From: an uncultured cyanobacterium
GTDB taxonomy: Bacteria; Cyanobacteriota; Cyanobacteriia; PCC-6307; Cyanobiaceae
Length of the DNA stretch: 64,000 bases
Assembly (NCBI GenBank): GCA_903871775.1
Contig: CAIQIA010000002.1
Span: 62,001-126,000 of the forward strand
Direction: 5' to 3'
The first letter of the stretch is position 1. Each line of letters starts with the position of its first letter. The position numbers and the translations under genes were made by a program. This document shows, piece after piece, positions 1 through 64,000 of the stretch. Under the pieces are notes generated by a model. That model did no database searches and was not told the DNA's origin. It was given only the letters and a program-made list of their open reading frames with translations.

Positions 1-2213
1 CCCTTGCCCAGCAGCTGATGGGTGCCCACCACCACATCGATGGCCCCCTGCATCAGCCCCTCCAGAATCTCCCGCCGTTCGGCGGCGGTGCGGAAGCGGT
101 TGAGCAGGGCCACCTTCAGCGGATAGGGGGCAAAGCGTTCGCTGAGGGTGCGCCAGTGCTGCTGGGCGAGCACCGTCGTGGGGGCCAGCAGGGCGCACTG
201 GCGACCGGCGGTCACCGCCTTGAAGATCGCCCGGATGGCCACCTCGGTCTTGCCGAAGCCCACATCACCGCAGACCAGCCGGTCCATCGGCCGCGACGCC
301 TCCATGTCGCGCTTGACCTCCGCGATGGCCTTCACCTGGTCGGGGGTGGGGTCATAGGGGAACGAATCCTCCAGTTCCCCCTGCCAGGGCCCATCCGGGG
401 GAAAGGCGAATCCCGGTGATTCGTGCCGTTCGGCGTACAGCCGCACCAGGTCGAGGGCCACCTTGCGCACGGCCTTGCGGGCACGCTCCTTGGCCTTGGT
501 CCAGGCCGTGCCGCCCATGCGGTTCAGCTCGGGCGGGGTGTCGCTGCTGGCGCGGTAGCGGCCGAGGCTGCCCAGCTGGTCAGCGGCCACCCGCAGCAGG
601 CCATCGGCGTACTGCACCACCAGGTAGTCGCGGGCCTCACCGCCGAGGGCCAGCTTCTCGAGCCGCAGGAACCGGCCGATGCCGTGGTTGCGATGCACCA
701 CGAAGTCACCGGGTTGCAGGCGGTTGGGATCGACCGTGCGGCTGGCGGCCCGGCGGCGGCGGCGCACCCAGCCGCTGGCGGCCAGGCTCTGCTGGCCGAA
801 GAACTCCCGGTCGGTGATCAGCACCAGCTTCCAGGCCGGCAGGTGCAGCCCCTCGAGGTCACTGCTGCCCCGCACCTTCAGGGCCACGGGCGTCTCCTGC
901 TCCAGCAATCGCTCGATCGCCGGGAAGTCGTGGGGATTGGGCACGAAACGGCACACACCGTCGTGCTCCTCCAGCAGGGCCACGGCCCGCGACGGCTGGG
1001 CCGACAGCACCCACACCCGGGCCTTCTCCTGGCGATGGCCGCGGATCAGGGCCGCCAGCTTGCCGAACTGGTTCGGCAGGCTGGGCACGGGCCGGCAGGC
1101 CAGGTCGATGCTGTTCGGATGCCGGTCGGTCTCGGCCAGCTCCGCCAGGTCAAAGCCGGCAAAGGCCTCGGCTTCGGCCAGGGCCTCGGCGATGGGCCGG
1201 TGCAGGCTGGCGGGCAGCAGCGGCGCCTCGTCGCGCCGGTGCTGGTCGACATGGTCGAACCACTGCTGGCCGTGGGCCAGGCACTGGCGGCGCTCGTCGA
1301 CCACCACCAGGGTGTCGGGGGGCAGACAGTCGAGCAGGCTCGCCGGCCGCTCCCAGGCCAGCCCCATCAGCCGGCGCATGCCTTCGGGGGTGCCGCCCTC
1401 CAGCAGCTGATCCAGGGCGGCCGCACTGAGCAGGCTCTCCAGCCCTGCGGGCGGATCGTGGCGCAGGGCCTCCGCCACCAGGGGGGCATAGCTGGTGGGC
1501 GTGAGCCGCACCCGCTCGACCGCATCGAGGGAGCGCTGGCTGGCCGGGTCAAACTCCCGCAGCTTCTCCAGCTCCTCCCCGAAGAACTCGAGCCGCACGG
1601 GCAGTTCGGCGCTGACCGGAAACAGGTCGACGATGTCGCCCCGGCGGCTCCAGGTGCCCTCCTGCTCGATCGTGCTCACCCGTTCGTAGCCCAGGCGGCT
1701 GAGGGTGTCGGCGAGCTGCTCGAGGTCGATGGTGCTGCCGCGCTCGAGGCAGAGGCACTGGCGGGCCAGGGCCTGGGGCGGCGGCAGATGGGGCTGCAGG
1801 GCCCGTTCGGTGGCCACGATCGCTCCCCGCCAGGGGGCGCTGGCCGTCGCGCCGGCGACGCCGTCGAGCAGGTCAGCCAGCACCTGCAGCTGCCCCCAGA
1901 GAATCTCGCTGGTGGGATCAAACGCTTCGTAGGGCGAGCCTTCGCTGGTGGGGTAGAGCTGCGCCGACGGCCAGCCCATCAGCTCCAGCAGGGCGGTCCA
2001 GCGGCCGGCCTCTTCGAGGGTGGGCACCACCACCAGCAGCGGCGCCCCCTGGCGGCGGGCGAGGGCGGTGGCCAGCAGGGCCCGCCCCCCCCGCGGTGCC
2101 CCCTGCAGCCGCAGGCGATCGGGCCGGCGGCTGCGGTCCAGCACCTCGCCCGTGAGGGGCACCTGCTCCAGCTGGCGCACCACGGCGGAGAGGGGCATGG
2201 GAGCGAAGGGCAT
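1..2213 (-). CDS. mfd: Transcription-repair coupling factor Mfd (partial, C-terminus beyond window)
   Basis: Mfd displaces RNA polymerase stalled at DNA lesions and recruits UvrA. About 737 N-terminal residues are visible; the 3' end lies beyond base 1. The UvrB-like N-terminal module runs over roughly residues 1-300. The start of the RNA-polymerase-interacting domain is near residue 500 (GDFVVHRNHGIGRF), and the translocase Walker A motif GDVGFGKTEVA is near residue 648, followed by LLAPTTVLAQQHW. The DEEQ box falls outside the window. Start chosen at ATG 2213; an in-frame ATG five codons later (2198) is equally possible. The gene is divergent from the small secreted-protein gene at 2291. 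Large ORFs on the opposite strand here are high-GC shadows. Confidence 0.95.
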   Translation of the reverse strand, partial: MPFAPMPLSAVVRQLEQVPLTGEVLDRSRRPDRLRLQGAPRGGRALLATALARRQGAPLLVVVPTLEEAGRWTALLELMGWPSAQLYPTSEGSPYEAFDPTSEILWGQLQVLADLLDGVAGATASAPWRGAIVATERALQPHLPPPQALARQCLCLERGSTIDLEQLADTLSRLGYERVSTIEQEGTWSRRGDIVDLFPVSAELPVRLEFFGEELEKLREFDPASQRSLDAVERVRLTPTSYAPLVAEALRHDPPAGLESLLSAAALDQLLEGGTPEGMRRLMGLAWERPASLLDCLPPDTLVVVDERRQCLAHGQQWFDHVDQHRRDEAPLLPASLHRPIAEALAEAEAFAGFDLAELAETDRHPNSIDLACRPVPSLPNQFGKLAALIRGHRQEKARVWVLSAQPSRAVALLEEHDGVCRFVPNPHDFPAIERLLEQETPVALKVRGSSDLEGLHLPAWKLVLITDREFFGQQSLAASGWVRRRRRAASRTVDPNRLQPGDFVVHRNHGIGRFLRLEKLALGGEARDYLVVQYADGLLRVAADQLGSLGRYRASSDTPPELNRMGGTAWTKAKERARKAVRKVALDLVRLYAERHESPGFAFPPDGPWQGELEDSFPYDPTPDQVKAIAEVKRDMEASRPMDRLVCGDVGFGKTEVAIRAIFKAVTAGRQCALLAPTTVLAQQHWRTLSERFAPYPLKVALLNRFRTAAERREILEGLMQGAIDVVVGTHQLLGK

Positions 2214-2290
2214 CGACCGCCGATCCTCGCAACCGCAGGGCCACCCCTGCGAGGGACGACAGACTGGGGCAAGCCCCACCCCTCCGATCG

Positions 2291-3007
2291 ATGCTGCGCC
2301 CCCTGGTCGGGCTGGTTGTGCTGCTGGCCCTCGGCGCCCTCGGCAGCACACCCCTGCGGGGGGCCCACGATGACGAGCGCCCCCTGGCGGCGGCAGAGGA
2401 CGCTGACCTGTGGCAGCGGCTCCACCGCGGCGATGCCCTCTGGCGGCCCCGGGTCGAGGTGAGAGGTGATGGGCGCCGGGTCTACCGGCTGCGGCGCCTG
2501 GCCGGCGATCCACCCCTCGACCTGGCGGCGATTCAGGCCCTGGAGCGGGCCCCCGATCCCTTCGCCGCCGACCGGCAGCAGGTGCGCGAGCTGATCGAGA
2601 CCCTGCGCCACCACGGCGTGCTGCTGCGGCTGGGCCCCCCGCGGCGCAGGGGCGCCCTGGCGGAATGGGAACCGCGGGCCCGGGTGCTGCGCTTGCGCCC
2701 CGACGCCCTCGACCAGGGCCATCGGGGCCTGGCCCGGATCCTCAACCACGAGGCCATCCACGTGGCCCAGAGCTGCGCCGCCGGTGGCCTGAACCGGTCA
2801 CCGCAGCTGCTGGGCCTCCCCCGCGCCCTGCCCGCCGACCTCGAGCCGGTGCTGGCCTCCGACACCTATGCCCTGCTGGACGATGGGGCCCGGGAACTGG
2901 AACGGGAAGCCTTCGCCGGTCAGGGCACCGCGGGGCTGGGGGTGCAGCTCATCCGCCGCCACTGCCCGCCGCCGGCAGGGGCAGTTCCCCCTCGAGCCGC
3001 TGGTTGA
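2291..3007 (+). CDS. Secreted protein of unknown function with an HExxH motif
   Basis: Not recognised as a named family. The 238-residue product opens with a hydrophobic stretch (about residues 3-24) that looks like a signal peptide or membrane anchor. It carries NHEAIHVAQ at residues 152-160, an HExxH arrangement, and ELEREAFAGQ at 202-211 could supply a third (glutamate) ligand. That pattern suggests a zinc-dependent hydrolase fold, but no known peptidase family was recognised, so the function is inference. Its last 59 bases overlap the convergent gene ending at 2949. It could instead be a picocyanobacterial envelope protein in which HExxH occurs by chance. Confidence 0.7.
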   Translation: MLRPLVGLVVLLALGALGSTPLRGAHDDERPLAAAEDADLWQRLHRGDALWRPRVEVRGDGRRVYRLRRLAGDPPLDLAAIQALERAPDPFAADRQQVRELIETLRHHGVLLRLGPPRRRGALAEWEPRARVLRLRPDALDQGHRGLARILNHEAIHVAQSCAAGGLNRSPQLLGLPRALPADLEPVLASDTYALLDDGARELEREAFAGQGTAGLGVQLIRRHCPPPAGAVPPRAAG

Positions 3008-3692
3008 AGCGCTGCAGGTCGGTGTCACTGAGCTGCTGGCGGCTGCTGACGCCGAACTCGGCCTCCAGCAGCCGGCGGCCTTCGGCCGCACCCCAGCCCA
3101 GCTGCTGCAACAGCGCCTCCCCCTGCTGCAGCAGCTGCGGGCGCCGCAGGGGCAGGGGGGCGGTGAGCGGATCGGCCCCCGGCTCCAGCCGCCGCAGGGC
3201 CACGAGCCAGGCCACCAGGTCGCCGAACTGCACCAGCCGGTCGCGGCTGGGGTGACCGAAGGCCCGCTCCAGGTACAACCCGCTGCGGTCGCGGTCCCAG
3301 CCCAGACGGTCCAGCTCCCGATCCGCCGCCTGCAGCTCATCGCTCCAGTCGTCGGGTTCGCCCTGGTCGACCGGATCGGCTGGGTCGGTGGCGGCCGGGT
3401 CGGGGCTCGGGGGTGGCGCCTCGGGGGTGGGGGTCACCGTCCGGGGGGCTGGGGCTGCTGCTGGTGCTGCTGCTGGTGTGGGCGCTGGCGCGGGGGTGCG
3501 CTGGGCCAGCCGCTGCCGGGCCCGGTCCTCGGCCGCCTCGGCGGTGTCGGCCTGCCCCAGGGCACTGCAGCAGCGGCCGCCCACCAGGCGGTTGACCCGC
3601 ACCACCATCCGGCCCGGCTCGGCCAGCAGCAGTTCCACCTCGGGGAGGGGGCCGCCGGCGGGCGGGACGGAAGCCAGGTGGGGATCGTTCAT
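2949..3692 (-). CDS. Conserved hypothetical protein with Pro/Ala-rich linker
   Basis: A 247-residue protein with no family recognised. A compact N-terminal part (1-65) contains GRMVVRVNRLVGGRCCSALG. Residues about 66-115 are a low-complexity Ala/Pro/Thr linker. The C-terminal part (about 120-235) is predicted mostly helical and rich in Leu/Gln/Arg. No signal peptide or membrane segment is apparent. It is divergent from the terC-like gene (68 bases apart) and convergent with, and overlapping, the secreted HExxH gene. Coding is supported by the structured N- and C-terminal blocks on either side of the linker and by tight packing with neighbours. Confidence 0.7.
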   Translation of the reverse strand: MNDPHLASVPPAGGPLPEVELLLAEPGRMVVRVNRLVGGRCCSALGQADTAEAAEDRARQRLAQRTPAPAPTPAAAPAAAPAPRTVTPTPEAPPPSPDPAATDPADPVDQGEPDDWSDELQAADRELDRLGWDRDRSGLYLERAFGHPSRDRLVQFGDLVAWLVALRRLEPGADPLTAPLPLRRPQLLQQGEALLQQLGWGAAEGRRLLEAEFGVSSRQQLSDTDLQRFNQRLEGELPLPAAGSGGG

Positions 3693-3759
3693 CTTTCTAT
3701 GCTGCCCAACAACCCGGCCCGCCCTGCGCCCTCCCGCCGGACGCCCCTTGCGCCCCCGC

Positions 3760-4536
3760 GTGGAAGCCTCGTCCCTGCCGTCGTTGTCGCCCTGGCTGCA
3801 GGCCGCCGATCAGTGGCAGGAGGTGCTGGTGCTGCTGCCGGTGCTGGTGGGCCTTGAACTGGTGCTGTCGGCCGACAACGCCATTGCCCTGGCCGCCATC
3901 GCCCGGCGGCTGCCGGACGCCGAGGAGCAACGGCAGGCCCTCAACCTGGGGCTGCTGTTCGCCCTGGTGTTCCGGATCGGCCTGATCGTGGCCGCCCGCT
4001 GGGTGCTGGCCTTCCCGCCCCTGCTGGCGGCCGGTGCCCTCTACCTGCTCTGGCTGTGCGGCAGCCATTTCTTCGGGGGCAACAGCAGCGAGGGCAACAG
4101 CAACGAGGGCAACGGCCCCGGGGGAGACGACGGCAGCGAAGGTGGCCATGGCCGGCCGGCGACCCGGGGCCTGGCCGCCACCGCCCTCACCCTGGCTCTG
4201 GCCGATCTGGCCTTCTCCCTCGACAGCGTCGCCGCCGCCGTGGCGGTCAGCGACCGGCTGGCCCTGGTGATCACCGGTGGGGTGGTGGGGGTGCTGGCCC
4301 TGCGGCTCAGTTCGGGCTGGGTGTTGCGGCAGCTGGAGCGTTACCCACGGCTGGAATCGGCCGGGTATGCCGCCGTTGGCCTGGTGGGGCTGCAGCTGCT
4401 GCTGCGGCTCGTGCTGCCCGCCGTTGACGTGCCCGAGTGGCTGCTGCTGGCGGCCGTGGTGCTGCTGGTGGCCTGGAGCCTGCAGGGGGGACCGTTGCAG
4501 CCAGACCTCGGCCCGGCCCAGGAGCCGCCGGAATGA
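3760..4536 (+). CDS. TerC-family integral membrane protein
   Basis: TerC/YkoY-type membrane protein of about 258 residues; family members are linked to metal (often Mn) efflux and tellurite resistance. The two family hallmarks are both present: ELVLSADNAIALAAI near the N-terminus and DLAFSLDSVAAAVAVS in the second half, each placing acidic residues in a membrane helix. About seven hydrophobic segments are visible. A hydrophilic Gly/Asn/Ser/Asp-rich stretch (encoded at about 4076-4150) separates the two halves. There is no ATG at the 5' end: GTG 3760 is used here and TTG 3748 is possible. Its stop overlaps the next gene's ATG (ATGA), indicating translational coupling. Confidence 0.85.
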   Translation: MEASSLPSLSPWLQAADQWQEVLVLLPVLVGLELVLSADNAIALAAIARRLPDAEEQRQALNLGLLFALVFRIGLIVAARWVLAFPPLLAAGALYLLWLCGSHFFGGNSSEGNSNEGNGPGGDDGSEGGHGRPATRGLAATALTLALADLAFSLDSVAAAVAVSDRLALVITGGVVGVLALRLSSGWVLRQLERYPRLESAGYAAVGLVGLQLLLRLVLPAVDVPEWLLLAAVVLLVAWSLQGGPLQPDLGPAQEPPE

Positions 4537-4892
4537 CCAGCGGCGACGGCGAGCAGCTGGTGGAGGTCGAGCAGGCGGGCAGCGGCCGGCTGCTCCATCG
4601 TCTGCTGCTGGCCGAGGTGCCCCAGCCGGGGCGCTGGCTCGAGCTCGAGGGCACCAGCTATCTGGTGCTGCAGCGGCGCCATCGCTACCGGCTGGTGCAG
4701 GGCCGCTACCGCCTGGCGCGGGTGGTGCTGCAGGTGAAGGCCCAGCGGCAGCCCGACGACGCCCGCTGGTGGCGCGACCGCTGGGTGATCGGCGATCCGT
4801 CCTGCGCCTTCAATGCCCTCTCGCCGCTGCTGCGCTGCGCCGTGCTGCCCGAGGGGCCGTGCAGCGGCTGTGGCCACCACAGGCTGCGCTGA
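4533..4892 (+). CDS. DUF6464-type cyanobacterial protein
   Basis: A 119-residue protein with the features remembered for the cyanobacterial DUF6464 family: VPQPGRWLELEGTSYLVLQRR and RHRYRLVQGRYRLARVVLQV, then WVIGDPSCAFNALSPLLRCA and a final Cys cluster (GPCSGCGHH). The Cys/His pairs at the C-terminus could bind a metal. Function is unknown. The start ATG overlaps the stop of the terC-like gene by four bases, so the two are probably co-expressed. Family assignment is from memory of the motif pattern. Confidence 0.75.
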   Translation: MTSGDGEQLVEVEQAGSGRLLHRLLLAEVPQPGRWLELEGTSYLVLQRRHRYRLVQGRYRLARVVLQVKAQRQPDDARWWRDRWVIGDPSCAFNALSPLLRCAVLPEGPCSGCGHHRLR

Positions 4893-4922
4893 GCTGATCG
4901 ATCCGTTCCCGGCCGCCCCCGC

Positions 4923-6719
4923 TCAGCCCTGCCAGCGCTGCAGGGCCGCCGCCAGAGCCCCGGCCTCGACCCCAGGGACGATGATCTGCTGCTGGTTGAA
5001 GGGCAGCTCCACGCGGCTGCCGCCGCTGCCGAGGCTCACCACCCGGGCCTCGTTTCCCTGCTGCCAGAAGCCCGTGAGATCGAGCCGGTCCTGGCTGGGG
5101 TCAAAGTTCCGGATCTCGAGCTGACGGCCCCAGGCATACGAGAGCGCAAAGGTCTCGCTGACCCCGGCGGTGGCGGTCAGCAGCCGGTCGCCGGCGTTGA
5201 CCGTGATGCGCTGGGCGGCAGTGAGCAGCGGATCACCGCCAGGGCTGGTCCCGTTCAGCAGCGGATCACTGCCGTAATCCCCCCAGGCCGCACTGAACGC
5301 CCCTGGAGCGATGCCGGACAGTCCCGCATGGGTGTTGGCCAGCTGGCCGGTGGGTCCGGGGGCATCCCGGTTGAGCGACCACATCGAGAGCATGCCCAGA
5401 CCCTTCTCGCGGGCGAAGGCCTCCACCAGCGCCGCATCCTCGAGGCGGAACACCTCGCTGGGAATGTCGTTCACCCCCAGCATCGGCGTGAGGCCCATCT
5501 GGTTCCAGCCGAAGCTGCGACCGGCTGCCGCGAACAGGGGCTGCAACTGGCCGTAGGTGCTGACGGCAGCGTCGATGGCGTAGGCGCCCATGGTCTTGAG
5601 GGCCGGCGGCGCGGCGCTGTCGCCGTAGTCCATGGCCATCACGTTGACCCCATCAACGCTGACCCCCGCCCCGATGGCCAGCCGGATGGCGTTGACACCG
5701 CTGGCGGTGAGCCCCTGGGGCAACACGGGGAGGGTGAACCACACCCCCAGCCCAGGACGGCTGGCCTGCAGGAGGGCGATGGCCTGCATCTGCAGCCGCA
5801 GGGTGGCCGTGTCTTCGATGGCCGCTCCTTCGATGTCGAAGTCCAGCTTGCGCAGGGCGAGGGTGTCGACGGCGCTGCCATAGGCCTGGGCCAGGGCCGC
5901 AGCCCCCTGGCCCCGTCGCCGGTAGACCGTCGCCAGGCTCTCACCCGCGGCGCCACCGAGCGACACCATCACATCACCACCGGCGGCCCGCAGATCGGCG
6001 ATCTCCCGGCGGATGGCCACCGCCTGGGGATGGCTGCTGTCGAGCCGCAGGGCATCGAGGCCCGCCCAGGCCAGCACCCCCGTCGGACTGGCCTGCAGGA
6101 AGCCGAGGGTCAGCAGCCCCACCCCATGACGACGGGCGAGGCCGTCGAGATCGGTCACGGGGTAGAGCCCCATGTCGACATACGGCGCGAAGAACTGCTC
6201 CCCCCACAGGTCGCGGCCGGGAGGGGGTGTCGGGGTCGGTCCAGGTGTGGGAGTCGGTGCGGGGGGCGGGGGAGTGGGTGGGGTGGGTGGGGTGGGTGGA
6301 GTTGGGGTGGGGAGTGGAAGTGGAGTGGGTGTGGGTGTTGGAAGTGGAGTAGGTGGTGTTGGTGTTGGCGCGGGGGGGGGCGGTCCGTCGGTGATCAGGG
6401 CCTCGCTGACGGCGCCGGCGCTGGCGGTTCCGGTCGGGGTGCGGGCGTTGAAGTGGAGCTCAAGGCTCTGGCCAGGCCGCAGGCTGCCGTTCCAGGTGGT
6501 GTTGCGCAGGGTCACCGTGCTGGTGCCATCGCCGTTGGCCACGACATCGGCCAGCATTGACCAGGCCTGGAGGCCGCTCAGGCGGGTGCGGAAGCGGAGG
6601 CTCCAGCCCCGCAGCACCTGGCTGCCGGTGTTGGTGATCGTCAGGCGACCGCTGAGGCCGCCCCAGTAGAGGCTGCCTCCGACGCTGATGGCCAGGGGGT
6701 CCGTGGTGCTGAAGGCCAT
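4923..6719 (-). CDS. Chitinase-like protein: CBM2-like domain, Pro/Thr linker, GH18-like domain, C-terminal extension
   Basis: A 598-residue modular protein. Residues 1-112 resemble a family 2 carbohydrate-binding module (LTITNTGSQVLRGWSLRF, TWNGSLRPGQSLELHFNA). Residues about 113-168 are an almost pure Pro/Thr linker. The GH18 core follows, with an SxGG-type motif (MVSLGGAAG, near 251), a DxDxE-type catalytic motif (LDFDIEG, near 293; the Glu is the expected proton donor) and MAMDYG near 363. The last 120 residues contain a block resembling the ends of type I secretion substrates (LEIRNFDPSQDRLDLTGFW). No N-terminal signal peptide is visible. It likely acts on chitin or a related glycan outside the cell; substrate and export route are inference. 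Confidence 0.85.
   Translation of the reverse strand: MAFSTTDPLAISVGGSLYWGGLSGRLTITNTGSQVLRGWSLRFRTRLSGLQAWSMLADVVANGDGTSTVTLRNTTWNGSLRPGQSLELHFNARTPTGTASAGAVSEALITDGPPPPAPTPTPPTPLPTPTPTPLPLPTPTPPTPPTPPTPPPPAPTPTPGPTPTPPPGRDLWGEQFFAPYVDMGLYPVTDLDGLARRHGVGLLTLGFLQASPTGVLAWAGLDALRLDSSHPQAVAIRREIADLRAAGGDVMVSLGGAAGESLATVYRRRGQGAAALAQAYGSAVDTLALRKLDFDIEGAAIEDTATLRLQMQAIALLQASRPGLGVWFTLPVLPQGLTASGVNAIRLAIGAGVSVDGVNVMAMDYGDSAAPPALKTMGAYAIDAAVSTYGQLQPLFAAAGRSFGWNQMGLTPMLGVNDIPSEVFRLEDAALVEAFAREKGLGMLSMWSLNRDAPGPTGQLANTHAGLSGIAPGAFSAAWGDYGSDPLLNGTSPGGDPLLTAAQRITVNAGDRLLTATAGVSETFALSYAWGRQLEIRNFDPSQDRLDLTGFWQQGNEARVVSLGSGGSRVELPFNQQQIIVPGVEAGALAAALQRWQG
6228..6383. repeat. Low-complexity tandem repeat encoding the Pro/Thr linker
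   Basis: On the plus strand this is a run of irregular GT/GG-rich units (variants of ggagtgggt and gggtggggt). On the minus strand it encodes the PPTP/PTPTP linker of the chitinase-like protein. Such tracts change length by replication slippage, so linker length may differ between strains. A long plus-strand open frame here is an artefact of the repeat. Confidence 0.8.
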
Positions 6720-6866
6720 CGATGCCGACCGGAGGGAACTGTCTCAGTGTTCCCGACCGCCACCGTTTCCCCCATCCGTCGATTGCAGGGTTTCCGCAGG
6801 CAAAAAGAGTGCAGGCCTCCACTCCCACCGTCGCCCCTAGCCTGAGGACACCTCTGCCCAGGCCCG

Positions 6867-7043
6867 ATGACCGCAGGAAGCGAGCTGGGCCTGCTGCACT
6901 GCCCCATCTGCATGGCCCTGGCGGTGGTCAGCAGCCTGCAGGGACTGGCTATGACCCTGGCCGTCGCCGGGCTGCTGTTGCCCCGTCAGCCCAGCTGCTG
7001 GCGCAGCGCCTCGCCCTCCACCGCCGCCTTGCCCTCGAGCTGA
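6867..7043 (+). CDS. Possible 58-residue membrane peptide
   Basis: A short frame with ATG at 6867, a CPIC motif near residue 12 and a hydrophobic stretch over about residues 16-38. A TAGCCT sequence near 6837 could be a -10 element about 25 bases upstream. Its last 58 bases overlap the 3' end of fmt on the other strand, which weakens the case because that part is constrained by fmt. No family recognised; reported as tentative. Confidence 0.3.
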   Translation: MTAGSELGLLHCPICMALAVVSSLQGLAMTLAVAGLLLPRQPSCWRSASPSTAALPSS

Positions 7044-7990
7044 GCCCGCCGCAGCAGCAAAGGACACCCGCCCGTGGCCAGCACCAGCCCCATCCCCTTC
7101 ACCGCCTCCAGCACGGTGCCGGGCTCCGCCCGCCGCCACGACCGCCGGCTCAGCTCCGCCGCCTCCGGCGAGAGCCCATCGGCCAGCCGTTCCACCAGGG
7201 GTTCGGTGGCCAGCAGCTTCAGCCGTCGCTCGCCCCAGCGGGTCTGGGCGTCGGGATAGAGGCCCATCACCTGCCGGTGAATCTCCAGGGCCGTGCGGTT
7301 CCAGTCGATCTCCCGGTCGTCCTTGGTCAGCAGCCGGGCGAGGGTCACCCCCTCGCTGGCCTGGGGTTGCACCTGCAGCCGGGCCAGCCGCTCCTGCTCC
7401 GGTCCCGGGCCGGCGGCGGCGATGCGGGGCAGGGCCTCAAGCATCAGGGTCGCCGTCAGCGACGCCAGCCGGGTGGCCAGCTCAGCGGCGTTCTCACACA
7501 GGCCGATGGCCAGCGACCGTTCCAGCAGCACGGGACCCGTGTCGAGCCCCGCCTCCATCGCCATGATCCCCACACCGGTGCTGGTGTCCCCCGACAGCAG
7601 GGCCCACTGGATGGGCGCGGCCCCCCGCCAGCGGGGCAGCAGCGACCCATGGCCGTTCCAGCTGCCGTAGGGCGGCTGGACCAGCACCTCGGGCGGCAAC
7701 AACTGACCGAAGGCCACCACAACCGAGATCTCGGCGCCGAGGTCGGCGAGCTGCCGCTGGGTGTCGGGCTCGCGGCGGATGCGCTGCGGGGTGACCACGG
7801 GGATGGCCCGGCCCCGGGCGGCGGCGATCTCCAGCGTGCGGGCCTTCACCGGTGAAGGCACCAGGGCGCCCCCGCGCCCCCGGCGGCGGTCAGGCTGGGT
7901 CACCACCCCCACCAGCTCATGGCCGGCGCCAGCGAGGGCCTCCAGGGTGGGCACGGCATAGGCCGGCGTGCCCCAGAACAGGATCCGCAC
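6986..7990 (-). CDS. fmt: Methionyl-tRNA formyltransferase
   Basis: Transfers a formyl group from 10-formyl-tetrahydrofolate to Met-tRNA(fMet) for translation initiation. The product has 334 residues, a normal length. The N-terminus RILFWGTPAYAVPTLEAL is family-typical, the folate/catalytic segment is NGHGSLLPRWRGAAPIQW, and DTGPVLLE follows. Start set at GTG 7990, directly before RILFWGTP; ATGs further upstream lie inside the preceding gene. The pmbA stop and this GTG share one base (TAGTG), so translation is probably coupled to the tldD-pmbA unit. Confidence 0.95.
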   Translation of the reverse strand: MRILFWGTPAYAVPTLEALAGAGHELVGVVTQPDRRRGRGGALVPSPVKARTLEIAAARGRAIPVVTPQRIRREPDTQRQLADLGAEISVVVAFGQLLPPEVLVQPPYGSWNGHGSLLPRWRGAAPIQWALLSGDTSTGVGIMAMEAGLDTGPVLLERSLAIGLCENAAELATRLASLTATLMLEALPRIAAAGPGPEQERLARLQVQPQASEGVTLARLLTKDDREIDWNRTALEIHRQVMGLYPDAQTRWGERRLKLLATEPLVERLADGLSPEAAELSRRSWRRAEPGTVLEAVKGMGLVLATGGCPLLLRRAQLEGKAAVEGEALRQQLG

Positions 7991-9357
7991 TAGGCCTCGC
8001 CGGTGATCGAGAGGCCCTCGACCCACACGTGCGGGCACAGGCCCGAGGGGGTGAGCACCGGCGGTCCCTCCAGGGCGAGGATCGACCGCAGCAGGGTGCG
8101 GATGTCGCCGGCGACGGTGGCGGCCTCGATCGAACGCCGTTCACCGTTCTGGAGCAGCCAGCCGTCAAAGGGCAAGGAGAACAGCCCCTGGCTGGCCTTC
8201 ACACCGGCATGCAGCGCCGAGAGCGAATCGACCCACACCACACCGCTGGCGCTGTCGCGGCGCAGGCCGGTGTCGCCGCCGCCGCCGGCCGCCGCCTCAA
8301 CCACGAACCAGTCGGGGGAGACCGACGCCTTGGCGCCCATGGACCCATGGCCGGTGGGGGCCACGCCGAACTGGCGGGCCGTGGCCTCGCTGTGGAGAAA
8401 GTGGCTCAGCACGCCCGCCTCGATCAGCGGCAGGCGGCCCGTGGGGGTTCCTTCGCCGTCAAAGGCCGCAGCGGCGAGATGCAGCGGATGGCGCGGATCA
8501 TCGCTGAGGGTGAGAAAGGGCACCGCGAGGGTCTGGCCGATGGAGTCGCGGCTGGAGAGGCTGACCCCGTCGAGCACCGAGCGGGCATTGAACAGGTTGC
8601 TGAAGGCGCCGATGAGATCGAGGAACGCCTCCGGCGAGAAGACGCAGGGATAGGTGCCGGAGGCAATCGGCGCGTAATTGAGGTGGCTGATCGTCAGGGC
8701 CGCCGATTCTTCGAGGCAGCCCTGGATGTCGAGGTCGGCGGCACCGGGGGCCAGGCGCACGGCACCGGCGCTGCGGGGGCGACGGCCGGCCTCCTCGGCG
8801 CGGGCGTAGAGGTAAAGCGACGCCGAACTGGAGGCCTGCTGGCGGCAGGCGCCGGCGCTGTTGACGTACACCCGCTCGCTGCGCCGTTCCGCCAGGCCGT
8901 TGTAGGGAACGGTGGTGATGGCCCCGTGGCAATCAAGCAGCTGCCGCTCGGCATCCAGCAGGGTCTCGAGCAGCCGGCCGATGGGGCTGAGCCCACAGAG
9001 GGGACGTTCCAGCGGTTCCAGCGGTTCGGTGGCGCGGCATGACAGCTGCGGCGGATCCTCGCGATCGCCGAAGGCGCTGGCCTCCCGCGCCCCCCGCAGG
9101 GCCAGGGCCAGGCCGTCGGGAGAGAGGTCGGTGCAGCTGGTGATGCCGACACGGCCCTCACCATCCCAGGCCCGCACGGTCACGGCGCTGCGCTGGGCCC
9201 CCTTGAGCTGCCGGGGTTCCCCCCGGTCCACCTGCACCGACAGGTCGGTGCTGCAGGCGGCCCCCAGGTCCCACTGGTGCACGCCCTCCCGGCGGGCCAG
9301 ATCCGCGAGGGTGTCGTGCAGGGCGCCGGCGTCGAGGTCAGAAACGGCTGGGGTCAT
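7990..9357 (-). CDS. pmbA: TldE/PmbA-type metalloprotease-homologue subunit
   Basis: PmbA/TldE pairs with TldD to form a heterodimeric protease that cleaves unfolded peptides and matures some modified peptides. The 455-residue product has family signatures such as GSMGAKASVSPDWFVVEAA, GVWVDSLSALHAGVKAS-like sequence and QGLFSLPFDGWLLQNGE. As is normal for the TldE partner, no HExxxH zinc site is seen. ATG 9357 is used because more upstream starts lie inside tldD; a single base separates the two genes. Same strand as tldD and fmt. Confidence 0.93.
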   Translation of the reverse strand: MTPAVSDLDAGALHDTLADLARREGVHQWDLGAACSTDLSVQVDRGEPRQLKGAQRSAVTVRAWDGEGRVGITSCTDLSPDGLALALRGAREASAFGDREDPPQLSCRATEPLEPLERPLCGLSPIGRLLETLLDAERQLLDCHGAITTVPYNGLAERRSERVYVNSAGACRQQASSSASLYLYARAEEAGRRPRSAGAVRLAPGAADLDIQGCLEESAALTISHLNYAPIASGTYPCVFSPEAFLDLIGAFSNLFNARSVLDGVSLSSRDSIGQTLAVPFLTLSDDPRHPLHLAAAAFDGEGTPTGRLPLIEAGVLSHFLHSEATARQFGVAPTGHGSMGAKASVSPDWFVVEAAAGGGGDTGLRRDSASGVVWVDSLSALHAGVKASQGLFSLPFDGWLLQNGERRSIEAATVAGDIRTLLRSILALEGPPVLTPSGLCPHVWVEGLSITGEA

Positions 9358-9358
9358 C

Positions 9359-10798
9359 TCAGCGCCCCCCCACCGTGATGGCGTCGACCTTGATGTGGGG
9401 CTGGCCCACGGTGACGTAGATGCTGCCGCTGACCGAGCCGCAGAACCCGGCCGCCAGATCGAGGTCGTTGGCACACATCGAGATGCGCGGCATCACGGTC
9501 TCGGCATCGCCGATCAACGTGGCCCCCTTCACCGGCTTGCCGAGGGTGCCGTTCTCAATCAGATAGCCCTCTTCGACGGAGAAGTTGAACTGGCCCGTGG
9601 GACCGACGCTGCCGCCGCCCATCACCTTGCAATAGAGGCCCCGGTCGATCGAAGCGATCAGGTCATCGGGGCTGTGGGGCCCGGCGGCGATGAAGGTGTT
9701 GCGCATGCGGCTGGCGGCGGGGAAGGCATGGCTCTGGCGACGGCCGCTGCCGGTGCGGCGATGGCCGGTGCGCAGTTCGCCGGCCCGGTCCGACAGGAAG
9801 GCCCGCAGGATGCCGTTCTCGATCAGCACCGTGCGCTGCGGTTCCAGACCCTCGTCGTCCATCGAGAGGCTGCCGAAGGCGCCGGGGGAGAGGCCCTCAT
9901 CGATGGCCGTGAGCGCTTCGTGGGCGATGGGCTGACCGAGCCGGTCGGCGAAGGGGGTGGTCCCCCGTTCGATCTGGGTGGTCTCGAGCAGATGCCCGCA
10001 GGCCTCATGGAAGATGACCCCCCCGAAACGATTGGCCAGCACCACCGGGTAGGTGCCCGCCTCCACGACCTCGGCGTAGAGCATGGCGGCACTGCTCGCA
10101 GCCAGGTCAACGGCTGTGGCCTCGGCGTCCCAGCGCCTGAGGTCGTCGGGATCATCGGAGCTGCCGTAGCGCCGGGCGACGCTGGAGCGGTGGTCGCCAT
10201 CGGCGGCCAGCAGGCTCAGCCCCAGGGTCTGGTGCAACCGCAGATCCCGGCGGAAGGTGCCGTCGCTGGCCGCCACCAGCACCTCCTGCCAGTCGCGGGA
10301 GTAACTGCCCCGTCGGGCCTGCACATGGCGGCCGTGCTGCAGCAGCTTCGCGGTGCCGTCCAGCAGCCGCTCCGCCACCTCCGCCACCCCGGGACAACGG
10401 GCCAGGCCGTCGCCGCGGTCGGCCCCCAGGTCCCGCAGGGACGGCAGGCCTTCGAAAGGGGCGCCGCCGCCGGTCCCGCTGACGCCGACCCCAGGAAGAT
10501 CAAGCCCCAGCATGCCCAGGGCCTGACCCAGGGCCTGGCGCAGGCCGCCGTCGCTGAGGTCATTGGTGCTGACGAATCCGTCGCGGGTGCCGCTGCCGCG
10601 GCCCCGGAACACTCGAATGCCCGCACCACTGCCGAAAGAGGGGCTCACGCTGGTGACCCGCTCCTGTTCGGCCAGCAGGGAGAGGCGATCCCCCGTTTCA
10701 AGAAAGACCTCCACCAGATCGGCCCCGGCGGCGGTGCCGGCCGCCAGCAGGGCCTCCAGCCGGGTCCGCCACAAGGGGTCGGCGAAGCAGATGGCCAT
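9359..10798 (-). CDS. tldD: TldD zinc metalloprotease subunit
   Basis: Catalytic partner of PmbA/TldE. The 479-residue product contains the zinc motif HEACGH (HExxxH) in [17 protein letters not shown], followed by conserved blocks [38 protein letters not shown] and [17 protein letters not shown]-like sequence. It lies between acsF (two bases upstream) and pmbA (one base downstream), so the three are likely one transcript. No sign of truncation. Confidence 0.95.
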
Positions 10799-10800
10799 GC

Positions 10801-11883
10801 TCAGCGCACCGCCGGTTGGTAGCGGTCGCTGACGAGGGGGGGCAGCAGGAACAGACGGGCCATCTCGACCACATTGCCCAGCAGGGAGGGCAGCTTGCGC
10901 AGCAGCTTCAGGGGGGCCGGCGCCGAGGATTCGTCGATGCGCGCCAGGATTTCGTTGCGACCGACCAGGCGCTCCAGGCCGGCGAAGAACGCCGGGTGAG
11001 CCACATCAAGAACGACCGGGAAGATGCGCGCTGATGTCTCGTTGGTCTTCTCGATCACCAGCTTGTCGTAGCTGCGGGCATCCAGACCGAGGGCCTCGTA
11101 GAACTCCTTGCGGGCGACATCGCGCACGTACATGGTGGCGAAGACGGCCAGCAGAAAGAACCGGCACCAGAGACGGGAAATGGGACCGCGCACCGTATCG
11201 GGCTGGGCCTTCATCAGGGCGTCGAAGAAATCACCATGGCGGTTCTCATCCTGGCACCAGTTCTCGAAGAAGTTGAAGATCGGGAAGATCTTGCTTTCCG
11301 GATGCTGCTCGAGATGGCGGAAGATGGTGATGTAACGCCAGTAGCCGATCTTCTCAGAGAGGTAGGTGGCGTAGAAAATGAACTTGGGCTGGAAGTAGGT
11401 GTAGGCCTTGTTGGCCGTCAGGAAGCCCAGATCGAGCTGGACCCCGAAGTCACCCATGGCCTTGTTGAGGAAGCCGGCGTGGCGGGCCTCGTCGCGGGCC
11501 ATATGGGCGAAGCACTCGGCCAGCAGCGGATTGCGGCTCTTGATGCGACGGCTCAGTTCTTTGTAAAGCAGAAAGCCGGAGAATTCGGAGGTGCAGCTCT
11601 GCTCGAGGAACTCGACGAACACCCGTCGGGTCTCGGGATCCATCTGCTCGGCGGCACCGTCAAAGGCGGCGTCACGCACGAAGTGGTGGCGGTTGTAGTC
11701 CTTGCGGAACTCTTCGCAGATCGCCTCCAGTTCGACCTGGTTGGGCCGCAGGTCCATGGCGGCCATGGCCTCGAAGTCGGTGGTGTAGAAGCGCGGCGTG
11801 AGGATCGTGTCCTTCACAGGCTCCTTGATCGCCGGCTGGCCGGCGGCATCGGGAGCATCGGCAAGGGCGCTGGGGGGAACCAT
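10801..11883 (-). CDS. acsF: Mg-protoporphyrin IX monomethyl ester (oxidative) cyclase AcsF
   Basis: Di-iron, oxygen-dependent enzyme that closes the isocyclic (E) ring of chlorophyll, giving protochlorophyllide. The 360-residue product is the usual length. Ferritin-like helices carry the carboxylate/His ligands: [31 protein letters not shown] and [11 protein letters not shown], the latter two DExRH motifs. It is a membrane-associated thylakoid enzyme. It sits 46 bases after the DUF2996 gene and two bases before tldD. This is strong evidence that the organism is an oxygenic phototroph. Paralogues for low oxygen (ChlA-type) exist in some cyanobacteria; which form this is cannot be decided here. 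Confidence 0.97.
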
Positions 11884-11929
11884 CCGGCTTGGAGACTGGT
11901 CTGACCGCCCATCGTAAGGGGCGCCTGGC

Positions 11930-12382
11930 TCAGTTGGGCCCGAGCCATTTCTGGCCGTTAAGCCGCTGCACCGTTCGGCTCACCAGCAGGGCCAGGGTCG
12001 TCTTCTTCTCGTCGATCAGGAAGGACTCCAGCAGGCTGGGGTCGGCGCCGGCCTCGGCCACGGCAATGGTCTTGGGGGCCTGGATGTCGTCACGGGTGAA
12101 ACAGAGCCAGAAGCGACGGGCTCCGGGCAGCTCCCCCACCACCTGCCAGCAGGGCTCACCCACCACCGGCATCGGGGCCTGCTCCAGCCGGAGGCTGGGT
12201 TCGGGGCCGCCGTAGCGACGGATCTCGCTGGCGAGGGCCGGCAGCAGCACCTCCGGCACAAAGCTCGCAAACGGCTGATCTTCGGGCTTGGGGGCAGGAG
12301 CGGCCTTGGGGGCAGGAGCGGCCTTGGGGGCTGGGGCGGCCTTGGGGGCACCGGCGGTGGGCAGGCTCTCCGGTTCGCTCAC
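11930..12382 (-). CDS. DUF2996-type cyanobacterial protein
   Basis: A 150-residue protein with a positively charged Ala/Pro/Lys repeat at the N-terminus (about residues 11-32, APKA units) followed by a compact domain. The domain contains [31 protein letters not shown] and [19 protein letters not shown]. The pattern matches the cyanobacterial/plastid DUF2996 family, whose function is unknown to me. It lies directly upstream of acsF on the same strand, so co-expression with chlorophyll synthesis is possible. Confidence 0.8.
12287..12345. repeat. 18-bp tandem repeat in the DUF2996 gene
   Basis: Three near-perfect copies of an 18-bp unit beginning cttgggggcaggagcggc (12287, 12305, 12323) plus a partial fourth. 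On the minus strand they encode the period-six Ala/Pro/Lys segment near the N-terminus. Copy number may vary by slippage without a frame change because the unit is a multiple of three. Confidence 0.85.
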
Positions 12383-12432
12383 GGCACGGCGACGGCTGGG
12401 CGCAGGTTAGGCCAGTCGTGCCGCCGCCCGGG

Positions 12433-12900
12433 TCACCAGCTGCCGTCGTCCGGCCGGTCCCAGTCGTCGCCGGAGGCCGTCGGTTCCGGCGACGGCTCCG
12501 CCTGCGGGGCACGCACCACCCGGTAGGGCACCGACACCGTCGGCGCCGGAGCGAAGGGATCGCGCTCGGGCCAGGGCTCGGGGCGGAAGGGTTGCGTGGG
12601 CTCGAAGGGTTGACGGGAGTCCAGGGGATCCTCCGGCGCCGGAGCAGCGGCAGGGCGACGCAACCGCCTCCGCAGGGGCTCCGACGGGCCTGCTCCGACC
12701 AGGGCCAGCAGAGCCGAACCGGCCCCGACCGCCGCACCGCCCCCAGCCCCCAGCAGGATCAGGCTGCCCAGGGGCAGCGACGGGGTGGTCCAGAGCAGCA
12801 GCCGCAGCCGGGCCGGTTCCCCCCGGTTGAGCAGGCCGAGCCCCAGGGCGGCCAGCAGGGGGAGCAGGACGGGCAGCAGCAGCAGGGCGCGCAGGGTCAT
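12433..12900 (-). CDS. Small membrane protein with Pro-rich tail
   Basis: A 155-residue protein, family not recognised. Two hydrophobic segments (about residues 3-22 and 40-68) suggest a membrane hairpin. The second half is a Pro/Glu/Arg-rich soluble tail with QPFEPTQPFRPEPWPERDPF. The start ATG overlaps the ubiX stop by four bases (ATGA), which argues for co-expression with ubiX. A 50-base gap separates it from the DUF2996 gene. Confidence 0.7.
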   Translation of the reverse strand: MTLRALLLLPVLLPLLAALGLGLLNRGEPARLRLLLWTTPSLPLGSLILLGAGGGAAVGAGSALLALVGAGPSEPLRRRLRRPAAAPAPEDPLDSRQPFEPTQPFRPEPWPERDPFAPAPTVSVPYRVVRAPQAEPSPEPTASGDDWDRPDDGSW

Positions 12901-13556
12901 GGCCTCCGGTCAGGCCGCTCGCTGGGGTCGATGGGTCCCTGCCAGCGGCGCAGGTCCCCGAGCTGGTAACCCAGCACATCCAGAATCCGGGCCACCAGGA
13001 AATCGACCATGTCGTCCAGGCTGCTGGGCTGGTGATACCAGGCCGGGATGGGGGGGGCAATCCGGGCACCCGCCTCGGCCAGGGTGGTGAGGTTGCGCAG
13101 ATGGATGAGGTTCCACGGCATCTCCCGGGGGGCGATCACCAGCGGACGGGCCTCCTTGAGGTGCACGTCGGCACAGCGTTCGATCAGATCCTGGGCCACA
13201 CCGGCCGCCAGCCGCCCCACGGTTCCCATCGTGGCCGGCAGGATCAGCATGCCCCGGGTGCGGTAGCTGCCGCTGGCGGGGGGGGCCGCCTGATCATTCC
13301 AGCGATGGCAGCGCAGCTGCCCCCGCAGGCTGCCGCAATGGCGCCGCAGCACCTGAGCCTGCTCCTCCGGGGCCACCGGCAGGTGCAGACCCAGCTCGGC
13401 CCGCCAGACCTCGAAGGCGCCTCGGCTGAGGATCAGATCAACGCTCTGATCGGCCTCGAGCAGCCACTGCAGGGCCCGCAGGGCGAGCACCTGCGCCGAG
13501 GCCCCGCAGACCGCGAGCAGCAACGGCGGCTGAGCCGCCGCCTCAGTCGAGCTCAT
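12897..13556 (-). CDS. ubiX: UbiX-type flavin prenyltransferase
   Basis: Makes the prenylated FMN cofactor used by UbiD-type decarboxylases, in cyanobacteria probably for plastoquinone synthesis. The 219-residue product has the family blocks MLILPATMGTVGRLAAGVAQ, DVHLKEARPLVIAPREMPWN and RNLTTLAEAGARIAPPIPAW. The GASA segment near the N-terminus (LAVCGASAQ) corresponds to the FMN-binding G(A/S)S region. It overlaps the RNB gene end by 14 bases and the next gene by four. Confidence 0.93.
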   Translation of the reverse strand: MSSTEAAAQPPLLLAVCGASAQVLALRALQWLLEADQSVDLILSRGAFEVWRAELGLHLPVAPEEQAQVLRRHCGSLRGQLRCHRWNDQAAPPASGSYRTRGMLILPATMGTVGRLAAGVAQDLIERCADVHLKEARPLVIAPREMPWNLIHLRNLTTLAEAGARIAPPIPAWYHQPSSLDDMVDFLVARILDVLGYQLGDLRRWQGPIDPSERPDRRP

Positions 13557-15861
13557 CCTCGCCGTCCTCGGCGGGGCTCAGCGCACCGTTGGCGGAGACG
13601 GGATCGGTGTCGTGATCGCCGATGAACTCCTCGCCCTCGGGCAGCACCACGGCCAGATCGATCTGGTTCCGCAGCACATCAAGCTTGAGCACCTCGACCT
13701 CGACACTGTCCCCGAGCTTGTAGGTGCGTCGGTTCTTGCGGCCCACGAGGCGGTGCTGGCGGGAGCGGTACTCGTACCAGTCGTCCTTGAGGGAGCTCAC
13801 GTGCACCAGCCCCTCCACCTGGCTGGGGGGGAGTTCGACGAAGAAGCCATAGCTCTGCACGCCGCTGATGACGCCCGTGAGGGTCTGGCCGACGAGGGGT
13901 TCGGCGGCCCGGGCCTGGGCCAGGGCGATCACATCGGCCTCCATCTCGTCGGCCACACGGCTGCGGCCGTTGAGCCTGGCCGCCAGTCCAGCGGCCAGGG
14001 CGTCCTGGAAGGGTGTCAGCTGACCGGGGGTGAGCAGCGGCCAGTCGGCCTGGCCGTGGCAGCTGTCGCTGCCGAGGTCGAGGCGGGTCTTGTGGCGCAC
14101 GCTGGGCCGGTCCTTGCCGTCGGTGAGCAGGCTCACCAGAACGGTCTGGTTCCAGAGGGCGCCGTAGTGGAGGGCGGCCGCCCCCCACGGGGCATAGGCC
14201 ACAGGCTCGGCCGCCAGGGCATTGGCCGCCGGCAGGGTCGACAGCTGCACCGGACGGCACAGCTCCCGCAGCACCTGCAGCAGCACCCGGGCCCGGTCAC
14301 TGGCGGCCAGGGCATCGGCCAGGGCCTGGGGCGCGGGGGCATTGCCGTCGGCGGCCAGTTCGAGGGGCACCTCCAGGCCGATCGCCAGCTTGACCACGTC
14401 GTTGAGGTCAGCGGGGTCGGGACCCGGCTGCACCTGGAACAGCACCGGCAGCTCCAGGGCGGCGGCGTGGCGACCGAAGGCCTGTTCGGCCGGCCGCAGC
14501 AGCTCCCGCAGCCACCCCACCGGATCGGCGGGATCGCTGCTGCGGAACCATCCCTGGCGGCGCTGGTCGGGCAGACCGCCGGCGAGGTTGTCGAGCTTGG
14601 GCAGGGGGGGCAGGGGCAGGGGAAGGTCAAGACTGCCCTCCGCCTGGCGCCGGCTACGCAGGCTGGTGACCAGGGTCTGCAGCTGTTCGAGCAGGGGGAG
14701 ATGGGCCTTGAGGGCCTTGAGGGCCGCCGGGGTCGTGCGGGCCTTGGGTTTGCGGGCCAGCCAGGCCTCCAGGGCCGCACGATCCACCAGGGCCGCCGGC
14801 CTGACCTTGCTCAGGCAGAAGCGGTAGTGCTGCAGCACGCCATCGTCGGAAAGGTCGAGGGCCACCGACACGGCGTCCTGCTCCCGGTCGGTGGCAAAGG
14901 CGGCGGCCTTCTGGAGGGTCGGCGGCAGCAGGGGCCACCAGCCATCCCCGAGGGCGATGGCCTCCCCCCGGCGACGGATCCAGCGGTCCATGGGGCCGTC
15001 AAGGGTCAGGCGTTCGGCGAGGGCCGGGCTGTGCAACCACAGCCTCAGGCCACCGTCGACGGTCTCCAGAGACACGGCCGGCAGGATCGGGGCGTCGGCC
15101 CCCTCCCACCCCCGGAAACCGAGGGTGACAAGCCCGGTGAGGTCCTCCCGTCCGGTGGCCGTCGGCTGTCGCAGGGCCGCCCGGCCGCCGTACCCCTCGC
15201 CGTCGAGGCGGTGTCGGGCCAGCAGCAGCTCCCGGTCGGCCTGGGCACCTCCCTTGATCGACAGCGAGCGGGCCACGTGGCCCCGGGCGGGGAACTGCCC
15301 CACCGGGAAACGGTCGACCGCCACATCCACCACCGCCTCGTCATGGCGGTCGGCGTGGTCGGCGTCGCTGGCGTCGAGATGGACGGGAGCCTGCAGGCGG
15401 TCATCCAGGGGGACCGCCACGACGGCGCCATCCTCCTGGCGCTGCACCTGGGCCAGCACATGGGTGTTGGCCCGCTCGAGGATGCACTGGACGCCCCCTT
15501 CCGGGGAGCGTCGACGGCCCCCGTCCCGGAGCACGCGCACCAGCACCCGGTCACCGTTCCAGGCGTGGTTGAGCTGGTGGTCACGGATGTAGATGTCTTC
15601 ACCGCCGTCGTCCCGCAGGGCGAAGCAGAACCCCTTGCTCGAGCAGCGCAGGCGGGCCTCCACCAGGTCATCGACGGCACAGCGGCTGATGCCGTCCGCG
15701 TCGCGCTTCACGAGGCCGAGCTGTTCGAGGGCCGCCAGGGCCAGATCCAGCTGGGTCCGGTCGCTGTCGCTGCCGAGGTCGAGCCTGCTGCTCAGATCGG
15801 CCACGGGCAGGGATGCGGGCGCCTTGAGCTGTTCGAGCAGATCGGCGACGGAAAACTTCAT
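13543..15861 (-). CDS. RNase II/R (RNB) family protein with altered catalytic motif
   Basis: A 772-residue protein with RNase R-like architecture. A cold-shock-like segment lies near residues 73-115 (KGFCFALRDDGGEDIYIRD). A central RNB region follows, and a C-terminal S1 domain (GVISGVQSYGFFVELPPSQV, VEGLVHVSSLKDDWYEYRS) precedes an acidic tail. In active RNB enzymes the metal site is a cluster of four Asp ending in DxDDA. The equivalent stretch near residue 250 reads FRGWEGADAPILPAVSLET, with a single Asp. The protein may therefore bind RNA without cleaving it, or use a diverged site. It overlaps the downstream ubiX start and its ATG overlaps the upstream gene's stop. Confidence 0.85.
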   Translation of the reverse strand: MKFSVADLLEQLKAPASLPVADLSSRLDLGSDSDRTQLDLALAALEQLGLVKRDADGISRCAVDDLVEARLRCSSKGFCFALRDDGGEDIYIRDHQLNHAWNGDRVLVRVLRDGGRRRSPEGGVQCILERANTHVLAQVQRQEDGAVVAVPLDDRLQAPVHLDASDADHADRHDEAVVDVAVDRFPVGQFPARGHVARSLSIKGGAQADRELLLARHRLDGEGYGGRAALRQPTATGREDLTGLVTLGFRGWEGADAPILPAVSLETVDGGLRLWLHSPALAERLTLDGPMDRWIRRRGEAIALGDGWWPLLPPTLQKAAAFATDREQDAVSVALDLSDDGVLQHYRFCLSKVRPAALVDRAALEAWLARKPKARTTPAALKALKAHLPLLEQLQTLVTSLRSRRQAEGSLDLPLPLPPLPKLDNLAGGLPDQRRQGWFRSSDPADPVGWLRELLRPAEQAFGRHAAALELPVLFQVQPGPDPADLNDVVKLAIGLEVPLELAADGNAPAPQALADALAASDRARVLLQVLRELCRPVQLSTLPAANALAAEPVAYAPWGAAALHYGALWNQTVLVSLLTDGKDRPSVRHKTRLDLGSDSCHGQADWPLLTPGQLTPFQDALAAGLAARLNGRSRVADEMEADVIALAQARAAEPLVGQTLTGVISGVQSYGFFVELPPSQVEGLVHVSSLKDDWYEYRSRQHRLVGRKNRRTYKLGDSVEVEVLKLDVLRNQIDLAVVLPEGEEFIGDHDTDPVSANGALSPAEDGEDELD

Positions 15862-16235
15862 GCGGGCGGAACCGGGGGTGCGGGGGCGGAGCGGCCGCCA
15901 CCGTGAGGCTCGGTCTCGCCACCAATCGACTCACTGTAGGCAGCAGCCGGTTCAGCCCTCACCGCCCCCAGCAGCAGCCGCAGGCCGATCACGACGAAGC
16001 CGGCGGCCGCCAGCAACTGCAGCAGATCGGTGGGCACCACCTGGGCCAGGGAGCCCCCCGCCACCGCCCCCACCAGGCTGGCGAGCACCAGGGCCGAGGC
16101 ACTGCCGGCGAAGACCAGCAGGGGCCTGTCGCTGCTGCCGCTGAGGGCCATGGTGGCGAGCTGGGTCTTGTCGCCCAGTTCGGCGAGGAAGACCGTCGAG
16201 AAGGTGGACCCCAGCAGCAGCAGTTCGGGCGACAT
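15858..16235 (-). CDS. Half-size UPF0016/GDT1 family Mn(2+)/cation exchanger subunit
   Basis: A 125-residue membrane protein with the family signature E-x-G-D-K-(T/S): [18 protein letters not shown]. Eukaryotic GDT1/TMEM165 and cyanobacterial Mnx have two such repeats; this gene encodes one repeat (three hydrophobic segments) plus a soluble Pro/Gly-rich tail. A second one-repeat gene lies immediately upstream on the same strand, so the pair probably makes a heterodimeric exporter of Mn from the cytoplasm or into the thylakoid. Its stop overlaps the RNB-protein ATG (ATGA). Confidence 0.9.
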
Positions 16236-16254
16236 CAGTGGCAGACGGGCGGCG

Positions 16255-16602
16255 TCAGTGGAAAAGAGGCGGCAGATGCAGCAGGCGGCTGGCGGATCCC
16301 AGCCCCAGCCAGCCCCCGAGCACCACCATCAGCCCTCCGGCCAGCAGTTCGAGGCGCTGGGGGGGAAGCCAGCGGGACAGCCAGCGACCGGCCAGCACCC
16401 CCAGCAGGCTGCTGGCCACCAGGGCGGTCGCCGCCCCGGCGAACACGAGCCAGGGCCGCCCCGACTGGGCCGACAGCAGCAGCGTGGCGATCTGGGTCTT
16501 GTCCCCCAGTTCCGCCAGGAACACCGTCACGAAGGTGGAGGCCAGCAGGGCCAGGGCTCCGGTCGCCGGGCGGGGCTCAGGATCGGCGGATGGAGCGGTC
16601 AA
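16255..16602 (-). CDS. Second half-size UPF0016/GDT1 family exchanger subunit
   Basis: Companion of the gene at 15858: about 115 residues with [20 protein letters not shown] and two further hydrophobic segments, ending in a His/Leu-rich tail. No ATG is available near the N-terminal hydrophobic segment; TTG 16602 and GTG 16629 are both in frame, and TTG is used here. It overlaps the end of the upstream YkgJ-like gene by about 26 bases. Two consecutive single-repeat genes match the split arrangement described for some cyanobacteria as hemi-manganese exchangers. Confidence 0.85.
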
Positions 16603-16933
16603 AACGGCTGCGCTCGACGCTGCGCCCACCGTATTCGACCCGGATCTGCTGCTGGCAGCAGGCGATGGCGAAGGCATCCCGCTCCACCGCCGGGATGCCG
16701 AACCGCACCGCAAGCCCCTCCACCCGGCAGAACGCCGGCCGATCGGCATAAATGCGGCAGCGCCGACCACCGGTGTCGTAGTGGCGGCACCAGCCGTCAG
16801 GCCCCACCATCGACAGGTACAGGGTCCGTTCGTCGGCATCGAGGGCCTCGAGGGCCTCCGGCCGGCGCTCGGGATCCAGACGGCAGCAGGCACCGCAACC
16901 GCTCATGCAGCGCCAGCCATGACAAGCCGTCAC
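16577..16933 (-). CDS. YkgJ-type cysteine-cluster protein
   Basis: About 118 residues with the compact cysteine cluster [14 protein letters not shown], followed by [22 protein letters not shown] and a late CC pair ([10 protein letters not shown]). This fits the YkgJ/UPF0153 family of putative zinc- or iron-sulfur-binding proteins of unknown role. Start set at GTG 16933 (VTACHGW) because a longer frame (ATG 17026) would run into psb30 on the other strand. The gene lies upstream of the two exchanger halves on the same strand. Confidence 0.8.
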
Positions 16934-16974
16934 GGCCGGCCCCCCCGGCCCCGGGCGAAGCCGGCGGCGGCCCG

Positions 16975-17004
16975 TAAACTCGGCGCGGAACCATTGGGAG
17001 AGAG
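16975..17004 (+). promoter_or_regulatory. Putative psb30 -10 element and ribosome binding site
   Basis: TAAACT at 16975-16980 resembles a -10 hexamer 28 bases before the psb30 start. The purine tract gggagagag at 16996-17004 is a good Shine-Dalgarno match ending four bases before the ATG at 17009. No convincing -35 was found; assignment is by sequence likeness only. Confidence 0.4.
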
Positions 17005-17008
17005 TTTC

Positions 17009-17116
17009 ATGGGCATCGATGTCCACCTGATCGCCAATTTCGCCGCCCTGGCGCTCATCACCCTGGCCGGCCCGGCGGTGGTCTTCATCCTCTTCTACCG
17101 GCGCGGCGCCCTCTGA
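17009..17116 (+). CDS. psb30: Photosystem II protein Psb30 (Ycf12)
   Basis: A 35-residue single-helix thylakoid protein that binds at the periphery of the photosystem II core near cytochrome b559 and PsbJ. The helix [20 protein letters not shown] and the terminal RRGAL match the family. A clear ribosome binding site precedes ATG 17009. The last 22 bases overlap the convergent ClC-type gene. Monocistronic by context. Confidence 0.92.
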
Positions 17117-18444
17117 GCCCCAGGTTCCTGCCCCTCAGGTCCCAGGCCCTCGAGGCCCCTGGCGAAGCGCTCCGTGAGCCCGTGGTACAGCGGCACGGGC
17201 TGAAGCCGACGGCTCATCAGCGCCGCCACCAGCGCCGCCGTCGCCAGCCCGGGCAACAGCTGCTGATCACCGCAGAGGCGAACGGCGAACAGCGACGCGA
17301 AGAGGGGCAGTTGCAGGCAGCCCGCCAGCCCGGCCGCCAGCCCCAGACCCACCCCCAGAAGGGGGTCGAGAGATGCTGCGCGGCTGACCAGCAGCCCCAG
17401 CAGTCCCCCCAGGCTGAGGGCCGGATCGATCAGGCCCCCCGGGAGCCCCGTGCCCATGGCCAGCACCGGGGCCAGGGCACGGCCCAGCAACGCCGTGACC
17501 GCCCCACGATCTGAGAGGTCCCCACTGCGGCTCACCAGATCAGCGACCACGGCGGCACCACTGCCGAGGGCCCGGCCACCGCTCAGCAACGCCAGCAGCG
17601 TGAGGCCACCCCCCAGCAGCAGGCCCATCGCCAGGGGGGCCCGCCCGATCCAGGGGGCGAGGCGCGCTGACACCTGCAGTACGAGCCACGAAAACAAGAC
17701 CCCCGCCAGGCCACCGGCCACACCGATGGGCAGAGCGAGCAGCAGCTGCTGGGCTTCCCCCATGCTCTGGGGCATCACCCCGAAGGCGAACAGGGGCTGA
17801 CCGCCGAGGTCGGCCACCAGGGCCGCCGGCAACGCCAGCACCAGGGCCGTCCACACCAACCGTGCACTGAAGCGCTGCAAGAGCTCCTCGGCGGCGAAGA
17901 CCACCGCCACCAGCGGGGTGTTGAAGGCGGCCGCCAGGCCGGCACCGCCGGCGGCCGCCAGCAACGTCGGCAGGCCGAGCTGCCGCAGGGGGCCGGCCAG
18001 AGGCCGGCGCAGCGCCCAGACCGTTGCCGCCCCCACGAACACCACCGGCCCCTCACGGCCCAGGGGCAGCAGCGACAGGCTCGCGCCGACGAACAGCAGC
18101 AGCCGGGCCAGCAGGGCCCTGGACGCCAGCAACGCCGGTGCCCTGGCGCCGTCCTCGATCGCCAGGGCGGTGTGGGGGATGCCCGAGCCGGCACCGCACC
18201 CCAGGCCCGTGCGCTGCTGCAGCAGCAGAAGCACTGGCAGACCCAGCAGCGGCGCGAACAGCCACGGGTGCAGACCGCCATCAAAGCGGTCGAGCAGCAG
18301 CGCCTGCACATGCGCATCCAGCGCATTGAGCGGCAGGCAGATCAGCCCCACGGCCAGCCCCAGCAGCAGCAGGGGAGGCAGCAGCGGCCCCCAGTGCCGG
18401 GGCAGGCCAACCGTCGGGGCGGCGTCGCTGACCGGCTCGCTCAT
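17095..18444 (-). CDS. clcA: ClC-type chloride channel/transporter
   Basis: A 449-residue polytopic membrane protein of the ClC family. Selectivity-filter motifs are present: GSGIPHT (GSGIP), [12 protein letters not shown] (GREGP, with the gating Glu) and [16 protein letters not shown]. The retained external Glu suggests a chloride/proton antiporter or gated channel; which is not decidable by eye. No C-terminal CBS domains are visible; the protein ends in a short Arg/Pro/Glu tail. Its ATG overlaps the recJ stop by four bases, so it likely lies downstream of recJ in one transcript. Confidence 0.9.
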
Positions 18445-20318
18445 GCCACCAGGCCCAGGGCATGGGCCGCCTGATGGACGAGGGCCGCGGTGGCCGGGTG
18501 CTCCGGGAGCGGACTGCCACCGTCACAGACGTGGCGCAGTTCCTGCCCCTCCGGATTGCGGATTGTCACGGTCTGCCCCTCCCTGCGGCAGTCATAGAGC
18601 CTCCTGCCCCGCTGCAGCAGCACCCGGCCCTCGGCGGCGGGCCGCAGGGCCACGAGTTCGAGCTGCAGCCGTTCCCGGCCCTGCCAGCTGTCGAGCACCA
18701 GATGGAAGGCCAGGTCCAGCAGCGGTGCCTGCGGCGCCGGGCGGTTCCAGCGCCAGGCGATCGCCCGCAACGGCCCCGAGGGGGCCTCGATCTCGAGCGC
18801 GAGGTGCGCGCCAGCCATGATCCGACGCTGCAGCACGCGGCAGGCCGGGGTCCAGAACAGGGGCCGGGGATGGCCGATGCCGAAGGGTTCCAGCTCCTGC
18901 AGCTGCCGCTGGAAGGCCCGATCGATCCGGTCCAGGGGCAGCAGGGCTTCGGGGGCCACCAGCGGCGCCGCGGCACGGCCGGCCAGCCAGCGATCGGCCA
19001 GGTCACAGAGGCGCTCGTGCAGGGCACCCACGTGGTCGGCCCGCACCGTGAAGCCGCCGGCGGCGGGATGGCCCCCGTGGCGCTCCAGCAGGTCGGCGCA
19101 GGCCTGCAGCGCCCGGTCGACGGCGAAACCCTGGGGGGCCCGCACCGACGCCCGCAGGCAGCCGTCGCCCTGGCCGGCCAGCAGCGCCACCGGCAGGCCC
19201 CAGTGCTCCACGAGCCGGGCGGCGACGATGCCGATCACCCCGTGGTGCCAGTGGCTCTGGGCCAGCAGCAGAAACGAGGGACGCCGGGGGCCGTCGGCCT
19301 CCAGCAGGGCCTGGGCCTCGGCCTCGATGCCATCGCAGAGTTCCCGGCGCTGGCGGTTTAGGTCTTCGCAGCGGCCCGCCAGCTCCGACGCCCGGGCGGC
19401 ATCGGGGGTGGTCAGCAGTTCGACCGCCAGGGCCGGATCATCCAGACGCCCGACGGCATTGAGCCGTGGCGCCAGGCGGAACCCCACCCCCTGGCTGTCG
19501 ATCGGACGGTCATCCACGCCGGCGACAGCACAGAGGGCCTGCAGACCCGGCAGGCGGCTGCGATGCAGGCGCGGGAGCCCCTGCCGCAACCAATGGCGGT
19601 TGACGCCGGTGAGCGGCGCCATGTCGGCGATCGTGCCGAGGCAGAACAGGTCAAGGGCCGCCTCCAGCACCTCGGGGCGACGGCGCTGCTCCGCCAGGGC
19701 CGAGGCCAGCACGTGGGCCAGGCCGACCCCCGCCAGGCCCCGGTAGGGGGACCCCGGCGGCGTCAGGGCGGGATGGAGCAGGGCCAGCAGCGGCGGCCGC
19801 TCGGGCGGCAGGGTGTGGTGGTCGGTGACGATCACCTCAACACCCAGCTGCCGCGCCCGCTCGAGGGCCTCGAGGGCGGCCACGCCGTTGTCGACGGTCA
19901 CCAGCAGGCGCACACCATCGGCCTGCAGCCGCTCGACCATGGCTGCATTGAGGCCGTAACCATCCTCCTGGCGGCTGGGGATGGCAGCCCGGGGCCGCGC
20001 CCCGAGACGGTCGAGCACCCCCAGCAGCAGGGCGGTGCTGGTCATGCCGTCGGCGTCGTAATCGCCGCACACCGCCAGGGCTTCATTCCGGTCGCAGGCG
20101 GTGGCCAGACGCTCCACCGCCAGCGACAGATCGGGAAAGTGCTCCCGGGCCGGCGGCGGCGGCGACGGACGCAGCAGTTCCTCCAGGGCTTCGCCCTGCC
20201 AGCCTCGGCGCCGCAGCACCGCCAGGAGCTCGGGCGCCAGTGATGTCTCAGCGACCCCGGGCTCGCAGAGGGGGCTCGGCAGTTGCCAGAGGGGATCGGG
20301 ACCGCTGGGATGGGTCAA
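18441..20318 (-). CDS. recJ: Single-stranded-DNA-specific exonuclease RecJ
   Basis: 5'-3' exonuclease used in recombination and repair. About 625 residues with the DHH-family motifs in order: AVCGDYDADGMTSTALLLG, VTVDNGVAALEA, VEVIVTDHHTLP and later GHPAAGGFTV (DHHA1 region), then an OB-fold-like C-terminal part. TTG 20318 is preferred as start, because the ATG at 20372 would overlap the first codons of the divergent phosphatase gene at 20363. The C-terminus overlaps clcA by four bases. Confidence 0.93.
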   Translation of the reverse strand: MTHPSGPDPLWQLPSPLCEPGVAETSLAPELLAVLRRRGWQGEALEELLRPSPPPPAREHFPDLSLAVERLATACDRNEALAVCGDYDADGMTSTALLLGVLDRLGARPRAAIPSRQEDGYGLNAAMVERLQADGVRLLVTVDNGVAALEALERARQLGVEVIVTDHHTLPPERPPLLALLHPALTPPGSPYRGLAGVGLAHVLASALAEQRRRPEVLEAALDLFCLGTIADMAPLTGVNRHWLRQGLPRLHRSRLPGLQALCAVAGVDDRPIDSQGVGFRLAPRLNAVGRLDDPALAVELLTTPDAARASELAGRCEDLNRQRRELCDGIEAEAQALLEADGPRRPSFLLLAQSHWHHGVIGIVAARLVEHWGLPVALLAGQGDGCLRASVRAPQGFAVDRALQACADLLERHGGHPAAGGFTVRADHVGALHERLCDLADRWLAGRAAAPLVAPEALLPLDRIDRAFQRQLQELEPFGIGHPRPLFWTPACRVLQRRIMAGAHLALEIEAPSGPLRAIAWRWNRPAPQAPLLDLAFHLVLDSWQGRERLQLELVALRPAAEGRVLLQRGRRLYDCRREGQTVTIRNPEGQELRHVCDGGSPLPEHPATAALVHQAAHALGLVA

Positions 20319-20362
20319 GGGACCACGCGAAGGAGACCTAGGGTGCGCCTCACCCGCCGGCC

Positions 20363-21091
20363 ATGATGGCAAGCCTCGACGCCCTGCTCTGGGACGTGGA
20401 CGGCACCCTGGCCGACACCGAGCAGGAGGGCCACCGGCCGGCCTTCAACGCCGCCTTCGCCGCCATGGGCTGCGACTGGCACTGGTCGCCCCAGGACTAT
20501 GACCGGCTGCTGCGGGTGGGTGGCGGCCAGGAGCGGCTGCGGGCCTGGATGGCGACCCGTGATGACTGGCCCGCCGAAGCCCGGCGGGATCCGGACGGCT
20601 GGGTGAAGCAGCTGCATGCCCGGAAAACATCGTTGTACCGCCAACGGCTCCTGGACACACCCCTGCCCCTGCGGCCGGGGGTGGAGCGGCTGCTGAAGGA
20701 GGCGGCCGCCGCGGGCCTGCGCCAGGCGGTGGTGACCACCAGCAGCCGGGCGGCCGTGGCGGGCCTGCTGGCGGGCCACCGCTGGCTGGAGCCGCTGTTC
20801 GAGCTCTGGGTGTGCGGTGAGGACGTGACCGCCAAGAAGCCCGACCCGGCGGCCTACCGGCGGGCGCTGGCGGACCTTGGTCTGTCCTGCGGCCAGGCCC
20901 TGGCCCTCGAGGATTCGCCCGCAGGTCTGCAGGCGGCCCGCGGGGCGGGCCTGGCGGTGTTGATCACCCGCTGCGGCGATGCGCCGGGTCCCCTGGAGGG
21001 GGCAGCGGCGGTGGTGGACACGCTGGAGTCCGGGATACTGGGGCGACCGCTCGGTCTCGACGACCTGCGCCATCTGCACGCCCAGCGATGA
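20363..21091 (+). CDS. HAD-family hydrolase, CbbY-like
   Basis: A 242-residue haloacid-dehalogenase-type phosphatase. Motif I LLWDVDGTLADTE carries the nucleophile and acid/base Asp pair; the cap domain follows; motif II is VVTTSS; motif III/IV are KKPDPAAY and ALEDSPAGLQAARGAG. The overall pattern resembles CbbY (xylulose-1,5-bisphosphate phosphatase), which clears a Rubisco inhibitor, but beta-phosphoglucomutase-like enzymes look similar. Its stop overlaps the ycf20 start (ATGA). Divergent from recJ. Confidence 0.88.
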   Translation: MMASLDALLWDVDGTLADTEQEGHRPAFNAAFAAMGCDWHWSPQDYDRLLRVGGGQERLRAWMATRDDWPAEARRDPDGWVKQLHARKTSLYRQRLLDTPLPLRPGVERLLKEAAAAGLRQAVVTTSSRAAVAGLLAGHRWLEPLFELWVCGEDVTAKKPDPAAYRRALADLGLSCGQALALEDSPAGLQAARGAGLAVLITRCGDAPGPLEGAAAVVDTLESGILGRPLGLDDLRHLHAQR

Positions 21092-21426
21092 CCCGGCTGC
21101 AAACCACCCGCTGGAACAGCCTGCTTCAACGGGTCAGCCAGCCCCTGGAGCGCTGGCTGACGGGGAGCTGGCGGGACCGCAGCATCGGCCTGCTGGCGTT
21201 GCTGCTGGGGGCTTACCTCGGCAGCAACGTGGCCTCGATCTTCGTCAACCTGGCCCGCCTGCAGAGCCTCGGCGCCCTGCTGATGCTGCTGGGAACCGAA
21301 GCGCTCGTGCGACTCCGCGGACGGTTTGCCGGCGAGCGACCCGGCCTGGCCTGGGTGGTGCTCGACAACCTGCGCATCGGAAGCGTCTTCGCCGTGGTGC
21401 AGGAGGCGTTCAAGCTCGGGTCCTGA
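21088..21426 (+). CDS. ycf20: Ycf20 (DUF565) membrane protein
   Basis: A 112-residue protein with two hydrophobic segments, LLALLLGAYLGSNVASIFVN and LGALLMLLGTEALV, and the tail LDNLRIGSVFAVVQEAFKLG typical of the Ycf20/DUF565 family found in cyanobacteria and plastids. Plant and algal relatives have been linked to non-photochemical quenching; the role here is inferred only by family. Translationally coupled to the HAD phosphatase gene. Confidence 0.82.
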   Translation: MTRLQTTRWNSLLQRVSQPLERWLTGSWRDRSIGLLALLLGAYLGSNVASIFVNLARLQSLGALLMLLGTEALVRLRGRFAGERPGLAWVVLDNLRIGSVFAVVQEAFKLGS

Positions 21427-21438
21427 CCCGACCCCTCC

Positions 21439-21615
21439 TCACTCCTCGCTCTCGTCCTGGTCAGGCATCGGATAGACAAAGCCCTGGGCACGGCCGCTCA
21501 GCACGGCCTTGCCGAGGGAGAGGGCGCGGGCGGCAGCGACCCTGGCCTGGCCCTTCCAGACGGCATGGCGCTGGTTCCGCTTGGCCTTGGAGGTCTTCTT
21601 CTTGGGTACGGCCAT
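21439..21615 (-). CDS. rpmF: 50S ribosomal protein L32
   Basis: A 58-residue protein beginning [16 protein letters not shown], the canonical bacterial/plastid L32 N-terminus, followed by a basic middle and the acidic end DQDESEE. The four-Cys zinc form is not present, as is usual in cyanobacteria. It is divergent from ftsH with an 88-base spacer and convergent with ycf20. Confidence 0.95.
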
Positions 21616-21677
21616 CGCCCTGGGTGCTGTTTGCCAAACGGAGAGTCTCGGATGCCGGGGTGGCCTTCGTCAATCGC

Positions 21678-21683
21678 TAGGCT
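21678..21683 (+). promoter_or_regulatory. Putative -10 element upstream of ftsH
   Basis: TAGGCT lies 20 bases before the ftsH GTG in the 88-base rpmF/ftsH spacer, which also holds a purine-rich stretch (ggagaaagcgaggcagg) suitable for ribosome binding. No clear -35 hexamer seen, so this is tentative. Confidence 0.3.
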
Positions 21684-21703
21684 GGAGAAAGCGAGGCAGG
21701 ACC

Positions 21704-23470
<1,767 letters not shown>

Positions 23471-24410
23471 ACTGGATGTCGAGGCTGCGCAGATGGCTGT
23501 GCAGGCCCGCATCCTGCACCGGCAGCAGGCGCGCCTCCTGATCTGAGGGGTTGACGTGGCTGTGCCACCAGCCCGCCGGCGTGAGAAAGGCCCCGCCGCT
23601 CTCCCATTGAATGCGCTCGGGATTCATGATCTGTCCTTCGGCGTCGAGGCGCTCGCCCACGAGGGTGTGACTCCCGGGGGGCGCGCTGAGGATCAGATCG
23701 AGGGCCACCGACTGATGGCGGTGCGGGGCCTGCACCGACCCCGGGGCGACGATGCCGAGCATGGCCCACAGGCTGGGGCTCACCGTGCGGGTGGTGGGCA
23801 GGTCGGGATGGCCGAGCAGGATGCTGACCCGGTTGGCGCGGGCAGCCGCGGATTCGCCGGCCACCTGGCGCAGGTGCCGCTCCAGATGGTCGGCGTCAAA
23901 CCGCACCGGGCTGAAGCGGGGCCCCTGGGCGGGGATGGCGCCCAGCCAGCGCAGCAGGGGACTGTCATCCACGGCGTAGAGGACCGCCTCGGTCCGGGCG
24001 TGCAGCGTCAGGCGCGGGGAGACGGGCAGCACCAGGGCATCCCCACGATCCCAGGACAGGGACGGTGCCGGGCCGAGGGTCCCGTCCCCCTGCAGCACGT
24101 AGAGAAACAGACTCGTCCAGCCCTGCGGCAGACAGAGCGACTCCCCTGGGAGCAGCCGCAGGAAGGCCGCCGCCAGGGCCGGAGACGTGGCCCCTTCCGC
24201 CAGCCCCTGATCGGCGGGTGGCAGCAGGGGCAGCCGGGCCGTGGGACCCGTGCCATGGAGGGATGCCGGCCACGAGCAGGGGCGCAGGGGTTCGCACAGC
24301 CCCCGACGCACAGGGTTGGCCGCCTCGGCGTAGCTCCAGATCTGCCCGGTGGTGCCGGTCGTGGCGCCGGCGGTGGCGCTGGTCATGGCCCCATCGAGGG
24401 TCGTCACCGC

Positions 24411-24686
24411 TCAGCCCCCGGCCACGGCGGGAACGATGCTCACCTCGTCGCCATCGGCCAGGGGGGTCGCCTCGTTCTCAAGGAAGCGGATGTCCTCGCT
24501 GTTCACATAGATGTTCAGAAAGCGGCGCAGCTTGCCCGACTCGTCGCAGAGACTCTTGCTGAAGCCTGGGAAGCGGCTCTCCAGGGCACCCACCAGGGCC
24601 TGCACCGAATCGGCCTCGAGGGTCACCGTGGCCTGGTTGTCGGTGAATTTCTGCAGGGGGGTGGGGATCAGAACCTGGACGGGCAT
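24411..24686 (-). CDS. MoaD/ThiS-like sulfur carrier protein
   Basis: A 91-residue beta-grasp protein ending in the diglycine VPAVAGG needed for C-terminal adenylation and thiocarboxylate formation. Family blocks: [32 protein letters not shown] and [16 protein letters not shown]. It lies between thrC (52 bases upstream) and the cupin gene (three bases downstream). MoaD for molybdopterin is the default label, but the genomic partner is a PLP enzyme, as in the CysO-CysM system, so it may be a dedicated sulfur carrier. Confidence 0.9.
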
Positions 24687-24738
24687 GGAAGGAAGGACGA
24701 ATGGCGGTGGAACGGGGAGGTTGGAGGCGGTGCGTCGT

Positions 24739-26025
24739 TCAGACGTCGACGGTCTCCCAGGTGGCGCGCTGGAGCGACTGGGCCCGCTCCCAGGCGCTCT
24801 CGAAGCTGTCGAGCCGGGCGTCGATCAGGAACGGCTCGCCGATGCTGGTGGCCACCGCTTCGGTGGTCTTGAGGCCGTTGCCCGTGATGTAGGCCACGGT
24901 GGTCTCGTTGGGATCGATGCGTCCTTGCTCGACCAGCTTGCGCAGCACGGCGATGGTGGTGCCGCCGGCGGTCTCGGTGAACACCCCTTCGGTCTCGGCC
25001 AGCAGCTTGATGCCGTCGACGATCTCTTCATCGCTGACGGCGGCGATGGAGCCACCGGTGCGACGGGCGATGTCGAGGGCATAGGGGCCATCGGCGGGGT
25101 TGCCGATGGCGATCGACTTGGCGATGGTGCTGGGCTTCACCGGGGTGATGAAGTCACGCCCCTCATCGAAGGCCTGGGCGATGGGGGAGCAGCCACTGGC
25201 CTGGGCGCCGCTGAACCGCACGGGCTTCTCATCGACGAGACCCACCTTGATGAATTCGTCGAAGCCCTTGCGGATCTTGGTGAACAGGGATCCTGAGGCC
25301 AGGGGAGCGACGATGTGGTCAGGCAGCTCCCACCCCAGCTGCTCGATCACCTCGTAACCCAGGGTCTTGGACCCCTCGGAGTAATACGGACGCAGGTTGA
25401 TGTTGACGAACCCCCAGCCGTGGGTGTTGGCCACCTCGGAGCAGAGGCGGTTGACCTGGTCGTAGTTGCCCCGCACGGCCATCAGCGTGGGGTTGTAGAT
25501 CAGCGTGCCCAGCACCTTGCCCGCCTCGAGATCAGCGGGGATGAACACGCAGCAGTCCATGCCGGCGTGGGCGGCGATGGCGGCGGTGCTGTTGGCCAGG
25601 TTGCCGGTGCTGGCGCAGCTCACGGTGGAAAAGCCCAGTTCGCGGGCACGGGTCAGGGCCACCGACACCACCCGGTCCTTGAAGGACAGGGTGGGCATGT
25701 TGACGCCGTCGTTCTTGATGTAGAGACGGCGCAGCCCGAGCCGGCGGGCCAGACGGTTGGCCTGCAGCAGCGGGGTGAACCCGGTGCCGACATCGATGGG
25801 ATCCCCCTCAATGGGCAGAAAGTCGCGATAGCGCCAGATCGAGGCGGGCCCGGCCTCGATGGAGGCGCGGCTGGTGCGGGCGCGGATGGCCTCGTAGTCG
25901 TAGACGACCTCGAGGGGACCGAAACACACCTCGTCACAGACGTGGCGGGCGGCGGCGGGATAGGGATGGCCGCATTCCTTGCAGCGCAGACCCTGCAGGG
26001 GGCTGCGGGTGAGGGTGCTCGTCAC
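24739..26025 (-). CDS. thrC: Threonine synthase
   Basis: PLP enzyme converting O-phosphohomoserine to threonine. The 428-residue product opens with a zinc-ribbon-like stretch ([19 protein letters not shown]). The PLP lysine motif is [14 protein letters not shown] and the phosphate-binding loop is [34 protein letters not shown] and [16 protein letters not shown] are typical of the plant/cyanobacterial-type enzyme. First gene of a three-gene operon with a MoaD/ThiS-like protein and a cupin. A weak -10-like TATTCT (minus strand, 26076-26081) sits about 50 bases upstream. Confidence 0.95.
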
Positions 26026-26165
26026 GGCGCCGGGGCGGATCGCACCAAACGTAGCAGCGTCGACCGGGGGGCCGAAGAATACCCGACCTCAGCAGTCGGA
26101 ATTAAGCCGTGCTGGCTCCGGTTGTGGCTCTGCCTAGCCTTTTGAGCATTGCCCTGCGCTGACGG

Positions 26166-28964
26166 TTGCCCCCCCGTTCCCTGCCCCGGTCGCTGGCCCG
26201 ATCGCTGCCGCCGGCGATGGGGGGCCTGCTGCTGCTGACCCTGGCCCTGTTGCTGCTGCCGAGGCTGTGGGTCGAGGCCGCGTGGTTCCGGCAGTTCGAT
26301 CTCGCCAGCGTGCTGATCCGTCGCTGGAGCTTTCAGCTGCTGGCCTTTCTGCTGGTGCTGGGCCTCGGGATTCCGCTGCAGCTGCAACAGCTGCAGCGCT
26401 GCTGGGCCCTGCGCCGCAGCGGCGGCGGCCGCCCTGAACCCTCCCTGCTGCTGCCCCTGGCCGGCTGGCCCCTGGCCCTGGCCCTGCTGCTGCTGCTGGG
26501 GCTGCTGGCCGGCGGCCTCACCTACCTGCTGGAGCAGGCCCGCGGGCTCATCAACGAACCGTTCAACGACAAGGTCCTCAGCGGCCTGCCGGTGCTGGCG
26601 GATCTGCCGCCCCCGCTGCTGATCGGCCTGGGGCTCGGACTGCTGCTGCCGCTGCTGCGCTGGCCCCTCACCACCCTGCGCATCACCCTGGCGGCGGCGC
26701 TGGTCACCTCGGCCACCGCCCTGGCCCGCGGCTGGAGCCTCTGGCTGCCGGCACTGCTGGCGGTGCCCTTCGGCGAAGCCGACCCGGTGACGGGACTCGA
26801 CCTGCGGGTCACCGTGCTGCAGCTGCCCGCCCTGCGGCTGCTGCTGAGCGTGCTGCTCGCCCAGGGACTGGTGGGCCTGGCCGGCTGTCTCTGGCTCAGC
26901 ATCAGCCAGGGCACGAGCCTGTCGGACTGGCGGTTCGCCGGGCTGGCCAAGGACCAGCAGCGGGTGCTGCAGCCCCAGCTGGCGGTGCTGGCCCTGGTGG
27001 CCGCCCTGCTGGCGGGCCTGGCCCCCTTCGAGCTGATGGTGCAGGGCAGCGGCGTGGCCGCCGGGGCCGGCTTCGTCGATCTGCACGTGCGTCTGCCCCT
27101 GCGGCTGCTGCTGAGCGCCCTGCTGCTGCTCACCGCCGGGGGGCTGCTGGTGCCCCTGCCCCGGGGCTGGCTGCGACGGGGGCTGCTGCTGCCCCTCGCC
27201 GGCACCGCCCTGCTGGTACCCCTGGCGGAATGGCTGATCGCACCGGTGGTGCAACGGCTGGTGGTGCAACCCCAGGAGCTGAAGCTGGAACAGCGCTACC
27301 TGAGCCGCACCATCCGCGCCACCCGGCGGGCCTTCGGCCTCGACCGAGTGCGGCTCGAGACGCTCGAACCACGGCAGCAGCTCTCCCCGGCAGACCTGCG
27401 GTCGGCGCCGGGCACCCTCGAGAACCTGCGCCTCTGGGACACGCAGCCATTGCTGGCCACCAACCGACAGCTGCAGCAGCTGCGCCTCTACTACCGCTTC
27501 CCATCGGCGGCCGTGGACCGCTACAGCCTCAGCACCGACCCCCTGCGGGGAGCGCAGCAGGTGCTGATCGCCGCCCGGGAGCTGGATGTGACCGCCCTGC
27601 CGCAGGGCTCTCGCACCTGGCTCAACCGGCATCTGGTCTTCACCCACGGGTACGGCTTCACGGTGTCACCGGTCAATGCCTTCGGCGCCGACGGTCTGCC
27701 CCTCTTCTTCGTCAAGGACCTGGGCCGCAGCGGGCAGGTGCAGGGGCTGGCCTCGCTGGGGGTCAGCACCGCCGACGTGATCCGCCAGCTGCCGGTGGGG
27801 CGGCCGCGGCTGTACTACGGCTCGGGTGCCGCCGACTACGTGCTGGCCCCGACAAAGGTGCGGGAGTTCGACTATCCCGCCGGCGAGCTGAACATCTATT
27901 CGCACTACACCGGGGACCGGGGGGTGCCCGTGGGCCAGCCGTGGCAACGGCTGCTGGCGGGAGCGTATCTGCGGGAACCGCGACTGCCCTTCACCTCGGC
28001 CCTCCGGGATGGCTCCCGGTTGCTGCTGCGCCGGCAGGTGCAGGCCCGGCTGCGGGCCCTGGCCCCCTTCCTCACCTTTGAGAGCGAGCCGTACCTGGTG
28101 ACGGTGCGCCTCAGCAATGCACCGGGATTCAACAACGCCCAGCATCAGTACTGGATGCTGGATGGCTTCACCACCAGCCGCAGCTATCCCTATTCCTCCG
28201 CCAATCCAGCTGGATTGCGCTACTTCCGCAACCCCGTCAAGGCGGTGGTCGATGCCTATAGCGGCCACGTCTGGCTGTATGTCAACGATCCTTCCGATCC
28301 ACTGCTGCGCACCTGGCAGCGCGCCTTTCCGGAACTGTTCCGCCCCCTGGCGGCCATGCCGGCTCCCCTGCGCACCCACGTGCGGGTGCCCAGCCGGCAG
28401 TTCGCCATCCAGGCCGAACGGCTGCTGCGCTTCCACGTCACCGATGTGCGCACCTTCTACAGCGGCGACGACGTCTGGGACATTCCCACCGAGATCTACG
28501 GCTCCCAGTCGGTGGCGGTGCGGCCGTACCACGTCACCCTGCAGCTCCCTGGCGAGCAGCGGCCGGAGTTTGTGCTGCTGCTGCCCTTCTCCCCCCTGCG
28601 CCGACCCAACATGGTGGGCTGGCTCGCCGCCCGCAACGACGGAGCGGCCTACGGCGAGCTGCGGCTGGTGCGCTTCCCGCAGCAGCGGCTGCTGCTGGGC
28701 CCGCAGCAGATCTCGGCCCTGATCGAACAGGACCCTCAGATCAGCCGCCAGTTCGGCCTGTGGAACCGCGAAGGATCCCGGGTGGTGCAGGGCAATCTGC
28801 TGGTGGTGCCCGTGGGTCGTGGCTTGCTCTACGTGGAGCCCATCTACCTGCAGGCGCGCAACGGCGGATTGCCGACCCTCGTGCGGGTGGTGGTCACCGA
28901 TGGCCGTCGCTTTGTGATGGAGCGCGACCTCAGGCTGGCCCTGCAACGCCTGACCCAACCCTGA
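26166..28964 (+). CDS. UPF0182-family large membrane protein
   Basis: A 932-residue protein with about seven hydrophobic segments in the first 360 residues and a large soluble C-terminal region. Typical UPF0182 blocks are seen: NLRLWDTQPLLATNRQLQQL, FTHGYGFTVSPVNAF, EFDYPAGELNIYSHYTGD and DVWDIPTEIYGSQ. Function is unknown; these proteins are found in cyanobacteria and actinobacteria. TTG 26166 opens the frame; ATG 26217 (MGGLLLLTL) would start just before the first helix and is a reasonable alternative. Divergent from thrC across 140 bases. Confidence 0.9.
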   Translation: MPPRSLPRSLARSLPPAMGGLLLLTLALLLLPRLWVEAAWFRQFDLASVLIRRWSFQLLAFLLVLGLGIPLQLQQLQRCWALRRSGGGRPEPSLLLPLAGWPLALALLLLLGLLAGGLTYLLEQARGLINEPFNDKVLSGLPVLADLPPPLLIGLGLGLLLPLLRWPLTTLRITLAAALVTSATALARGWSLWLPALLAVPFGEADPVTGLDLRVTVLQLPALRLLLSVLLAQGLVGLAGCLWLSISQGTSLSDWRFAGLAKDQQRVLQPQLAVLALVAALLAGLAPFELMVQGSGVAAGAGFVDLHVRLPLRLLLSALLLLTAGGLLVPLPRGWLRRGLLLPLAGTALLVPLAEWLIAPVVQRLVVQPQELKLEQRYLSRTIRATRRAFGLDRVRLETLEPRQQLSPADLRSAPGTLENLRLWDTQPLLATNRQLQQLRLYYRFPSAAVDRYSLSTDPLRGAQQVLIAARELDVTALPQGSRTWLNRHLVFTHGYGFTVSPVNAFGADGLPLFFVKDLGRSGQVQGLASLGVSTADVIRQLPVGRPRLYYGSGAADYVLAPTKVREFDYPAGELNIYSHYTGDRGVPVGQPWQRLLAGAYLREPRLPFTSALRDGSRLLLRRQVQARLRALAPFLTFESEPYLVTVRLSNAPGFNNAQHQYWMLDGFTTSRSYPYSSANPAGLRYFRNPVKAVVDAYSGHVWLYVNDPSDPLLRTWQRAFPELFRPLAAMPAPLRTHVRVPSRQFAIQAERLLRFHVTDVRTFYSGDDVWDIPTEIYGSQSVAVRPYHVTLQLPGEQRPEFVLLLPFSPLRRPNMVGWLAARNDGAAYGELRLVRFPQQRLLLGPQQISALIEQDPQISRQFGLWNREGSRVVQGNLLVVPVGRGLLYVEPIYLQARNGGLPTLVRVVVTDGRRFVMERDLRLALQRLTQP

Positions 28965-28981
28965 GATGAGCACCTGACATG

Positions 28982-29004
28982 AAAAAGGGGGGCGGAAGCC
29001 CCCC
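28982..29004 (-). terminator. Rho-independent terminator of the aldolase gene
   Basis: On the minus strand a seven-base-pair GC stem (GGGGGGC / GCCCCCC) with a four-base loop is followed at once by TTTTTC. It lies about 40 bases after the aldolase stop. The T-tract is on the minus strand only, so it is probably not an efficient terminator for the UPF0182-like gene arriving from the left. Confidence 0.9.
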
Positions 29005-29044
29005 GGAACATCTGTCGCAGACAGACGTCAGGTACAGATCGGGA

Positions 29045-30118
29045 TCAGGCGGCGACGGCCACCTTGGCGTCCAGGGCACCCTTGGCGTAGAGGCCGGCGA
29101 AGTAGTTGATGTCGCGCTGCTTGATCTTGCTGGCATTGCCGGCAGCCCAGAACTGCTGGTAGCGATCCAGGCAGACCTGCTTCATGTAGGCCCGGGCGGG
29201 CTTGTTGAAGTGACGGGGGTCGAAGTTGGCGGGATCCTTGAAGGCCGCCTCACGGACCGCAGCGGTGAATGCCAGGCGGTTGTCGGTGTCGATGTTCACC
29301 TTGCGCACGCCGTTGCGGATGCCTTCCTGGATCTCTTCGACGGGGACGCCGTAGGTCTCGGGGATGGCACCACCGAACTTGTTGATCATGTCGAGCCACT
29401 CCTGGGGCACCGAGGAGGAGCCGTGCATCACCAGGTGGGTGTTGGGCAGAGCCTTGTGGATCTCGGCGATGCGCGAGATGGCCAGCACCTCACCCGTGGG
29501 CTTGCGGGTGAACTTGTAGGCGCCGTGGCTGGTGCCGATGGCGATGGCCAGGGCGTCGACGTTGGTCTTGGCGACGAAGTCGGCGGCTTCGGCGGGATCG
29601 GTCAGCAGCTGATCGTGGGAGAGGGCGCCCTCGAAGCCGTGGCCGTCCTCGGCCTCACCCTTGCCGGTCTCGAGGGAACCGAGGCATCCGAGCTCACCCT
29701 CGACGCTGACTCCGACGCTGTGGGCGACGTCGACCACCTCCTTGGTGACGCGCACGTTGTACTCGTAGGAGGCCGGGGTCTTGGCGTCAGCCTCGAGGGA
29801 GCCGTCCATCATCACCGAGGTGAAGCCGTTGGTGACGGCGCCGAAGCAGGTGGCGGGGCTGTTGCCATGGTCCTGGTGCATCACCACCGGGATGTCGGGA
29901 TAGGTCTCGACGGCGGCAAGGATCAGGTGGCGCAGGAAGTTCTCACCGGCGTACTGACGGGCACCGCGGGAGGCCTGCAGGATGACGGGGCTGTCGGTTT
30001 CGTAGGCAGCCTCCATGATCGACTGAACCTGTTCCAGGTTGTTCACGTTGAACGCCGGAATGCCGTAACCGTTCTCGGCGGCGTGATCGAGCAGCAGTCG
30101 AAGGGGGACGAGTGCCAT
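29045..30118 (-). CDS. fba: Class II fructose-bisphosphate aldolase
   Basis: Zinc-dependent aldolase for glycolysis/gluconeogenesis and the Calvin cycle (also sedoheptulose-1,7-bisphosphate formation in cyanobacteria). The 357-residue product has the metal motif [32 protein letters not shown] and [17 protein letters not shown]. Start ATG 30118 gives [19 protein letters not shown], the normal N-terminus. It has its own terminator and an upstream -10-like element, so it is probably a monocistronic, highly expressed gene. Confidence 0.97.
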
Positions 30119-30173
30119 GGGATACCTCAGGGAGGGAGGGCTCAGGCAGCGGGGCCACCCGAGGGACCGGGCG

Positions 30174-30179
30174 AGTTTA
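30174..30179 (-). promoter_or_regulatory. Putative -10 element of the aldolase gene
   Basis: TAAACT read on the minus strand, about 56 bases upstream of the aldolase ATG, in an 81-base gap. The leader between them is purine/pyrimidine biased and ends with a GAGG close to the start. No -35 match was clear. Confidence 0.35.
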
Positions 30180-30199
30180 CCTTGTGTCCCCGCTGCTTC

Positions 30200-30574
30200 T
30201 CAGGGCCTGCCCCCCATCGCCGCCGGAAGGCTCTGGATCAGCCCCAGCAGGCTCCGCTGGAGGCCAGACACGTCGTCGGCGCTGAGGTTGCCCCGCTCCA
30301 GTCCCCGCCGCAGGGTGTCGACCAGCGGTCGCGCCGCCGAGGGAACGTCGGCCTGATTCAGCATCCGCGCCAGGAGGGGGCCGAAGGTGCGTGGATCCAG
30401 GGGGGCAGCGTCCATGGGACCACCACCCGGGGAGGCGCCGTCCGGGGGCAGAGCCACCTCAGGGGTCGGCAGGCCTTCAATCGGGATGGGCACCGGCTCG
30501 GCCCGCAGGGGCCCGGCCGGCACGAGCAGCATCGGGGCGAGCAGCAGCAGCCAGGGCCGACGGGGATGGGGCAT
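30200..30574 (-). CDS. Small secreted hypothetical protein
   Basis: A 124-residue protein with a signal peptide-like N-terminus (RRPWLLLLAPMLLVPAGPL, then a likely cut after RAEP), a Pro/Gly-rich segment and a helical C-terminal part (PLLARMLNQADVPSAARPLV). No family recognised. ATG 30574 is used; GTG 30580 two codons earlier is possible. Located between the aldolase and a glutathione-transferase-type gene, all on the minus strand. Confidence 0.65.
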   Translation of the reverse strand: MPHPRRPWLLLLAPMLLVPAGPLRAEPVPIPIEGLPTPEVALPPDGASPGGGPMDAAPLDPRTFGPLLARMLNQADVPSAARPLVDTLRRGLERGNLSADDVSGLQRSLLGLIQSLPAAMGGRP

Positions 30575-30587
30575 GGTCACCGGATCA

Positions 30588-31850
30588 TCAGGGTTCAGTG
30601 TGGGGCAGTCCTGGGTCGGTGGGGCGAAAGGGCCGCGGATCCTGGTCATGGCGATGGCGCCGGGGCAGGGGGTCCCCCTGGGCATCGCCGTCGAGGGCGG
30701 CCGTGTCCTCCAGGGCCTGCCGCAGGGCCCTGGCGGCCAGCACCCCCATGTCGCGGGGAACGCAGATGCGGTCGCGCAGGCTGCGCAACCCGGCAGCACT
30801 GCCGGCCGGTGGAACACAGGGGCGGCCCGTCGCCAGGCGGGTGAGGGCCGCCCGCAGGGCGGCATCACCGAGGTCAGGCCTCACCTGCAGCAGGGTGCGG
30901 CGATGGCGCAGCACCCGGCCCAGGGCTTCGGCGGCATCGGCGGGGCCGGCGACACCCATGGCATCGTTCAGCCCATCCCAGGGCCCATGGTCGATGCGCC
31001 GCGCCCAGGCCAGGGCCTCGGCACTGCCGTTGCTGCAGCATCCGCCCAGCTGGGGGGGCAGATCGTGGGCATGGGTGTGGTGGTCGCTGCGGCTGCCCCG
31101 CCAGGAGGGACGCTCCTCCAGCCCGCGGAACCAGCGGTCGATCGCCGGCCAGCGGCCCCGCAGGTCATAGCCCTTGTAGTACAGCAGGCTCGCCTGCATC
31201 CGTTCCAGGAACGGGATGGCCACCACATCGGCGCTGCTGAACATCGGCAGCAGCCAGGGGCCGCCAGCGTCGGTGCCGAGGGCCGCCGCGAAGGAGCTGG
31301 CCCGGCGGTCGTAGTCGGCGCCGGCCATCGACTCGGGCGCCTGGCCGCAGAGCCAGCCGCACCAGGCCCTGAACAGATCCCGCTCCAGCTGGCGCAGCCG
31401 CTGCACGGCGGGATCGTCGAGGCGGGCCCCCAGGGGACCGAAGGCCTCCTCCAGGGCCGCCAGGATGCAGTCGCTCTCGGTGATCAAGCGGCCGTCGAGC
31501 ACCAGCGCCGGCAGCATGCCGGAGGGCACCAGGCGGGTGTACCACGCTTCCTTGCTGCCGTAGCAGACCATCGAGACGGTCTCGACGCGGTAGGGCACCC
31601 GCCGCTCCTCAAGCCAGAGCCAGACCTTCTGGCAGTAGGGGCACCAGGCGTGGTGATCGCGGATCAGCACCACCCGCACCGTCTCCCGGGGCTGGCCGAA
31701 CGGGCGCCAGCGGGCCTGGGCACTGGCGGGCCCTTCGCTCCGGTCGGGTTCCGGCGGGGCCAGCGCGTCGAGTTCAGCCCAGGGCAGAGGCTCCACCCCC
31801 GGGGTTGTGTTCCCGTTCGGTAACGAAATGCCCACCGGCAGGCCAGCCAT
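30588..31850 (-). CDS. Glutathione S-transferase-type protein with CPYC motif
   Basis: A 420-residue protein. The N-terminal thioredoxin-like domain has HHAWCPYCQKVWLWLEERRV (Cys70, Cys73), followed by SGMLPALVLDGRLITESDCI, the GST cis-Pro and ESD signatures. A helical GST C-terminal domain continues to about residue 250 and an extra helical region of unknown role fills 280-410. Length is well above the usual 200-280. Cyanobacterial relatives exist, but the substrate is unknown. 13 bases separate its stop from the next start on the strand. Confidence 0.82.
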   Translation of the reverse strand: MAGLPVGISLPNGNTTPGVEPLPWAELDALAPPEPDRSEGPASAQARWRPFGQPRETVRVVLIRDHHAWCPYCQKVWLWLEERRVPYRVETVSMVCYGSKEAWYTRLVPSGMLPALVLDGRLITESDCILAALEEAFGPLGARLDDPAVQRLRQLERDLFRAWCGWLCGQAPESMAGADYDRRASSFAAALGTDAGGPWLLPMFSSADVVAIPFLERMQASLLYYKGYDLRGRWPAIDRWFRGLEERPSWRGSRSDHHTHAHDLPPQLGGCCSNGSAEALAWARRIDHGPWDGLNDAMGVAGPADAAEALGRVLRHRRTLLQVRPDLGDAALRAALTRLATGRPCVPPAGSAAGLRSLRDRICVPRDMGVLAARALRQALEDTAALDGDAQGDPLPRRHRHDQDPRPFRPTDPGLPHTEP

Positions 31851-31950
31851 CGACGCCTTTGTCTACAACGGAGATGACCGGCGACGTGCAGCCCCCGCGT
31901 CGGCCACCCCAGAGCTCCGCTGCCACCCCGTGGCACCGTGCTGCTCCGAG

Positions 31951-31978
31951 AAAGCCCCCGCCCTGCGGGGGCTTTCTT
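31951..31978. terminator. Probable bidirectional terminator hairpin
   Basis: AAAGCCCCCGC (31951-31961), loop CCT, GCGGGGGCTTT (31965-31975), then CTTGTT on the plus strand. It lies just downstream of the DUF2301-like gene (minus strand, ending at 32002) and upstream of the GST-type gene. Eleven base pairs, strongly GC. T-richness is modest on both strands, so strand of action is uncertain. The 150 bases between 31851 and 32001 hold nothing else recognisable. Confidence 0.7.
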
Positions 31979-32001
31979 GTTGGTGGGCAGCGGACGGCGC
32001 C

Positions 32002-32625
32002 TCAGCCGTGACCCGCCAGGTGGGCGAAGACACTCAGGTCGCCAAGGTCAGCCTCGATGTCGACCGGCAACTTGCGCAGGGCCAGCACCAGCAGCAGCAG
32101 CGCCTCGCCCAGCAGCAGGGGGCCGGCGACCGGGTCGGGCAGCAGACCCAGCAGCCGCCCGAGCAGCAGCAGCGGCAGCAGCAGGGTCAGGCCGATGGCC
32201 TCGGGCCGGCGGAAGCAGAAGAACTCCTTGAACCCCAGGCCGGTGAGGGCCGCGAAGAACGGCCCCACGGCCAGGATCCAGAGGGGCTGCTGCCGCAGGG
32301 TCGGCAGGATGGCGGCCGGTCCGGCGGCGAAGGCCAGGGCGACGATGCCGAGGCTGCCCAGCAGCCAGAACAGCTGCAGGGCCCGGTGCAGCGGGACGAG
32401 ATAGATGTGCACCCAGCGCAGGGCAGCCCCGAGGCTCACGACCATCACCAGCAGCCAGGGCCATAGCAGTGCGGGCCCCGCCAGGTGCCACTGCAGCAGC
32501 AGCCCCAGCTGGGCCAGGGCCAGGAGCAGCAGGGCCGCGCGGTAGGCCCGCACCTCGCGCCGATGGTGGGGCTCCACGACATAGGGGCCATAGACCCCCT
32601 GGCGCTCGACGGGCAACTGCGTCAT
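32002..32625 (-). CDS. DUF2301-type integral membrane protein
   Basis: A 207-residue protein with about six hydrophobic segments. The N-terminus VYGPYVVEPHHRREVRAYRA and the segment ALTGLGFKEFFCFRRPEAIG fit the cyanobacterial DUF2301 family; function unknown. Its start overlaps the stop of the glutathionyl-hydroquinone-reductase-like gene (ATGA), so they are probably co-translated. Confidence 0.82.
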   Translation of the reverse strand: MTQLPVERQGVYGPYVVEPHHRREVRAYRAALLLLALAQLGLLLQWHLAGPALLWPWLLVMVVSLGAALRWVHIYLVPLHRALQLFWLLGSLGIVALAFAAGPAAILPTLRQQPLWILAVGPFFAALTGLGFKEFFCFRRPEAIGLTLLLPLLLLGRLLGLLPDPVAGPLLLGEALLLLVLALRKLPVDIEADLGDLSVFAHLAGHG

Positions 32626-33608
32626 GGGGTCATTGTGGCGGCATCCGGGGGCTCGGCCGCCACCAGCCGTGCCAGGTCAGGCCCCTCCGGCACCAGGCCG
32701 GAGGGATGCAACGGGAAGAGGGCGCCGAAGTAATCGCGGCGCCACGCCTCCGGACAGCAGGTCTCCGCCACGCCGGGGAGGGCATGGAAGCGGGCGCGCC
32801 AGCGCCAGAGGGCCGGAAACGACCAGAGGGGGCGGCGGCTGCAGCCGAACAGCGGCCCATAGACCGCCTCCCAGCGGATCAGCGTTGGGAACAGGCGCAC
32901 ATCAGCCAGGCTGGGCCGGTCGCCGGCGATCCAGGCCCCCCCCGCGGTGAGGTGCTGCTCGAGGGCCTCCAGCGTTGTGAACAGCGCCGTGGCCGCCCGG
33001 GTGTAGGCCGCCTGGGTGCGGGCGAAGCCACAGCGGTAGACACCGTCGTTGACCTGGTGTTGCAGCCGCTCGGCCCAGAGGCGGCTGAGCTCGCGCTCGG
33101 CGGCCGGGCGCCCGGGAGGTTCCAGGGAAGGCCGCTCCGCCGGCCAGCGGTCGAGCAGCGGCAGCAGGGCGGCGCTGTCATTGCCGATCAGCCGCAACCC
33201 GTCGCCGCCGCCGCTGAGCAGCAGGGGCACCGTGGCCCGCCGCTGCCGGTCACCGCCCCCGCGCCGGTACAGCTGGGCCAGGGTGCGGCAGCCGTGCAGC
33301 GGCTCCGGCAGCAGCCAGCGGCCGCCGATCGGATCCGGCTCGGCGATCGTCAGGGCCAGGGTCGTCTCCAGCCCCCGCAGGCTGCGCAGCAGCCAGAGCC
33401 GGTGGGCCCAGGGGCAGCTGCGGCCCACCACCAGCCGTGGCGCCTCCAGCGCCTGGGGATCCACGGCGTCGATGCCGTCGCTGAACTGGGAGGGGCGGCG
33501 CAGAAAGTCCCCTTCAGGGCCTGCGGCGGCCAGACCGTCCATCAGCCGCTGCCACTGGCAGTGCCAGAGGCGGCGGGCGGTGGCCACCAGGGGGGCAGGG
33601 ACGGGCAT
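32622..33608 (-). CDS. Glutathionyl-hydroquinone reductase-like GST (Xi class)
   Basis: A 328-residue protein with the Xi-class active site GRSCPWAHRLWLLRSLRGLE (Cys65 in CPWA) and the C-terminal blocks HQVNDGVYRCGFARTQAAY and GDRPSLADVRLFPTLIRW. These enzymes reduce glutathionyl-quinones using glutathione. ATG 33608 gives a start shortly before the domain; the longer open frame upstream has no family likeness. Coupled by ATGA overlap to the DUF2301-like gene. Confidence 0.9.
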   Translation of the reverse strand: MPVPAPLVATARRLWHCQWQRLMDGLAAAGPEGDFLRRPSQFSDGIDAVDPQALEAPRLVVGRSCPWAHRLWLLRSLRGLETTLALTIAEPDPIGGRWLLPEPLHGCRTLAQLYRRGGGDRQRRATVPLLLSGGGDGLRLIGNDSAALLPLLDRWPAERPSLEPPGRPAAERELSRLWAERLQHQVNDGVYRCGFARTQAAYTRAATALFTTLEALEQHLTAGGAWIAGDRPSLADVRLFPTLIRWEAVYGPLFGCSRRPLWSFPALWRWRARFHALPGVAETCCPEAWRRDYFGALFPLHPSGLVPEGPDLARLVAAEPPDAATMTP

Positions 33609-33656
33609 GCCGGGCTTGCACTGGCTCCAGGATGGCGGCGCCCCGTCGCCCGCACC

Positions 33657-34058
33657 ATGCTGCCGGTCCCTCCGCCGCTGCTGATCGCCGCCGACCTCGC
33701 CCCGGTCGACACCGAATCGTTTCGCAGCCGCTACGGCCAGGAGGCGCTGTTCCGCTTCGATCTCGGCGTGGAGGACCCACCCCAGGAGACCTGTGGCCGC
33801 CCGCCGCGGCCCTGGGCAGGATCCCCCGAGCAGGCCCGCATGGAGGCGGCGCTGGCGATGGGCCGCTGGTATGAGGCCGGCCAGGCCCTGGGGCAATGGC
33901 AGCAGGGGCAGCGCTGCCCGCCCGTCAGCTGCCCAGCAGATCCAGCCGGACCCTGCGGCGCAGGGGCTGGCGCCGATGTTCCCAGAGGTACACCGCCTGC
34001 CAGGTGCCCAGGAGCAGACGCCCCTGGGCGACCGGCAGGCTCAGGGACGTGCAGGTGA
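33657..34058 (+). CDS. Hypothetical protein, C-terminal half doubtful
   Basis: A 133-residue frame starting at ATG 33657 with a plausible globular N-terminal half (LLIAADLAPVDTESFRSRYG, MEAALAMGRWYEAGQALGQW). From about residue 90 the sequence becomes Pro/Ala/Gly-rich and overlaps the 3' end of the YjbQ gene on the other strand, which looks like read-through. A real protein may be shorter or frameshifted near 33915. No family recognised. Confidence 0.4.
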   Translation: MLPVPPPLLIAADLAPVDTESFRSRYGQEALFRFDLGVEDPPQETCGRPPRPWAGSPEQARMEAALAMGRWYEAGQALGQWQQGQRCPPVSCPADPAGPCGAGAGADVPRGTPPARCPGADAPGRPAGSGTCR

Positions 34059-34383
34059 GGGCCGTGCGGATGTGGGCCGGCATGTCATCGGGGCCTTCAT
34101 CGTCGTGGCGGTAGGGGCGCAGGGGGCCGTCGCCGGAAAGTGGACGGGAGCCGGCTTCGGGCACCAGCGCGGCGAGGTGGGCCTGCAGGTCGTCGAGCAC
34201 CCGCGGATCGGCGTTCTCGTTGATGGTCAGCGAGCAGGAGGTGTGCAGGGCGAGCAGCACCGCGATCCCCTGCCGGAAACCAGCGGCGGCGATGGCGTCA
34301 TCCACCGCCGCCGTGATCGGCAGGAAGCCCTGACCGCGGCCATCAAAGGCCAGGGTCTGACCGTGGTGCCGCAGACCGGTCAT
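33925..34383 (-). CDS. YjbQ/UPF0047 family protein
   Basis: A 152-residue single-domain protein with the family core LLALHTSCSLTINENADP, then PYRHDDEGPDDMPAHIRTAL and GRLLLGTWQAVYLWEHR. Members have weak thiamine-phosphate synthase activity and are sometimes so named; physiological role is unclear. The ATG overlaps the stop of the 54-residue upstream gene (ATGA). Confidence 0.92.
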   Translation of the reverse strand: MTGLRHHGQTLAFDGRGQGFLPITAAVDDAIAAAGFRQGIAVLLALHTSCSLTINENADPRVLDDLQAHLAALVPEAGSRPLSGDGPLRPYRHDDEGPDDMPAHIRTALTCTSLSLPVAQGRLLLGTWQAVYLWEHRRQPLRRRVRLDLLGS

Positions 34384-34544
34384 GGGGCGACCGGCGGCGC
34401 GTCCCCCACGGGACAGGTCAGCAGGTCGACTCCCAGGGGATCGCCGTGGGACAGGCGCTCAAGGATCCGCTGCTGATCCACAGGCGACAGCTCACCGTCC
34501 GAGTCCCACTTCAGGCAGGTGCCGTCAAGTCCCACAACCTCCAT
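34380..34544 (-). CDS. Small conserved-looking protein (54 aa)
   Basis: A 54-residue product (MEVVGLDGTCLKWDSDGELS, then SPVDQQRILERLSHGDPLGV). No family recognised. Supported by the ATGA overlap with yjbQ and by a TAAATT -10-like element read on the minus strand about 25 bases upstream. Perhaps translated to couple initiation of the YjbQ gene. Confidence 0.55.
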   Translation of the reverse strand: MEVVGLDGTCLKWDSDGELSPVDQQRILERLSHGDPLGVDLLTCPVGDAPPVAP

Positions 34545-34632
34545 GTGAGGAGTTCCTGACACTGGGGAGAATTTACCGTGCCGACTCGCCCCCGCGGGTA
34601 ACTGAACGAGGCCACCCCACCTCGGGCCCTCG

Positions 34633-34860
34633 ATGTTTCTGCTCTCGCTCCCCCACGGCAGCCTGGTGGAGGTGCTGCAACCGGCCCAGCTGTTCAACCC
34701 CTTCTGCCCCCAGGTCGAAGGGCGGCTGCATGCCGGCGAGGAGCTCCAGGATCCGGAGGCCTTCGTCAAGCAGGACCTGCGCTTTCCCTCCGGAGAAACC
34801 CTGCCCCGTTGCTGGCTCGACCCCACCTACATCCATGCTGTGCTGAACAGCAGCCGATGA
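34633..34860 (+). CDS. Conserved-looking hypothetical protein (75 aa)
   Basis: A 75-residue protein (MFLLSLPHGSLVEVLQPAQL; GRLHAGEELQDPEAFVKQDL; LPRCWLDPTYIHAVL). The sequence is balanced in composition, unlike shadow frames in this GC-rich DNA, which supports coding. No function recognised. It lies in the divergent gap after the yjbQ unit. Confidence 0.65.
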   Translation: MFLLSLPHGSLVEVLQPAQLFNPFCPQVEGRLHAGEELQDPEAFVKQDLRFPSGETLPRCWLDPTYIHAVLNSSR

Positions 34861-34924
34861 CACCGCAGTCCAGTGGACCCCGGGCTATTTCTTCGCCATA
34901 CCCCGCCATTCTCCGCTCCGCGCC

Positions 34925-35110
34925 ATGCCCTACGAGCCCGGCACCCCCGACTGCCATCGGCTGATCCATTGCAAGGATCACATCCAGTCGGTGCTTCAGC
35001 AGCTGGTGCAGCTGCAGAACACAGAGCACATCCAGGCCCAGCTGGTGAGTGTCCACAACCAGCTTGAAGGGCTGCACGATCTGCAGCGTGTGCAGCGCCG
35101 CCAGACCTGA
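34925..35110 (+). CDS. Small helical hypothetical protein (61 aa)
   Basis: A 61-residue Gln/His-rich, probably helical protein (DHIQSVLQQLVQLQNTEHIQ; NQLEGLHDLQRVQRR). Possibly a coiled coil. It ends 38 bases before the NDH-2-type start on the same strand. No family recognised. Confidence 0.5.
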   Translation: MPYEPGTPDCHRLIHCKDHIQSVLQQLVQLQNTEHIQAQLVSVHNQLEGLHDLQRVQRRQT

Positions 35111-35147
35111 CGTCCGGATAACCTCACCCTTCGTCGCACGAGACCCC

Positions 35148-36527
35148 ATGGTTCTGGCGCCCACCCCCGTCACGACCGACCCCGAGGCCACCGGCATGGA
35201 TGCCTGGCCCCACGTGGTCGTTGTCGGAGGTGGCTTCGCCGGCCTCAAGCTCTGCCACAGCCTCAGCCATCAGCCGGTGCGGGTCACCCTCATCGACAAG
35301 CGCAACTTCAACCTCTTCCAGCCCCTGCTTTACCAGGTGGCCTCCGGGCTGGTCTCGGCGGCCGATGTGGCCTCACCCCTGCGGCAGATGGTCGGCCAGG
35401 CGCCCAACGTGCGGGTGCTGCTGGGGGAGGTCACCGACATCGACCCCGACCGCTGCGAGCTGATCTGCAACGACCGGCGCATCGGCTACGACCGGCTGGT
35501 GCTGGCCACCGGCTCCGGCAGTGCCTATTTCGGCCATGAGGAGTGGCGGCCCCTGGCTCCCCCCATGAAGGTGCTCGAACACGCCCAGGAGATCAGGCGC
35601 CGGCTGCTGACCGCCCTTGAGGAGGCCGAGCAGACCACCGACCGGTCACGCCAGCGCTATCTGCAGACGGTGGTGGTGGTGGGGGCCGGTCCGGCCGGCT
35701 GCGAACTGGCCGGCTCGGTGGTCGAGATGATGCAGAGCGCCATCCGCCGCGATTTCAAGCGCCTCGATCCCACCCTCTGCCGGGTGGTGCTCGTGGATGC
35801 GGTGCAGCGGGTGCTGCCCGCCATGGACAGCGGCCTGGCGGCCGAGGCCGCCGAATACCTGCGCAGCCAGGGCGTCGTGCTGCTGCTCAACTCGATGGTG
35901 GAGGGGATCGAGGCCGGGCGGGTGCGCCTGCGGCGTGAGCATTCCCCCCACCAGATCGAGGCCGCCACCGTCTGCTGGACCGCCGGCGTGCGGGGGTCGT
36001 CGCTGGGCAAGCTGCTGGCTGAACGCACCGGCTGCGCCACCGACCGGGGCGGTCGGGTCGAGGTGCTGGCCGACTTCTCCCTGCCGGACCATCCCGAGAT
36101 CCGGGTGGTGGGGGACACCTGCAGCTACAAGCCGCCGGGCGAAGAGCGCCCTCTCCCGGGGATGGCCGGTCCGGCGGTGCAGATGGGCGGCTGGGTGGCC
36201 CGCGACCTGCTCGCCGAACTCGACGGGCGCCGCGCCGAACCGTTCCGCTGGTTCGATCTCGGCTCCATGGCCGTGATCGGCCCCCTCTGGGCCGTGGCCG
36301 ACCTGCGGGGCCTGCGGTTCACCGGCTTCATCGGCTGGGTGCTGTGGGGACTGGCCCACCTGGCCTTTATCCCGGAGAATGAAAACCGCGTCGCCCTGCT
36401 CACCCGTTGGCTCTGGCAAATCGCCACCCGTCAGCGTCCGGCGATGCTGATCACCGGTCGCCCCGACCAGCACCTCGAGGTGGAGGTGGGTCTCGAACCC
36501 ACCCCATCACCCGCCTCTCGCTTCTGA
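35148..36527 (+). CDS. NDH-2-type NAD(P)H:quinone oxidoreductase
   Basis: A 459-residue FAD protein of the type II NADH dehydrogenase group, which moves electrons from NAD(P)H to quinone without pumping. The FAD motif is VVVVGGGFAGLKLCHSL near the N-terminus; a second dinucleotide motif VVVVGAGPAGCELAGSV lies near residue 178; VVGDTCSY and GMAGPAVQMGGW follow. A hydrophobic C-terminal stretch (GFIGWVLWGLAHLAFI) suggests membrane attachment. ATG 35148 is used; ATG 35196 is an alternative. The 3' end overlaps the open devB frame, suggesting one transcript with devBCA. Confidence 0.9.
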   Translation: MVLAPTPVTTDPEATGMDAWPHVVVVGGGFAGLKLCHSLSHQPVRVTLIDKRNFNLFQPLLYQVASGLVSAADVASPLRQMVGQAPNVRVLLGEVTDIDPDRCELICNDRRIGYDRLVLATGSGSAYFGHEEWRPLAPPMKVLEHAQEIRRRLLTALEEAEQTTDRSRQRYLQTVVVVGAGPAGCELAGSVVEMMQSAIRRDFKRLDPTLCRVVLVDAVQRVLPAMDSGLAAEAAEYLRSQGVVLLLNSMVEGIEAGRVRLRREHSPHQIEAATVCWTAGVRGSSLGKLLAERTGCATDRGGRVEVLADFSLPDHPEIRVVGDTCSYKPPGEERPLPGMAGPAVQMGGWVARDLLAELDGRRAEPFRWFDLGSMAVIGPLWAVADLRGLRFTGFIGWVLWGLAHLAFIPENENRVALLTRWLWQIATRQRPAMLITGRPDQHLEVEVGLEPTPSPASRF

Positions 36528-37660
36528 GCCTGCTGCTGGGCCTGGCGACACCGCTGGGTCTGCTGGGCGCCTGCCAGCCCCGCCGGGAGCCCACCCCGCC
36601 CGCGGCGGCGCCGCGCCAGGTTTCGGCCCTGGGCCGTCTGCAACCCGAATCCGACATGCGGCGGGTGTCGGTGGCGGCCTCCGTGAGCGGCGACCGCATC
36701 GAGACCCTGCTGGTGCGCGAAGGAGATGAGGTGAAACAGGGTCAGCCCCTGGCGACCCTCAACAGTGCCGGCAGCCTCAAGGCGGCCCTCGACGAGGCCA
36801 ACGAGCTGGTGGCCGTGAACCGCAGCAAGCTGGCCCAGGTGCAGGCCGGAGCCAAGCAGGGGGAGATCCGCGCCCAGGAGTATCAGGTGCAGAGCCTCGA
36901 GCGTCAGCTCGCCGGTGAACAGCTCACCCAGGAGCAGGCGATCAGCAAGGCCCGGGCCTCGGCCGAGGAGGCCCGCATCGAACGGGAGCGGTACGACCGT
37001 CTCTTCGCTGCCGGCGGGGTGTCGGAGCTGCAGCGCGACCGTTTCCGCACCCGGGCGGCCACGACCCAGGCCGAACTGGCCAAGGCGATCGAGAACCGTG
37101 CCGCCACCGAGGCCCGCCTGCGGTCCGAGATCGAAAGCGCCCGGCAGACCCTGGAGAAGATCCGGGAGGTGCGGCCTGAGGATGTGCTCACCGCCCGCAG
37201 TGAGCTGCGCAAGGCCGAGGCCAGCCGTGAACGGGCCCGGCAGGAGTTCGACTTCGCCACCGTGCGGGCCCCCCAGAACGGCCGGATCCTCAAGATCTTT
37301 GCCCGACCCGGTGACCGCATCGGCGAGAACGGACTGCTGGAGATGGCCGACACCGACACGATGGTCGTGCTCGCCGAGGTCTATCAGACCGACATGGGAC
37401 GGCTGTCGATCGGCCAGGGGGCCACCATCACGGCCGACGGATTCAACGGCAGCCTGCGGGCCACCCTGACCAAGGTGCTGCCCCAGGTGCAGCGCCAGAG
37501 CACCTTCGCCGGCCAGCCCGGCGAGAACATGGACCAGCGGGTCTTTGAGGTGCGGCTGCAGCTGCATCCGACACCGGAGCAGCAGCGCAAGCTCAGTTAC
37601 GGCTCGAACCTGCAGGTGAATGTGGTGTTTGATCCGCCCGCCGCCGCGCCGAAGCCATGA
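36407..37660 (+). CDS. devB: DevB-type membrane fusion (HlyD-like) exporter subunit
   Basis: Periplasmic adaptor of a DevBCA-TolC type exporter. A hydrophobic N-terminal segment (RLSLLSLLLGLATPLGLLGA) ends in a Cys, suggesting a lipoprotein-like anchor. HlyD-type lipoyl halves (SVSGDRIETLLVREGDEVKQ and TVRAPQNGRILKIFARPGDR) flank a long coiled coil over about residues 110-250. No ATG/GTG exists in frame near the hydrophobic segment; TTG 36407 is the only conventional start and overlaps the NDH-2 gene by 121 bases, so the true start is uncertain. Stop overlaps the devC ATG. Confidence 0.88.
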   Translation: MALANRHPSASGDADHRSPRPAPRGGGGSRTHPITRLSLLSLLLGLATPLGLLGACQPRREPTPPAAAPRQVSALGRLQPESDMRRVSVAASVSGDRIETLLVREGDEVKQGQPLATLNSAGSLKAALDEANELVAVNRSKLAQVQAGAKQGEIRAQEYQVQSLERQLAGEQLTQEQAISKARASAEEARIERERYDRLFAAGGVSELQRDRFRTRAATTQAELAKAIENRAATEARLRSEIESARQTLEKIREVRPEDVLTARSELRKAEASRERARQEFDFATVRAPQNGRILKIFARPGDRIGENGLLEMADTDTMVVLAEVYQTDMGRLSIGQGATITADGFNGSLRATLTKVLPQVQRQSTFAGQPGENMDQRVFEVRLQLHPTPEQQRKLSYGSNLQVNVVFDPPAAAPKP

Positions 37661-38832
37661 GCCTGAGCCTGCGCCGGCAGCTGCACCGCACCCCCGTGGC
37701 CTGGCTGCAGGTGAGCCACAACCCCGTCAAGCTGGCCATTGCCCTGGCGGGGGTGAGCTTCTCAAACCTGCTGATGTTCTTTCAGCTGGGCCTTCTCGAC
37801 AGCATCTACAACAGCCAGCGCAAGCCGATCCAGAAACTGCGGGCTGACCTGGTGATGGTGAGTGCCGGCTACAGCAATCTCGGGGCGCTGCAGACCTTTG
37901 ACCGCACCCGCCTTTACCAAGCGCTGGGGGTGGCCGGGGTCGAGGGGGTGGCCCCGTTGCGCCTCGCCCGCGCCACCTGGATCACCCCGGAGACGCACCG
38001 GTCGTTCGACGTGAGCGTGTACGGCATCAGCCTGGCCCGGCCCTCGCTCGCCTTCCCCGAGCTGGAACGGGATGTGAGCCGGCTGCAGCCCCTGCGCAAT
38101 GCCCTCTTCGACCGCCGGGCCAAGGCCCAGTACGGCCCCATCGCCGCCACCGTGGAGCGCCAGGGATCAGCCTCGGTCGAGGTCAATCAGAAACAGCTGC
38201 GCATCGTCGACACGGTGGAGCTGGGGGCCACGTTCTCGGCCGAGGCCAACCTGGTCGTGAGCGACAGCACCTATTTCTTTCTGTTTCCATCGGCCGATGC
38301 CCGCCAGATTCAGCTGGGGCTGATCCAGCTGAAGCCTGGGGTCGATGCCCGCAGTGTGCAGCAGGCCCTGCAACCGCTGATGCCCAAGGTCGTGAAGGTG
38401 CTAACCCGCGCCGAACTCGAGACCCTGGAACTGAACTACTGGAAACGCAACTCATCGGTGGGGTTCATCTTCACCCTGGGGGTGCTGGTGGGGTTTGTGG
38501 TGGGCAGCATCATCGTCTATCAGATTCTGTTCGGGGATGTCATGAACTCCCTGCCGCAGTACGCCACCCTCAAGGCGATGGGTTACACCGATCTCTACGT
38601 GATCAGCGTGGTGATTCAGCAGAGCGCGATCCTGGCCCTGGTTGGTTTCGTGCCGGGGGTGCTCTCGTCGATGGGGCTCTATTGGCTGCTGGCGACAGTG
38701 ACGAAGCTCTCGGTGTTCATGACCCTCGAGCGGGCCCTGCAGGTGCTGCTGCTCACCTTCGTGATGTGCGTCGGCTCCGGCGCCCTGGCCACCCGCAAGC
38801 TGGTGCAGCTCGACCCCGCCGATGTCTTCTGA
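37657..38832 (+). CDS. devC: DevC-type ABC exporter permease
   Basis: A 391-residue FtsX/MacB-type permease: one N-terminal helix (LAIALAGVSFSNLLMFFQLG), a large periplasmic domain, then three C-terminal helices (FIFTLGVLVGFVVGSIIVYQ and following). DevC proteins form the core of DevBCA exporters, which in heterocyst formers export glycolipids; unicellular homologues have unknown cargo. Starts by ATGA overlap with devB. The stop lies inside the first unit of the 15-bp repeat shared with the devA start. Confidence 0.92.
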   Translation: MSLSLRRQLHRTPVAWLQVSHNPVKLAIALAGVSFSNLLMFFQLGLLDSIYNSQRKPIQKLRADLVMVSAGYSNLGALQTFDRTRLYQALGVAGVEGVAPLRLARATWITPETHRSFDVSVYGISLARPSLAFPELERDVSRLQPLRNALFDRRAKAQYGPIAATVERQGSASVEVNQKQLRIVDTVELGATFSAEANLVVSDSTYFFLFPSADARQIQLGLIQLKPGVDARSVQQALQPLMPKVVKVLTRAELETLELNYWKRNSSVGFIFTLGVLVGFVVGSIIVYQILFGDVMNSLPQYATLKAMGYTDLYVISVVIQQSAILALVGFVPGVLSSMGLYWLLATVTKLSVFMTLERALQVLLLTFVMCVGSGALATRKLVQLDPADVF

Positions 38833-39607
38833 GCCACTGTCTTCTGAGCCACTGTCTTCTGAGACCCTGCAACCCATGGCCTCTGACCCCGTCATCTCCC
38901 TGCGGCACGTCAACCACTGGTTCGGCAGTGGCGAAGACCGCAAGCACGCCCTGCGCGACATCTCGCTCGACATCCATCCCGGCGAGATCGTGATCTGCAC
39001 GGGACCGTCGGGGTCGGGCAAGACCACCCTGCTGACGATGCTGGGGGGACTGCGCTCCTGCCAGGACGGCAGCCTCACGATCCTGGGGCAGGAGCTGAAC
39101 GGCGCCTCGAAGGAGCAGCTGGCCCGGCTGCGGCTGAATGTGGGATTCATTTTCCAGGCCCACAATCTGATGATGTTTCTCAATGCCCGCCGCAATGTGC
39201 GGCTGGCCCTCGAACTGCACGACCGCTATCTGGATGAAGACCTGGACCGTCTGGCTGCGGAGATGCTGGAGCGGGTGGGGCTGGGGGAGCGGGTGGATTA
39301 CTTCCCCGCCAATCTCTCCGGAGGCCAGCGTCAGCGGGTGGCCATTGCCCGGGCCCTGGTGAGCCGGCCCCGCATCGTGCTGGGGGATGAACCCACCGCC
39401 GCCCTCGACAAGGAGTCAGGTCGCACGGTGGTGGAGCTGATGAAGGAACTGGCTGACCGTGACGGCACCACGATCATCATGGTCACCCACGACAACAAGA
39501 TTCTCGACGTGGCTGACCGCATCATCATCGTCGAGGATGGCGCCCTGGCCGGCCCCGAAGCCGAGGCTGCCTTCGTGCAGCGCATGCGCGATGGCAACGC
39601 TCACTGA
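38822..39607 (+). CDS. devA: DevA-type ABC exporter ATPase
   Basis: A 261-residue ABC ATPase with Walker A GPSGSGKTTLL, signature LSGGQRQRVAIARAL, Walker B IVLGDEPTAALD and the switch His in MVTHD. It energises the DevBC exporter. The first ATG (38822) overlaps devC and gives a repetitive N-terminus (SSEPLSSEPLSSETLQP); ATG 38877 (MASDPVISL) would start at the domain itself. Ends by overlapping the convergent fusion gene at TCACTGA. Confidence 0.93.
   Translation: MSSEPLSSEPLSSETLQPMASDPVISLRHVNHWFGSGEDRKHALRDISLDIHPGEIVICTGPSGSGKTTLLTMLGGLRSCQDGSLTILGQELNGASKEQLARLRLNVGFIFQAHNLMMFLNARRNVRLALELHDRYLDEDLDRLAAEMLERVGLGERVDYFPANLSGGQRQRVAIARALVSRPRIVLGDEPTAALDKESGRTVVELMKELADRDGTTIIMVTHDNKILDVADRIIIVEDGALAGPEAEAAFVQRMRDGNAH
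38824..38868. repeat. 15-bp tandem repeat at the devC/devA junction
   Basis: Three copies of a 15-bp unit gtcttctgagccact, starting at 38824, 38839 and 38854; the third differs near its end. The unit keeps devA in frame (Ser-Ser-Glu-Pro-Leu) and places a TGA in the devC frame in each copy. Copy-number change would alter only the devA leader and the start-stop spacing. Confidence 0.9.
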
Positions 39608-41281
39608 GCGGCGGCCAGTCGGTCCATCAACCCTTCGATCACGCCGGAGACGATGGCGGCCAGCAGCAGCTGCTGATGCTGCAGCGCATCCACCCCCTGC
39701 TCAAGCCGGTCATCCAGGCGATCGGCCAGGGCCCGGCTGAGGTCAGCCCAGCCCTGACGCACCCGCTCTCCAACGGCGGTGCCGGACCGGCGGCCATGGT
39801 CAGCCAGGTCCAGAAGGGTCTGGTTCACGAACCCGGCGGCATCCTGCCCCCCCCTGCTGCAGGGCCTCGAGGAACATGCCCTCCATGAGGCCCAGGTCGT
39901 GCTGGCGGCCCCGGAGGAAACTGCGGCTGAAGCTGCCCGACCGTCCCGCCGCCTCCTGGAGGGCCAGCAGCAGGGCTTCGGCCGCCACCGCCAGGGCCGC
40001 CTCGACCCCGGCGACGGCATCCCGCAGGGCGCGACGGCTGTCGCTGGCCACCGGTGCCGCCATGCTGGCGGCGGCCACCACCGCAGCCAGCAGGGCACGG
40101 ATCGCCTCCCGGTCGAGGTGACCCTCCGCCAGGGCCTGGAGGGTGATGCGGCGGACGCTGTCACGGATGGCCGCTGGATCGGCGACCACCGCGGCGGCCA
40201 CATCCGCGCCGATGGTCAGGCTGTCGCTGGTCCCCGACCGCCGGGCCGTGCCGTCGGCCACGGTGCCGCTGAGGCTGGCCTCGGCCAGCACATGGCCGGC
40301 CATGGCCTCCTCCACCATCGCCAGCCCCGCCCCGGCGGGCAGCCCCAGCCGACGGTCGAGGGCCAGCAGCCGCAAGCGGTAGCGGTGGGGCGGTCCTGGT
40401 GGCGGCTGGGGCCCCTGGTAACCGCTGCGGGAATGCTGCGACACGCCCCAGCAGCGGCCATGGCGAGCGCCATTGGCGAGTTCAGGCGCCGGCTCAAGCC
40501 CCTCGGGCAGATGGTGCACCCCGGCAGGGATGTCGTAGAGGAGCCAGTGCAGCCAGGGGACCGCACCAGCATCGGGGTCATCAAAGATCAGCACGTAGCT
40601 CGCCGTGCCCTGCGGTTCACCGCTCCAGTGCAGCGCCGGCGACAGGTTGCGCCCCCCGGCGGTGTGGCGCCGGGGGATCGTTTCCCCTTCGGCAAAGCTG
40701 GGGCTGGTGAGCAGCAGCTGGGGCCTGGCGGGGCCGTCCCCCAGGCGCAGGTCGATCCGCAGCATCGTGTCCCCCTCGGGGTAACGGGCCTGCAGCTGGC
40801 CGCCATAGGCCTGCTGCAACGCCGACGCGACCCCATGGGCCAGGTGGGTGCCGGTGAAGGTGAGCTGCCGCTCGCCCGCCGGAGCCAGGGGGGGATGGTG
40901 AATGTCCATGATCCGCTCCAGCGGATGCTCGTTGCCCTCCCGTTCGGCCATGTGCTGCACCAGCCGCTGCATCTCGGGCCAGCGGGCATCGAGGGTCTGA
41001 CCATGCAGATGCAGCGCCGCCGCCGGCTGCCGGTCCTGGAGCCGACGGCAGGCAGGACAGCGCTGCCGCTGGGGTTCGACCCGCAGGGCTTCGGCCCATT
41101 GCCAGCGCCCCTGGTGGTACACGGCACCGCAGTCGGGGCAACGGCAGGGATCGGGCCAGTGGGCCTCGTCGCGGTAGGGGTCAGACCGCAGGCCGGGGTC
41201 GAGCCCCTCCTGGCGGGCCCGATGGCTGCCGCGGGCCGGATCAAGCGGATGGACCATGGCCGGGATGGGCGTCGCCTCCAC
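39601..41281 (-). pseudogene. Frameshifted BCAM0308-like / PEBP / DUF6781-like fusion protein
   Basis: Three modules in one frame. Residues about 1-165: a BCAM0308-like domain with a zinc ribbon (CRCPDCGAVYHQGRWQW, CPACRR) and NEHPLERIMDIHH. About 165-330: a YbhB/YbcL-type PEBP domain (SPSFAEGETIPRRHTAGGRN, IFDDPDAGAVPWLHWLLYDI). About 340 onward: a DUF6781-like helical domain (SVRRITLQALAEGHLDREAI). The frame ends early at 39800 because of one extra G in a G8 tract (plus strand C8, 39847-39854). Removing one base restores 81 more family-like residues (FVNQTLLDLADHGRRSGTAV) to a stop at 39601, giving 559 residues. ATG 41281 or 41257 may start it. Cause could be sequencing error, mutation or slippage. 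Confidence 0.8.
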
Positions 41282-41443
41282 CGGTTACGGCCGCCTGCGG
41301 TGGATGGCGAAGCGCCGCTGCGGGGATGCCGCGCCGCCGCCGGCTGAGTAGGGATGCTCAATCCCCCCCATCCCGTCGGCATCGCTACATCACCCAACCC
41401 GCAGGGGGCGCTGTGGTGACAGCAGTACGACCGCCGTGATGCC

Positions 41444-41860
41444 ATGAGCGCCTCCGCCTTCGCCGCCATCGCCCTGGCAGCCGTCGCCTGGGACGGTGTT
41501 CTCAGCCGTGCTGGCTCGCGGGCCCTGCGCCACAGCCTCGACTACCGCCCGCCCTTCGACCGCTACGGCGATGCGCGGATGGTGGAGCTGATGGACGGCC
41601 TGCTGGCCGACCTGCGCCGGCAGGGCCCCCAGCATCTGATGGTCGAGGCCGCCGCCGACCTCGATGCCAACCAGCGCGCCACCGCCTACGCCGTGGCCGC
41701 CGAGATCATGCGCTCCGACGGTCCCCTGCAGGACGATGAGCGGAACATCCTTGCCAACCTCGCCGAGACCCTGGCCCTGACCCCGGCCGTGACCGAACCT
41801 GTGCTGGCGGTCATGGACCTGCTGCATGCCCGCGTGCTGGATCCGCCGGCCGAGGCCTAG
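41444..41860 (+). CDS. TerB-like (tellurite resistance TerB fold) protein
   Basis: A 138-residue all-helical protein with SAFAAIALAAVAWDGVLSRA near the start and AYAVAAEIMRSDGPLQDDER followed by ILANLAETLALTP, matching the TerB/DUF533-type helical domain found in cyanobacteria. The acidic positions after WDG and SDG correspond to the putative metal site. Role is unknown. Four bases overlap the convergent AraC-type gene. The 162 bases before it hold no recognisable element. Confidence 0.78.
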   Translation: MSASAFAAIALAAVAWDGVLSRAGSRALRHSLDYRPPFDRYGDARMVELMDGLLADLRRQGPQHLMVEAAADLDANQRATAYAVAAEIMRSDGPLQDDERNILANLAETLALTPAVTEPVLAVMDLLHARVLDPPAEA

Positions 41861-42954
41861 TCCACGGGAGAGGCATCAAGGCTGGGGTCAGCCTCGGCGG
41901 CAGCCTGGCGCTGGCGGGCGTCCCGCAGCAGATCGCTGGGCCGCACGTGGAAGCGCTGGCGGAATTCGACCGAGAACAGGCTGAGGCTGCGGTAGCCGCA
42001 GGCCTTGGCGATCTGGCCGACGCTGTGGTCGGGTTGCGGATTCTGCAGCAGCCGGTGGGCCAGATCCAGGCGCTGGATGCGGATCCACTGGGTGGCGGTG
42101 CAGCCGAGCCGGTCGCGGAAGGCGTACTGCAGAGCGCGTCGGGAGTAATGGCTGCGCTGCTCGAGGGCGGTGAGGTTGAGGGGTTCATCGAGGTGCTGGC
42201 GGATGTACGCCAGCAGGGCATCGAAGCTGTCGCGCCCCGTGCGCTCCCGCTGCTGCAGCCGCGCGACGGGGCCCTCGCGGCGCAGGTCCTCGAACAGCAG
42301 CGCCGCCACCAGGCCATGGATGAGCTCGTCGACGGGCAGGCGATCGACAAGGGCAGGGCTGATCTCGCCCAGGTCACCCCTCCAGTGGAGCAGCTGGTGC
42401 AGGCCCTTCTGCAGCGACGGCCGCCTGCCGTCGGAGATGCTGCGCCAGCCCCGCCCCTGGTGCAGCTGGCGGGTCCACTGAACCGGTGGATCCGCCAGGC
42501 CCGCCATGGCCGTGCCGCTGCGCAGCAGCTGTTCAGGCTGCAGCAGGAACACCACCAGACTGGCGGGCCCGCCGCTCCAGCGGGCCTCGGCCCCGGGCAG
42601 CACCACGCAGTCACCGCTGCGGCAGGGCCACTGGTGCCCCGCCTGTTCAAGGCCGATCTCGCCGCCGTAATTGAGGATGACCGTGAGGCCGTCGTGGCCA
42701 TGGCTGCTGCCCTGGCCGGGCCCGAAGGCCACGAGGGAGGAGAGGCGAATGCTGCCGATCAGGCGGGCGTGGCCGTAGGACCACCAGCCGGGGGTGCCGT
42801 CGGCGGCGAGCAGGGGCTGAAGGGGGCAGAGGTTGCCCAGAAAAGGCTCAACCTCCCGCCGGCTGTCCAGGCGCAGCAGATCCCGATCGAAGGGGTTGGG
42901 CAGGGTGGCCGCGAGGGCATGGTCTGCATAGTTCAGCGGCAGGACATCAGACAT
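41857..42954 (-). CDS. AraC-family transcriptional regulator
   Basis: A 365-residue regulator. The C-terminal part (about 250-350) holds the double helix-turn-helix: LLAYIRQHLDEPLNLTALEQ, HYSRRALQYAFRDRLGCTAT and VGQIAKACGYRSLSLFSVEF with RVRPSDLL-type ending. The N-terminal part (about 75-145) has a cupin-like sensor pattern (HGHDGLTVILNYGGEIGLEQ; GDCVVLPGAEARWSG). Effector and targets unknown. It is divergent from the interrupted CheB-CheR gene; short direct repeats sit at its own start. Confidence 0.9.
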   Translation of the reverse strand: MSDVLPLNYADHALAATLPNPFDRDLLRLDSRREVEPFLGNLCPLQPLLAADGTPGWWSYGHARLIGSIRLSSLVAFGPGQGSSHGHDGLTVILNYGGEIGLEQAGHQWPCRSGDCVVLPGAEARWSGGPASLVVFLLQPEQLLRSGTAMAGLADPPVQWTRQLHQGRGWRSISDGRRPSLQKGLHQLLHWRGDLGEISPALVDRLPVDELIHGLVAALLFEDLRREGPVARLQQRERTGRDSFDALLAYIRQHLDEPLNLTALEQRSHYSRRALQYAFRDRLGCTATQWIRIQRLDLAHRLLQNPQPDHSVGQIAKACGYRSLSLFSVEFRQRFHVRPSDLLRDARQRQAAAEADPSLDASPVD

Positions 42955-42973
42955 GAACAGCTGAACTGAACAG
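42954..42973. promoter_or_regulatory. TGAAC direct repeats at the AraC-type gene start
   Basis: Plus-strand sequence has three TGAAC units in 20 bases (TGAACAG, CTGAAC, TGAACAG), abutting the ATG of the AraC-type gene. AraC-family proteins bind direct repeats, so this could be an autoregulatory operator; inference only. The rest of the 239-base divergent gap (to 43193) is AT-richer than its surroundings with a T-run near 43056, but no clear promoter was identified. Confidence 0.35.
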
Positions 42974-43193
42974 GGTGGGCTCCGGACGTCAGCATCAAGC
43001 CACCGTTAAAGGACCGCTGGGAAGCCTTCTTGTCGAGCCTGAAAGAGAGCTTGCGCGATTTTTTCTTTGTTGCAGTTTTCTGACAGCAGCACGGACACCA
43101 TTCATGATGAATTTGCAGAAAATGACTCACCAGGTCGATCCAAATCCCATGGAGGACGATCGCAATATCAGAATCAGTCGTCCAAGGTGAACC

Positions 43194-46013
43194 ATGGCTT
43201 CCAGGGAGCCAGGGTCCCTCGTCGTGATCGTCGCCTCGGCCGGCAGCCTTCAGACCCTGCGCCTGCTGGTGTCGCGGCTGACCCCTGACCCCACCGCCGC
43301 GTTCCTGGTCGTGCGCCATGCCGGCGGCGGGCCATCGCCCGAAGACCTGCTGCAGACCCTCGCCGCCTGCAGCCCCCTCGCCGTGGGGCAGCTGCAGAAT
43401 GGCGAGACGCCCGAGGCCGGCACCCTGCGGCTGCTGCCCGAGGGGCTGGAGGTGGACGCCAGCGGCCCGCACCTGCACCTCAGGGTGCCCAGGGAAGGGT
43501 TCCGCCCTGCCCCCTGCATCGATGCGATGCTCGCGAGCCTGGCGGCGGCCTGGGGCCCACGGCTCATCGTCGTCATGCTCTCGGGCCTGGGGGCCGACGG
43601 GGCCCTCTTCACCGGCATGCCGTCGGCCGCCGTTCAGCTGGGGGGCCTGGCGGCGGTGCTCGAGCCGGCAGCCATCAGCGGCTGGCTGAACCAGCAACTG
43701 CGCAAACGGGGAACCATCGAGAGCGACGACGATCTCGGGCTCCCAGCAGAGATGCTGCATCAGATTCTGGTCGTGCTGCAGGAGCGCACAGGCATTGACT
43801 TCAGTCGCTACAAGGGATCCACCGTCTGCCAGCAGGTGCAGCGACGCCTGGCACTGCTGAAGCTCGGTGACATGACCAACTATTTAACAATGCTTGAAAA
43901 CGATGATCAGGAGGCCGAACGGCTCAAAGCCAATCTGCTGGTGGGTGTGACGCGCTTCTTCCGCGAACCGGCCACGTTTGCCGCCCTGGCCGACGCGGTG
44001 AAAGCCCAGATGGAAAGCCACCTGCCAGGCCAGCCCCTGCGGGTGTGAGTGCCAGGCTGCGCCAGCGGCGAGGAGGCGTACTCGATCGCCATGGTGATCA
44101 GCGCCGCCCTCCAGCACCCCGCCGATCTCAATGACCGGCTCAGGCTCTTCGCCACCGACCTGAACGAGAGTGCCTTGGCGATGGGCCGCAGGGGGCGGTA
44201 CCCGCTGACCAGTGTCGAGACGGTGCCCGCCGACCTGCGTGAGCGGTTCTTCCACCCCCGCGAAGGCCAGCTCGAGATCAGCCGTGAGCTGCGGCGCTGC
44301 ATCGTCTTCAGCCGCCACAACCTCGGCAGCGATCCGCCGTTTCCACGGCTGGATCTGATCTCGTGCCGCAACACCCTCATCTACTTCAACCCGACCCTGC
44401 AGGCTCAGGCCCTGCGCAGCTTCCGCTTCGCCCTGGCCCCCGGGGGGCTGCTGCTGCTGGGGCAATCCGAGACCCTGCCCCCCAGCCTCGGCGGGTTCAC
44501 GACCCTCAATGCCCAGCAGCGGCTTTACCGCCTCAGCAGCCATCTGCAGCGCGACGACCTCATCGCCATGACCCCCCGGTCCGTGGGCACCCTTCCCATC
44601 AGCTCGCGCCGACAACCGCTGCACCGCCACGACCATCCGCCGCCGCAGCATGTCGCCCTGCTCGAGGCGATGGTGCAGCAACGGCAGCCGCCCACCCTGG
44701 TGCTTGACGACAACCTCGATCTCGTGGCCGTCCTCGGCGATGTGAGCCGCTACTGCACGTTGCCCCAGGGCCAGCTCTGCTCCTCGGTGGTGGGCTTTCT
44801 GCGGGAGGAGGTGCGGCAGGAAGCCACGGCCCTGCTGCTGCTCAGCCGCAACAATCAGGCGGTGCAGCAGAGTCGGCCGCTGCAGCTGGGGGACGGCCTC
44901 GAACCGGTGCGGCTGGAGGTGGCCCCCCTGGCGGTGGCGGGTCGCGCCCTGCGCTGCCTCACCTTCCATCCTCTGCCGGCGCCCCTGGCGGGGCCGGTGC
45001 AGTCGCTGTCGCTGGAGCTGACCCAGGAGATGGCCCGCCTCGAAGGCGAACTGCTGAGCAGTCAGAACAGCCTGCGGGAGTCGATGGCCGAACTGGAGCA
45101 GGCGAACGAAGAGCTGGAGGCATCGGCCGAAGAGCTGCAGGCCTCTTCGGAAGAGCTGCAGGCGTCGAACGAGGAACTGGAGGCCTCGGTCGAGGAGCTG
45201 CAGGCCAGCAATGCCGAGCTGGTGGCCCTCAACCAGGAGCTGCGGCAGCGGGGGGAGGAACTCGAGCAGGCGAACATGGACCTGCAGAACATCCAGGGCT
45301 CCCTGAGCCAGGGCATGGTGATCGTCGATCGCCAGCTGCGGATCCTGCGGTTCTCACCCCTGGCGGTGCGTGTGTTCGGGCTGTTGGAGAGCGACCGGGG
45401 GCTGCCCCTGCTCGAGGTGCCCACCACCCTGCCCCTGCAGGGCCTGGCCGAAGCCCTGCAGACCGTGGTCAACGGTGGTCCACGGCAGCAGCTCGAGGCC
45501 AGCAGTGAGGAGGTCGCCTACCTGCTGCGGGTGCTGCCCTACCTGGGCCACGACGAGGATCTGCTCGGGGCGATCGTCGCCCTCACCGACGTGTCGGAAC
45601 TGGTGGCCATGCGAAAGGTGGCCGAGGCCTCCCTCGCCGAGTTCGTCTCCCTGACCGATGCCCTGGATGACGTGGTGTGGAAACGGAACGAACAGCTTGA
45701 TCGCCTGCTGTACCTGAGCCGGCAGGCTGAAGCCATCCTGGGCCGTTCAGTCAGCGAACTGATCCAGGATCCCGGATGGCTGGACCAGCGGATCGCACCG
45801 GAGGATCGGCCGATGGTGCAGGCGGAGCGGCAACCGCAGGTCCCCTGCTGGCGCCTGCGGTACCGCTGGCACTATCCCGACGGTCGGGTGTTGCTGCTGC
45901 AGGAAACGGCGCAGCGGCTGGAAGGCGAACTGGAGACCTGCGTCATGGGAACCCTGCGGGTGCTGGATGCGGGCCAGGGTGATTTTGGTCTGGGGTCCCC
46001 AAAATTCCCATAA
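43194..46013 (+). pseudogene. CheB-CheR-PAS fusion protein interrupted by in-frame TGA
   Basis: One continuous frame of 939 residues except for TGA at 44046-44048. First part: a CheB methylesterase-like domain with likely Ser/His/Asp residues (VASAGSLQTL, VVRHAGG, LSGLGADGA) and the CheR helical domain. After the stop: CheR motif VPGCASGEEAYSIAM, ATDLNESALAMGRRGRYPL and LISCRNTLIYFNP. Then a long Glu/Leu coiled coil (residues about 625-690 of the joined protein), and two PAS-like domains; no kinase or GGDEF domain follows. CheR proteins normally read LRVWxxGCxxGEE, so TGA replaces an expected TGG Trp. GTG 44049 could restart translation but would split the methyltransferase. Confidence 0.85.
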
Positions 46014-46114
46014 AAGCGTCATAATGAAGAATTCGGGCCTGGCCTGGTTCCCCATGGCCAGCTGGGTTGTTTTCGCTTCAATCCCCGCAGCCCTTTCATC
46101 CATCCCGACCTCTT

Positions 46115-46708
46115 ATGGCAAAGATTTCAGGAACCCTCGGGGCCGACGCACTGATCGGCACAGCTCTCAGCGACACCTACTTGATTAACAACTCGGGTGA
46201 CACCATCAGCCCAGACCCTGGGGGCTATGACACGGTGTTCTCGTATTTCAGCTTCACCCTTGGCTCTGGGCTCGAAGATCTGGTCCTGCTCGGAACAGGC
46301 AACATCAATGCCACTGGCAACAACTTCAGCAACTCTATCCAGGGGAACAGCGGCAACAACATTCTCTCGGGTGGGGGTGGCCTGGACGTTCTCATGGGGG
46401 GAGCAGGCGCTGACGTGTTCCGCTTCAATGAACTGGGCTGGATGCATGCCGATCAGATTGTTGACTTCAACACCCTTGAGGGTGACAAGATCGTGCTCAC
46501 CTCAGCCATCACCGGCCTGCCCGCCGGTACACCTCTGGCCTACTACCTGAATGCCCCCTCCAAAGACCGCACCCCCGGGGTGGTGCGCCAGCCAGGAGGG
46601 ATCGGCCTCGCCTTCGATCGAGACGGCATTGGCCCAGCCAAGGCCATTCTCTTTGCCTCCGTCAGCCCGTTTACCGTCCTTGATTCGCGCAGTTTCGCGA
46701 TCGTCTGA
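46115..46708 (+). CDS. Small RTX-type (hemolysin-like) calcium-binding protein
   Basis: A 197-residue protein with RTX-like repeats: ISGTLGADALIGTALSDTYL, NNILSGGGGLDVLMGGAGAD, then VFRFNELGWMHADQIVDFN, the typical block before the C-terminal secretion signal. Likely exported by a type I system and folded by calcium outside the cell. No export genes are nearby. The codon pattern and surrounding 100-base upstream gap are less GC-rich than neighbours. An AT-rich stretch with CATAAT near 46019 could be a promoter. ATG 46115 is used; TTG 46067 is less likely. Confidence 0.85.
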   Translation: MAKISGTLGADALIGTALSDTYLINNSGDTISPDPGGYDTVFSYFSFTLGSGLEDLVLLGTGNINATGNNFSNSIQGNSGNNILSGGGGLDVLMGGAGADVFRFNELGWMHADQIVDFNTLEGDKIVLTSAITGLPAGTPLAYYLNAPSKDRTPGVVRQPGGIGLAFDRDGIGPAKAILFASVSPFTVLDSRSFAIV

Positions 46709-46711
46709 GCC

Positions 46712-47230
46712 ATGAGGGACCTGCTGCAGCGCTGGGGATTCACCCCCTCCGGGCTGATCAGCAATCGCCATGGTGAATGGTGGCTGCTGGCCCAGCTGCT
46801 GCTGATCGCCGGTCTGGCGGCGCCCCCATTCGCATGCGCCCAGCTGCCGGTCTGGCCCTGGCCCCTGCGGCTCCTGGGGGCGATCACCCTGGTGGCGGGA
46901 CTGCTGCTGGTGCTGATGGCCTTCCGAGACCTTGGCGCCAGCCTCACCCCCCTGCCGGACCCGATGCCCGGCGCCGCCCTGAGGGTCGAGGGGTCCTACA
47001 GCCGCTGCCGGCATCCCCTGTACCAGGCTCTGCTGCTCGCCGGCCTCGGCTGGACGCTGCTGCTCGGCAGCTTGCAGCATCTTCTTCTCCTGGGCCTGCT
47101 GGCGGGGGTGCTGGCTGGCAAGGCCCGCCGCGAAGAAGCCAAGCTGATGCGCCAGCACCCTGCCTACGCTGGCTACGCCGCCACCACCCCGGCCATCATC
47201 CCGGGGGTTCCCGGCCTCGACTGGCGCTGA
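46712..47230 (+). CDS. Isoprenylcysteine carboxyl methyltransferase-like membrane protein
   Basis: A 172-residue protein with four hydrophobic segments and the ICMT/PEMT-type motif SYSRCRHPLYQALLLAGLG followed by a basic EEAKLMRQHPAYAGYAATTP block, which binds S-adenosylmethionine in the family. Bacterial substrates are unknown; many are annotated only as methyltransferase-like. Three bases after the RTX gene and nine before the pirin gene. Confidence 0.85.
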   Translation: MRDLLQRWGFTPSGLISNRHGEWWLLAQLLLIAGLAAPPFACAQLPVWPWPLRLLGAITLVAGLLLVLMAFRDLGASLTPLPDPMPGAALRVEGSYSRCRHPLYQALLLAGLGWTLLLGSLQHLLLLGLLAGVLAGKARREEAKLMRQHPAYAGYAATTPAIIPGVPGLDWR

Positions 47231-47239
47231 GCAGGCCCC

Positions 47240-47998
47240 ATGACATCCAGCACCCTCCCCCCAGGCCTGCGCCTGCGGACTGCGGCCGACAGATTCCACA
47301 GCAGCCTCGGCTGGCTCGACAGCCTCCACAGCTTCAGCTTTGCAGGCCACGATGATCCGGCCTGGCGCGGCTTCGGCCCCCTGCGGGTGATCAATGACGA
47401 TCGCATCGCTCCAGGCCGCGGCTTCGGTCTCCACCCCCACCGCGACATGGAGATCGTCACGGTCATGGTCGAAGGCCAACTGGAGCACCGCGACTCCATG
47501 GGCCACGGGGCCATCCTCCGCAGCGGCGAGGTGCAGCGGATGACCGCCGGGACCGGCCTGATGCACAGCGAGCACAACCCCGGCCCGGAGCCCTGCCGGC
47601 TGCTGCAGATCTGGATCGAGCCCTCCCGGGGCGGCCTGCCCCCCAGCTACGAGCAGACGGCCCTGGCCTGTCCAGCGGGCAGCGGCTGGACGCGGCTGAT
47701 CGATCCGGAGCGCCGGGAGGGGGCCATGGCCATTGCCCGCCATGTCCAAATCTGGCGGGCACGGCCCGCCGACCACGACACTCTGCCGCTGCCGACGGCA
47801 GCACCCGCCCAGGCCTGGCTGCAGATCATCAACGGCACCCTCGAGCTCACCCTTGAGAGGACTGAAGATCAACAACAGCCGGCCCACACCCTGACCCTGG
47901 GCCCCGGTGACGGCCTCGGTCTCCCGGCCGGTACCGCCATCGGCCGGGTGCAGGCCTGCAGCGACGACGTCGATCTGCTGGTCTTCGACCTGGGCTGA
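47240..47998 (+). CDS. Pirin-family bicupin protein
   Basis: A 252-residue pirin-like protein with the N-terminal metal-binding cupin: INDDRIAPGRGFGLHPHRDM, VEGQLEHRDSMGHG and TGLMHSEHNPGPEP, supplying the expected His/His/His/Glu ligands. The C-terminal cupin is shorter. Relatives of YhhW have quercetin 2,3-dioxygenase activity in vitro; natural role is uncertain. The 115 bases that follow, before cphB, hold no clear signal. Confidence 0.9.
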   Translation: MTSSTLPPGLRLRTAADRFHSSLGWLDSLHSFSFAGHDDPAWRGFGPLRVINDDRIAPGRGFGLHPHRDMEIVTVMVEGQLEHRDSMGHGAILRSGEVQRMTAGTGLMHSEHNPGPEPCRLLQIWIEPSRGGLPPSYEQTALACPAGSGWTRLIDPERREGAMAIARHVQIWRARPADHDTLPLPTAAPAQAWLQIINGTLELTLERTEDQQQPAHTLTLGPGDGLGLPAGTAIGRVQACSDDVDLLVFDLG

Positions 47999-48113
47999 AG
48001 GGGCGACCCTGAGTTTTGTTGAGGCTCGGGCCAACGGTGGCAACCGCTACGGGCCTGATCCCTGCCCATCGGGGAGGGTGATGGGGTAGGACGTATCGCA
48101 GACCACGATCCGC

Positions 48114-49055
48114 GTGATCGCTTCCGCCGTCACCATGCCTCCGGGACGAGACGCCAGCAGTGGCCAGGGCTCCGACCCCCGCACCCAGCGCCATCCCCTC
48201 CTGAGGGGGCGGTTCGTGGTCGGCCACGACAGCCCCACCCCCCATGGAGACGGGACCGTGCTGATCGTCGGCGGCGCCGAAGACAGGGAGGACCGGAAAC
48301 TCATCCTTGACCACTTCCGACGGGTCTGCGGCGGCGACGAGGCCTGCATTCTCGTGATCGGCGTCGCCTCCGAAATGCCCGACGAGATTGTGGCGGTCTA
48401 TGACACGGCGTTCCGTGATCTCGGGGTCAGGGAGGTGCGCGGCATCACGGCACGCAACCGCAGCGAACTGCTGGCCCTTGACGTGTCACCGCTGCTGGAT
48501 GGCATCACCGGGGTGTATTTCGGCGGCGGTGATCAGCTGCGGATCTGCGCGATTCTGGGGGGAACTCTCTTCCATGACCGCCTGCAGGCACTGATCGCAG
48601 CTGGCCTGCCGGTGGGTGGAACCAGTGCCGGGGCGTCGGCCATCAGCGACACCATGATCATCGGCTGGGACCCTTCAGACCAACCCCTTGCCGACAACAT
48701 CCGCCTCTCCTCGGGCCTCGGGATTTTGCAACAACTGATCATCGATCAGCACTTCACCGAACGCAGCCGCCTCAGCCGCCTGATCACCAGTGTCGCTTAT
48801 CACCCCGGCTACCTGGGCATCGGCATCGACGAAGACACGGCTGCCATCTGCACCCGGCAGGGGGTCCTGTCGGTGATCGGCAGCGGCACGGTCACGATCG
48901 TCGATGGCAGCGAAATCTCTGAATGCAACGTGGTTGAAACCCCCTCCAACCACCCGTTCTCTGTGATCGGCATGAAGATTCACGTGCTCTCCACTGACCA
49001 CCACTTCGATCTGCTCCATCGCCGCCCCCTGCCCGGACCTGATCGCCCTGACTGA
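48114..49055 (+). CDS. cphB: Cyanophycinase
   Basis: Serine-type exopeptidase (family S51) that degrades cyanophycin to beta-Asp-Arg dipeptides. The 313-residue product has VLIVGGAEDREDRKLILDHF, VYFGGGDQLRI, the nucleophile elbow GGTSAGASAISDTMI and IDQHFTERSRLSRLI. GTG 48114 opens the frame; ATG 48135 (MPPGRDASS) is an alternative. Two bases separate it from cphA; the pair is a common cyanobacterial arrangement. Confidence 0.95.
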   Translation: MIASAVTMPPGRDASSGQGSDPRTQRHPLLRGRFVVGHDSPTPHGDGTVLIVGGAEDREDRKLILDHFRRVCGGDEACILVIGVASEMPDEIVAVYDTAFRDLGVREVRGITARNRSELLALDVSPLLDGITGVYFGGGDQLRICAILGGTLFHDRLQALIAAGLPVGGTSAGASAISDTMIIGWDPSDQPLADNIRLSSGLGILQQLIIDQHFTERSRLSRLITSVAYHPGYLGIGIDEDTAAICTRQGVLSVIGSGTVTIVDGSEISECNVVETPSNHPFSVIGMKIHVLSTDHHFDLLHRRPLPGPDRPD

Positions 49056-49057
49056 CG

Positions 49058-51655
49058 ATGGACCTGCTTAAACTGCGCGCCCTGCGCGGCCCCAATTACT
49101 ACAGCATCAGCAACACCAAACTGGTGGTGCTGCGGGTGAACCTCGGCCACCGATCGCAGCAGAGCACCGCCGACGATCCCGAGTTCGTGGCACGCCTGGA
49201 CGGGGCCCTGCGCCTGGAGGGGCATCTGCTCGACCAGGTTGAAGCCGGGGTCTCCTATGCGCGGCTGCTCGAGATCGTCTGCCTGGAACTGCAGTTCTTC
49301 AGCGGCATGAACGTCACCTTCAGCCGCAGCGTGCCCACCGCCAGCAGCGACATCTGGAATGTGGTGGTGAGCTACGAAGAGGAGGAAGCGGGCCTGTTCG
49401 CCGCCGAGAAGGCCGTGCGCCTTCTGCAGCTGGTCGCCGATCCCGACGAGTCGGTCGAGGCCCTGCAGGCCGATGTGCGCGCCTGGACCCAGCGGCTGCG
49501 GGAGATCCGCGATCGCACCCGCTTCGGCCCCAGCACCGAGGCGCTGATCTCGGAGGCGGCCCGCCGGGGCATCCCCCACCTGCGCCTCAACAGCGAGTCG
49601 CTGGTGCAACTGGGATATGGACGCCATCAGCAGCGCATCTCGGCCTCCATCACCGAGGCGACCCGTGTCATCGCCGTTGACCTGGCCGGCAACAAGTTCG
49701 CCACCAAGCGACTGCTCGAGGACATGTCGATCCCGGTGCCCAGCGGTCGCACGATCAGCGATGCCGAGGACCTCGACCCTTGTCTTGACCGCCTGGGGTT
49801 CCCGGTCGCGATTAAACCCCTCGACGCCAACCAGGGCCGCGGCATCACCGTGAACGTGCGCAGCCGTGAACAGGCTCTCGAAGCCTTCGCCAAGGCGCGG
49901 GAGATCTCCAAACGCGTGATTGTCGAGCAGTCGCTGCAGGGAAACGACTACCGCGCCCTGGTGGTGAACAACAGGCTGGTGGCCGTGGCCCGCAGGGAGC
50001 CGGCCCATGTGGTGGGCGACGGGGAACACACCATCACCGAGCTGGTGGAGCTCGCCAATCGCGACCCCCGCCGTGGCTTTGGCCATGAGAATGTGATGAC
50101 CCGCATTGAGCTCGATGCCGCCTCCCTGAGCCTGCTGGCTGGTCGCGGCCAGGGCCCCGAGACGGTGCTCGCTGCCGGTGAACACTGCCCACTCAAGACA
50201 ACCGCGAACCTCTCCACCGGCGGCACCGCCACCGATGTGACCGATGAGGTCCACCCCTTCAACAGCTTCCTGTTCGAACGCATTGCCCATCTGGTCGGCC
50301 TGGACGTCAGCGGCATCGATGTGATCGCCCCTGATCTGCGTACACCGCTGAACGAGAATGGCGGCGGAATCATTGAGGTCAACGCCGCTCCCGGCCTGCG
50401 CATGCACCTGTCGCCCTCAGACGGCAGGCCGCGCAACGTGGCTGAACCGATCATCGACATGCTGTTCCCTCCGGGCACACCGGCGCGCATCCCGATCGTT
50501 GCCGTGACCGGCACCAACGGCAAAACAACAACGACACGTCTGATCGCCCACCTGATCAAGAACACCGGAAAACTTGTGGGCTACACCACCAGCGAGGGTG
50601 TCTACATCGGCAATTATCTCATCAGCCGCGGTGATTACACCGGTCCCCTCTCAGCGCAGATGGTGCTGAAGGATCCGAAGGTGGAGGTGGCTGTGCTCGA
50701 AACCGCCCGGGGGGGCATGCTGCGGGCAGGGCTCGGCTTTGATCGCTGCGACATCGGCGTTCTCACGAACATCAGCCCAGATCACCTCGGTCTCGGTGAC
50801 ATCGACACCGTGGATGACCTGGCCAAGCTGAAGGCGGTGGTGCCCGAATCAGCCACGGGTCATGCGGTTCTCAATGCCGATGACGAACGGGTGATGGCCA
50901 TCGCCTCCTCGCTGCGGTGCCCCCTGGCCCTGTTCAGCCTGCAGCCCGACAACCCCCACCTGCGCGATCTGCCCGCCGATGGGGTCGCCTGCCTCGTGGA
51001 GAACGACTGGGTGGTGATCCGCAAGGGCGACTGGACCCTGCCCGTGGAACGGGTGGTCAACATTCCGATCACCTACTCCGGTCGGGCGGTGTTCAACCTG
51101 CAGAACGCGATGGCCGCTGCCCTGGCGGCGTTCTGCCACGGCCTCAAGGTGGATGAGATCCGGGTGGGCCTGACGACCTTCACCCCCTCGGTGGCCCAGA
51201 CCCCCGGACGGATGAATCTGATCCCCCTCAATGGTTACTCGGTGCTGATCGACTACGCCCACAACACAGCAGGCATGGAAGCGATCGCCGGCTTCCTCCA
51301 GGCCCACCCCGCCTCACGACGCACGGCCGTGATCGGTGGCACCGGCGATCGGCGGGATGATGACATCGTGGCCCTCGGCCGTCTCACGGCCCAGCTGTTC
51401 GACCGCGCCATCCTGAGGGAGGACGAGGACCTGCGGGGTCGGGCACCGGGGGAGGTGCCGGAACTGCTGCGCCAGGGGCTGGAGGGCCACCGCCACGACT
51501 ACCCGTGGGAGCTGGTCTCCGACTCACGTTCGGCCATCCGGCAGGCGCTGGACCAGGCCCAGGCAGGGGAGCTGGTGGCCATCCTCGGCGGTGACATCCA
51601 GCACGCCATCGACATCAGCGGTGAGTACAGCCAGCGGCTGCTCAGCCACCCCTGA
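49058..51655 (+). CDS. cphA: Cyanophycin synthetase (CphA1 type)
   Basis: ATP-dependent, non-ribosomal enzyme that builds the Asp-Arg polymer cyanophycin as nitrogen store. The 865-residue product has an N-terminal domain, an ATP-grasp region (about 210-460; FPVAIKPLDANQGRGITVNV, IIEVNAAPGLRMH) and a Mur-ligase-like domain with the P-loop AVTGTNGKTTTTRLIAHLI (near 490), TNISPDHLG and IDYAHN. All three modules are intact and the length is normal. Follows cphB directly and converges with the isoaspartyl peptidase gene 11 bases on. Confidence 0.97.
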   Translation: MDLLKLRALRGPNYYSISNTKLVVLRVNLGHRSQQSTADDPEFVARLDGALRLEGHLLDQVEAGVSYARLLEIVCLELQFFSGMNVTFSRSVPTASSDIWNVVVSYEEEEAGLFAAEKAVRLLQLVADPDESVEALQADVRAWTQRLREIRDRTRFGPSTEALISEAARRGIPHLRLNSESLVQLGYGRHQQRISASITEATRVIAVDLAGNKFATKRLLEDMSIPVPSGRTISDAEDLDPCLDRLGFPVAIKPLDANQGRGITVNVRSREQALEAFAKAREISKRVIVEQSLQGNDYRALVVNNRLVAVARREPAHVVGDGEHTITELVELANRDPRRGFGHENVMTRIELDAASLSLLAGRGQGPETVLAAGEHCPLKTTANLSTGGTATDVTDEVHPFNSFLFERIAHLVGLDVSGIDVIAPDLRTPLNENGGGIIEVNAAPGLRMHLSPSDGRPRNVAEPIIDMLFPPGTPARIPIVAVTGTNGKTTTTRLIAHLIKNTGKLVGYTTSEGVYIGNYLISRGDYTGPLSAQMVLKDPKVEVAVLETARGGMLRAGLGFDRCDIGVLTNISPDHLGLGDIDTVDDLAKLKAVVPESATGHAVLNADDERVMAIASSLRCPLALFSLQPDNPHLRDLPADGVACLVENDWVVIRKGDWTLPVERVVNIPITYSGRAVFNLQNAMAAALAAFCHGLKVDEIRVGLTTFTPSVAQTPGRMNLIPLNGYSVLIDYAHNTAGMEAIAGFLQAHPASRRTAVIGGTGDRRDDDIVALGRLTAQLFDRAILREDEDLRGRAPGEVPELLRQGLEGHRHDYPWELVSDSRSAIRQALDQAQAGELVAILGGDIQHAIDISGEYSQRLLSHP

Positions 51656-51666
51656 ACCCTGGCCCG

Positions 51667-52581
51667 TCAGAAGATCGCCGCCCGGGGAGGATCGCCCGCC
51701 CGCTGCCAGGCCCGGTAGAGGCTGGGGGAATTGTGGGCCAGCACCAGTTCTCCGGCGGGCGTGACGGCGATCAGCCCCCCCTCGCCGCCCAGGGGCGGCA
51801 GTTGCTCCATCACCACGGTCTCCACCGCCGCCGGGAGCGACTGGCCGCCATAGCGCAGGCGCGCCGCAATGTCGTGGGCCACCACCTGCCGCAGAAACAC
51901 TTCACCGATGCCGGTGCACGACACGGCACAGCTGTCGTCACATGCATAGGTTCCGGCACCGATCACGGGCGAATCCCCGATGCGGCCGGGCGTCTTGTTG
52001 GTGAGGCCGCCGGTGGAGGTGGCGGCCGCCAGCCGACCCTGAGCGTCACAGGCCACCGCGCCGACCGTGCCGAAGCGTTCCGCCGTGTCGAGCGACACGG
52101 TGCCCAGCTGCCTCGCCTGGGCCAGTTCCGCCTGGCGCTGGGGGGTGATGAAGTAACTCTCATCGACGGGTTCAAACCTCTCACGCCGTGCATAGGCCTC
52201 GGCGCCAGCCCCCGCCAAAAACACCAGCCCGGGCTCCTCCAGAAGCCGGCGGGCCAGGTGGATGGGCTGGCGGACACTGCGGATGCCGGCGACGGCACCA
52301 CAGCGGCCATCACCGGCCATCACCGCGGCATCACATTCGACCCGGCCGTCGGCGTTGAGCACCGCCCCATGGCCGGCGTTGAACCAGGGGATGGCCTCAA
52401 GGGCGGCCACGCAGGCGCAGACCGCGTCGAGGGCGGGCCCGCCGGCATCGAGCACCGCCCAGCCCTCGGCGAGGCAACGGTGCAGGTCAGCCTGCAGCGC
52501 TTCAGCCAGATCGGCGGGGAAACGGTCCTGGGGCAGCACACCGGCGCCCCCATGCAGGGCCAGGGCGGGTCGATGGCTCAT
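51667..52581 (-). CDS. iaaA: Isoaspartyl peptidase/L-asparaginase (plant-type)
   Basis: Ntn-hydrolase that cleaves beta-aspartyl dipeptides; in cyanobacteria this finishes cyanophycin breakdown to Asp and Arg. The 304-residue precursor would self-cleave before Thr172 in ERFGTVGAVACDAQG, with TSTGGLTNKTPGRIGDSPVI and GTGIGEVFLR-like sequence following. N-terminal LALHGGAGVL and WFNAGHGAVLNADG are family-typical. It converges on cphA, so the whole synthesis-degradation set lies within 4.5 kb. Confidence 0.94.
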   Translation of the reverse strand: MSHRPALALHGGAGVLPQDRFPADLAEALQADLHRCLAEGWAVLDAGGPALDAVCACVAALEAIPWFNAGHGAVLNADGRVECDAAVMAGDGRCGAVAGIRSVRQPIHLARRLLEEPGLVFLAGAGAEAYARRERFEPVDESYFITPQRQAELAQARQLGTVSLDTAERFGTVGAVACDAQGRLAAATSTGGLTNKTPGRIGDSPVIGAGTYACDDSCAVSCTGIGEVFLRQVVAHDIAARLRYGGQSLPAAVETVVMEQLPPLGGEGGLIAVTPAGELVLAHNSPSLYRAWQRAGDPPRAAIF

Positions 52582-52701
52582 GGAGGGATCGAAGAGGTGA
52601 CATCGATCTTCACCGACGGACCGACCACTCCTGAACTGTCCACTGCAAACAATCGCCAGCCATCTGAGTCGTATCAGCCGACACCATTTGACCTTGCTGA
52701 A

Positions 52702-52716
52702 TGTTCAGCCTGAACA
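52702..52716. promoter_or_regulatory. Perfect 15-bp palindrome (TGTTCAG-C-CTGAACA)
   Basis: Seven-base perfect arms around one base, in the 219-base divergent gap between iaaA and the small gene at 52801. Size and symmetry suit a dimeric regulator's operator. It shares TGAACA with the repeats at 42954, but the arrangement differs. The gap is AT-richer than the genes around it. Regulator unknown. Confidence 0.4.
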
Positions 52717-52800
52717 ATCGTTGGAGGAAAATTGTAGCTGCCGTCACCCTTTAGGCGTTCTGTTGTTAAATTGCGCACAAGATTGAACCTGGTCACCGCC

Positions 52801-53085
52801 ATGGCTCCCCTCAGCACCGCCGAGCGCGCCCTGGACGTTCCCTCCAGTGTCTTGTCGCTGGATCTCGACCCCGCCATGGATCCAGCCGCCGCCAAGCTGG
52901 CCCTGCGGGCAGTGCTCGAGCGCTGGGCCCGGGCCCGGCAGGCCCACCGCCTCACGCCGGAGCAGCTGCACCGCTCGCTGGAATGCCTCGACGCGGCCGT
53001 CGACTGCCTCAAGGGCCGCACGGTCCGGATCAAGGACGGCTGCTGGGGGCGCGGGGGGTCCACCTGCGCCGACGGCGGCTACTGA
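52801..53085 (+). CDS. Hypothetical protein (94 aa)
   Basis: A 94-residue protein, helical in the middle (AAKLALRAVLERWARARQAH; LHRSLECLDAAVDCLKGRTV) with a Gly/Cys-rich end (IKDGCWGRGGSTCADGGY). No family recognised. ATG 52801 is used; TTG 52771 is upstream in frame. Seven bases overlap the convergent gene ending at 53079. Confidence 0.6.
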   Translation: MAPLSTAERALDVPSSVLSLDLDPAMDPAAAKLALRAVLERWARARQAHRLTPEQLHRSLECLDAAVDCLKGRTVRIKDGCWGRGGSTCADGGY

Positions 53086-53414
53086 ATCCGCACCCGCACC
53101 GCCTGCAGCCTCGGATCGTCGTAGGCCAGCCCCCGGTGGGAACGCCCGCAACGGAAACCCGCCGCCACGATCGGCAGGCTCTCGACGGTGTTGCGGTAAT
53201 CAGGGGGATACAACAGAAACGAGATCAGCTGAAACAGCCGAAGCTGCAGGTGTGATCCGCCGGCCTGCCCCAGCTGGAAGCCGGTGATCCAGGCTTCGGA
53301 GGGCACCGACTGGTCAAGGCCGAAGGTGCGATGGAGCACATCGTGCTGCTCGGTCGGCAGACCGATGCCGGGGAAGAAGCTTTCAACGAATTTCACGTAG
53401 GGGTCGACTGTCAT
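53079..53414 (-). CDS. Hypothetical protein (111 aa)
   Basis: A 111-residue soluble protein (MTVDPYVKFVESFFPGIGLP; QLRLFQLISFLLYPPDYRNT; GRSHRGLAYDDPRLQAVRV). Composition is balanced, unlike shadow frames, so it is likely real. No family recognised. The frame is open further upstream but without coding character; ATG 53414 chosen. Confidence 0.6.
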   Translation of the reverse strand: MTVDPYVKFVESFFPGIGLPTEQHDVLHRTFGLDQSVPSEAWITGFQLGQAGGSHLQLRLFQLISFLLYPPDYRNTVESLPIVAAGFRCGRSHRGLAYDDPRLQAVRVRIQ

Positions 53415-53703
53415 GGTCGGCACCGGACGGGGTGGAGGAATGGTCCCGGGCCGAAGGCGGCGGGGCGGTGGCCGGCACGACCGAAGGAGATCTGGACCCA
53501 CAAGACCCCTCCATCGCAACCTATGAGACACCCTGGACGTGTTCAGCAACACTGATGGGACTGGCCCCGGGGCTGTTGCATGCCGGCAACACTTCTCCCC
53601 GGATCTGCGTCCGTCGCACAGCCGGTGCCATCGCTGCCGCATCCAGCGGCACTCGGGGCTCCGGAGGCTGCATAACCTCGCGGGCGTCCTGCGGAACGTG
53701 CCG
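53415..53703. other. Gap without a supported gene
   Basis: 289 bases between the hypothetical gene at 53079 and the ribbon-helix-helix-like gene at 53704. Frames are open on both strands but their products are Pro/Arg/Cys-rich and lack any recognisable domain. No tRNA, terminator or repeat was seen. Confidence 0.5.
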
Positions 53704-53928
53704 ATGTCGGCCACGCTGTCCACCCTGCCGCTCGCCCAGCGGAACCCACGACGCCTCTCGATCACCGTCCCCTTTCATGTGTTCGCCTCCCTCGAGGAGC
53801 GGGCCACGGCGGAGGGGCGCTCGCTGTCGAACCTCTGTGCCTACCTGATCGAAGCGCATCTGCATCAGCAGCCGGCGACGGCGGGCCGGAGGAAAGGCCT
53901 GGTCCAGCCGGTCTCGCCACACTGGTGA
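53704..53928 (+). CDS. Small ribbon-helix-helix-like DNA-binding protein
   Basis: A 74-residue protein with a CopG/Arc-like pattern: RRLSITVPFHVFASLEERAT, then EGRSLSNLCAYLIEAHLH, i.e. one beta strand and two helices as in ribbon-helix-helix repressors. ATG 53704 is used although the frame is open back to 53539. Its stop overlaps the GTG of the next small gene (GTGA). It could be an antitoxin-like or plasmid-copy-type regulator; its partner does not resemble a known toxin. Confidence 0.65.
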   Translation: MSATLSTLPLAQRNPRRLSITVPFHVFASLEERATAEGRSLSNLCAYLIEAHLHQQPATAGRRKGLVQPVSPHW

Positions 53929-54152
53929 GGAGCCCCACCACCGCCGTGAACAGCTTCTCGACACCACCGATCGCCCACGCCTTCGCGGCCCTGCACCACC
54001 TCGAAGCCCTCGAGGACTGGCACAGCCGGCAGCCGGATGACGAGGGTGCCGACCTGCCCAGCCTCGACATCGCCATCGCCCTCGTGCGCCGCTACGTCGA
54101 GCAGCACCAGGCGCTGGAGCAGCGGCAGTGCAACCAGTGGCACTACCGCTGA
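53925..54152 (+). CDS. Small hypothetical protein (75 aa) coupled to the RHH gene
   Basis: A 75-residue, probably helical protein (HAFAALHHLEALEDWHSRQP; LDIAIALVRRYVEQHQALEQ). GTG 53925 overlaps the upstream stop by four bases; GTG 53946 is an alternative. Its 3' end overlaps the glycerate kinase-like start by 25 bases. No family recognised. Confidence 0.55.
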   Translation: MRSPTTAVNSFSTPPIAHAFAALHHLEALEDWHSRQPDDEGADLPSLDIAIALVRRYVEQHQALEQRQCNQWHYR

Positions 54153-54832
54153 CCCCCCCCACGACCCTGGAGCTGCTGCGGCAGTGGTGCGACCGGCGGC
54201 GGGCCGATGGCCACCGCCTGCTCGGGCTCAGCGCCCCGCCCGGCAGCGGCAAGACCTGGCTGGCCCGCCAGGTGCCGGGGGTGGCCCCCCTCTCCCTCGA
54301 TGACCTCTACTGGCCCCAGCCACGGCTGGGCCGGGGTCGGCGGGGCCTGCCCGGCAGCCATGACCTGCCCCGGCTGATGGCGGTGCTCGATGGCTTCCGC
54401 CGCGACGGCCGGGTGCTGGCGCCGCGGTTCGACAAGACCCTGGCGGAGGGCGCCGGCGACCGGGCCGGGGAGCAACAGCTGACGGGCGAGCTGCTGCTGC
54501 TCGAAGGCTGGTGTCTCGGGGCCGAGGGCGCCGGGGCGCTCGCGCCCTACGGCCCCGTCTGGGACCGCCTCGATGCCCTGCTCGTGCTGCTGGCCCCCTC
54601 CCCCGGGCGGGTGCTGCGCTGGCGCCTGCAGGCCGAGGCCCGCCAGCGCCGCCGCGGTGGCGCCGTGCTGACCGCCGCCGAGGTGGCCGCGATGCTCAGG
54701 GCCTTTGCCGCCGCCGTGCCGCCGGAGCCATGCCTGGAGCGGCTGCAGCGAGCGCCACGGCGACCCACCTGGCTGCTGCCCCTCGATGGTCGCCGCCGCC
54801 CGGCAGGCCCGCTGATCTGTGTACGGTCTTGA
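54128..54832 (+). CDS. glyK: D-glycerate 3-kinase-like (GLYK) P-loop kinase
   Basis: A 234-residue kinase that would phosphorylate D-glycerate, the last step of photorespiration. Walker A LSAPPGSGKTWLARQV is near residue 35; SLDDLYWPQ matches the family S-x-D-D-x-Y-x-P motif; PRFDKTLAEGAGDR matches the PRFDKS..G.GDR block. Start is GTG 54128, overlapping the previous gene. It is shorter than plant GLYK because it lacks transit and N-terminal parts. It overlaps the DedA gene start by 14 bases. Confidence 0.85.
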   Translation: MQPVALPLTPPTTLELLRQWCDRRRADGHRLLGLSAPPGSGKTWLARQVPGVAPLSLDDLYWPQPRLGRGRRGLPGSHDLPRLMAVLDGFRRDGRVLAPRFDKTLAEGAGDRAGEQQLTGELLLLEGWCLGAEGAGALAPYGPVWDRLDALLVLLAPSPGRVLRWRLQAEARQRRRGGAVLTAAEVAAMLRAFAAAVPPEPCLERLQRAPRRPTWLLPLDGRRRPAGPLICVRS

Positions 54833-55502
54833 CGCTCTGGCGTCATGGCTTCCCGTGGACCTGCTCGATTCCGCCCAGCTGTCGGAGCTGCTGGTGCGCT
54901 GGGGCTATCCGGTGATCGTGCTGGCGATGCTGCTCGAGAACATGGGCGTGCCGGTGCCCGGCGAGACGGTGACCCTGATCGGTGGCTACGCCGCCGGCAA
55001 CGGTCAGCTCAACGGGGTGCTGGTCATGGCCGCCGCCGCCGGCGGGGCGATCGTGGGCGACAACATCGGCTACTGGGTCGGCCGCCGGGCCGGCTGGCCC
55101 CTGGTGCTGCGCATCGGCCGCCTGCTGCGGCTGACGCCGGAACGCCTCGAGCCCCTGCGGCAGTCGTTCTCCGCCCGGGCAGGTCGGGCGGTGCTGCTGG
55201 GTCGGTTCGTGGCGGTGCTGCGGGTGCTGGCCGGCCCACTGGCGGGGGCGGTGGGCATGCCCTGGCCACGGTTTCTGCTCTGCAACACCCTCGGCGCCGT
55301 GCTCTGGGCCACCACGATGGTGAGCCTGGCCTGGCTGGGCGGCCGCTGGCTGCCGATGGAACGGCTGCTGCAGAGCGTCGTGCAGGTGGGCATCGCCGCC
55401 CTCGCCGTGGTGCTGATCACCCTGGTGCTGCCGAGACTGCTGGATCGGCGCTTCGAGCATCAGGTCCAGTTGTCGCCGAAGTCCTCGTCAAAGCCTTCGT
55501 AG
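54819..55502 (+). CDS. DedA-family membrane protein
   Basis: A 227-residue member of the DedA/VTT superfamily, proposed lipid scramblases or proton-dependent transporters. Blocks: LLENMGVPVPGETVTLIGGY, VGDNIGYWVGRRAGWPLVLR and LLGRFVAVLRVLAGPLAGAV with FXXR-type Arg, then GMPWPRFLLCNTLGAVLWAT. GTG 54819 opens the frame and overlaps glyK; GTG 54855 is a possible later start. The 3' end overlaps a small minus-strand gene by 43 bases. Confidence 0.88.
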   Translation: MYGLDALASWLPVDLLDSAQLSELLVRWGYPVIVLAMLLENMGVPVPGETVTLIGGYAAGNGQLNGVLVMAAAAGGAIVGDNIGYWVGRRAGWPLVLRIGRLLRLTPERLEPLRQSFSARAGRAVLLGRFVAVLRVLAGPLAGAVGMPWPRFLLCNTLGAVLWATTMVSLAWLGGRWLPMERLLQSVVQVGIAALAVVLITLVLPRLLDRRFEHQVQLSPKSSSKPS

Positions 55503-55714
55503 GGCTGGAATTCATTCCAGCCCGGGCTGGCTTCATCAAACAGCCCGAAGCGGGCAGCCTCGTCGTCCTCCAGGGTGCCCCCGGTGGGCCTGGTGTCGCA
55601 GGTCACCGAGCCATCGGGGCCGGTGCTGCAGTCATCGAAGCGGACACCGGCATGGGCGGCGGTCCCGCAGGCCAGCAGGAGCGCCAGTATGGTCAGGCCG
55701 TTTGAGCGTCTCAT
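55460..55714 (-). CDS. Small secreted acidic protein (84 aa)
   Basis: An 84-residue protein with a clear signal peptide (RRSNGLTILALLLACGTAAH, cut after AHA). The mature part is acidic: FDDCSTGPDGSVTCDTRPTG with two Cys that may pair, then NEFQPYEGFDEDFGDNWT. No family recognised. Divergent from the 38-residue membrane peptide gene by six bases. Confidence 0.65.
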   Translation of the reverse strand: MRRSNGLTILALLLACGTAAHAGVRFDDCSTGPDGSVTCDTRPTGGTLEDDEAARFGLFDEASPGWNEFQPYEGFDEDFGDNWT

Positions 55715-55720
55715 TCGCCC

Positions 55721-55837
55721 ATGTACACCGACTGGACCGCCGTTGTGCTGCTGCTGCTCTCGGCCGTGCCACTGGCCGTCGTGGTGGCTGTCGCCGGCTT
55801 CTTCATCTGGCAGCAGAAGCGGAAGTCGGTGGGGTGA
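55721..55837 (+). CDS. 38-residue single-helix membrane peptide
   Basis: One hydrophobic helix (AVVLLLLSAVPLAVVVAVAG) followed by FFIWQQKRKSVG, a basic cytoplasmic end. Size and layout resemble small photosystem or cytochrome subunits, but no specific family (PsbX, PsaM, PetN, Psb30) matches by eye. It overlaps the 3' end of a zinc-finger peptide gene on the other strand. Too short to be certain. Confidence 0.45.
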   Translation: MYTDWTAVVLLLLSAVPLAVVVAVAGFFIWQQKRKSVG

Positions 55838-55985
55838 AGCAGAGGCTGCCTTCGTTGGAAGGTTCCACGCCGCGGCCCAGGCAATCCAGGCAGGTGCTGT
55901 AGAGATCGCTGCCCTGCCGCAGGATGCCGCGCCCACCGCAGGTGGTGCAGACCGGGCTCGGTGGGCGGCTGGAACTGGAGTGCAT
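55803..55985 (-). CDS. DnaJ-like CxxCxGxG zinc-finger peptide (60 aa)
   Basis: A 60-residue protein with a pair of cysteine motifs, CTTCGGRG and CLDCLGRG, spaced by 14 residues, as in DnaJ central zinc fingers and small BSD2-like chaperone proteins. BSD2-type proteins assist Rubisco assembly in plants; many cyanobacterial small homologues are uncharacterised. ATG 55985 used. Confidence 0.65.
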   Translation of the reverse strand: MHSSSSRPPSPVCTTCGGRGILRQGSDLYSTCLDCLGRGVEPSNEGSLCFTPPTSASAAR

Positions 55986-56048
55986 GGACGTCGCTGTCTT
56001 GTCCGTCCAGTGTGCAGAGGGAACCCCCCACTGATCCCGAAGCCTTCC

Positions 56049-57080
56049 TTAAGAACCGACCTCGGTTGATGACAAGGTCTGACCGGCCCCCGACATCCCC
56101 CGGCGCCGCAGGTGCTGCAGCAGCTCAGCCGCACTGAGTGCCGCGGACCGGTCGATCCAGCCCTCCTGGGCGGCCCAGTGGCCGATGAGCTGCTCCGGGC
56201 GTCGCCCCTGATCACACCAGCCCTGCAGACCGGCGTCGCCGCTGCGCTTTGCCAGGCGCCGCCCCTCCGCATCCAGCACCAGGGGCACATGCCGGTAGCG
56301 GGGGGGCTCCTGACCCAGCAGGGCCATGACAGCCACCTGGGGTCCGGTGGATCGATGCAGGTCGTCACCCCGCACGATCCGATCAATGCCCAGCCACAGC
56401 TCATCGACGGCGGTGGCCAGGTGGTAAGCGATCTGGCCGTCGGCCCGCCGCAGCACCACATCACCGACATCGGCGCGCCCGTCGAGCAGGCCGGGCTGCT
56501 GGCCATCGTCGTGCCAGGCGATCGCGTCGACGGCAAGGCTCAGGCGCCAGCTGGGGAGTCGCCCCTCAGGCCCCTTCGGGCCCCAGTCCCTGCCGACGGG
56601 CGGCACCACAGGGCGGCAGGTGCCCGGGTACAGGGGCCAGCCCCCGTGGGGCGCCGACCCCACGGAGAGCAACCGGCGGCTGCAGCGGCAGGGATAGAGG
56701 GCGCCGCTGCGCCGCAGGGCCTGCAGAACGCCGGCGTAAAGACCCCGGCGGTCGCTCTGACGCACCACAGGGCCATCCCAGTCCAGGCCCAGCAGGCGCA
56801 GGTCGGCAACAATCGCCTCGGCCGCCCCGGGCTTCACCCGCGGGGTGTCGAGGTCATCGAGCCGCAGCAGCCATTCGCCGCCGGCGAGACGGGCATCGAG
56901 CCACGACCAGAGGGCCGTGCGCAGGTTGCCCAGATGCAGGGTGCCGCTGGGGGTGGGGGCGAAACGGCCCCGGGGATGGTCCCGGCGGCGATTCAGCGCA
57001 TCGGTCAGCGAGCGGCGCAGGTGGCGGGGAAGCGCCGCCAGAGCCGGGGGATCGCCGTGGATGATGGCGAGCGCGATCAG
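56049..57080 (-). CDS. gluQ: Glutamyl-Q tRNA(Asp) synthetase
   Basis: Class I aminoacyl-tRNA synthetase-like enzyme that attaches glutamate to queuosine of tRNA(Asp). The HIGH-type motif is GRFAPTPSGTLHLGNLRTAL, then LRLDDLDTPRVKPGAA, a Cys zinc region (LYPCRCSRRLL), and the KMSKS-like GRRLAKRSGD. From the upstream hup stop to the motif there is no ATG, GTG or TTG in frame; the first is GTG 56837, after the HIGH motif. A CTG at 57080 overlapping the hup stop (CTGA) is used here as provisional start; another rare start closer to 57040 is possible. Extent at the 5' end is therefore uncertain. Confidence 0.85.
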   Translation of the reverse strand: MIALAIIHGDPPALAALPRHLRRSLTDALNRRRDHPRGRFAPTPSGTLHLGNLRTALWSWLDARLAGGEWLLRLDDLDTPRVKPGAAEAIVADLRLLGLDWDGPVVRQSDRRGLYAGVLQALRRSGALYPCRCSRRLLSVGSAPHGGWPLYPGTCRPVVPPVGRDWGPKGPEGRLPSWRLSLAVDAIAWHDDGQQPGLLDGRADVGDVVLRRADGQIAYHLATAVDELWLGIDRIVRGDDLHRSTGPQVAVMALLGQEPPRYRHVPLVLDAEGRRLAKRSGDAGLQGWCDQGRRPEQLIGHWAAQEGWIDRSAALSAAELLQHLRRRGMSGAGQTLSSTEVGS

Positions 57081-57352
57081 CCCTGGACCTTGTCCTTGAA
57101 GAGCTTGCCGGCAGTGAAGGCGGGCACCTTCTTGGCAGGAATCTTGATCTTCTCGCCGGTCTTGGGGTTCAGGCCCTGGCGGGCGGAACGCTCGCGGGAT
57201 TCGAAGGAACCGAAGCCAAGGATCGACACCTTCTTGCCTTCGACCACCGAATCGATGATGGTCTCGATGGCGGCATCGACCACCAGCGACACGTCGGTCT
57301 TGGTGAGCTCGGTGCGGAGTGCCACCAGATTGACGAGATCAGCTTTGTTCAT
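57077..57352 (-). CDS. hup: DNA-binding protein HU
   Basis: A 91-residue histone-like nucleoid protein. MNKADLVNLVALRTELTKTD, VSILGFGSFESRERSARQGL and NPKTGEKIKIPAKKVPAFTA match HU, including the beta-arm NPKTG. Its stop abuts the gluQ coding region; the two are probably co-transcribed. A TACCAT sequence on the minus strand about 45 bases upstream may be its -10. Confidence 0.95.
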   Translation of the reverse strand: MNKADLVNLVALRTELTKTDVSLVVDAAIETIIDSVVEGKKVSILGFGSFESRERSARQGLNPKTGEKIKIPAKKVPAFTAGKLFKDKVQG

Positions 57353-57455
57353 GGGTTAGGGGGTCGCGGACGCGGAACGGACGGTGGTTTCGGGCCAATG
57401 GTATGGAGGGCTCCAGGGGAGCGCAACCACGACAATCCAGCGGCGGCAACGCCTT

Positions 57456-58094
57456 TCAGCCATCGGCTGCGGCCGCAGCCGCCTCCAGCGCCCCCCGTCC
57501 CGAGGGCACCAGGGGCTGGGCCTGCAGCGAAACAAGGCCTGCGCCGCAGGCGATCTCAGCCGGCGACCCCGGCGGCAGCCAGGCCAGCAGCCGGTCGAGA
57601 CTGCGGCAGTGCCGCGGCCAGTGAAACGTGCCTGGACCGCGGCGGGCCCGGACCCCACCGGCCCCGTCGGGCAGCAGAAGCCGGCCGCAGAAGAGCACAT
57701 CCCGCTCCTCCTGATGCCAGTGCAGCACGCACGACCCGGGGGTGGGACCGGGGGTCCAGAGCAGCCGCAGCCCCGGCTCCAGGTCATGGCCGGTGGCGAA
57801 GGTGCTGAGGGGCTCGAGCTGGGGCAACAGGTAGGCCTCCTGCTCGTGCACCACCACGGGCCAGCCGAGCAGCCGCTGCAGCCGGCGCCAGTCGCCGTGG
57901 TTCCGGCGGTGGGTCAGCACCACCACTCCCCGGGGTTCGGCCTGCAGGCGCTCCAGGTGGACCGGGGTGAGGTCGGGCACATCGACCAGCACCGCCAGCC
58001 CGGTGGCACTGCGCAGCAGCCAGGCGCTGCCACCGTCACCCTGGCGGTTGGGGGGGAAGACCTCGAGATCGGAATGAAGGGAAAGGCTGGCCAT
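57456..58094 (-). CDS. Metallo-beta-lactamase-fold protein lacking the usual metal ligands
   Basis: A 212-residue protein with the MBL fold order. At the HxHxDH position it reads LTHRRNHGDW (residues 60-69); at the TPGHTPGS position it reads TPGPTPGSCVLHW (His to Pro); at the late Asp position it reads LFCGRLL (Asp to Arg). Thus at least three ligand sites are changed and hydrolase activity is doubtful. Some plant and cyanobacterial relatives also show altered motifs. ATG 58094 used; ATG 58112 is possible. Divergent from glgX by 57 bases. Confidence 0.8.
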   Translation of the reverse strand: MASLSLHSDLEVFPPNRQGDGGSAWLLRSATGLAVLVDVPDLTPVHLERLQAEPRGVVVLTHRRNHGDWRRLQRLLGWPVVVHEQEAYLLPQLEPLSTFATGHDLEPGLRLLWTPGPTPGSCVLHWHQEERDVLFCGRLLLPDGAGGVRARRGPGTFHWPRHCRSLDRLLAWLPPGSPAEIACGAGLVSLQAQPLVPSGRGALEAAAAAADG

Positions 58095-58151
58095 CAGAGC
58101 ATTCCAGCCCATCCCCTGGTTACGGTCGGGGGAGTGAGGCGACCGGCCGCC

Positions 58152-60227
58152 ATGGTTCTGGGCATCGGCAGACCATGGCCCCTCGGCAGCAGTCGCACCG
58201 CCACCGGGGTCAATTTCTCCGTGGCGGCCCCCCTGGCCACCGCCCTGGAACTGCTGATCTTCGCCGACGGGGATGCCCGCGAAGCCAGCCGTGTGCTGCG
58301 GCTGGATCCGAACCTGCACCGCAGCGGTGACTACTGGCACGCCGAGGTCGAGGGCCTGGAACTGGGCTGCTGCTACGGCTACCGGGTCTTCGGTCCCCTG
58401 GCCCCCGGAGGCCACGGCTTCCAGCCCGCCAAGGTGCTGCTGGACCCCTGCGCCCGGGCCATCAGCGGCTGGGGCGTCTACGACCGGCTGGGGGGCCTGG
58501 GGGACCAGCCGAACACCCATTGCTGCCTCAAGGCGGTGGTGACCGAGCGGGACCCGTTCGATCTGAACCGTCATCCCCGGCCCCGGCACCCCTGGTCCCA
58601 GACGGTGATCTACGAGCTGCACCCGGGGGGCTTCAGCCGTGGGGCCGCCAGTCCGGTGACGCCGGACCTCCAGGGCAGCTTCCTCGGGCTGATCCCGCTG
58701 CTGCCGTACCTGCGGCAGCTGGGGGTCACCACGATCGAACTGCTGCCGTCGATGGCCTTCGATCCCCACGACGCCCCGGCCGGCCGCAGCAACTACTGGG
58801 GCTACAGCCCCCTCAGCTGGTTCGCCCCCCACAGCGGCTACGGCGCCGATCCCGATCCCCTGGCCCTGCGCCATGAACTGCGCACCCTGGTGGCGGCCTG
58901 CCACGACGCCGACCTTGAAGTGCTGGTCGACGTGGTCTACAACCACACCACCGAGGGCAGCCCCCAGGGCCCGACCCTGAGCTGGCGCGGCTTCGCCGAC
59001 CAGGCCTACTACCTGCAGGACGCCCGCGGGAGCTACCTCGATGTCTCGGGCTGCGGCAACACGATCGCGGCCAACACCCCCCTCAGCCGACGGCTGATCC
59101 TCGAATCGATGCGTTGCTGGGCGCTCGAGCTGGGGGTCGATGGCTTCCGCTTTGACCTGGGGGTGGCCCTCACCCGCGGCGAAGGCCTGCAACCCCTCGA
59201 TCACCCGCCCCTGTTCGAGGCCCTCGAGGCCGACCCGGCCCTGGCCGATCTCAAGATCGTCAGCGAACCGTGGGACTGCGGCGGCCTCTACCGGCTGGGA
59301 GATTTCCCCGCCCGGCGGGTCGGCACCTGGAACGGCCGCTTCCGCGACGACCTGCGCCGCTTCTGGAAGGGTGACGATGACCTGACCTGGTCCCTCGCCA
59401 ACCGCTTCAGCGGAAGCCCCGACCTCTTCGGCGGGCGGCCGGCCGCCAGCGGCCGCAGCATCACCTTCGTGACGGCTCACGACGGCTTCAGCCTGCACGA
59501 CCTGGTCAGCTACAACGACAAGCACAACCTCGCCAACGGCGAGAACAACCGCGACGGCGACTCCCACAACAACAGCTGGAACCATGGCGTCGAGGGTCCG
59601 ACCACCGATAAGGCCGTGCTACAGCTGCGGGAACGGCAGATGCGCAACCTGCTGGCCACCCTGCTGCTGGCACCGGGGGTGCCGATGCTGCTGATGGGCG
59701 ACGAGGTGCGCCGCAGCCAGGGGGGCAACAACAACACCTGGTGCCAGGACAACGCCCTGGGCTGGATGCACTGGGACCACGACGAAGGTGATCGCCAGCT
59801 GCAGCGCTTCGTGGCCCGGCTGCTGCGCCTGCGCTCCCAGCTCAGTCCACTGATCCAGCCCGACCGCCCCCTGCCCGAAGGGCCCGGCAAGGGGGTCCCC
59901 TGGCGGGCGTGGCACGGGGTCGAGCTGGGCAAGCCCGACTGGGCCAGCTGGTCCCATTGCCTGGCCTGCAGCATCCACGGCAGCGAAGACCGGCCGCTGC
60001 TGTGGCTCGGGCTGAACGCCTATTTCAAGGCGCTGCATTTCGACATCCCCGCCTCCCCCACCGGCTGGCGACGGGTCATCGACACCGGTCTGCCCCCCGA
60101 GGAGGACCTGCCGGCCCATCCCCCCCTCTGGCGCCCCCCCTCGGCGCCGATGGAAAGCCGCAGCCTGATGCTGCTGGTGGCCGACGGCCTGCTGCCCGAT
60201 GGCGGCCTCGACGGCAACGGCTGCTGA
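58152..60227 (+). CDS. glgX: Glycogen debranching enzyme (isoamylase type)
   Basis: Hydrolyses alpha-1,6 branches in glycogen during mobilisation. The 691-residue product has an N-terminal CBM48-like region, then the GH13 core: DVVYNHTTEGS, GVDGFRFDLGVAL (nucleophile Asp), KIVSEPWDCGG (acid Glu) and FVTAHDGFSLHDLVSYN. MLLMGDEVRRSQGGNNNTWC is typical for GlgX/TreX. ATG 58152 used; upstream open frame is the complement of the MBL-fold gene. Converges on selD 12 bases on. Confidence 0.95.
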   Translation: MVLGIGRPWPLGSSRTATGVNFSVAAPLATALELLIFADGDAREASRVLRLDPNLHRSGDYWHAEVEGLELGCCYGYRVFGPLAPGGHGFQPAKVLLDPCARAISGWGVYDRLGGLGDQPNTHCCLKAVVTERDPFDLNRHPRPRHPWSQTVIYELHPGGFSRGAASPVTPDLQGSFLGLIPLLPYLRQLGVTTIELLPSMAFDPHDAPAGRSNYWGYSPLSWFAPHSGYGADPDPLALRHELRTLVAACHDADLEVLVDVVYNHTTEGSPQGPTLSWRGFADQAYYLQDARGSYLDVSGCGNTIAANTPLSRRLILESMRCWALELGVDGFRFDLGVALTRGEGLQPLDHPPLFEALEADPALADLKIVSEPWDCGGLYRLGDFPARRVGTWNGRFRDDLRRFWKGDDDLTWSLANRFSGSPDLFGGRPAASGRSITFVTAHDGFSLHDLVSYNDKHNLANGENNRDGDSHNNSWNHGVEGPTTDKAVLQLRERQMRNLLATLLLAPGVPMLLMGDEVRRSQGGNNNTWCQDNALGWMHWDHDEGDRQLQRFVARLLRLRSQLSPLIQPDRPLPEGPGKGVPWRAWHGVELGKPDWASWSHCLACSIHGSEDRPLLWLGLNAYFKALHFDIPASPTGWRRVIDTGLPPEEDLPAHPPLWRPPSAPMESRSLMLLVADGLLPDGGLDGNGC

Positions 60228-60238
60228 TCCGGGGCAGC

Positions 60239-61303
60239 TCAGTGCAGCCGCAGCCGCGGACCCTGGGGATCCCGGGGCCCCACCGCACCGATGGCGGTGG
60301 CGGCGGCGAATCCCCGCGCGTGGAACACCTGCAGCACCGCCTCGAGGGCCTCTGGACGGCAGCTCACCAGCAGGCCACCACTGGTCTGGGGATCGCTGAG
60401 CAGGGCCCGGTCCACCGGGCCGAAGCCCTCGGGGACGGCCACATCGGCGCCGTAGGCCTCCCAGTTGCGGCCCGAGGCGCCGGTGACGCAGCCGGCGGCG
60501 GCGAGCTCGGCGGCGCCATCCAGCAGGGGCACCGCCGACCAGTGCAGATCGAGGCCAAGCCCCGACCCCCGGGCGATCTCGAGGGCATGGCCCGCGAGGC
60601 CGAAACCGGTCACGTCGGTGAGGGCATGGACCCCGTCGAGGGCCGCCAGGGCCGGGCCAGGGGTGTTGAGCAGGGTGGTGGTGGCCACCAGGCTGTCGTA
60701 GCGCGCAGCCGACAGGCGCTGCTGGCGCAGGGCCGCCGACAGCACCCCCACCCCCAGGGGCTTGCCCAGCACCAGCAGATCACCGGGGCGGGCATCGGCA
60801 TTGCGCCGCAGCCGCTCGGGCTCCACCAGCCCCAGGGCCACCAGGCCGTAGATGGGCTCGGCACTGTCGATGGTGTGACCGCCGGCCAGGGGGATGCCCG
60901 CCTCGCGGCAGACGCTCTGGCCTCCCTCGAGGATGGCGGCGATGCGCTCGGGCCCCAGGGTCGCCACGGGCATCCCCACCACGGCCAGGGCCAGGATCGG
61001 GCTGGCCCCCATCGCGTAGACGTCGCTCAGGGCATTGGTGGCGGCGATGCGACCGAAGGTGTGGGGGTCGTCGACGATCGGCAGAAAGAAGTCGGTGGTG
61101 GCCACCAGGGCCTGGCGATCGTTGAGCCGGTACACGGCCGCGTCGTCGCTGGTGGAGGCGTCCACCAGCAGCTCCGGCGGCGCCGGCAGCACACTGGTGC
61201 GCCGCAGGATGTCCTGCAGGAGGCCCGGGGCGATCTTGCAGCCGCACCCGCCGCCATGGCCGAGGCTGGTCAGGGGCACCGGGTCGGGGGACGGGCTGGT
61301 CAC
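60239..61303 (-). CDS. selD: Selenide, water dikinase (selenophosphate synthase)
   Basis: Makes selenophosphate from selenide and ATP for selenouridine or selenoprotein synthesis. The 354-residue product has the active-site segment LGHGGGCGCKIAPGLL with Cys rather than Sec, then DDAAVYRLNDRQALVATTDF, GRIAATNALSDVYAMG and SDPQTSGGLLVSC. GTG 61303 gives the normal start just before the active site; longer frames lie in the divergent gap. No downstream selenium gene is in the window. Confidence 0.94.
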   Translation of the reverse strand: MTSPSPDPVPLTSLGHGGGCGCKIAPGLLQDILRRTSVLPAPPELLVDASTSDDAAVYRLNDRQALVATTDFFLPIVDDPHTFGRIAATNALSDVYAMGASPILALAVVGMPVATLGPERIAAILEGGQSVCREAGIPLAGGHTIDSAEPIYGLVALGLVEPERLRRNADARPGDLLVLGKPLGVGVLSAALRQQRLSAARYDSLVATTTLLNTPGPALAALDGVHALTDVTGFGLAGHALEIARGSGLGLDLHWSAVPLLDGAAELAAAGCVTGASGRNWEAYGADVAVPEGFGPVDRALLSDPQTSGGLLVSCRPEALEAVLQVFHARGFAAATAIGAVGPRDPQGPRLRLH

Positions 61304-61394
61304 GGCCCTGCGGCAGAGGGCCCCATCCTCGCGGCTCGGCGGGCCGGCCCCGGGCAACCGCCGCAACAGTGGAAAGGCCCGGTTCCCGTCTCCC

Positions 61395-63782
61395 ATGACC
61401 GCCACCGCCGCCGAGGCCCTGGTGCTGCCGTTCGCGGCCGTGGGGCTGGCGGACCAGGCCCTGGTCGGGGGCAAGACCGCCTCGCTGGGGGAACTGATCC
61501 GGGCCCTGGGCCCCCGGGGGGTGGCGGTGCCCGATGGCTTCGCCATCACCGCCGCCGCCTACCGCCGCCTGCTGGCCGCCGCCGGTCTTGAGGGGCCCCT
61601 GCGGGATCTTCTCGGCACTCTGGATGTGGACGACCTGGGGGCCCTGCAGCGGGCCGGAGCCGCCGCCCGGCAGCTGGTGGCCGCCGCACCGCTGCCCCCC
61701 GATCTCGAACGGGCGATCCTGGAGGCCGCCAAGGCCCTGGGGCCCGGCAGCCTCGCCGTGCGCTCCAGTGCCACCGCCGAGGACCTGCCGGAGGCCAGCT
61801 TCGCCGGCCAGCAGGAGACGGTGCTGGCGGTGTCGGGGGCACGGGCGCTGCTGCAGGCCTGCAGCCGCTGCTACGCCTCCCTGTTCAGCGACCGGGCCAT
61901 CGTCTATCGCCGCCGGCTCGGCCTTGATGACCTCGGCGTCGCCCTGGCGATCGGGGTGCAGCGCCTCGTGCGGGCCGACCGCGGCTGCGCCGGGGTGCTC
62001 TTCACCCTCGACACCGAGAGCGGCTGCCGCGACGTGGTGCTGATCAACGGCGCCTGGGGCTTCGGCGAAACGGTGGTGCAGGGGGAGGTGATCCCCGATG
62101 AGTGGCTGGTGTTCAAACCGCGCCTGCGGCAGGGGCGGCCGGCGATCCTCAGCCGTCGGACGGGGGAGAAGGCCGTGGAGCTGGTGCTGTCCGACGACGA
62201 CGGCCAGCTGCAGCGACGGCCCGTGCCCGCCGAACGGCGGCGGCGGCTGGTGCTGGGCGACGACCAGGTGCAAACCCTGGCGCGCTGGGGCTGTGCCATC
62301 GAGGACCACTACTCGGCCCTGCACGGGCGACCGATGCCGATGGACATCGAGTGGGCCTGGGACGGCAGCGAGGGGGGCCTGGTCGTGCTGCAGGCCCGGC
62401 CCGAGACCGTTGAAGCCCGCCGGCCCCCCGGAATGCTGCGGCGCTGGTGCCTCGAGCCCCATGGGGCCGTGCCGCTGGTGAGCGGCCGGGCCATCGGTGC
62501 CGGCATCGGCAGCGGCCCGGTGCGGGTGCTGCGGGGGCCCGACCAGCTGGAGCGCTTCCGCCCCGGGGACGTGCTGGTGACCGCCCGCACCGATCCCGAC
62601 TGGGAGCCGATCCTGCAGCGGGCAGCGGCCGTGGTGACCGACCAGGGGGGACGCACCTGCCATGCGGCGATCGTTGCCCGGGAACTGGGCCTGCCCGCCA
62701 TCGTCGGCTGCGGCGATGCCAGCCGGCGGCTGCAGGACGGCGCCATCGTCACCGCCGCCTGCTGTGAGGGGGAGGACGGCCACGTCTACGCCGGGGCCCT
62801 GCCGTTCCGGCTGGAGGAGCAGCCGCTGGGTGACCTGCCGCCCCTGCGCACCCGGCTGCTGCTCAACGTCTCCCGTCCCCGGGAGGCCTTCCGTCTCGCC
62901 GCGCTTCCCAGCGACGGTGTCGGGCTGGCACGGCTGGAGTTCGTCATCGCCCATGACATCGGCATCCACCCCCTGGCCCTGCTGCTGCCCGATCAGCTCA
63001 GCCCCGAGGAGCGGGCGGCGGTGGAGCAGCGGCTGCAGGGGGCCTGCGACCCCGTCGCCTTCTACGGCGAGCGGCTCAGGGAAGCGATGGCCCGCCTGGC
63101 GGCGGCCTTCCATCCCCGGCCCGTTCTGCTGCGGTTCTCCGACTTCAAGAGCAACGAGTACGCCCGCCTGCTGGGGGGGCGCCACTTCGAACCGAGCGAG
63201 CCCAACCCGATGCTCGGCTGGCGTGGGGCCAGCCGCTACACCGGCGAACCGTTCCGCCGGGCCTTCGGCCTGGAATGCCAGGCCGTGGCGCAGGTGCGGG
63301 GGGAGCTGGGGCTCACGAACCTGACGCCGATGGTGCCCTTCTGCCGCACCCCCCAGGAGGCCGACCGGGTGCTGGCGGCCATGGCCGAGGAGGGCCTGCG
63401 GCGGGGCGACGATGGACTCACGGTGCACATGATGTGCGAACTGCCGGCGAACGTGCTCGAGCTCGAGGCCTACGCCGAGCGCTTCGACGGGTTCTCGATC
63501 GGATCGAACGACCTGACGCAGCTGACCCTGGGCATCGACCGCGACGCCGGACGGCTGGCCCCGTTGTTTTCGGAGAACCAACCGGCCGTGCGGGCCCTGA
63601 TCCGGTTGGCCATCACCACGGCCCACCGCTGCGGCCGCCCCATCAGCCTCTGCGGTCAGGCCCCCAGCGATGACCCCGCCTTCGCCCGCTTCCTGGTGGA
63701 GGAGGGCATCGACGCCATCAGCCTCGACCCGGATGCCCTGATGGCGACCAGACTGGCCCTGGCCGCGATCGAACGGTGTTGA
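61395..63782 (+). CDS. ppsA: Phosphoenolpyruvate synthase
   Basis: Converts pyruvate and ATP to phosphoenolpyruvate, AMP and phosphate. The 795-residue product has the ATP-grasp region (LAVRSSATAEDLPEASFAGQ), the swivelling phospho-His domain (TDQGGRTCHAAIVARELGLP) and the TIM-barrel PEP domain (LEFVIAHDIGIHP, FKSNEYARLLGG, GFSIGSNDLTQLTLGIDRD, and SLCGQAPSD). ATG 61395 used. Divergent from selD by 91 bases. Its stop and the next ATG share one base (TGATG). Confidence 0.95.
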   Translation: MTATAAEALVLPFAAVGLADQALVGGKTASLGELIRALGPRGVAVPDGFAITAAAYRRLLAAAGLEGPLRDLLGTLDVDDLGALQRAGAAARQLVAAAPLPPDLERAILEAAKALGPGSLAVRSSATAEDLPEASFAGQQETVLAVSGARALLQACSRCYASLFSDRAIVYRRRLGLDDLGVALAIGVQRLVRADRGCAGVLFTLDTESGCRDVVLINGAWGFGETVVQGEVIPDEWLVFKPRLRQGRPAILSRRTGEKAVELVLSDDDGQLQRRPVPAERRRRLVLGDDQVQTLARWGCAIEDHYSALHGRPMPMDIEWAWDGSEGGLVVLQARPETVEARRPPGMLRRWCLEPHGAVPLVSGRAIGAGIGSGPVRVLRGPDQLERFRPGDVLVTARTDPDWEPILQRAAAVVTDQGGRTCHAAIVARELGLPAIVGCGDASRRLQDGAIVTAACCEGEDGHVYAGALPFRLEEQPLGDLPPLRTRLLLNVSRPREAFRLAALPSDGVGLARLEFVIAHDIGIHPLALLLPDQLSPEERAAVEQRLQGACDPVAFYGERLREAMARLAAAFHPRPVLLRFSDFKSNEYARLLGGRHFEPSEPNPMLGWRGASRYTGEPFRRAFGLECQAVAQVRGELGLTNLTPMVPFCRTPQEADRVLAAMAEEGLRRGDDGLTVHMMCELPANVLELEAYAERFDGFSIGSNDLTQLTLGIDRDAGRLAPLFSENQPAVRALIRLAITTAHRCGRPISLCGQAPSDDPAFARFLVEEGIDAISLDPDALMATRLALAAIERC

Positions 63783-64000
63783 TGCGTCCCCCCGCCGTCG
63801 ACCACGCCCTGCGGCTGCGCAGCCTCTGGACCGCCTGGCTGCTGGCCACCCTGTTCCATGTGGAGCTGGGGCTGATGCCCCTGTTCCACGGCCACTCTGC
63901 CGACATCCACAGCAGCCTCGATGACCGCTGGCTGCCGTTGCTGTTCGACGCCATGGCGGTGTATTTCGTGATCCCGCTCATGGCCCTGGTGCTGATCGCC
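63782..64000 (+). CDS. Membrane protein, N-terminal fragment at window end
   Basis: Seventy-three residues are visible (LWTAWLLATLFHVELGLMPL, HGHSADIHSS, AVYFVIPLMALVLIA), with two hydrophobic segments and several His. The frame is still open at base 64000. No family recognised from this part. It begins by one-base overlap with the ppsA stop. Confidence 0.6.
   Translation, partial: MRPPAVDHALRLRSLWTAWLLATLFHVELGLMPLFHGHSADIHSSLDDRWLPLLFDAMAVYFVIPLMALVLIA

Follow-up and report, generated by a model that had tools for sequence, protein, structure and literature searches.

An interrupted CheB-CheR-PAS gene and its neighbourhood

We analysed a stretch of 64,000 nucleotides (the window) from the genome of an uncultured cyanobacterium of the Cyanobiaceae, whose assembly comprises 27 contigs and 2.57 Mb and is 96% complete. 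On its forward strand, one frame runs from the ATG at 43194 to the TAA at 46011-46013, and its single internal stop, read directly in the sequence, is a TGA (Table 1). The residues on the two sides of this codon are LRV*VPGCASGEEAY. Our Pfam analysis matched the CheB_methylest and CheR_N domains in the 5' piece. In the 3' piece it matched positions 39-191 of the 195 in the CheR profile, followed by a PAS part with PAS_10 and PAS_4 matches that is preceded by a highly conserved coiled coil. When the frame is read across the TGA, the CheR match extends over profile positions 2-191 of 195, which is almost the whole profile. CheR_N and the S-adenosylmethionine (SAM)-binding domain of CheR are complete only in this joined reading and are broken in the gene as sequenced.

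We then compared the interrupted position with the solved structure of Salmonella CheR and found that the stop aligns to a tryptophan (RVWSAAASTGEEPYS in PDB entry 1af7) lying just 5' of the SAM-binding motif. Neither piece would be expected to give an active CheR. For annotation, the locus is better recorded as one interrupted gene than as two proteins.

Two other observations concern the neighbouring genes. The next ORF downstream (46067-46708, forward strand) would encode a putative small protein with glycine-rich repeats of calcium-binding type (GGGGLDVLMGGAGADVFRF). At 48114-51655, also on the forward strand, there are two adjacent ORFs that were recognised by eye as a putative cyanophycinase and a putative cyanophycin synthetase.

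Table 1. Location of the features discussed in the text (window positions unless another locus is named).
Feature	Location	Strand	Description
5' piece	43194..44048	+	degenerate CheB (about residues 10-137) and all-alpha CheR_N (189-237); ends at the TGA
Degenerate CheB domain	window 43194-43690 and L003		GASAGG loop lost in both species; CheR and PAS constrained
Site of 63-nt in-frame deletion, CheB domain	43599..43604	+	between residues 136 and 137; sister species as reference
TGA stop codon	44046..44048	+	Trp in the sister species and in 30/30 family homologues
GTG codon adjoining the stop	44049..44051	+	sole in-frame candidate for immediate reinitiation; read by eye
3' piece	44049..46013	+	CheR SAM-binding domain from the stop onward, then coiled coil and PAS domains, up to the TAA
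G320 homologue with TAG	L121 (G320:C53 226000-234000)		independent of the window TGA
che cluster	L118:6514-14100		compact, complete
tRNA-Trp(CCA)	L073:1500-1574	+	A24 in the D stem

The stop position in relatives and the degenerate CheB domain

The sister species (G001) is the single other genome of the genus that was compared. Its homologue is an uninterrupted ORF of 963 amino acids with TGG at the site of the stop. Both sides of the window TGA align to this one ORF with 67% identity over 944 residues; thus, the joined frame is not a product of chance. Beyond the genus, the nearest named relatives in a search of GTDB genomes belong to Cyanobium and Synechococcus, at 44-48% identity. The highest identity in the alignment-based query of these genomes was 48%, and the single read-through protein gave no match as a query. 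The identity of the window protein to its homologues in the family is 44-52%, compared with about 67% to the sister species.

Tryptophan occupies the stop position in all 30 aligned family homologues as well as in the sister species. At the codon level, 24 of 25 CheR-family genes from relatives have TGG, and the remaining one, a distant paralogue of the same genome, has CTC (Leu). No TGA was found at this site among the relatives compared, that is, in these 25 CheR genes and the 30 family homologues. Because tryptophan is present throughout the homologues and leucine in one distant paralogue, tryptophan is the ancestral state here, yet it is not strictly needed in every CheR. These results agree with most of the earlier note on this DNA. 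That note had described the two pieces as a single frame divided by the TGA alone, which the sequence confirms, and had placed the stop where CheR proteins carry tryptophan, as is the case in the 30 homologues, the sister species and 1af7. It had traced the TGA to a single G-to-A change from TGG, the codon that G001 has. Its claim that the cut falls in the SAM site and should leave both pieces inactive as methyltransferases is supported by homology to the solved CheR (1af7), and the intact homologue that it proposed to look for in close relatives exists as the 963-aa ORF of G001.

Another genome of the family (G320) carries a homologue with its own single in-frame stop, a TAG within the coiled coil (EELLAAN*ELATL). 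This separate TAG suggests that nonsense alleles recur across the gene family.

The CheB domain is a different case. Although it is recognised by Pfam, its active-site loop, of GASAGG type, has become VASAGS in the window copy and ITSARS in that of the sister species. We counted the near-invariant CheB positions that were lost and found 20 of 46 in the window copy and 22 of 46 in the sister copy, whereas the CheR methyltransferase domain has lost only 4 of 51 in each. Eight of the 20 positions lost in the window copy lie in a deletion of 21 residues directly after GADG. Candidates for the Ser, His and Asp residues are, by eye, still present in the domain. The earlier note had stated that both sides of the stop keep strong domain motifs, and this does not hold for a CheB domain with so many lost positions and such a deletion. 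Erosion of the domain is shared by both species of the genus, so its decay predates the stop, and the gene that the stop interrupted probably encoded a CheR-PAS protein with only a remnant of CheB. The length of the deletion is a multiple of three, which suggests that it occurred while the gene was still in use; otherwise such a length would have a one-in-three chance.

Constraint, chemosensory background and decoding

To estimate constraint, the window copy was compared with G001. The dN/dS ratio of the whole gene was 0.31, with 0.48 upstream of the stop and 0.24 downstream; by part, it was 0.05 in the coil and 0.18 in PAS1. In a relative-rate test, in which outgroups polarise the amino-acid changes, 45 changes were assigned to the window copy and 48 to the sister copy, and after the stop the numbers were 31 and 28. 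The interrupted copy thus decays no faster than the intact one. There is no second stop or frameshift in the 2.8 kb frame. Judging by its codon content, a lack of constraint over the entire branch should have left some 26 additional stops in the gene. Their absence dates the loss, roughly, to the most recent 11-13% or so of the branch, a bound that assumes an even split of dS between the two branches and equal mutation types (a simple spectrum) and that is valid only if the downstream part is untranslated, as a gene that is read through would stay clean too. An old pseudogene is ruled out by the single stop, the clean frame, the dN/dS of 0.24 after the stop and the equal rates with the sister copy. 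The case shows the pattern of a recent nonsense allele, namely a lone stop that is lacking in close relatives within an otherwise constrained frame.

We also examined the chemosensory genes of the genome. On another contig there is a canonical cluster that encodes a receiver-CheB, a CheA with a receiver, CheW, an MCP (the one MCP found in the genome), a further CheW and a CheR with TPR. The CheW and CheR ORFs of this cluster, as called, overlap by about 70 bases. The fused CheB-CheR-PAS gene stands alone outside the cluster, and it is not the cell's only source of CheB and CheR. Because the cluster encodes ordinary CheB and CheR, chemosensory adaptation need not vanish with the fused gene, whose protein may have served a separate, PAS-linked function. 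In the family, matches of any kind to the fused protein, some of them short or to plain CheR or CheB, occur in 69 of 400 genomes, and this low number indicates that the gene is dispensable there.

The decoding machinery was investigated for a possible reading of UGA. None of the 41 typed tRNAs of the genome has a UCA anticodon, and the one match above threshold to the tRNA-Sec model is tRNA-Ser(UGA); a selenocysteine or suppressor tRNA was rejected on these grounds. RF2 is present. A tRNA-Trp with a 4-bp anticodon stem has been linked to UGA reassignment (PMC13092985), and this type is excluded here, since the anticodon stem of the tRNA-Trp(CCA) has the full 5 bp. The same tRNA has A24 in its D stem, a position that we numbered by hand from the sequence. 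In E. coli, A24 arises as the G24A mutation of the Hirsh UGA suppressor tRNA-Trp (PMC11805395), so a low-level leak at UGA is plausible. However, a tRNA-Trp that is 100% identical is found in the sister species, which has TGG, and in many relatives; thus, A24 is a family-wide background rather than an adaptation to this stop. When about 55 kb of coding sequence was compared with the sister species, no reassignment of UGA to tryptophan was found: this TGA is the only in-frame stop that faces tryptophan deep inside a frame and has no better intact overlapping reading. With no UCA tRNA, the same tRNA-Trp in relatives with an intact gene, and RF2 present, dedicated or programmed readthrough is unsupported.

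Explanations of the stop and comparison with known systems

We consider it probable that the stop is a recent TGG-to-TGA nonsense mutation in a dispensable accessory signalling gene, and this is the best reading of the data. The picocyanobacterial CheB-CheR-PAS gene, which stands on its own and was under purifying selection until recently, would have acquired the codon by a G-to-A transition at 44048. Translation would then mostly stop after residue 284, leaving a fragment made up of the degenerate CheB and CheR_N that lacks the methyltransferase site. What follows in the frame would remain untranslated, or would yield little product, through leaky insertion of tryptophan at UGA or through reinitiation. 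This reading takes the base to be real, termination to be efficient and the loss to be tolerated; tolerance is probable because the canonical cluster, itself observed directly, carries its own CheB and CheR.

The main rival is that the base was misread during sequencing, assembly or consensus calling, so that the true codon is TGG and the gene is intact and working. It explains the data nearly as well as the recent nonsense change, although we regard it as clearly less probable. One wrong base would suffice, and it would leave the frame on either side just as clean; both sides are as constrained as the intact sister copy, and apart from the in-frame deletion the frame has no second defect. However, the gene was already unusual in its 63-nt deletion and eroded CheB domain, and the assembly does not seem obviously error-rich, because the comparison with the sister species, over approximately 55 kb of coding sequence, revealed no frameshift and no further stop that could be placed within the interior of a gene in its true frame. 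The other in-frame stops, where checked, belonged to alternative frames or stood at the ends of genes; this census was not exhaustive, since shadow frames resemble coding frames at 70% GC. For the same reason, a codon-usage scan of the 242-kb contig for other broken genes was useless, as antisense frames looked coding; homology to the sister species combined with a third-position filter performed better and still listed shadow frames. The earlier note had listed a recent event, an error and readthrough as the explanations. That list stands, and its first two entries are the better supported.

A third possibility is that the near-cognate tRNA-Trp reads UGA usefully as tryptophan, so that the cell would obtain a short CheB-CheR_N protein together with some enzyme of full length. 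A leaky tRNA-Trp would restore the original residue after a TGG-to-TGA change, the tRNA of this genome has the A24 of the Hirsh suppressor (PMC11805395), and constraint downstream of the stop is intact. In addition, many bacterial genes with in-frame stops are reported to be under purifying selection, although most such stops are short-lived at the population scale (PMC7918605). Against this stand the identity of the tRNA across relatives, G001 with its TGG among them, its 5-bp anticodon stem instead of the 4-bp reassigning type (PMC13092985), the presence of RF2, the lack of a UCA-anticodon or Sec tRNA in the genome, and the conservation of the stop in none of the relatives, so that we think this reading improbable. 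It is somewhat less probable still that the A24 tRNA makes the TGA a dimmer rather than an off switch, giving a low dose of full-length protein. If readthrough were true, the A24 tRNA-Trp of the family would make UGA nonsense alleles leaky, and pseudogene calls in these genomes would be affected.

The gene could also now be split, with termination at 44048 and translation resuming at GTG 44049 or ATG 44091; the two products would then act independently or come together again. The GTG lies directly 3' of the stop and opens an ORF of 654 amino acids. However, in the 1af7 alignment the cut falls not at a domain boundary but inside the motif and strand of the SAM-binding fold, a strand that we take to be its first. 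There is also, by eye, no Shine-Dalgarno-like sequence just upstream of the GTG, and no relative is split at this point; this explanation is therefore very improbable. As it stands, the recent nonsense mutation would make this locus one more single-stop gene, and nothing points to a special decoding system.

Our literature search on CheB-CheR-PAS fusions in cyanobacteria found nothing directly relevant. The window gene shares its domain order with CheB-CheR-PAS fusions of Cyanobium/Synechococcus and of many other bacteria. It differs from these fusions by the TGA in the CheR domain and the eroded CheB with its 21-residue deletion, and its C-terminal part is shorter, most family copies having about 1,100 amino acids. 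As in the set of bacterial in-frame stops in PMC7918605, there is a single recent stop in a constrained frame; in contrast to that set, the window stop was seen in one genome and gives no sign of being kept. Salmonella CheR (PDB 1af7/1bc5) resembles the window protein in its CheR_N and SAM-binding fold and in the tryptophan that 1af7 has at the stop position, but it is a free-standing enzyme without a stop. The Hirsh UGA suppressor tRNA-Trp (G24A) shares A24 with the native tRNA-Trp of this genome, in which, unlike in the Hirsh suppressor, A24 is a putative suppressor base and is common to the cyanobacterial family.
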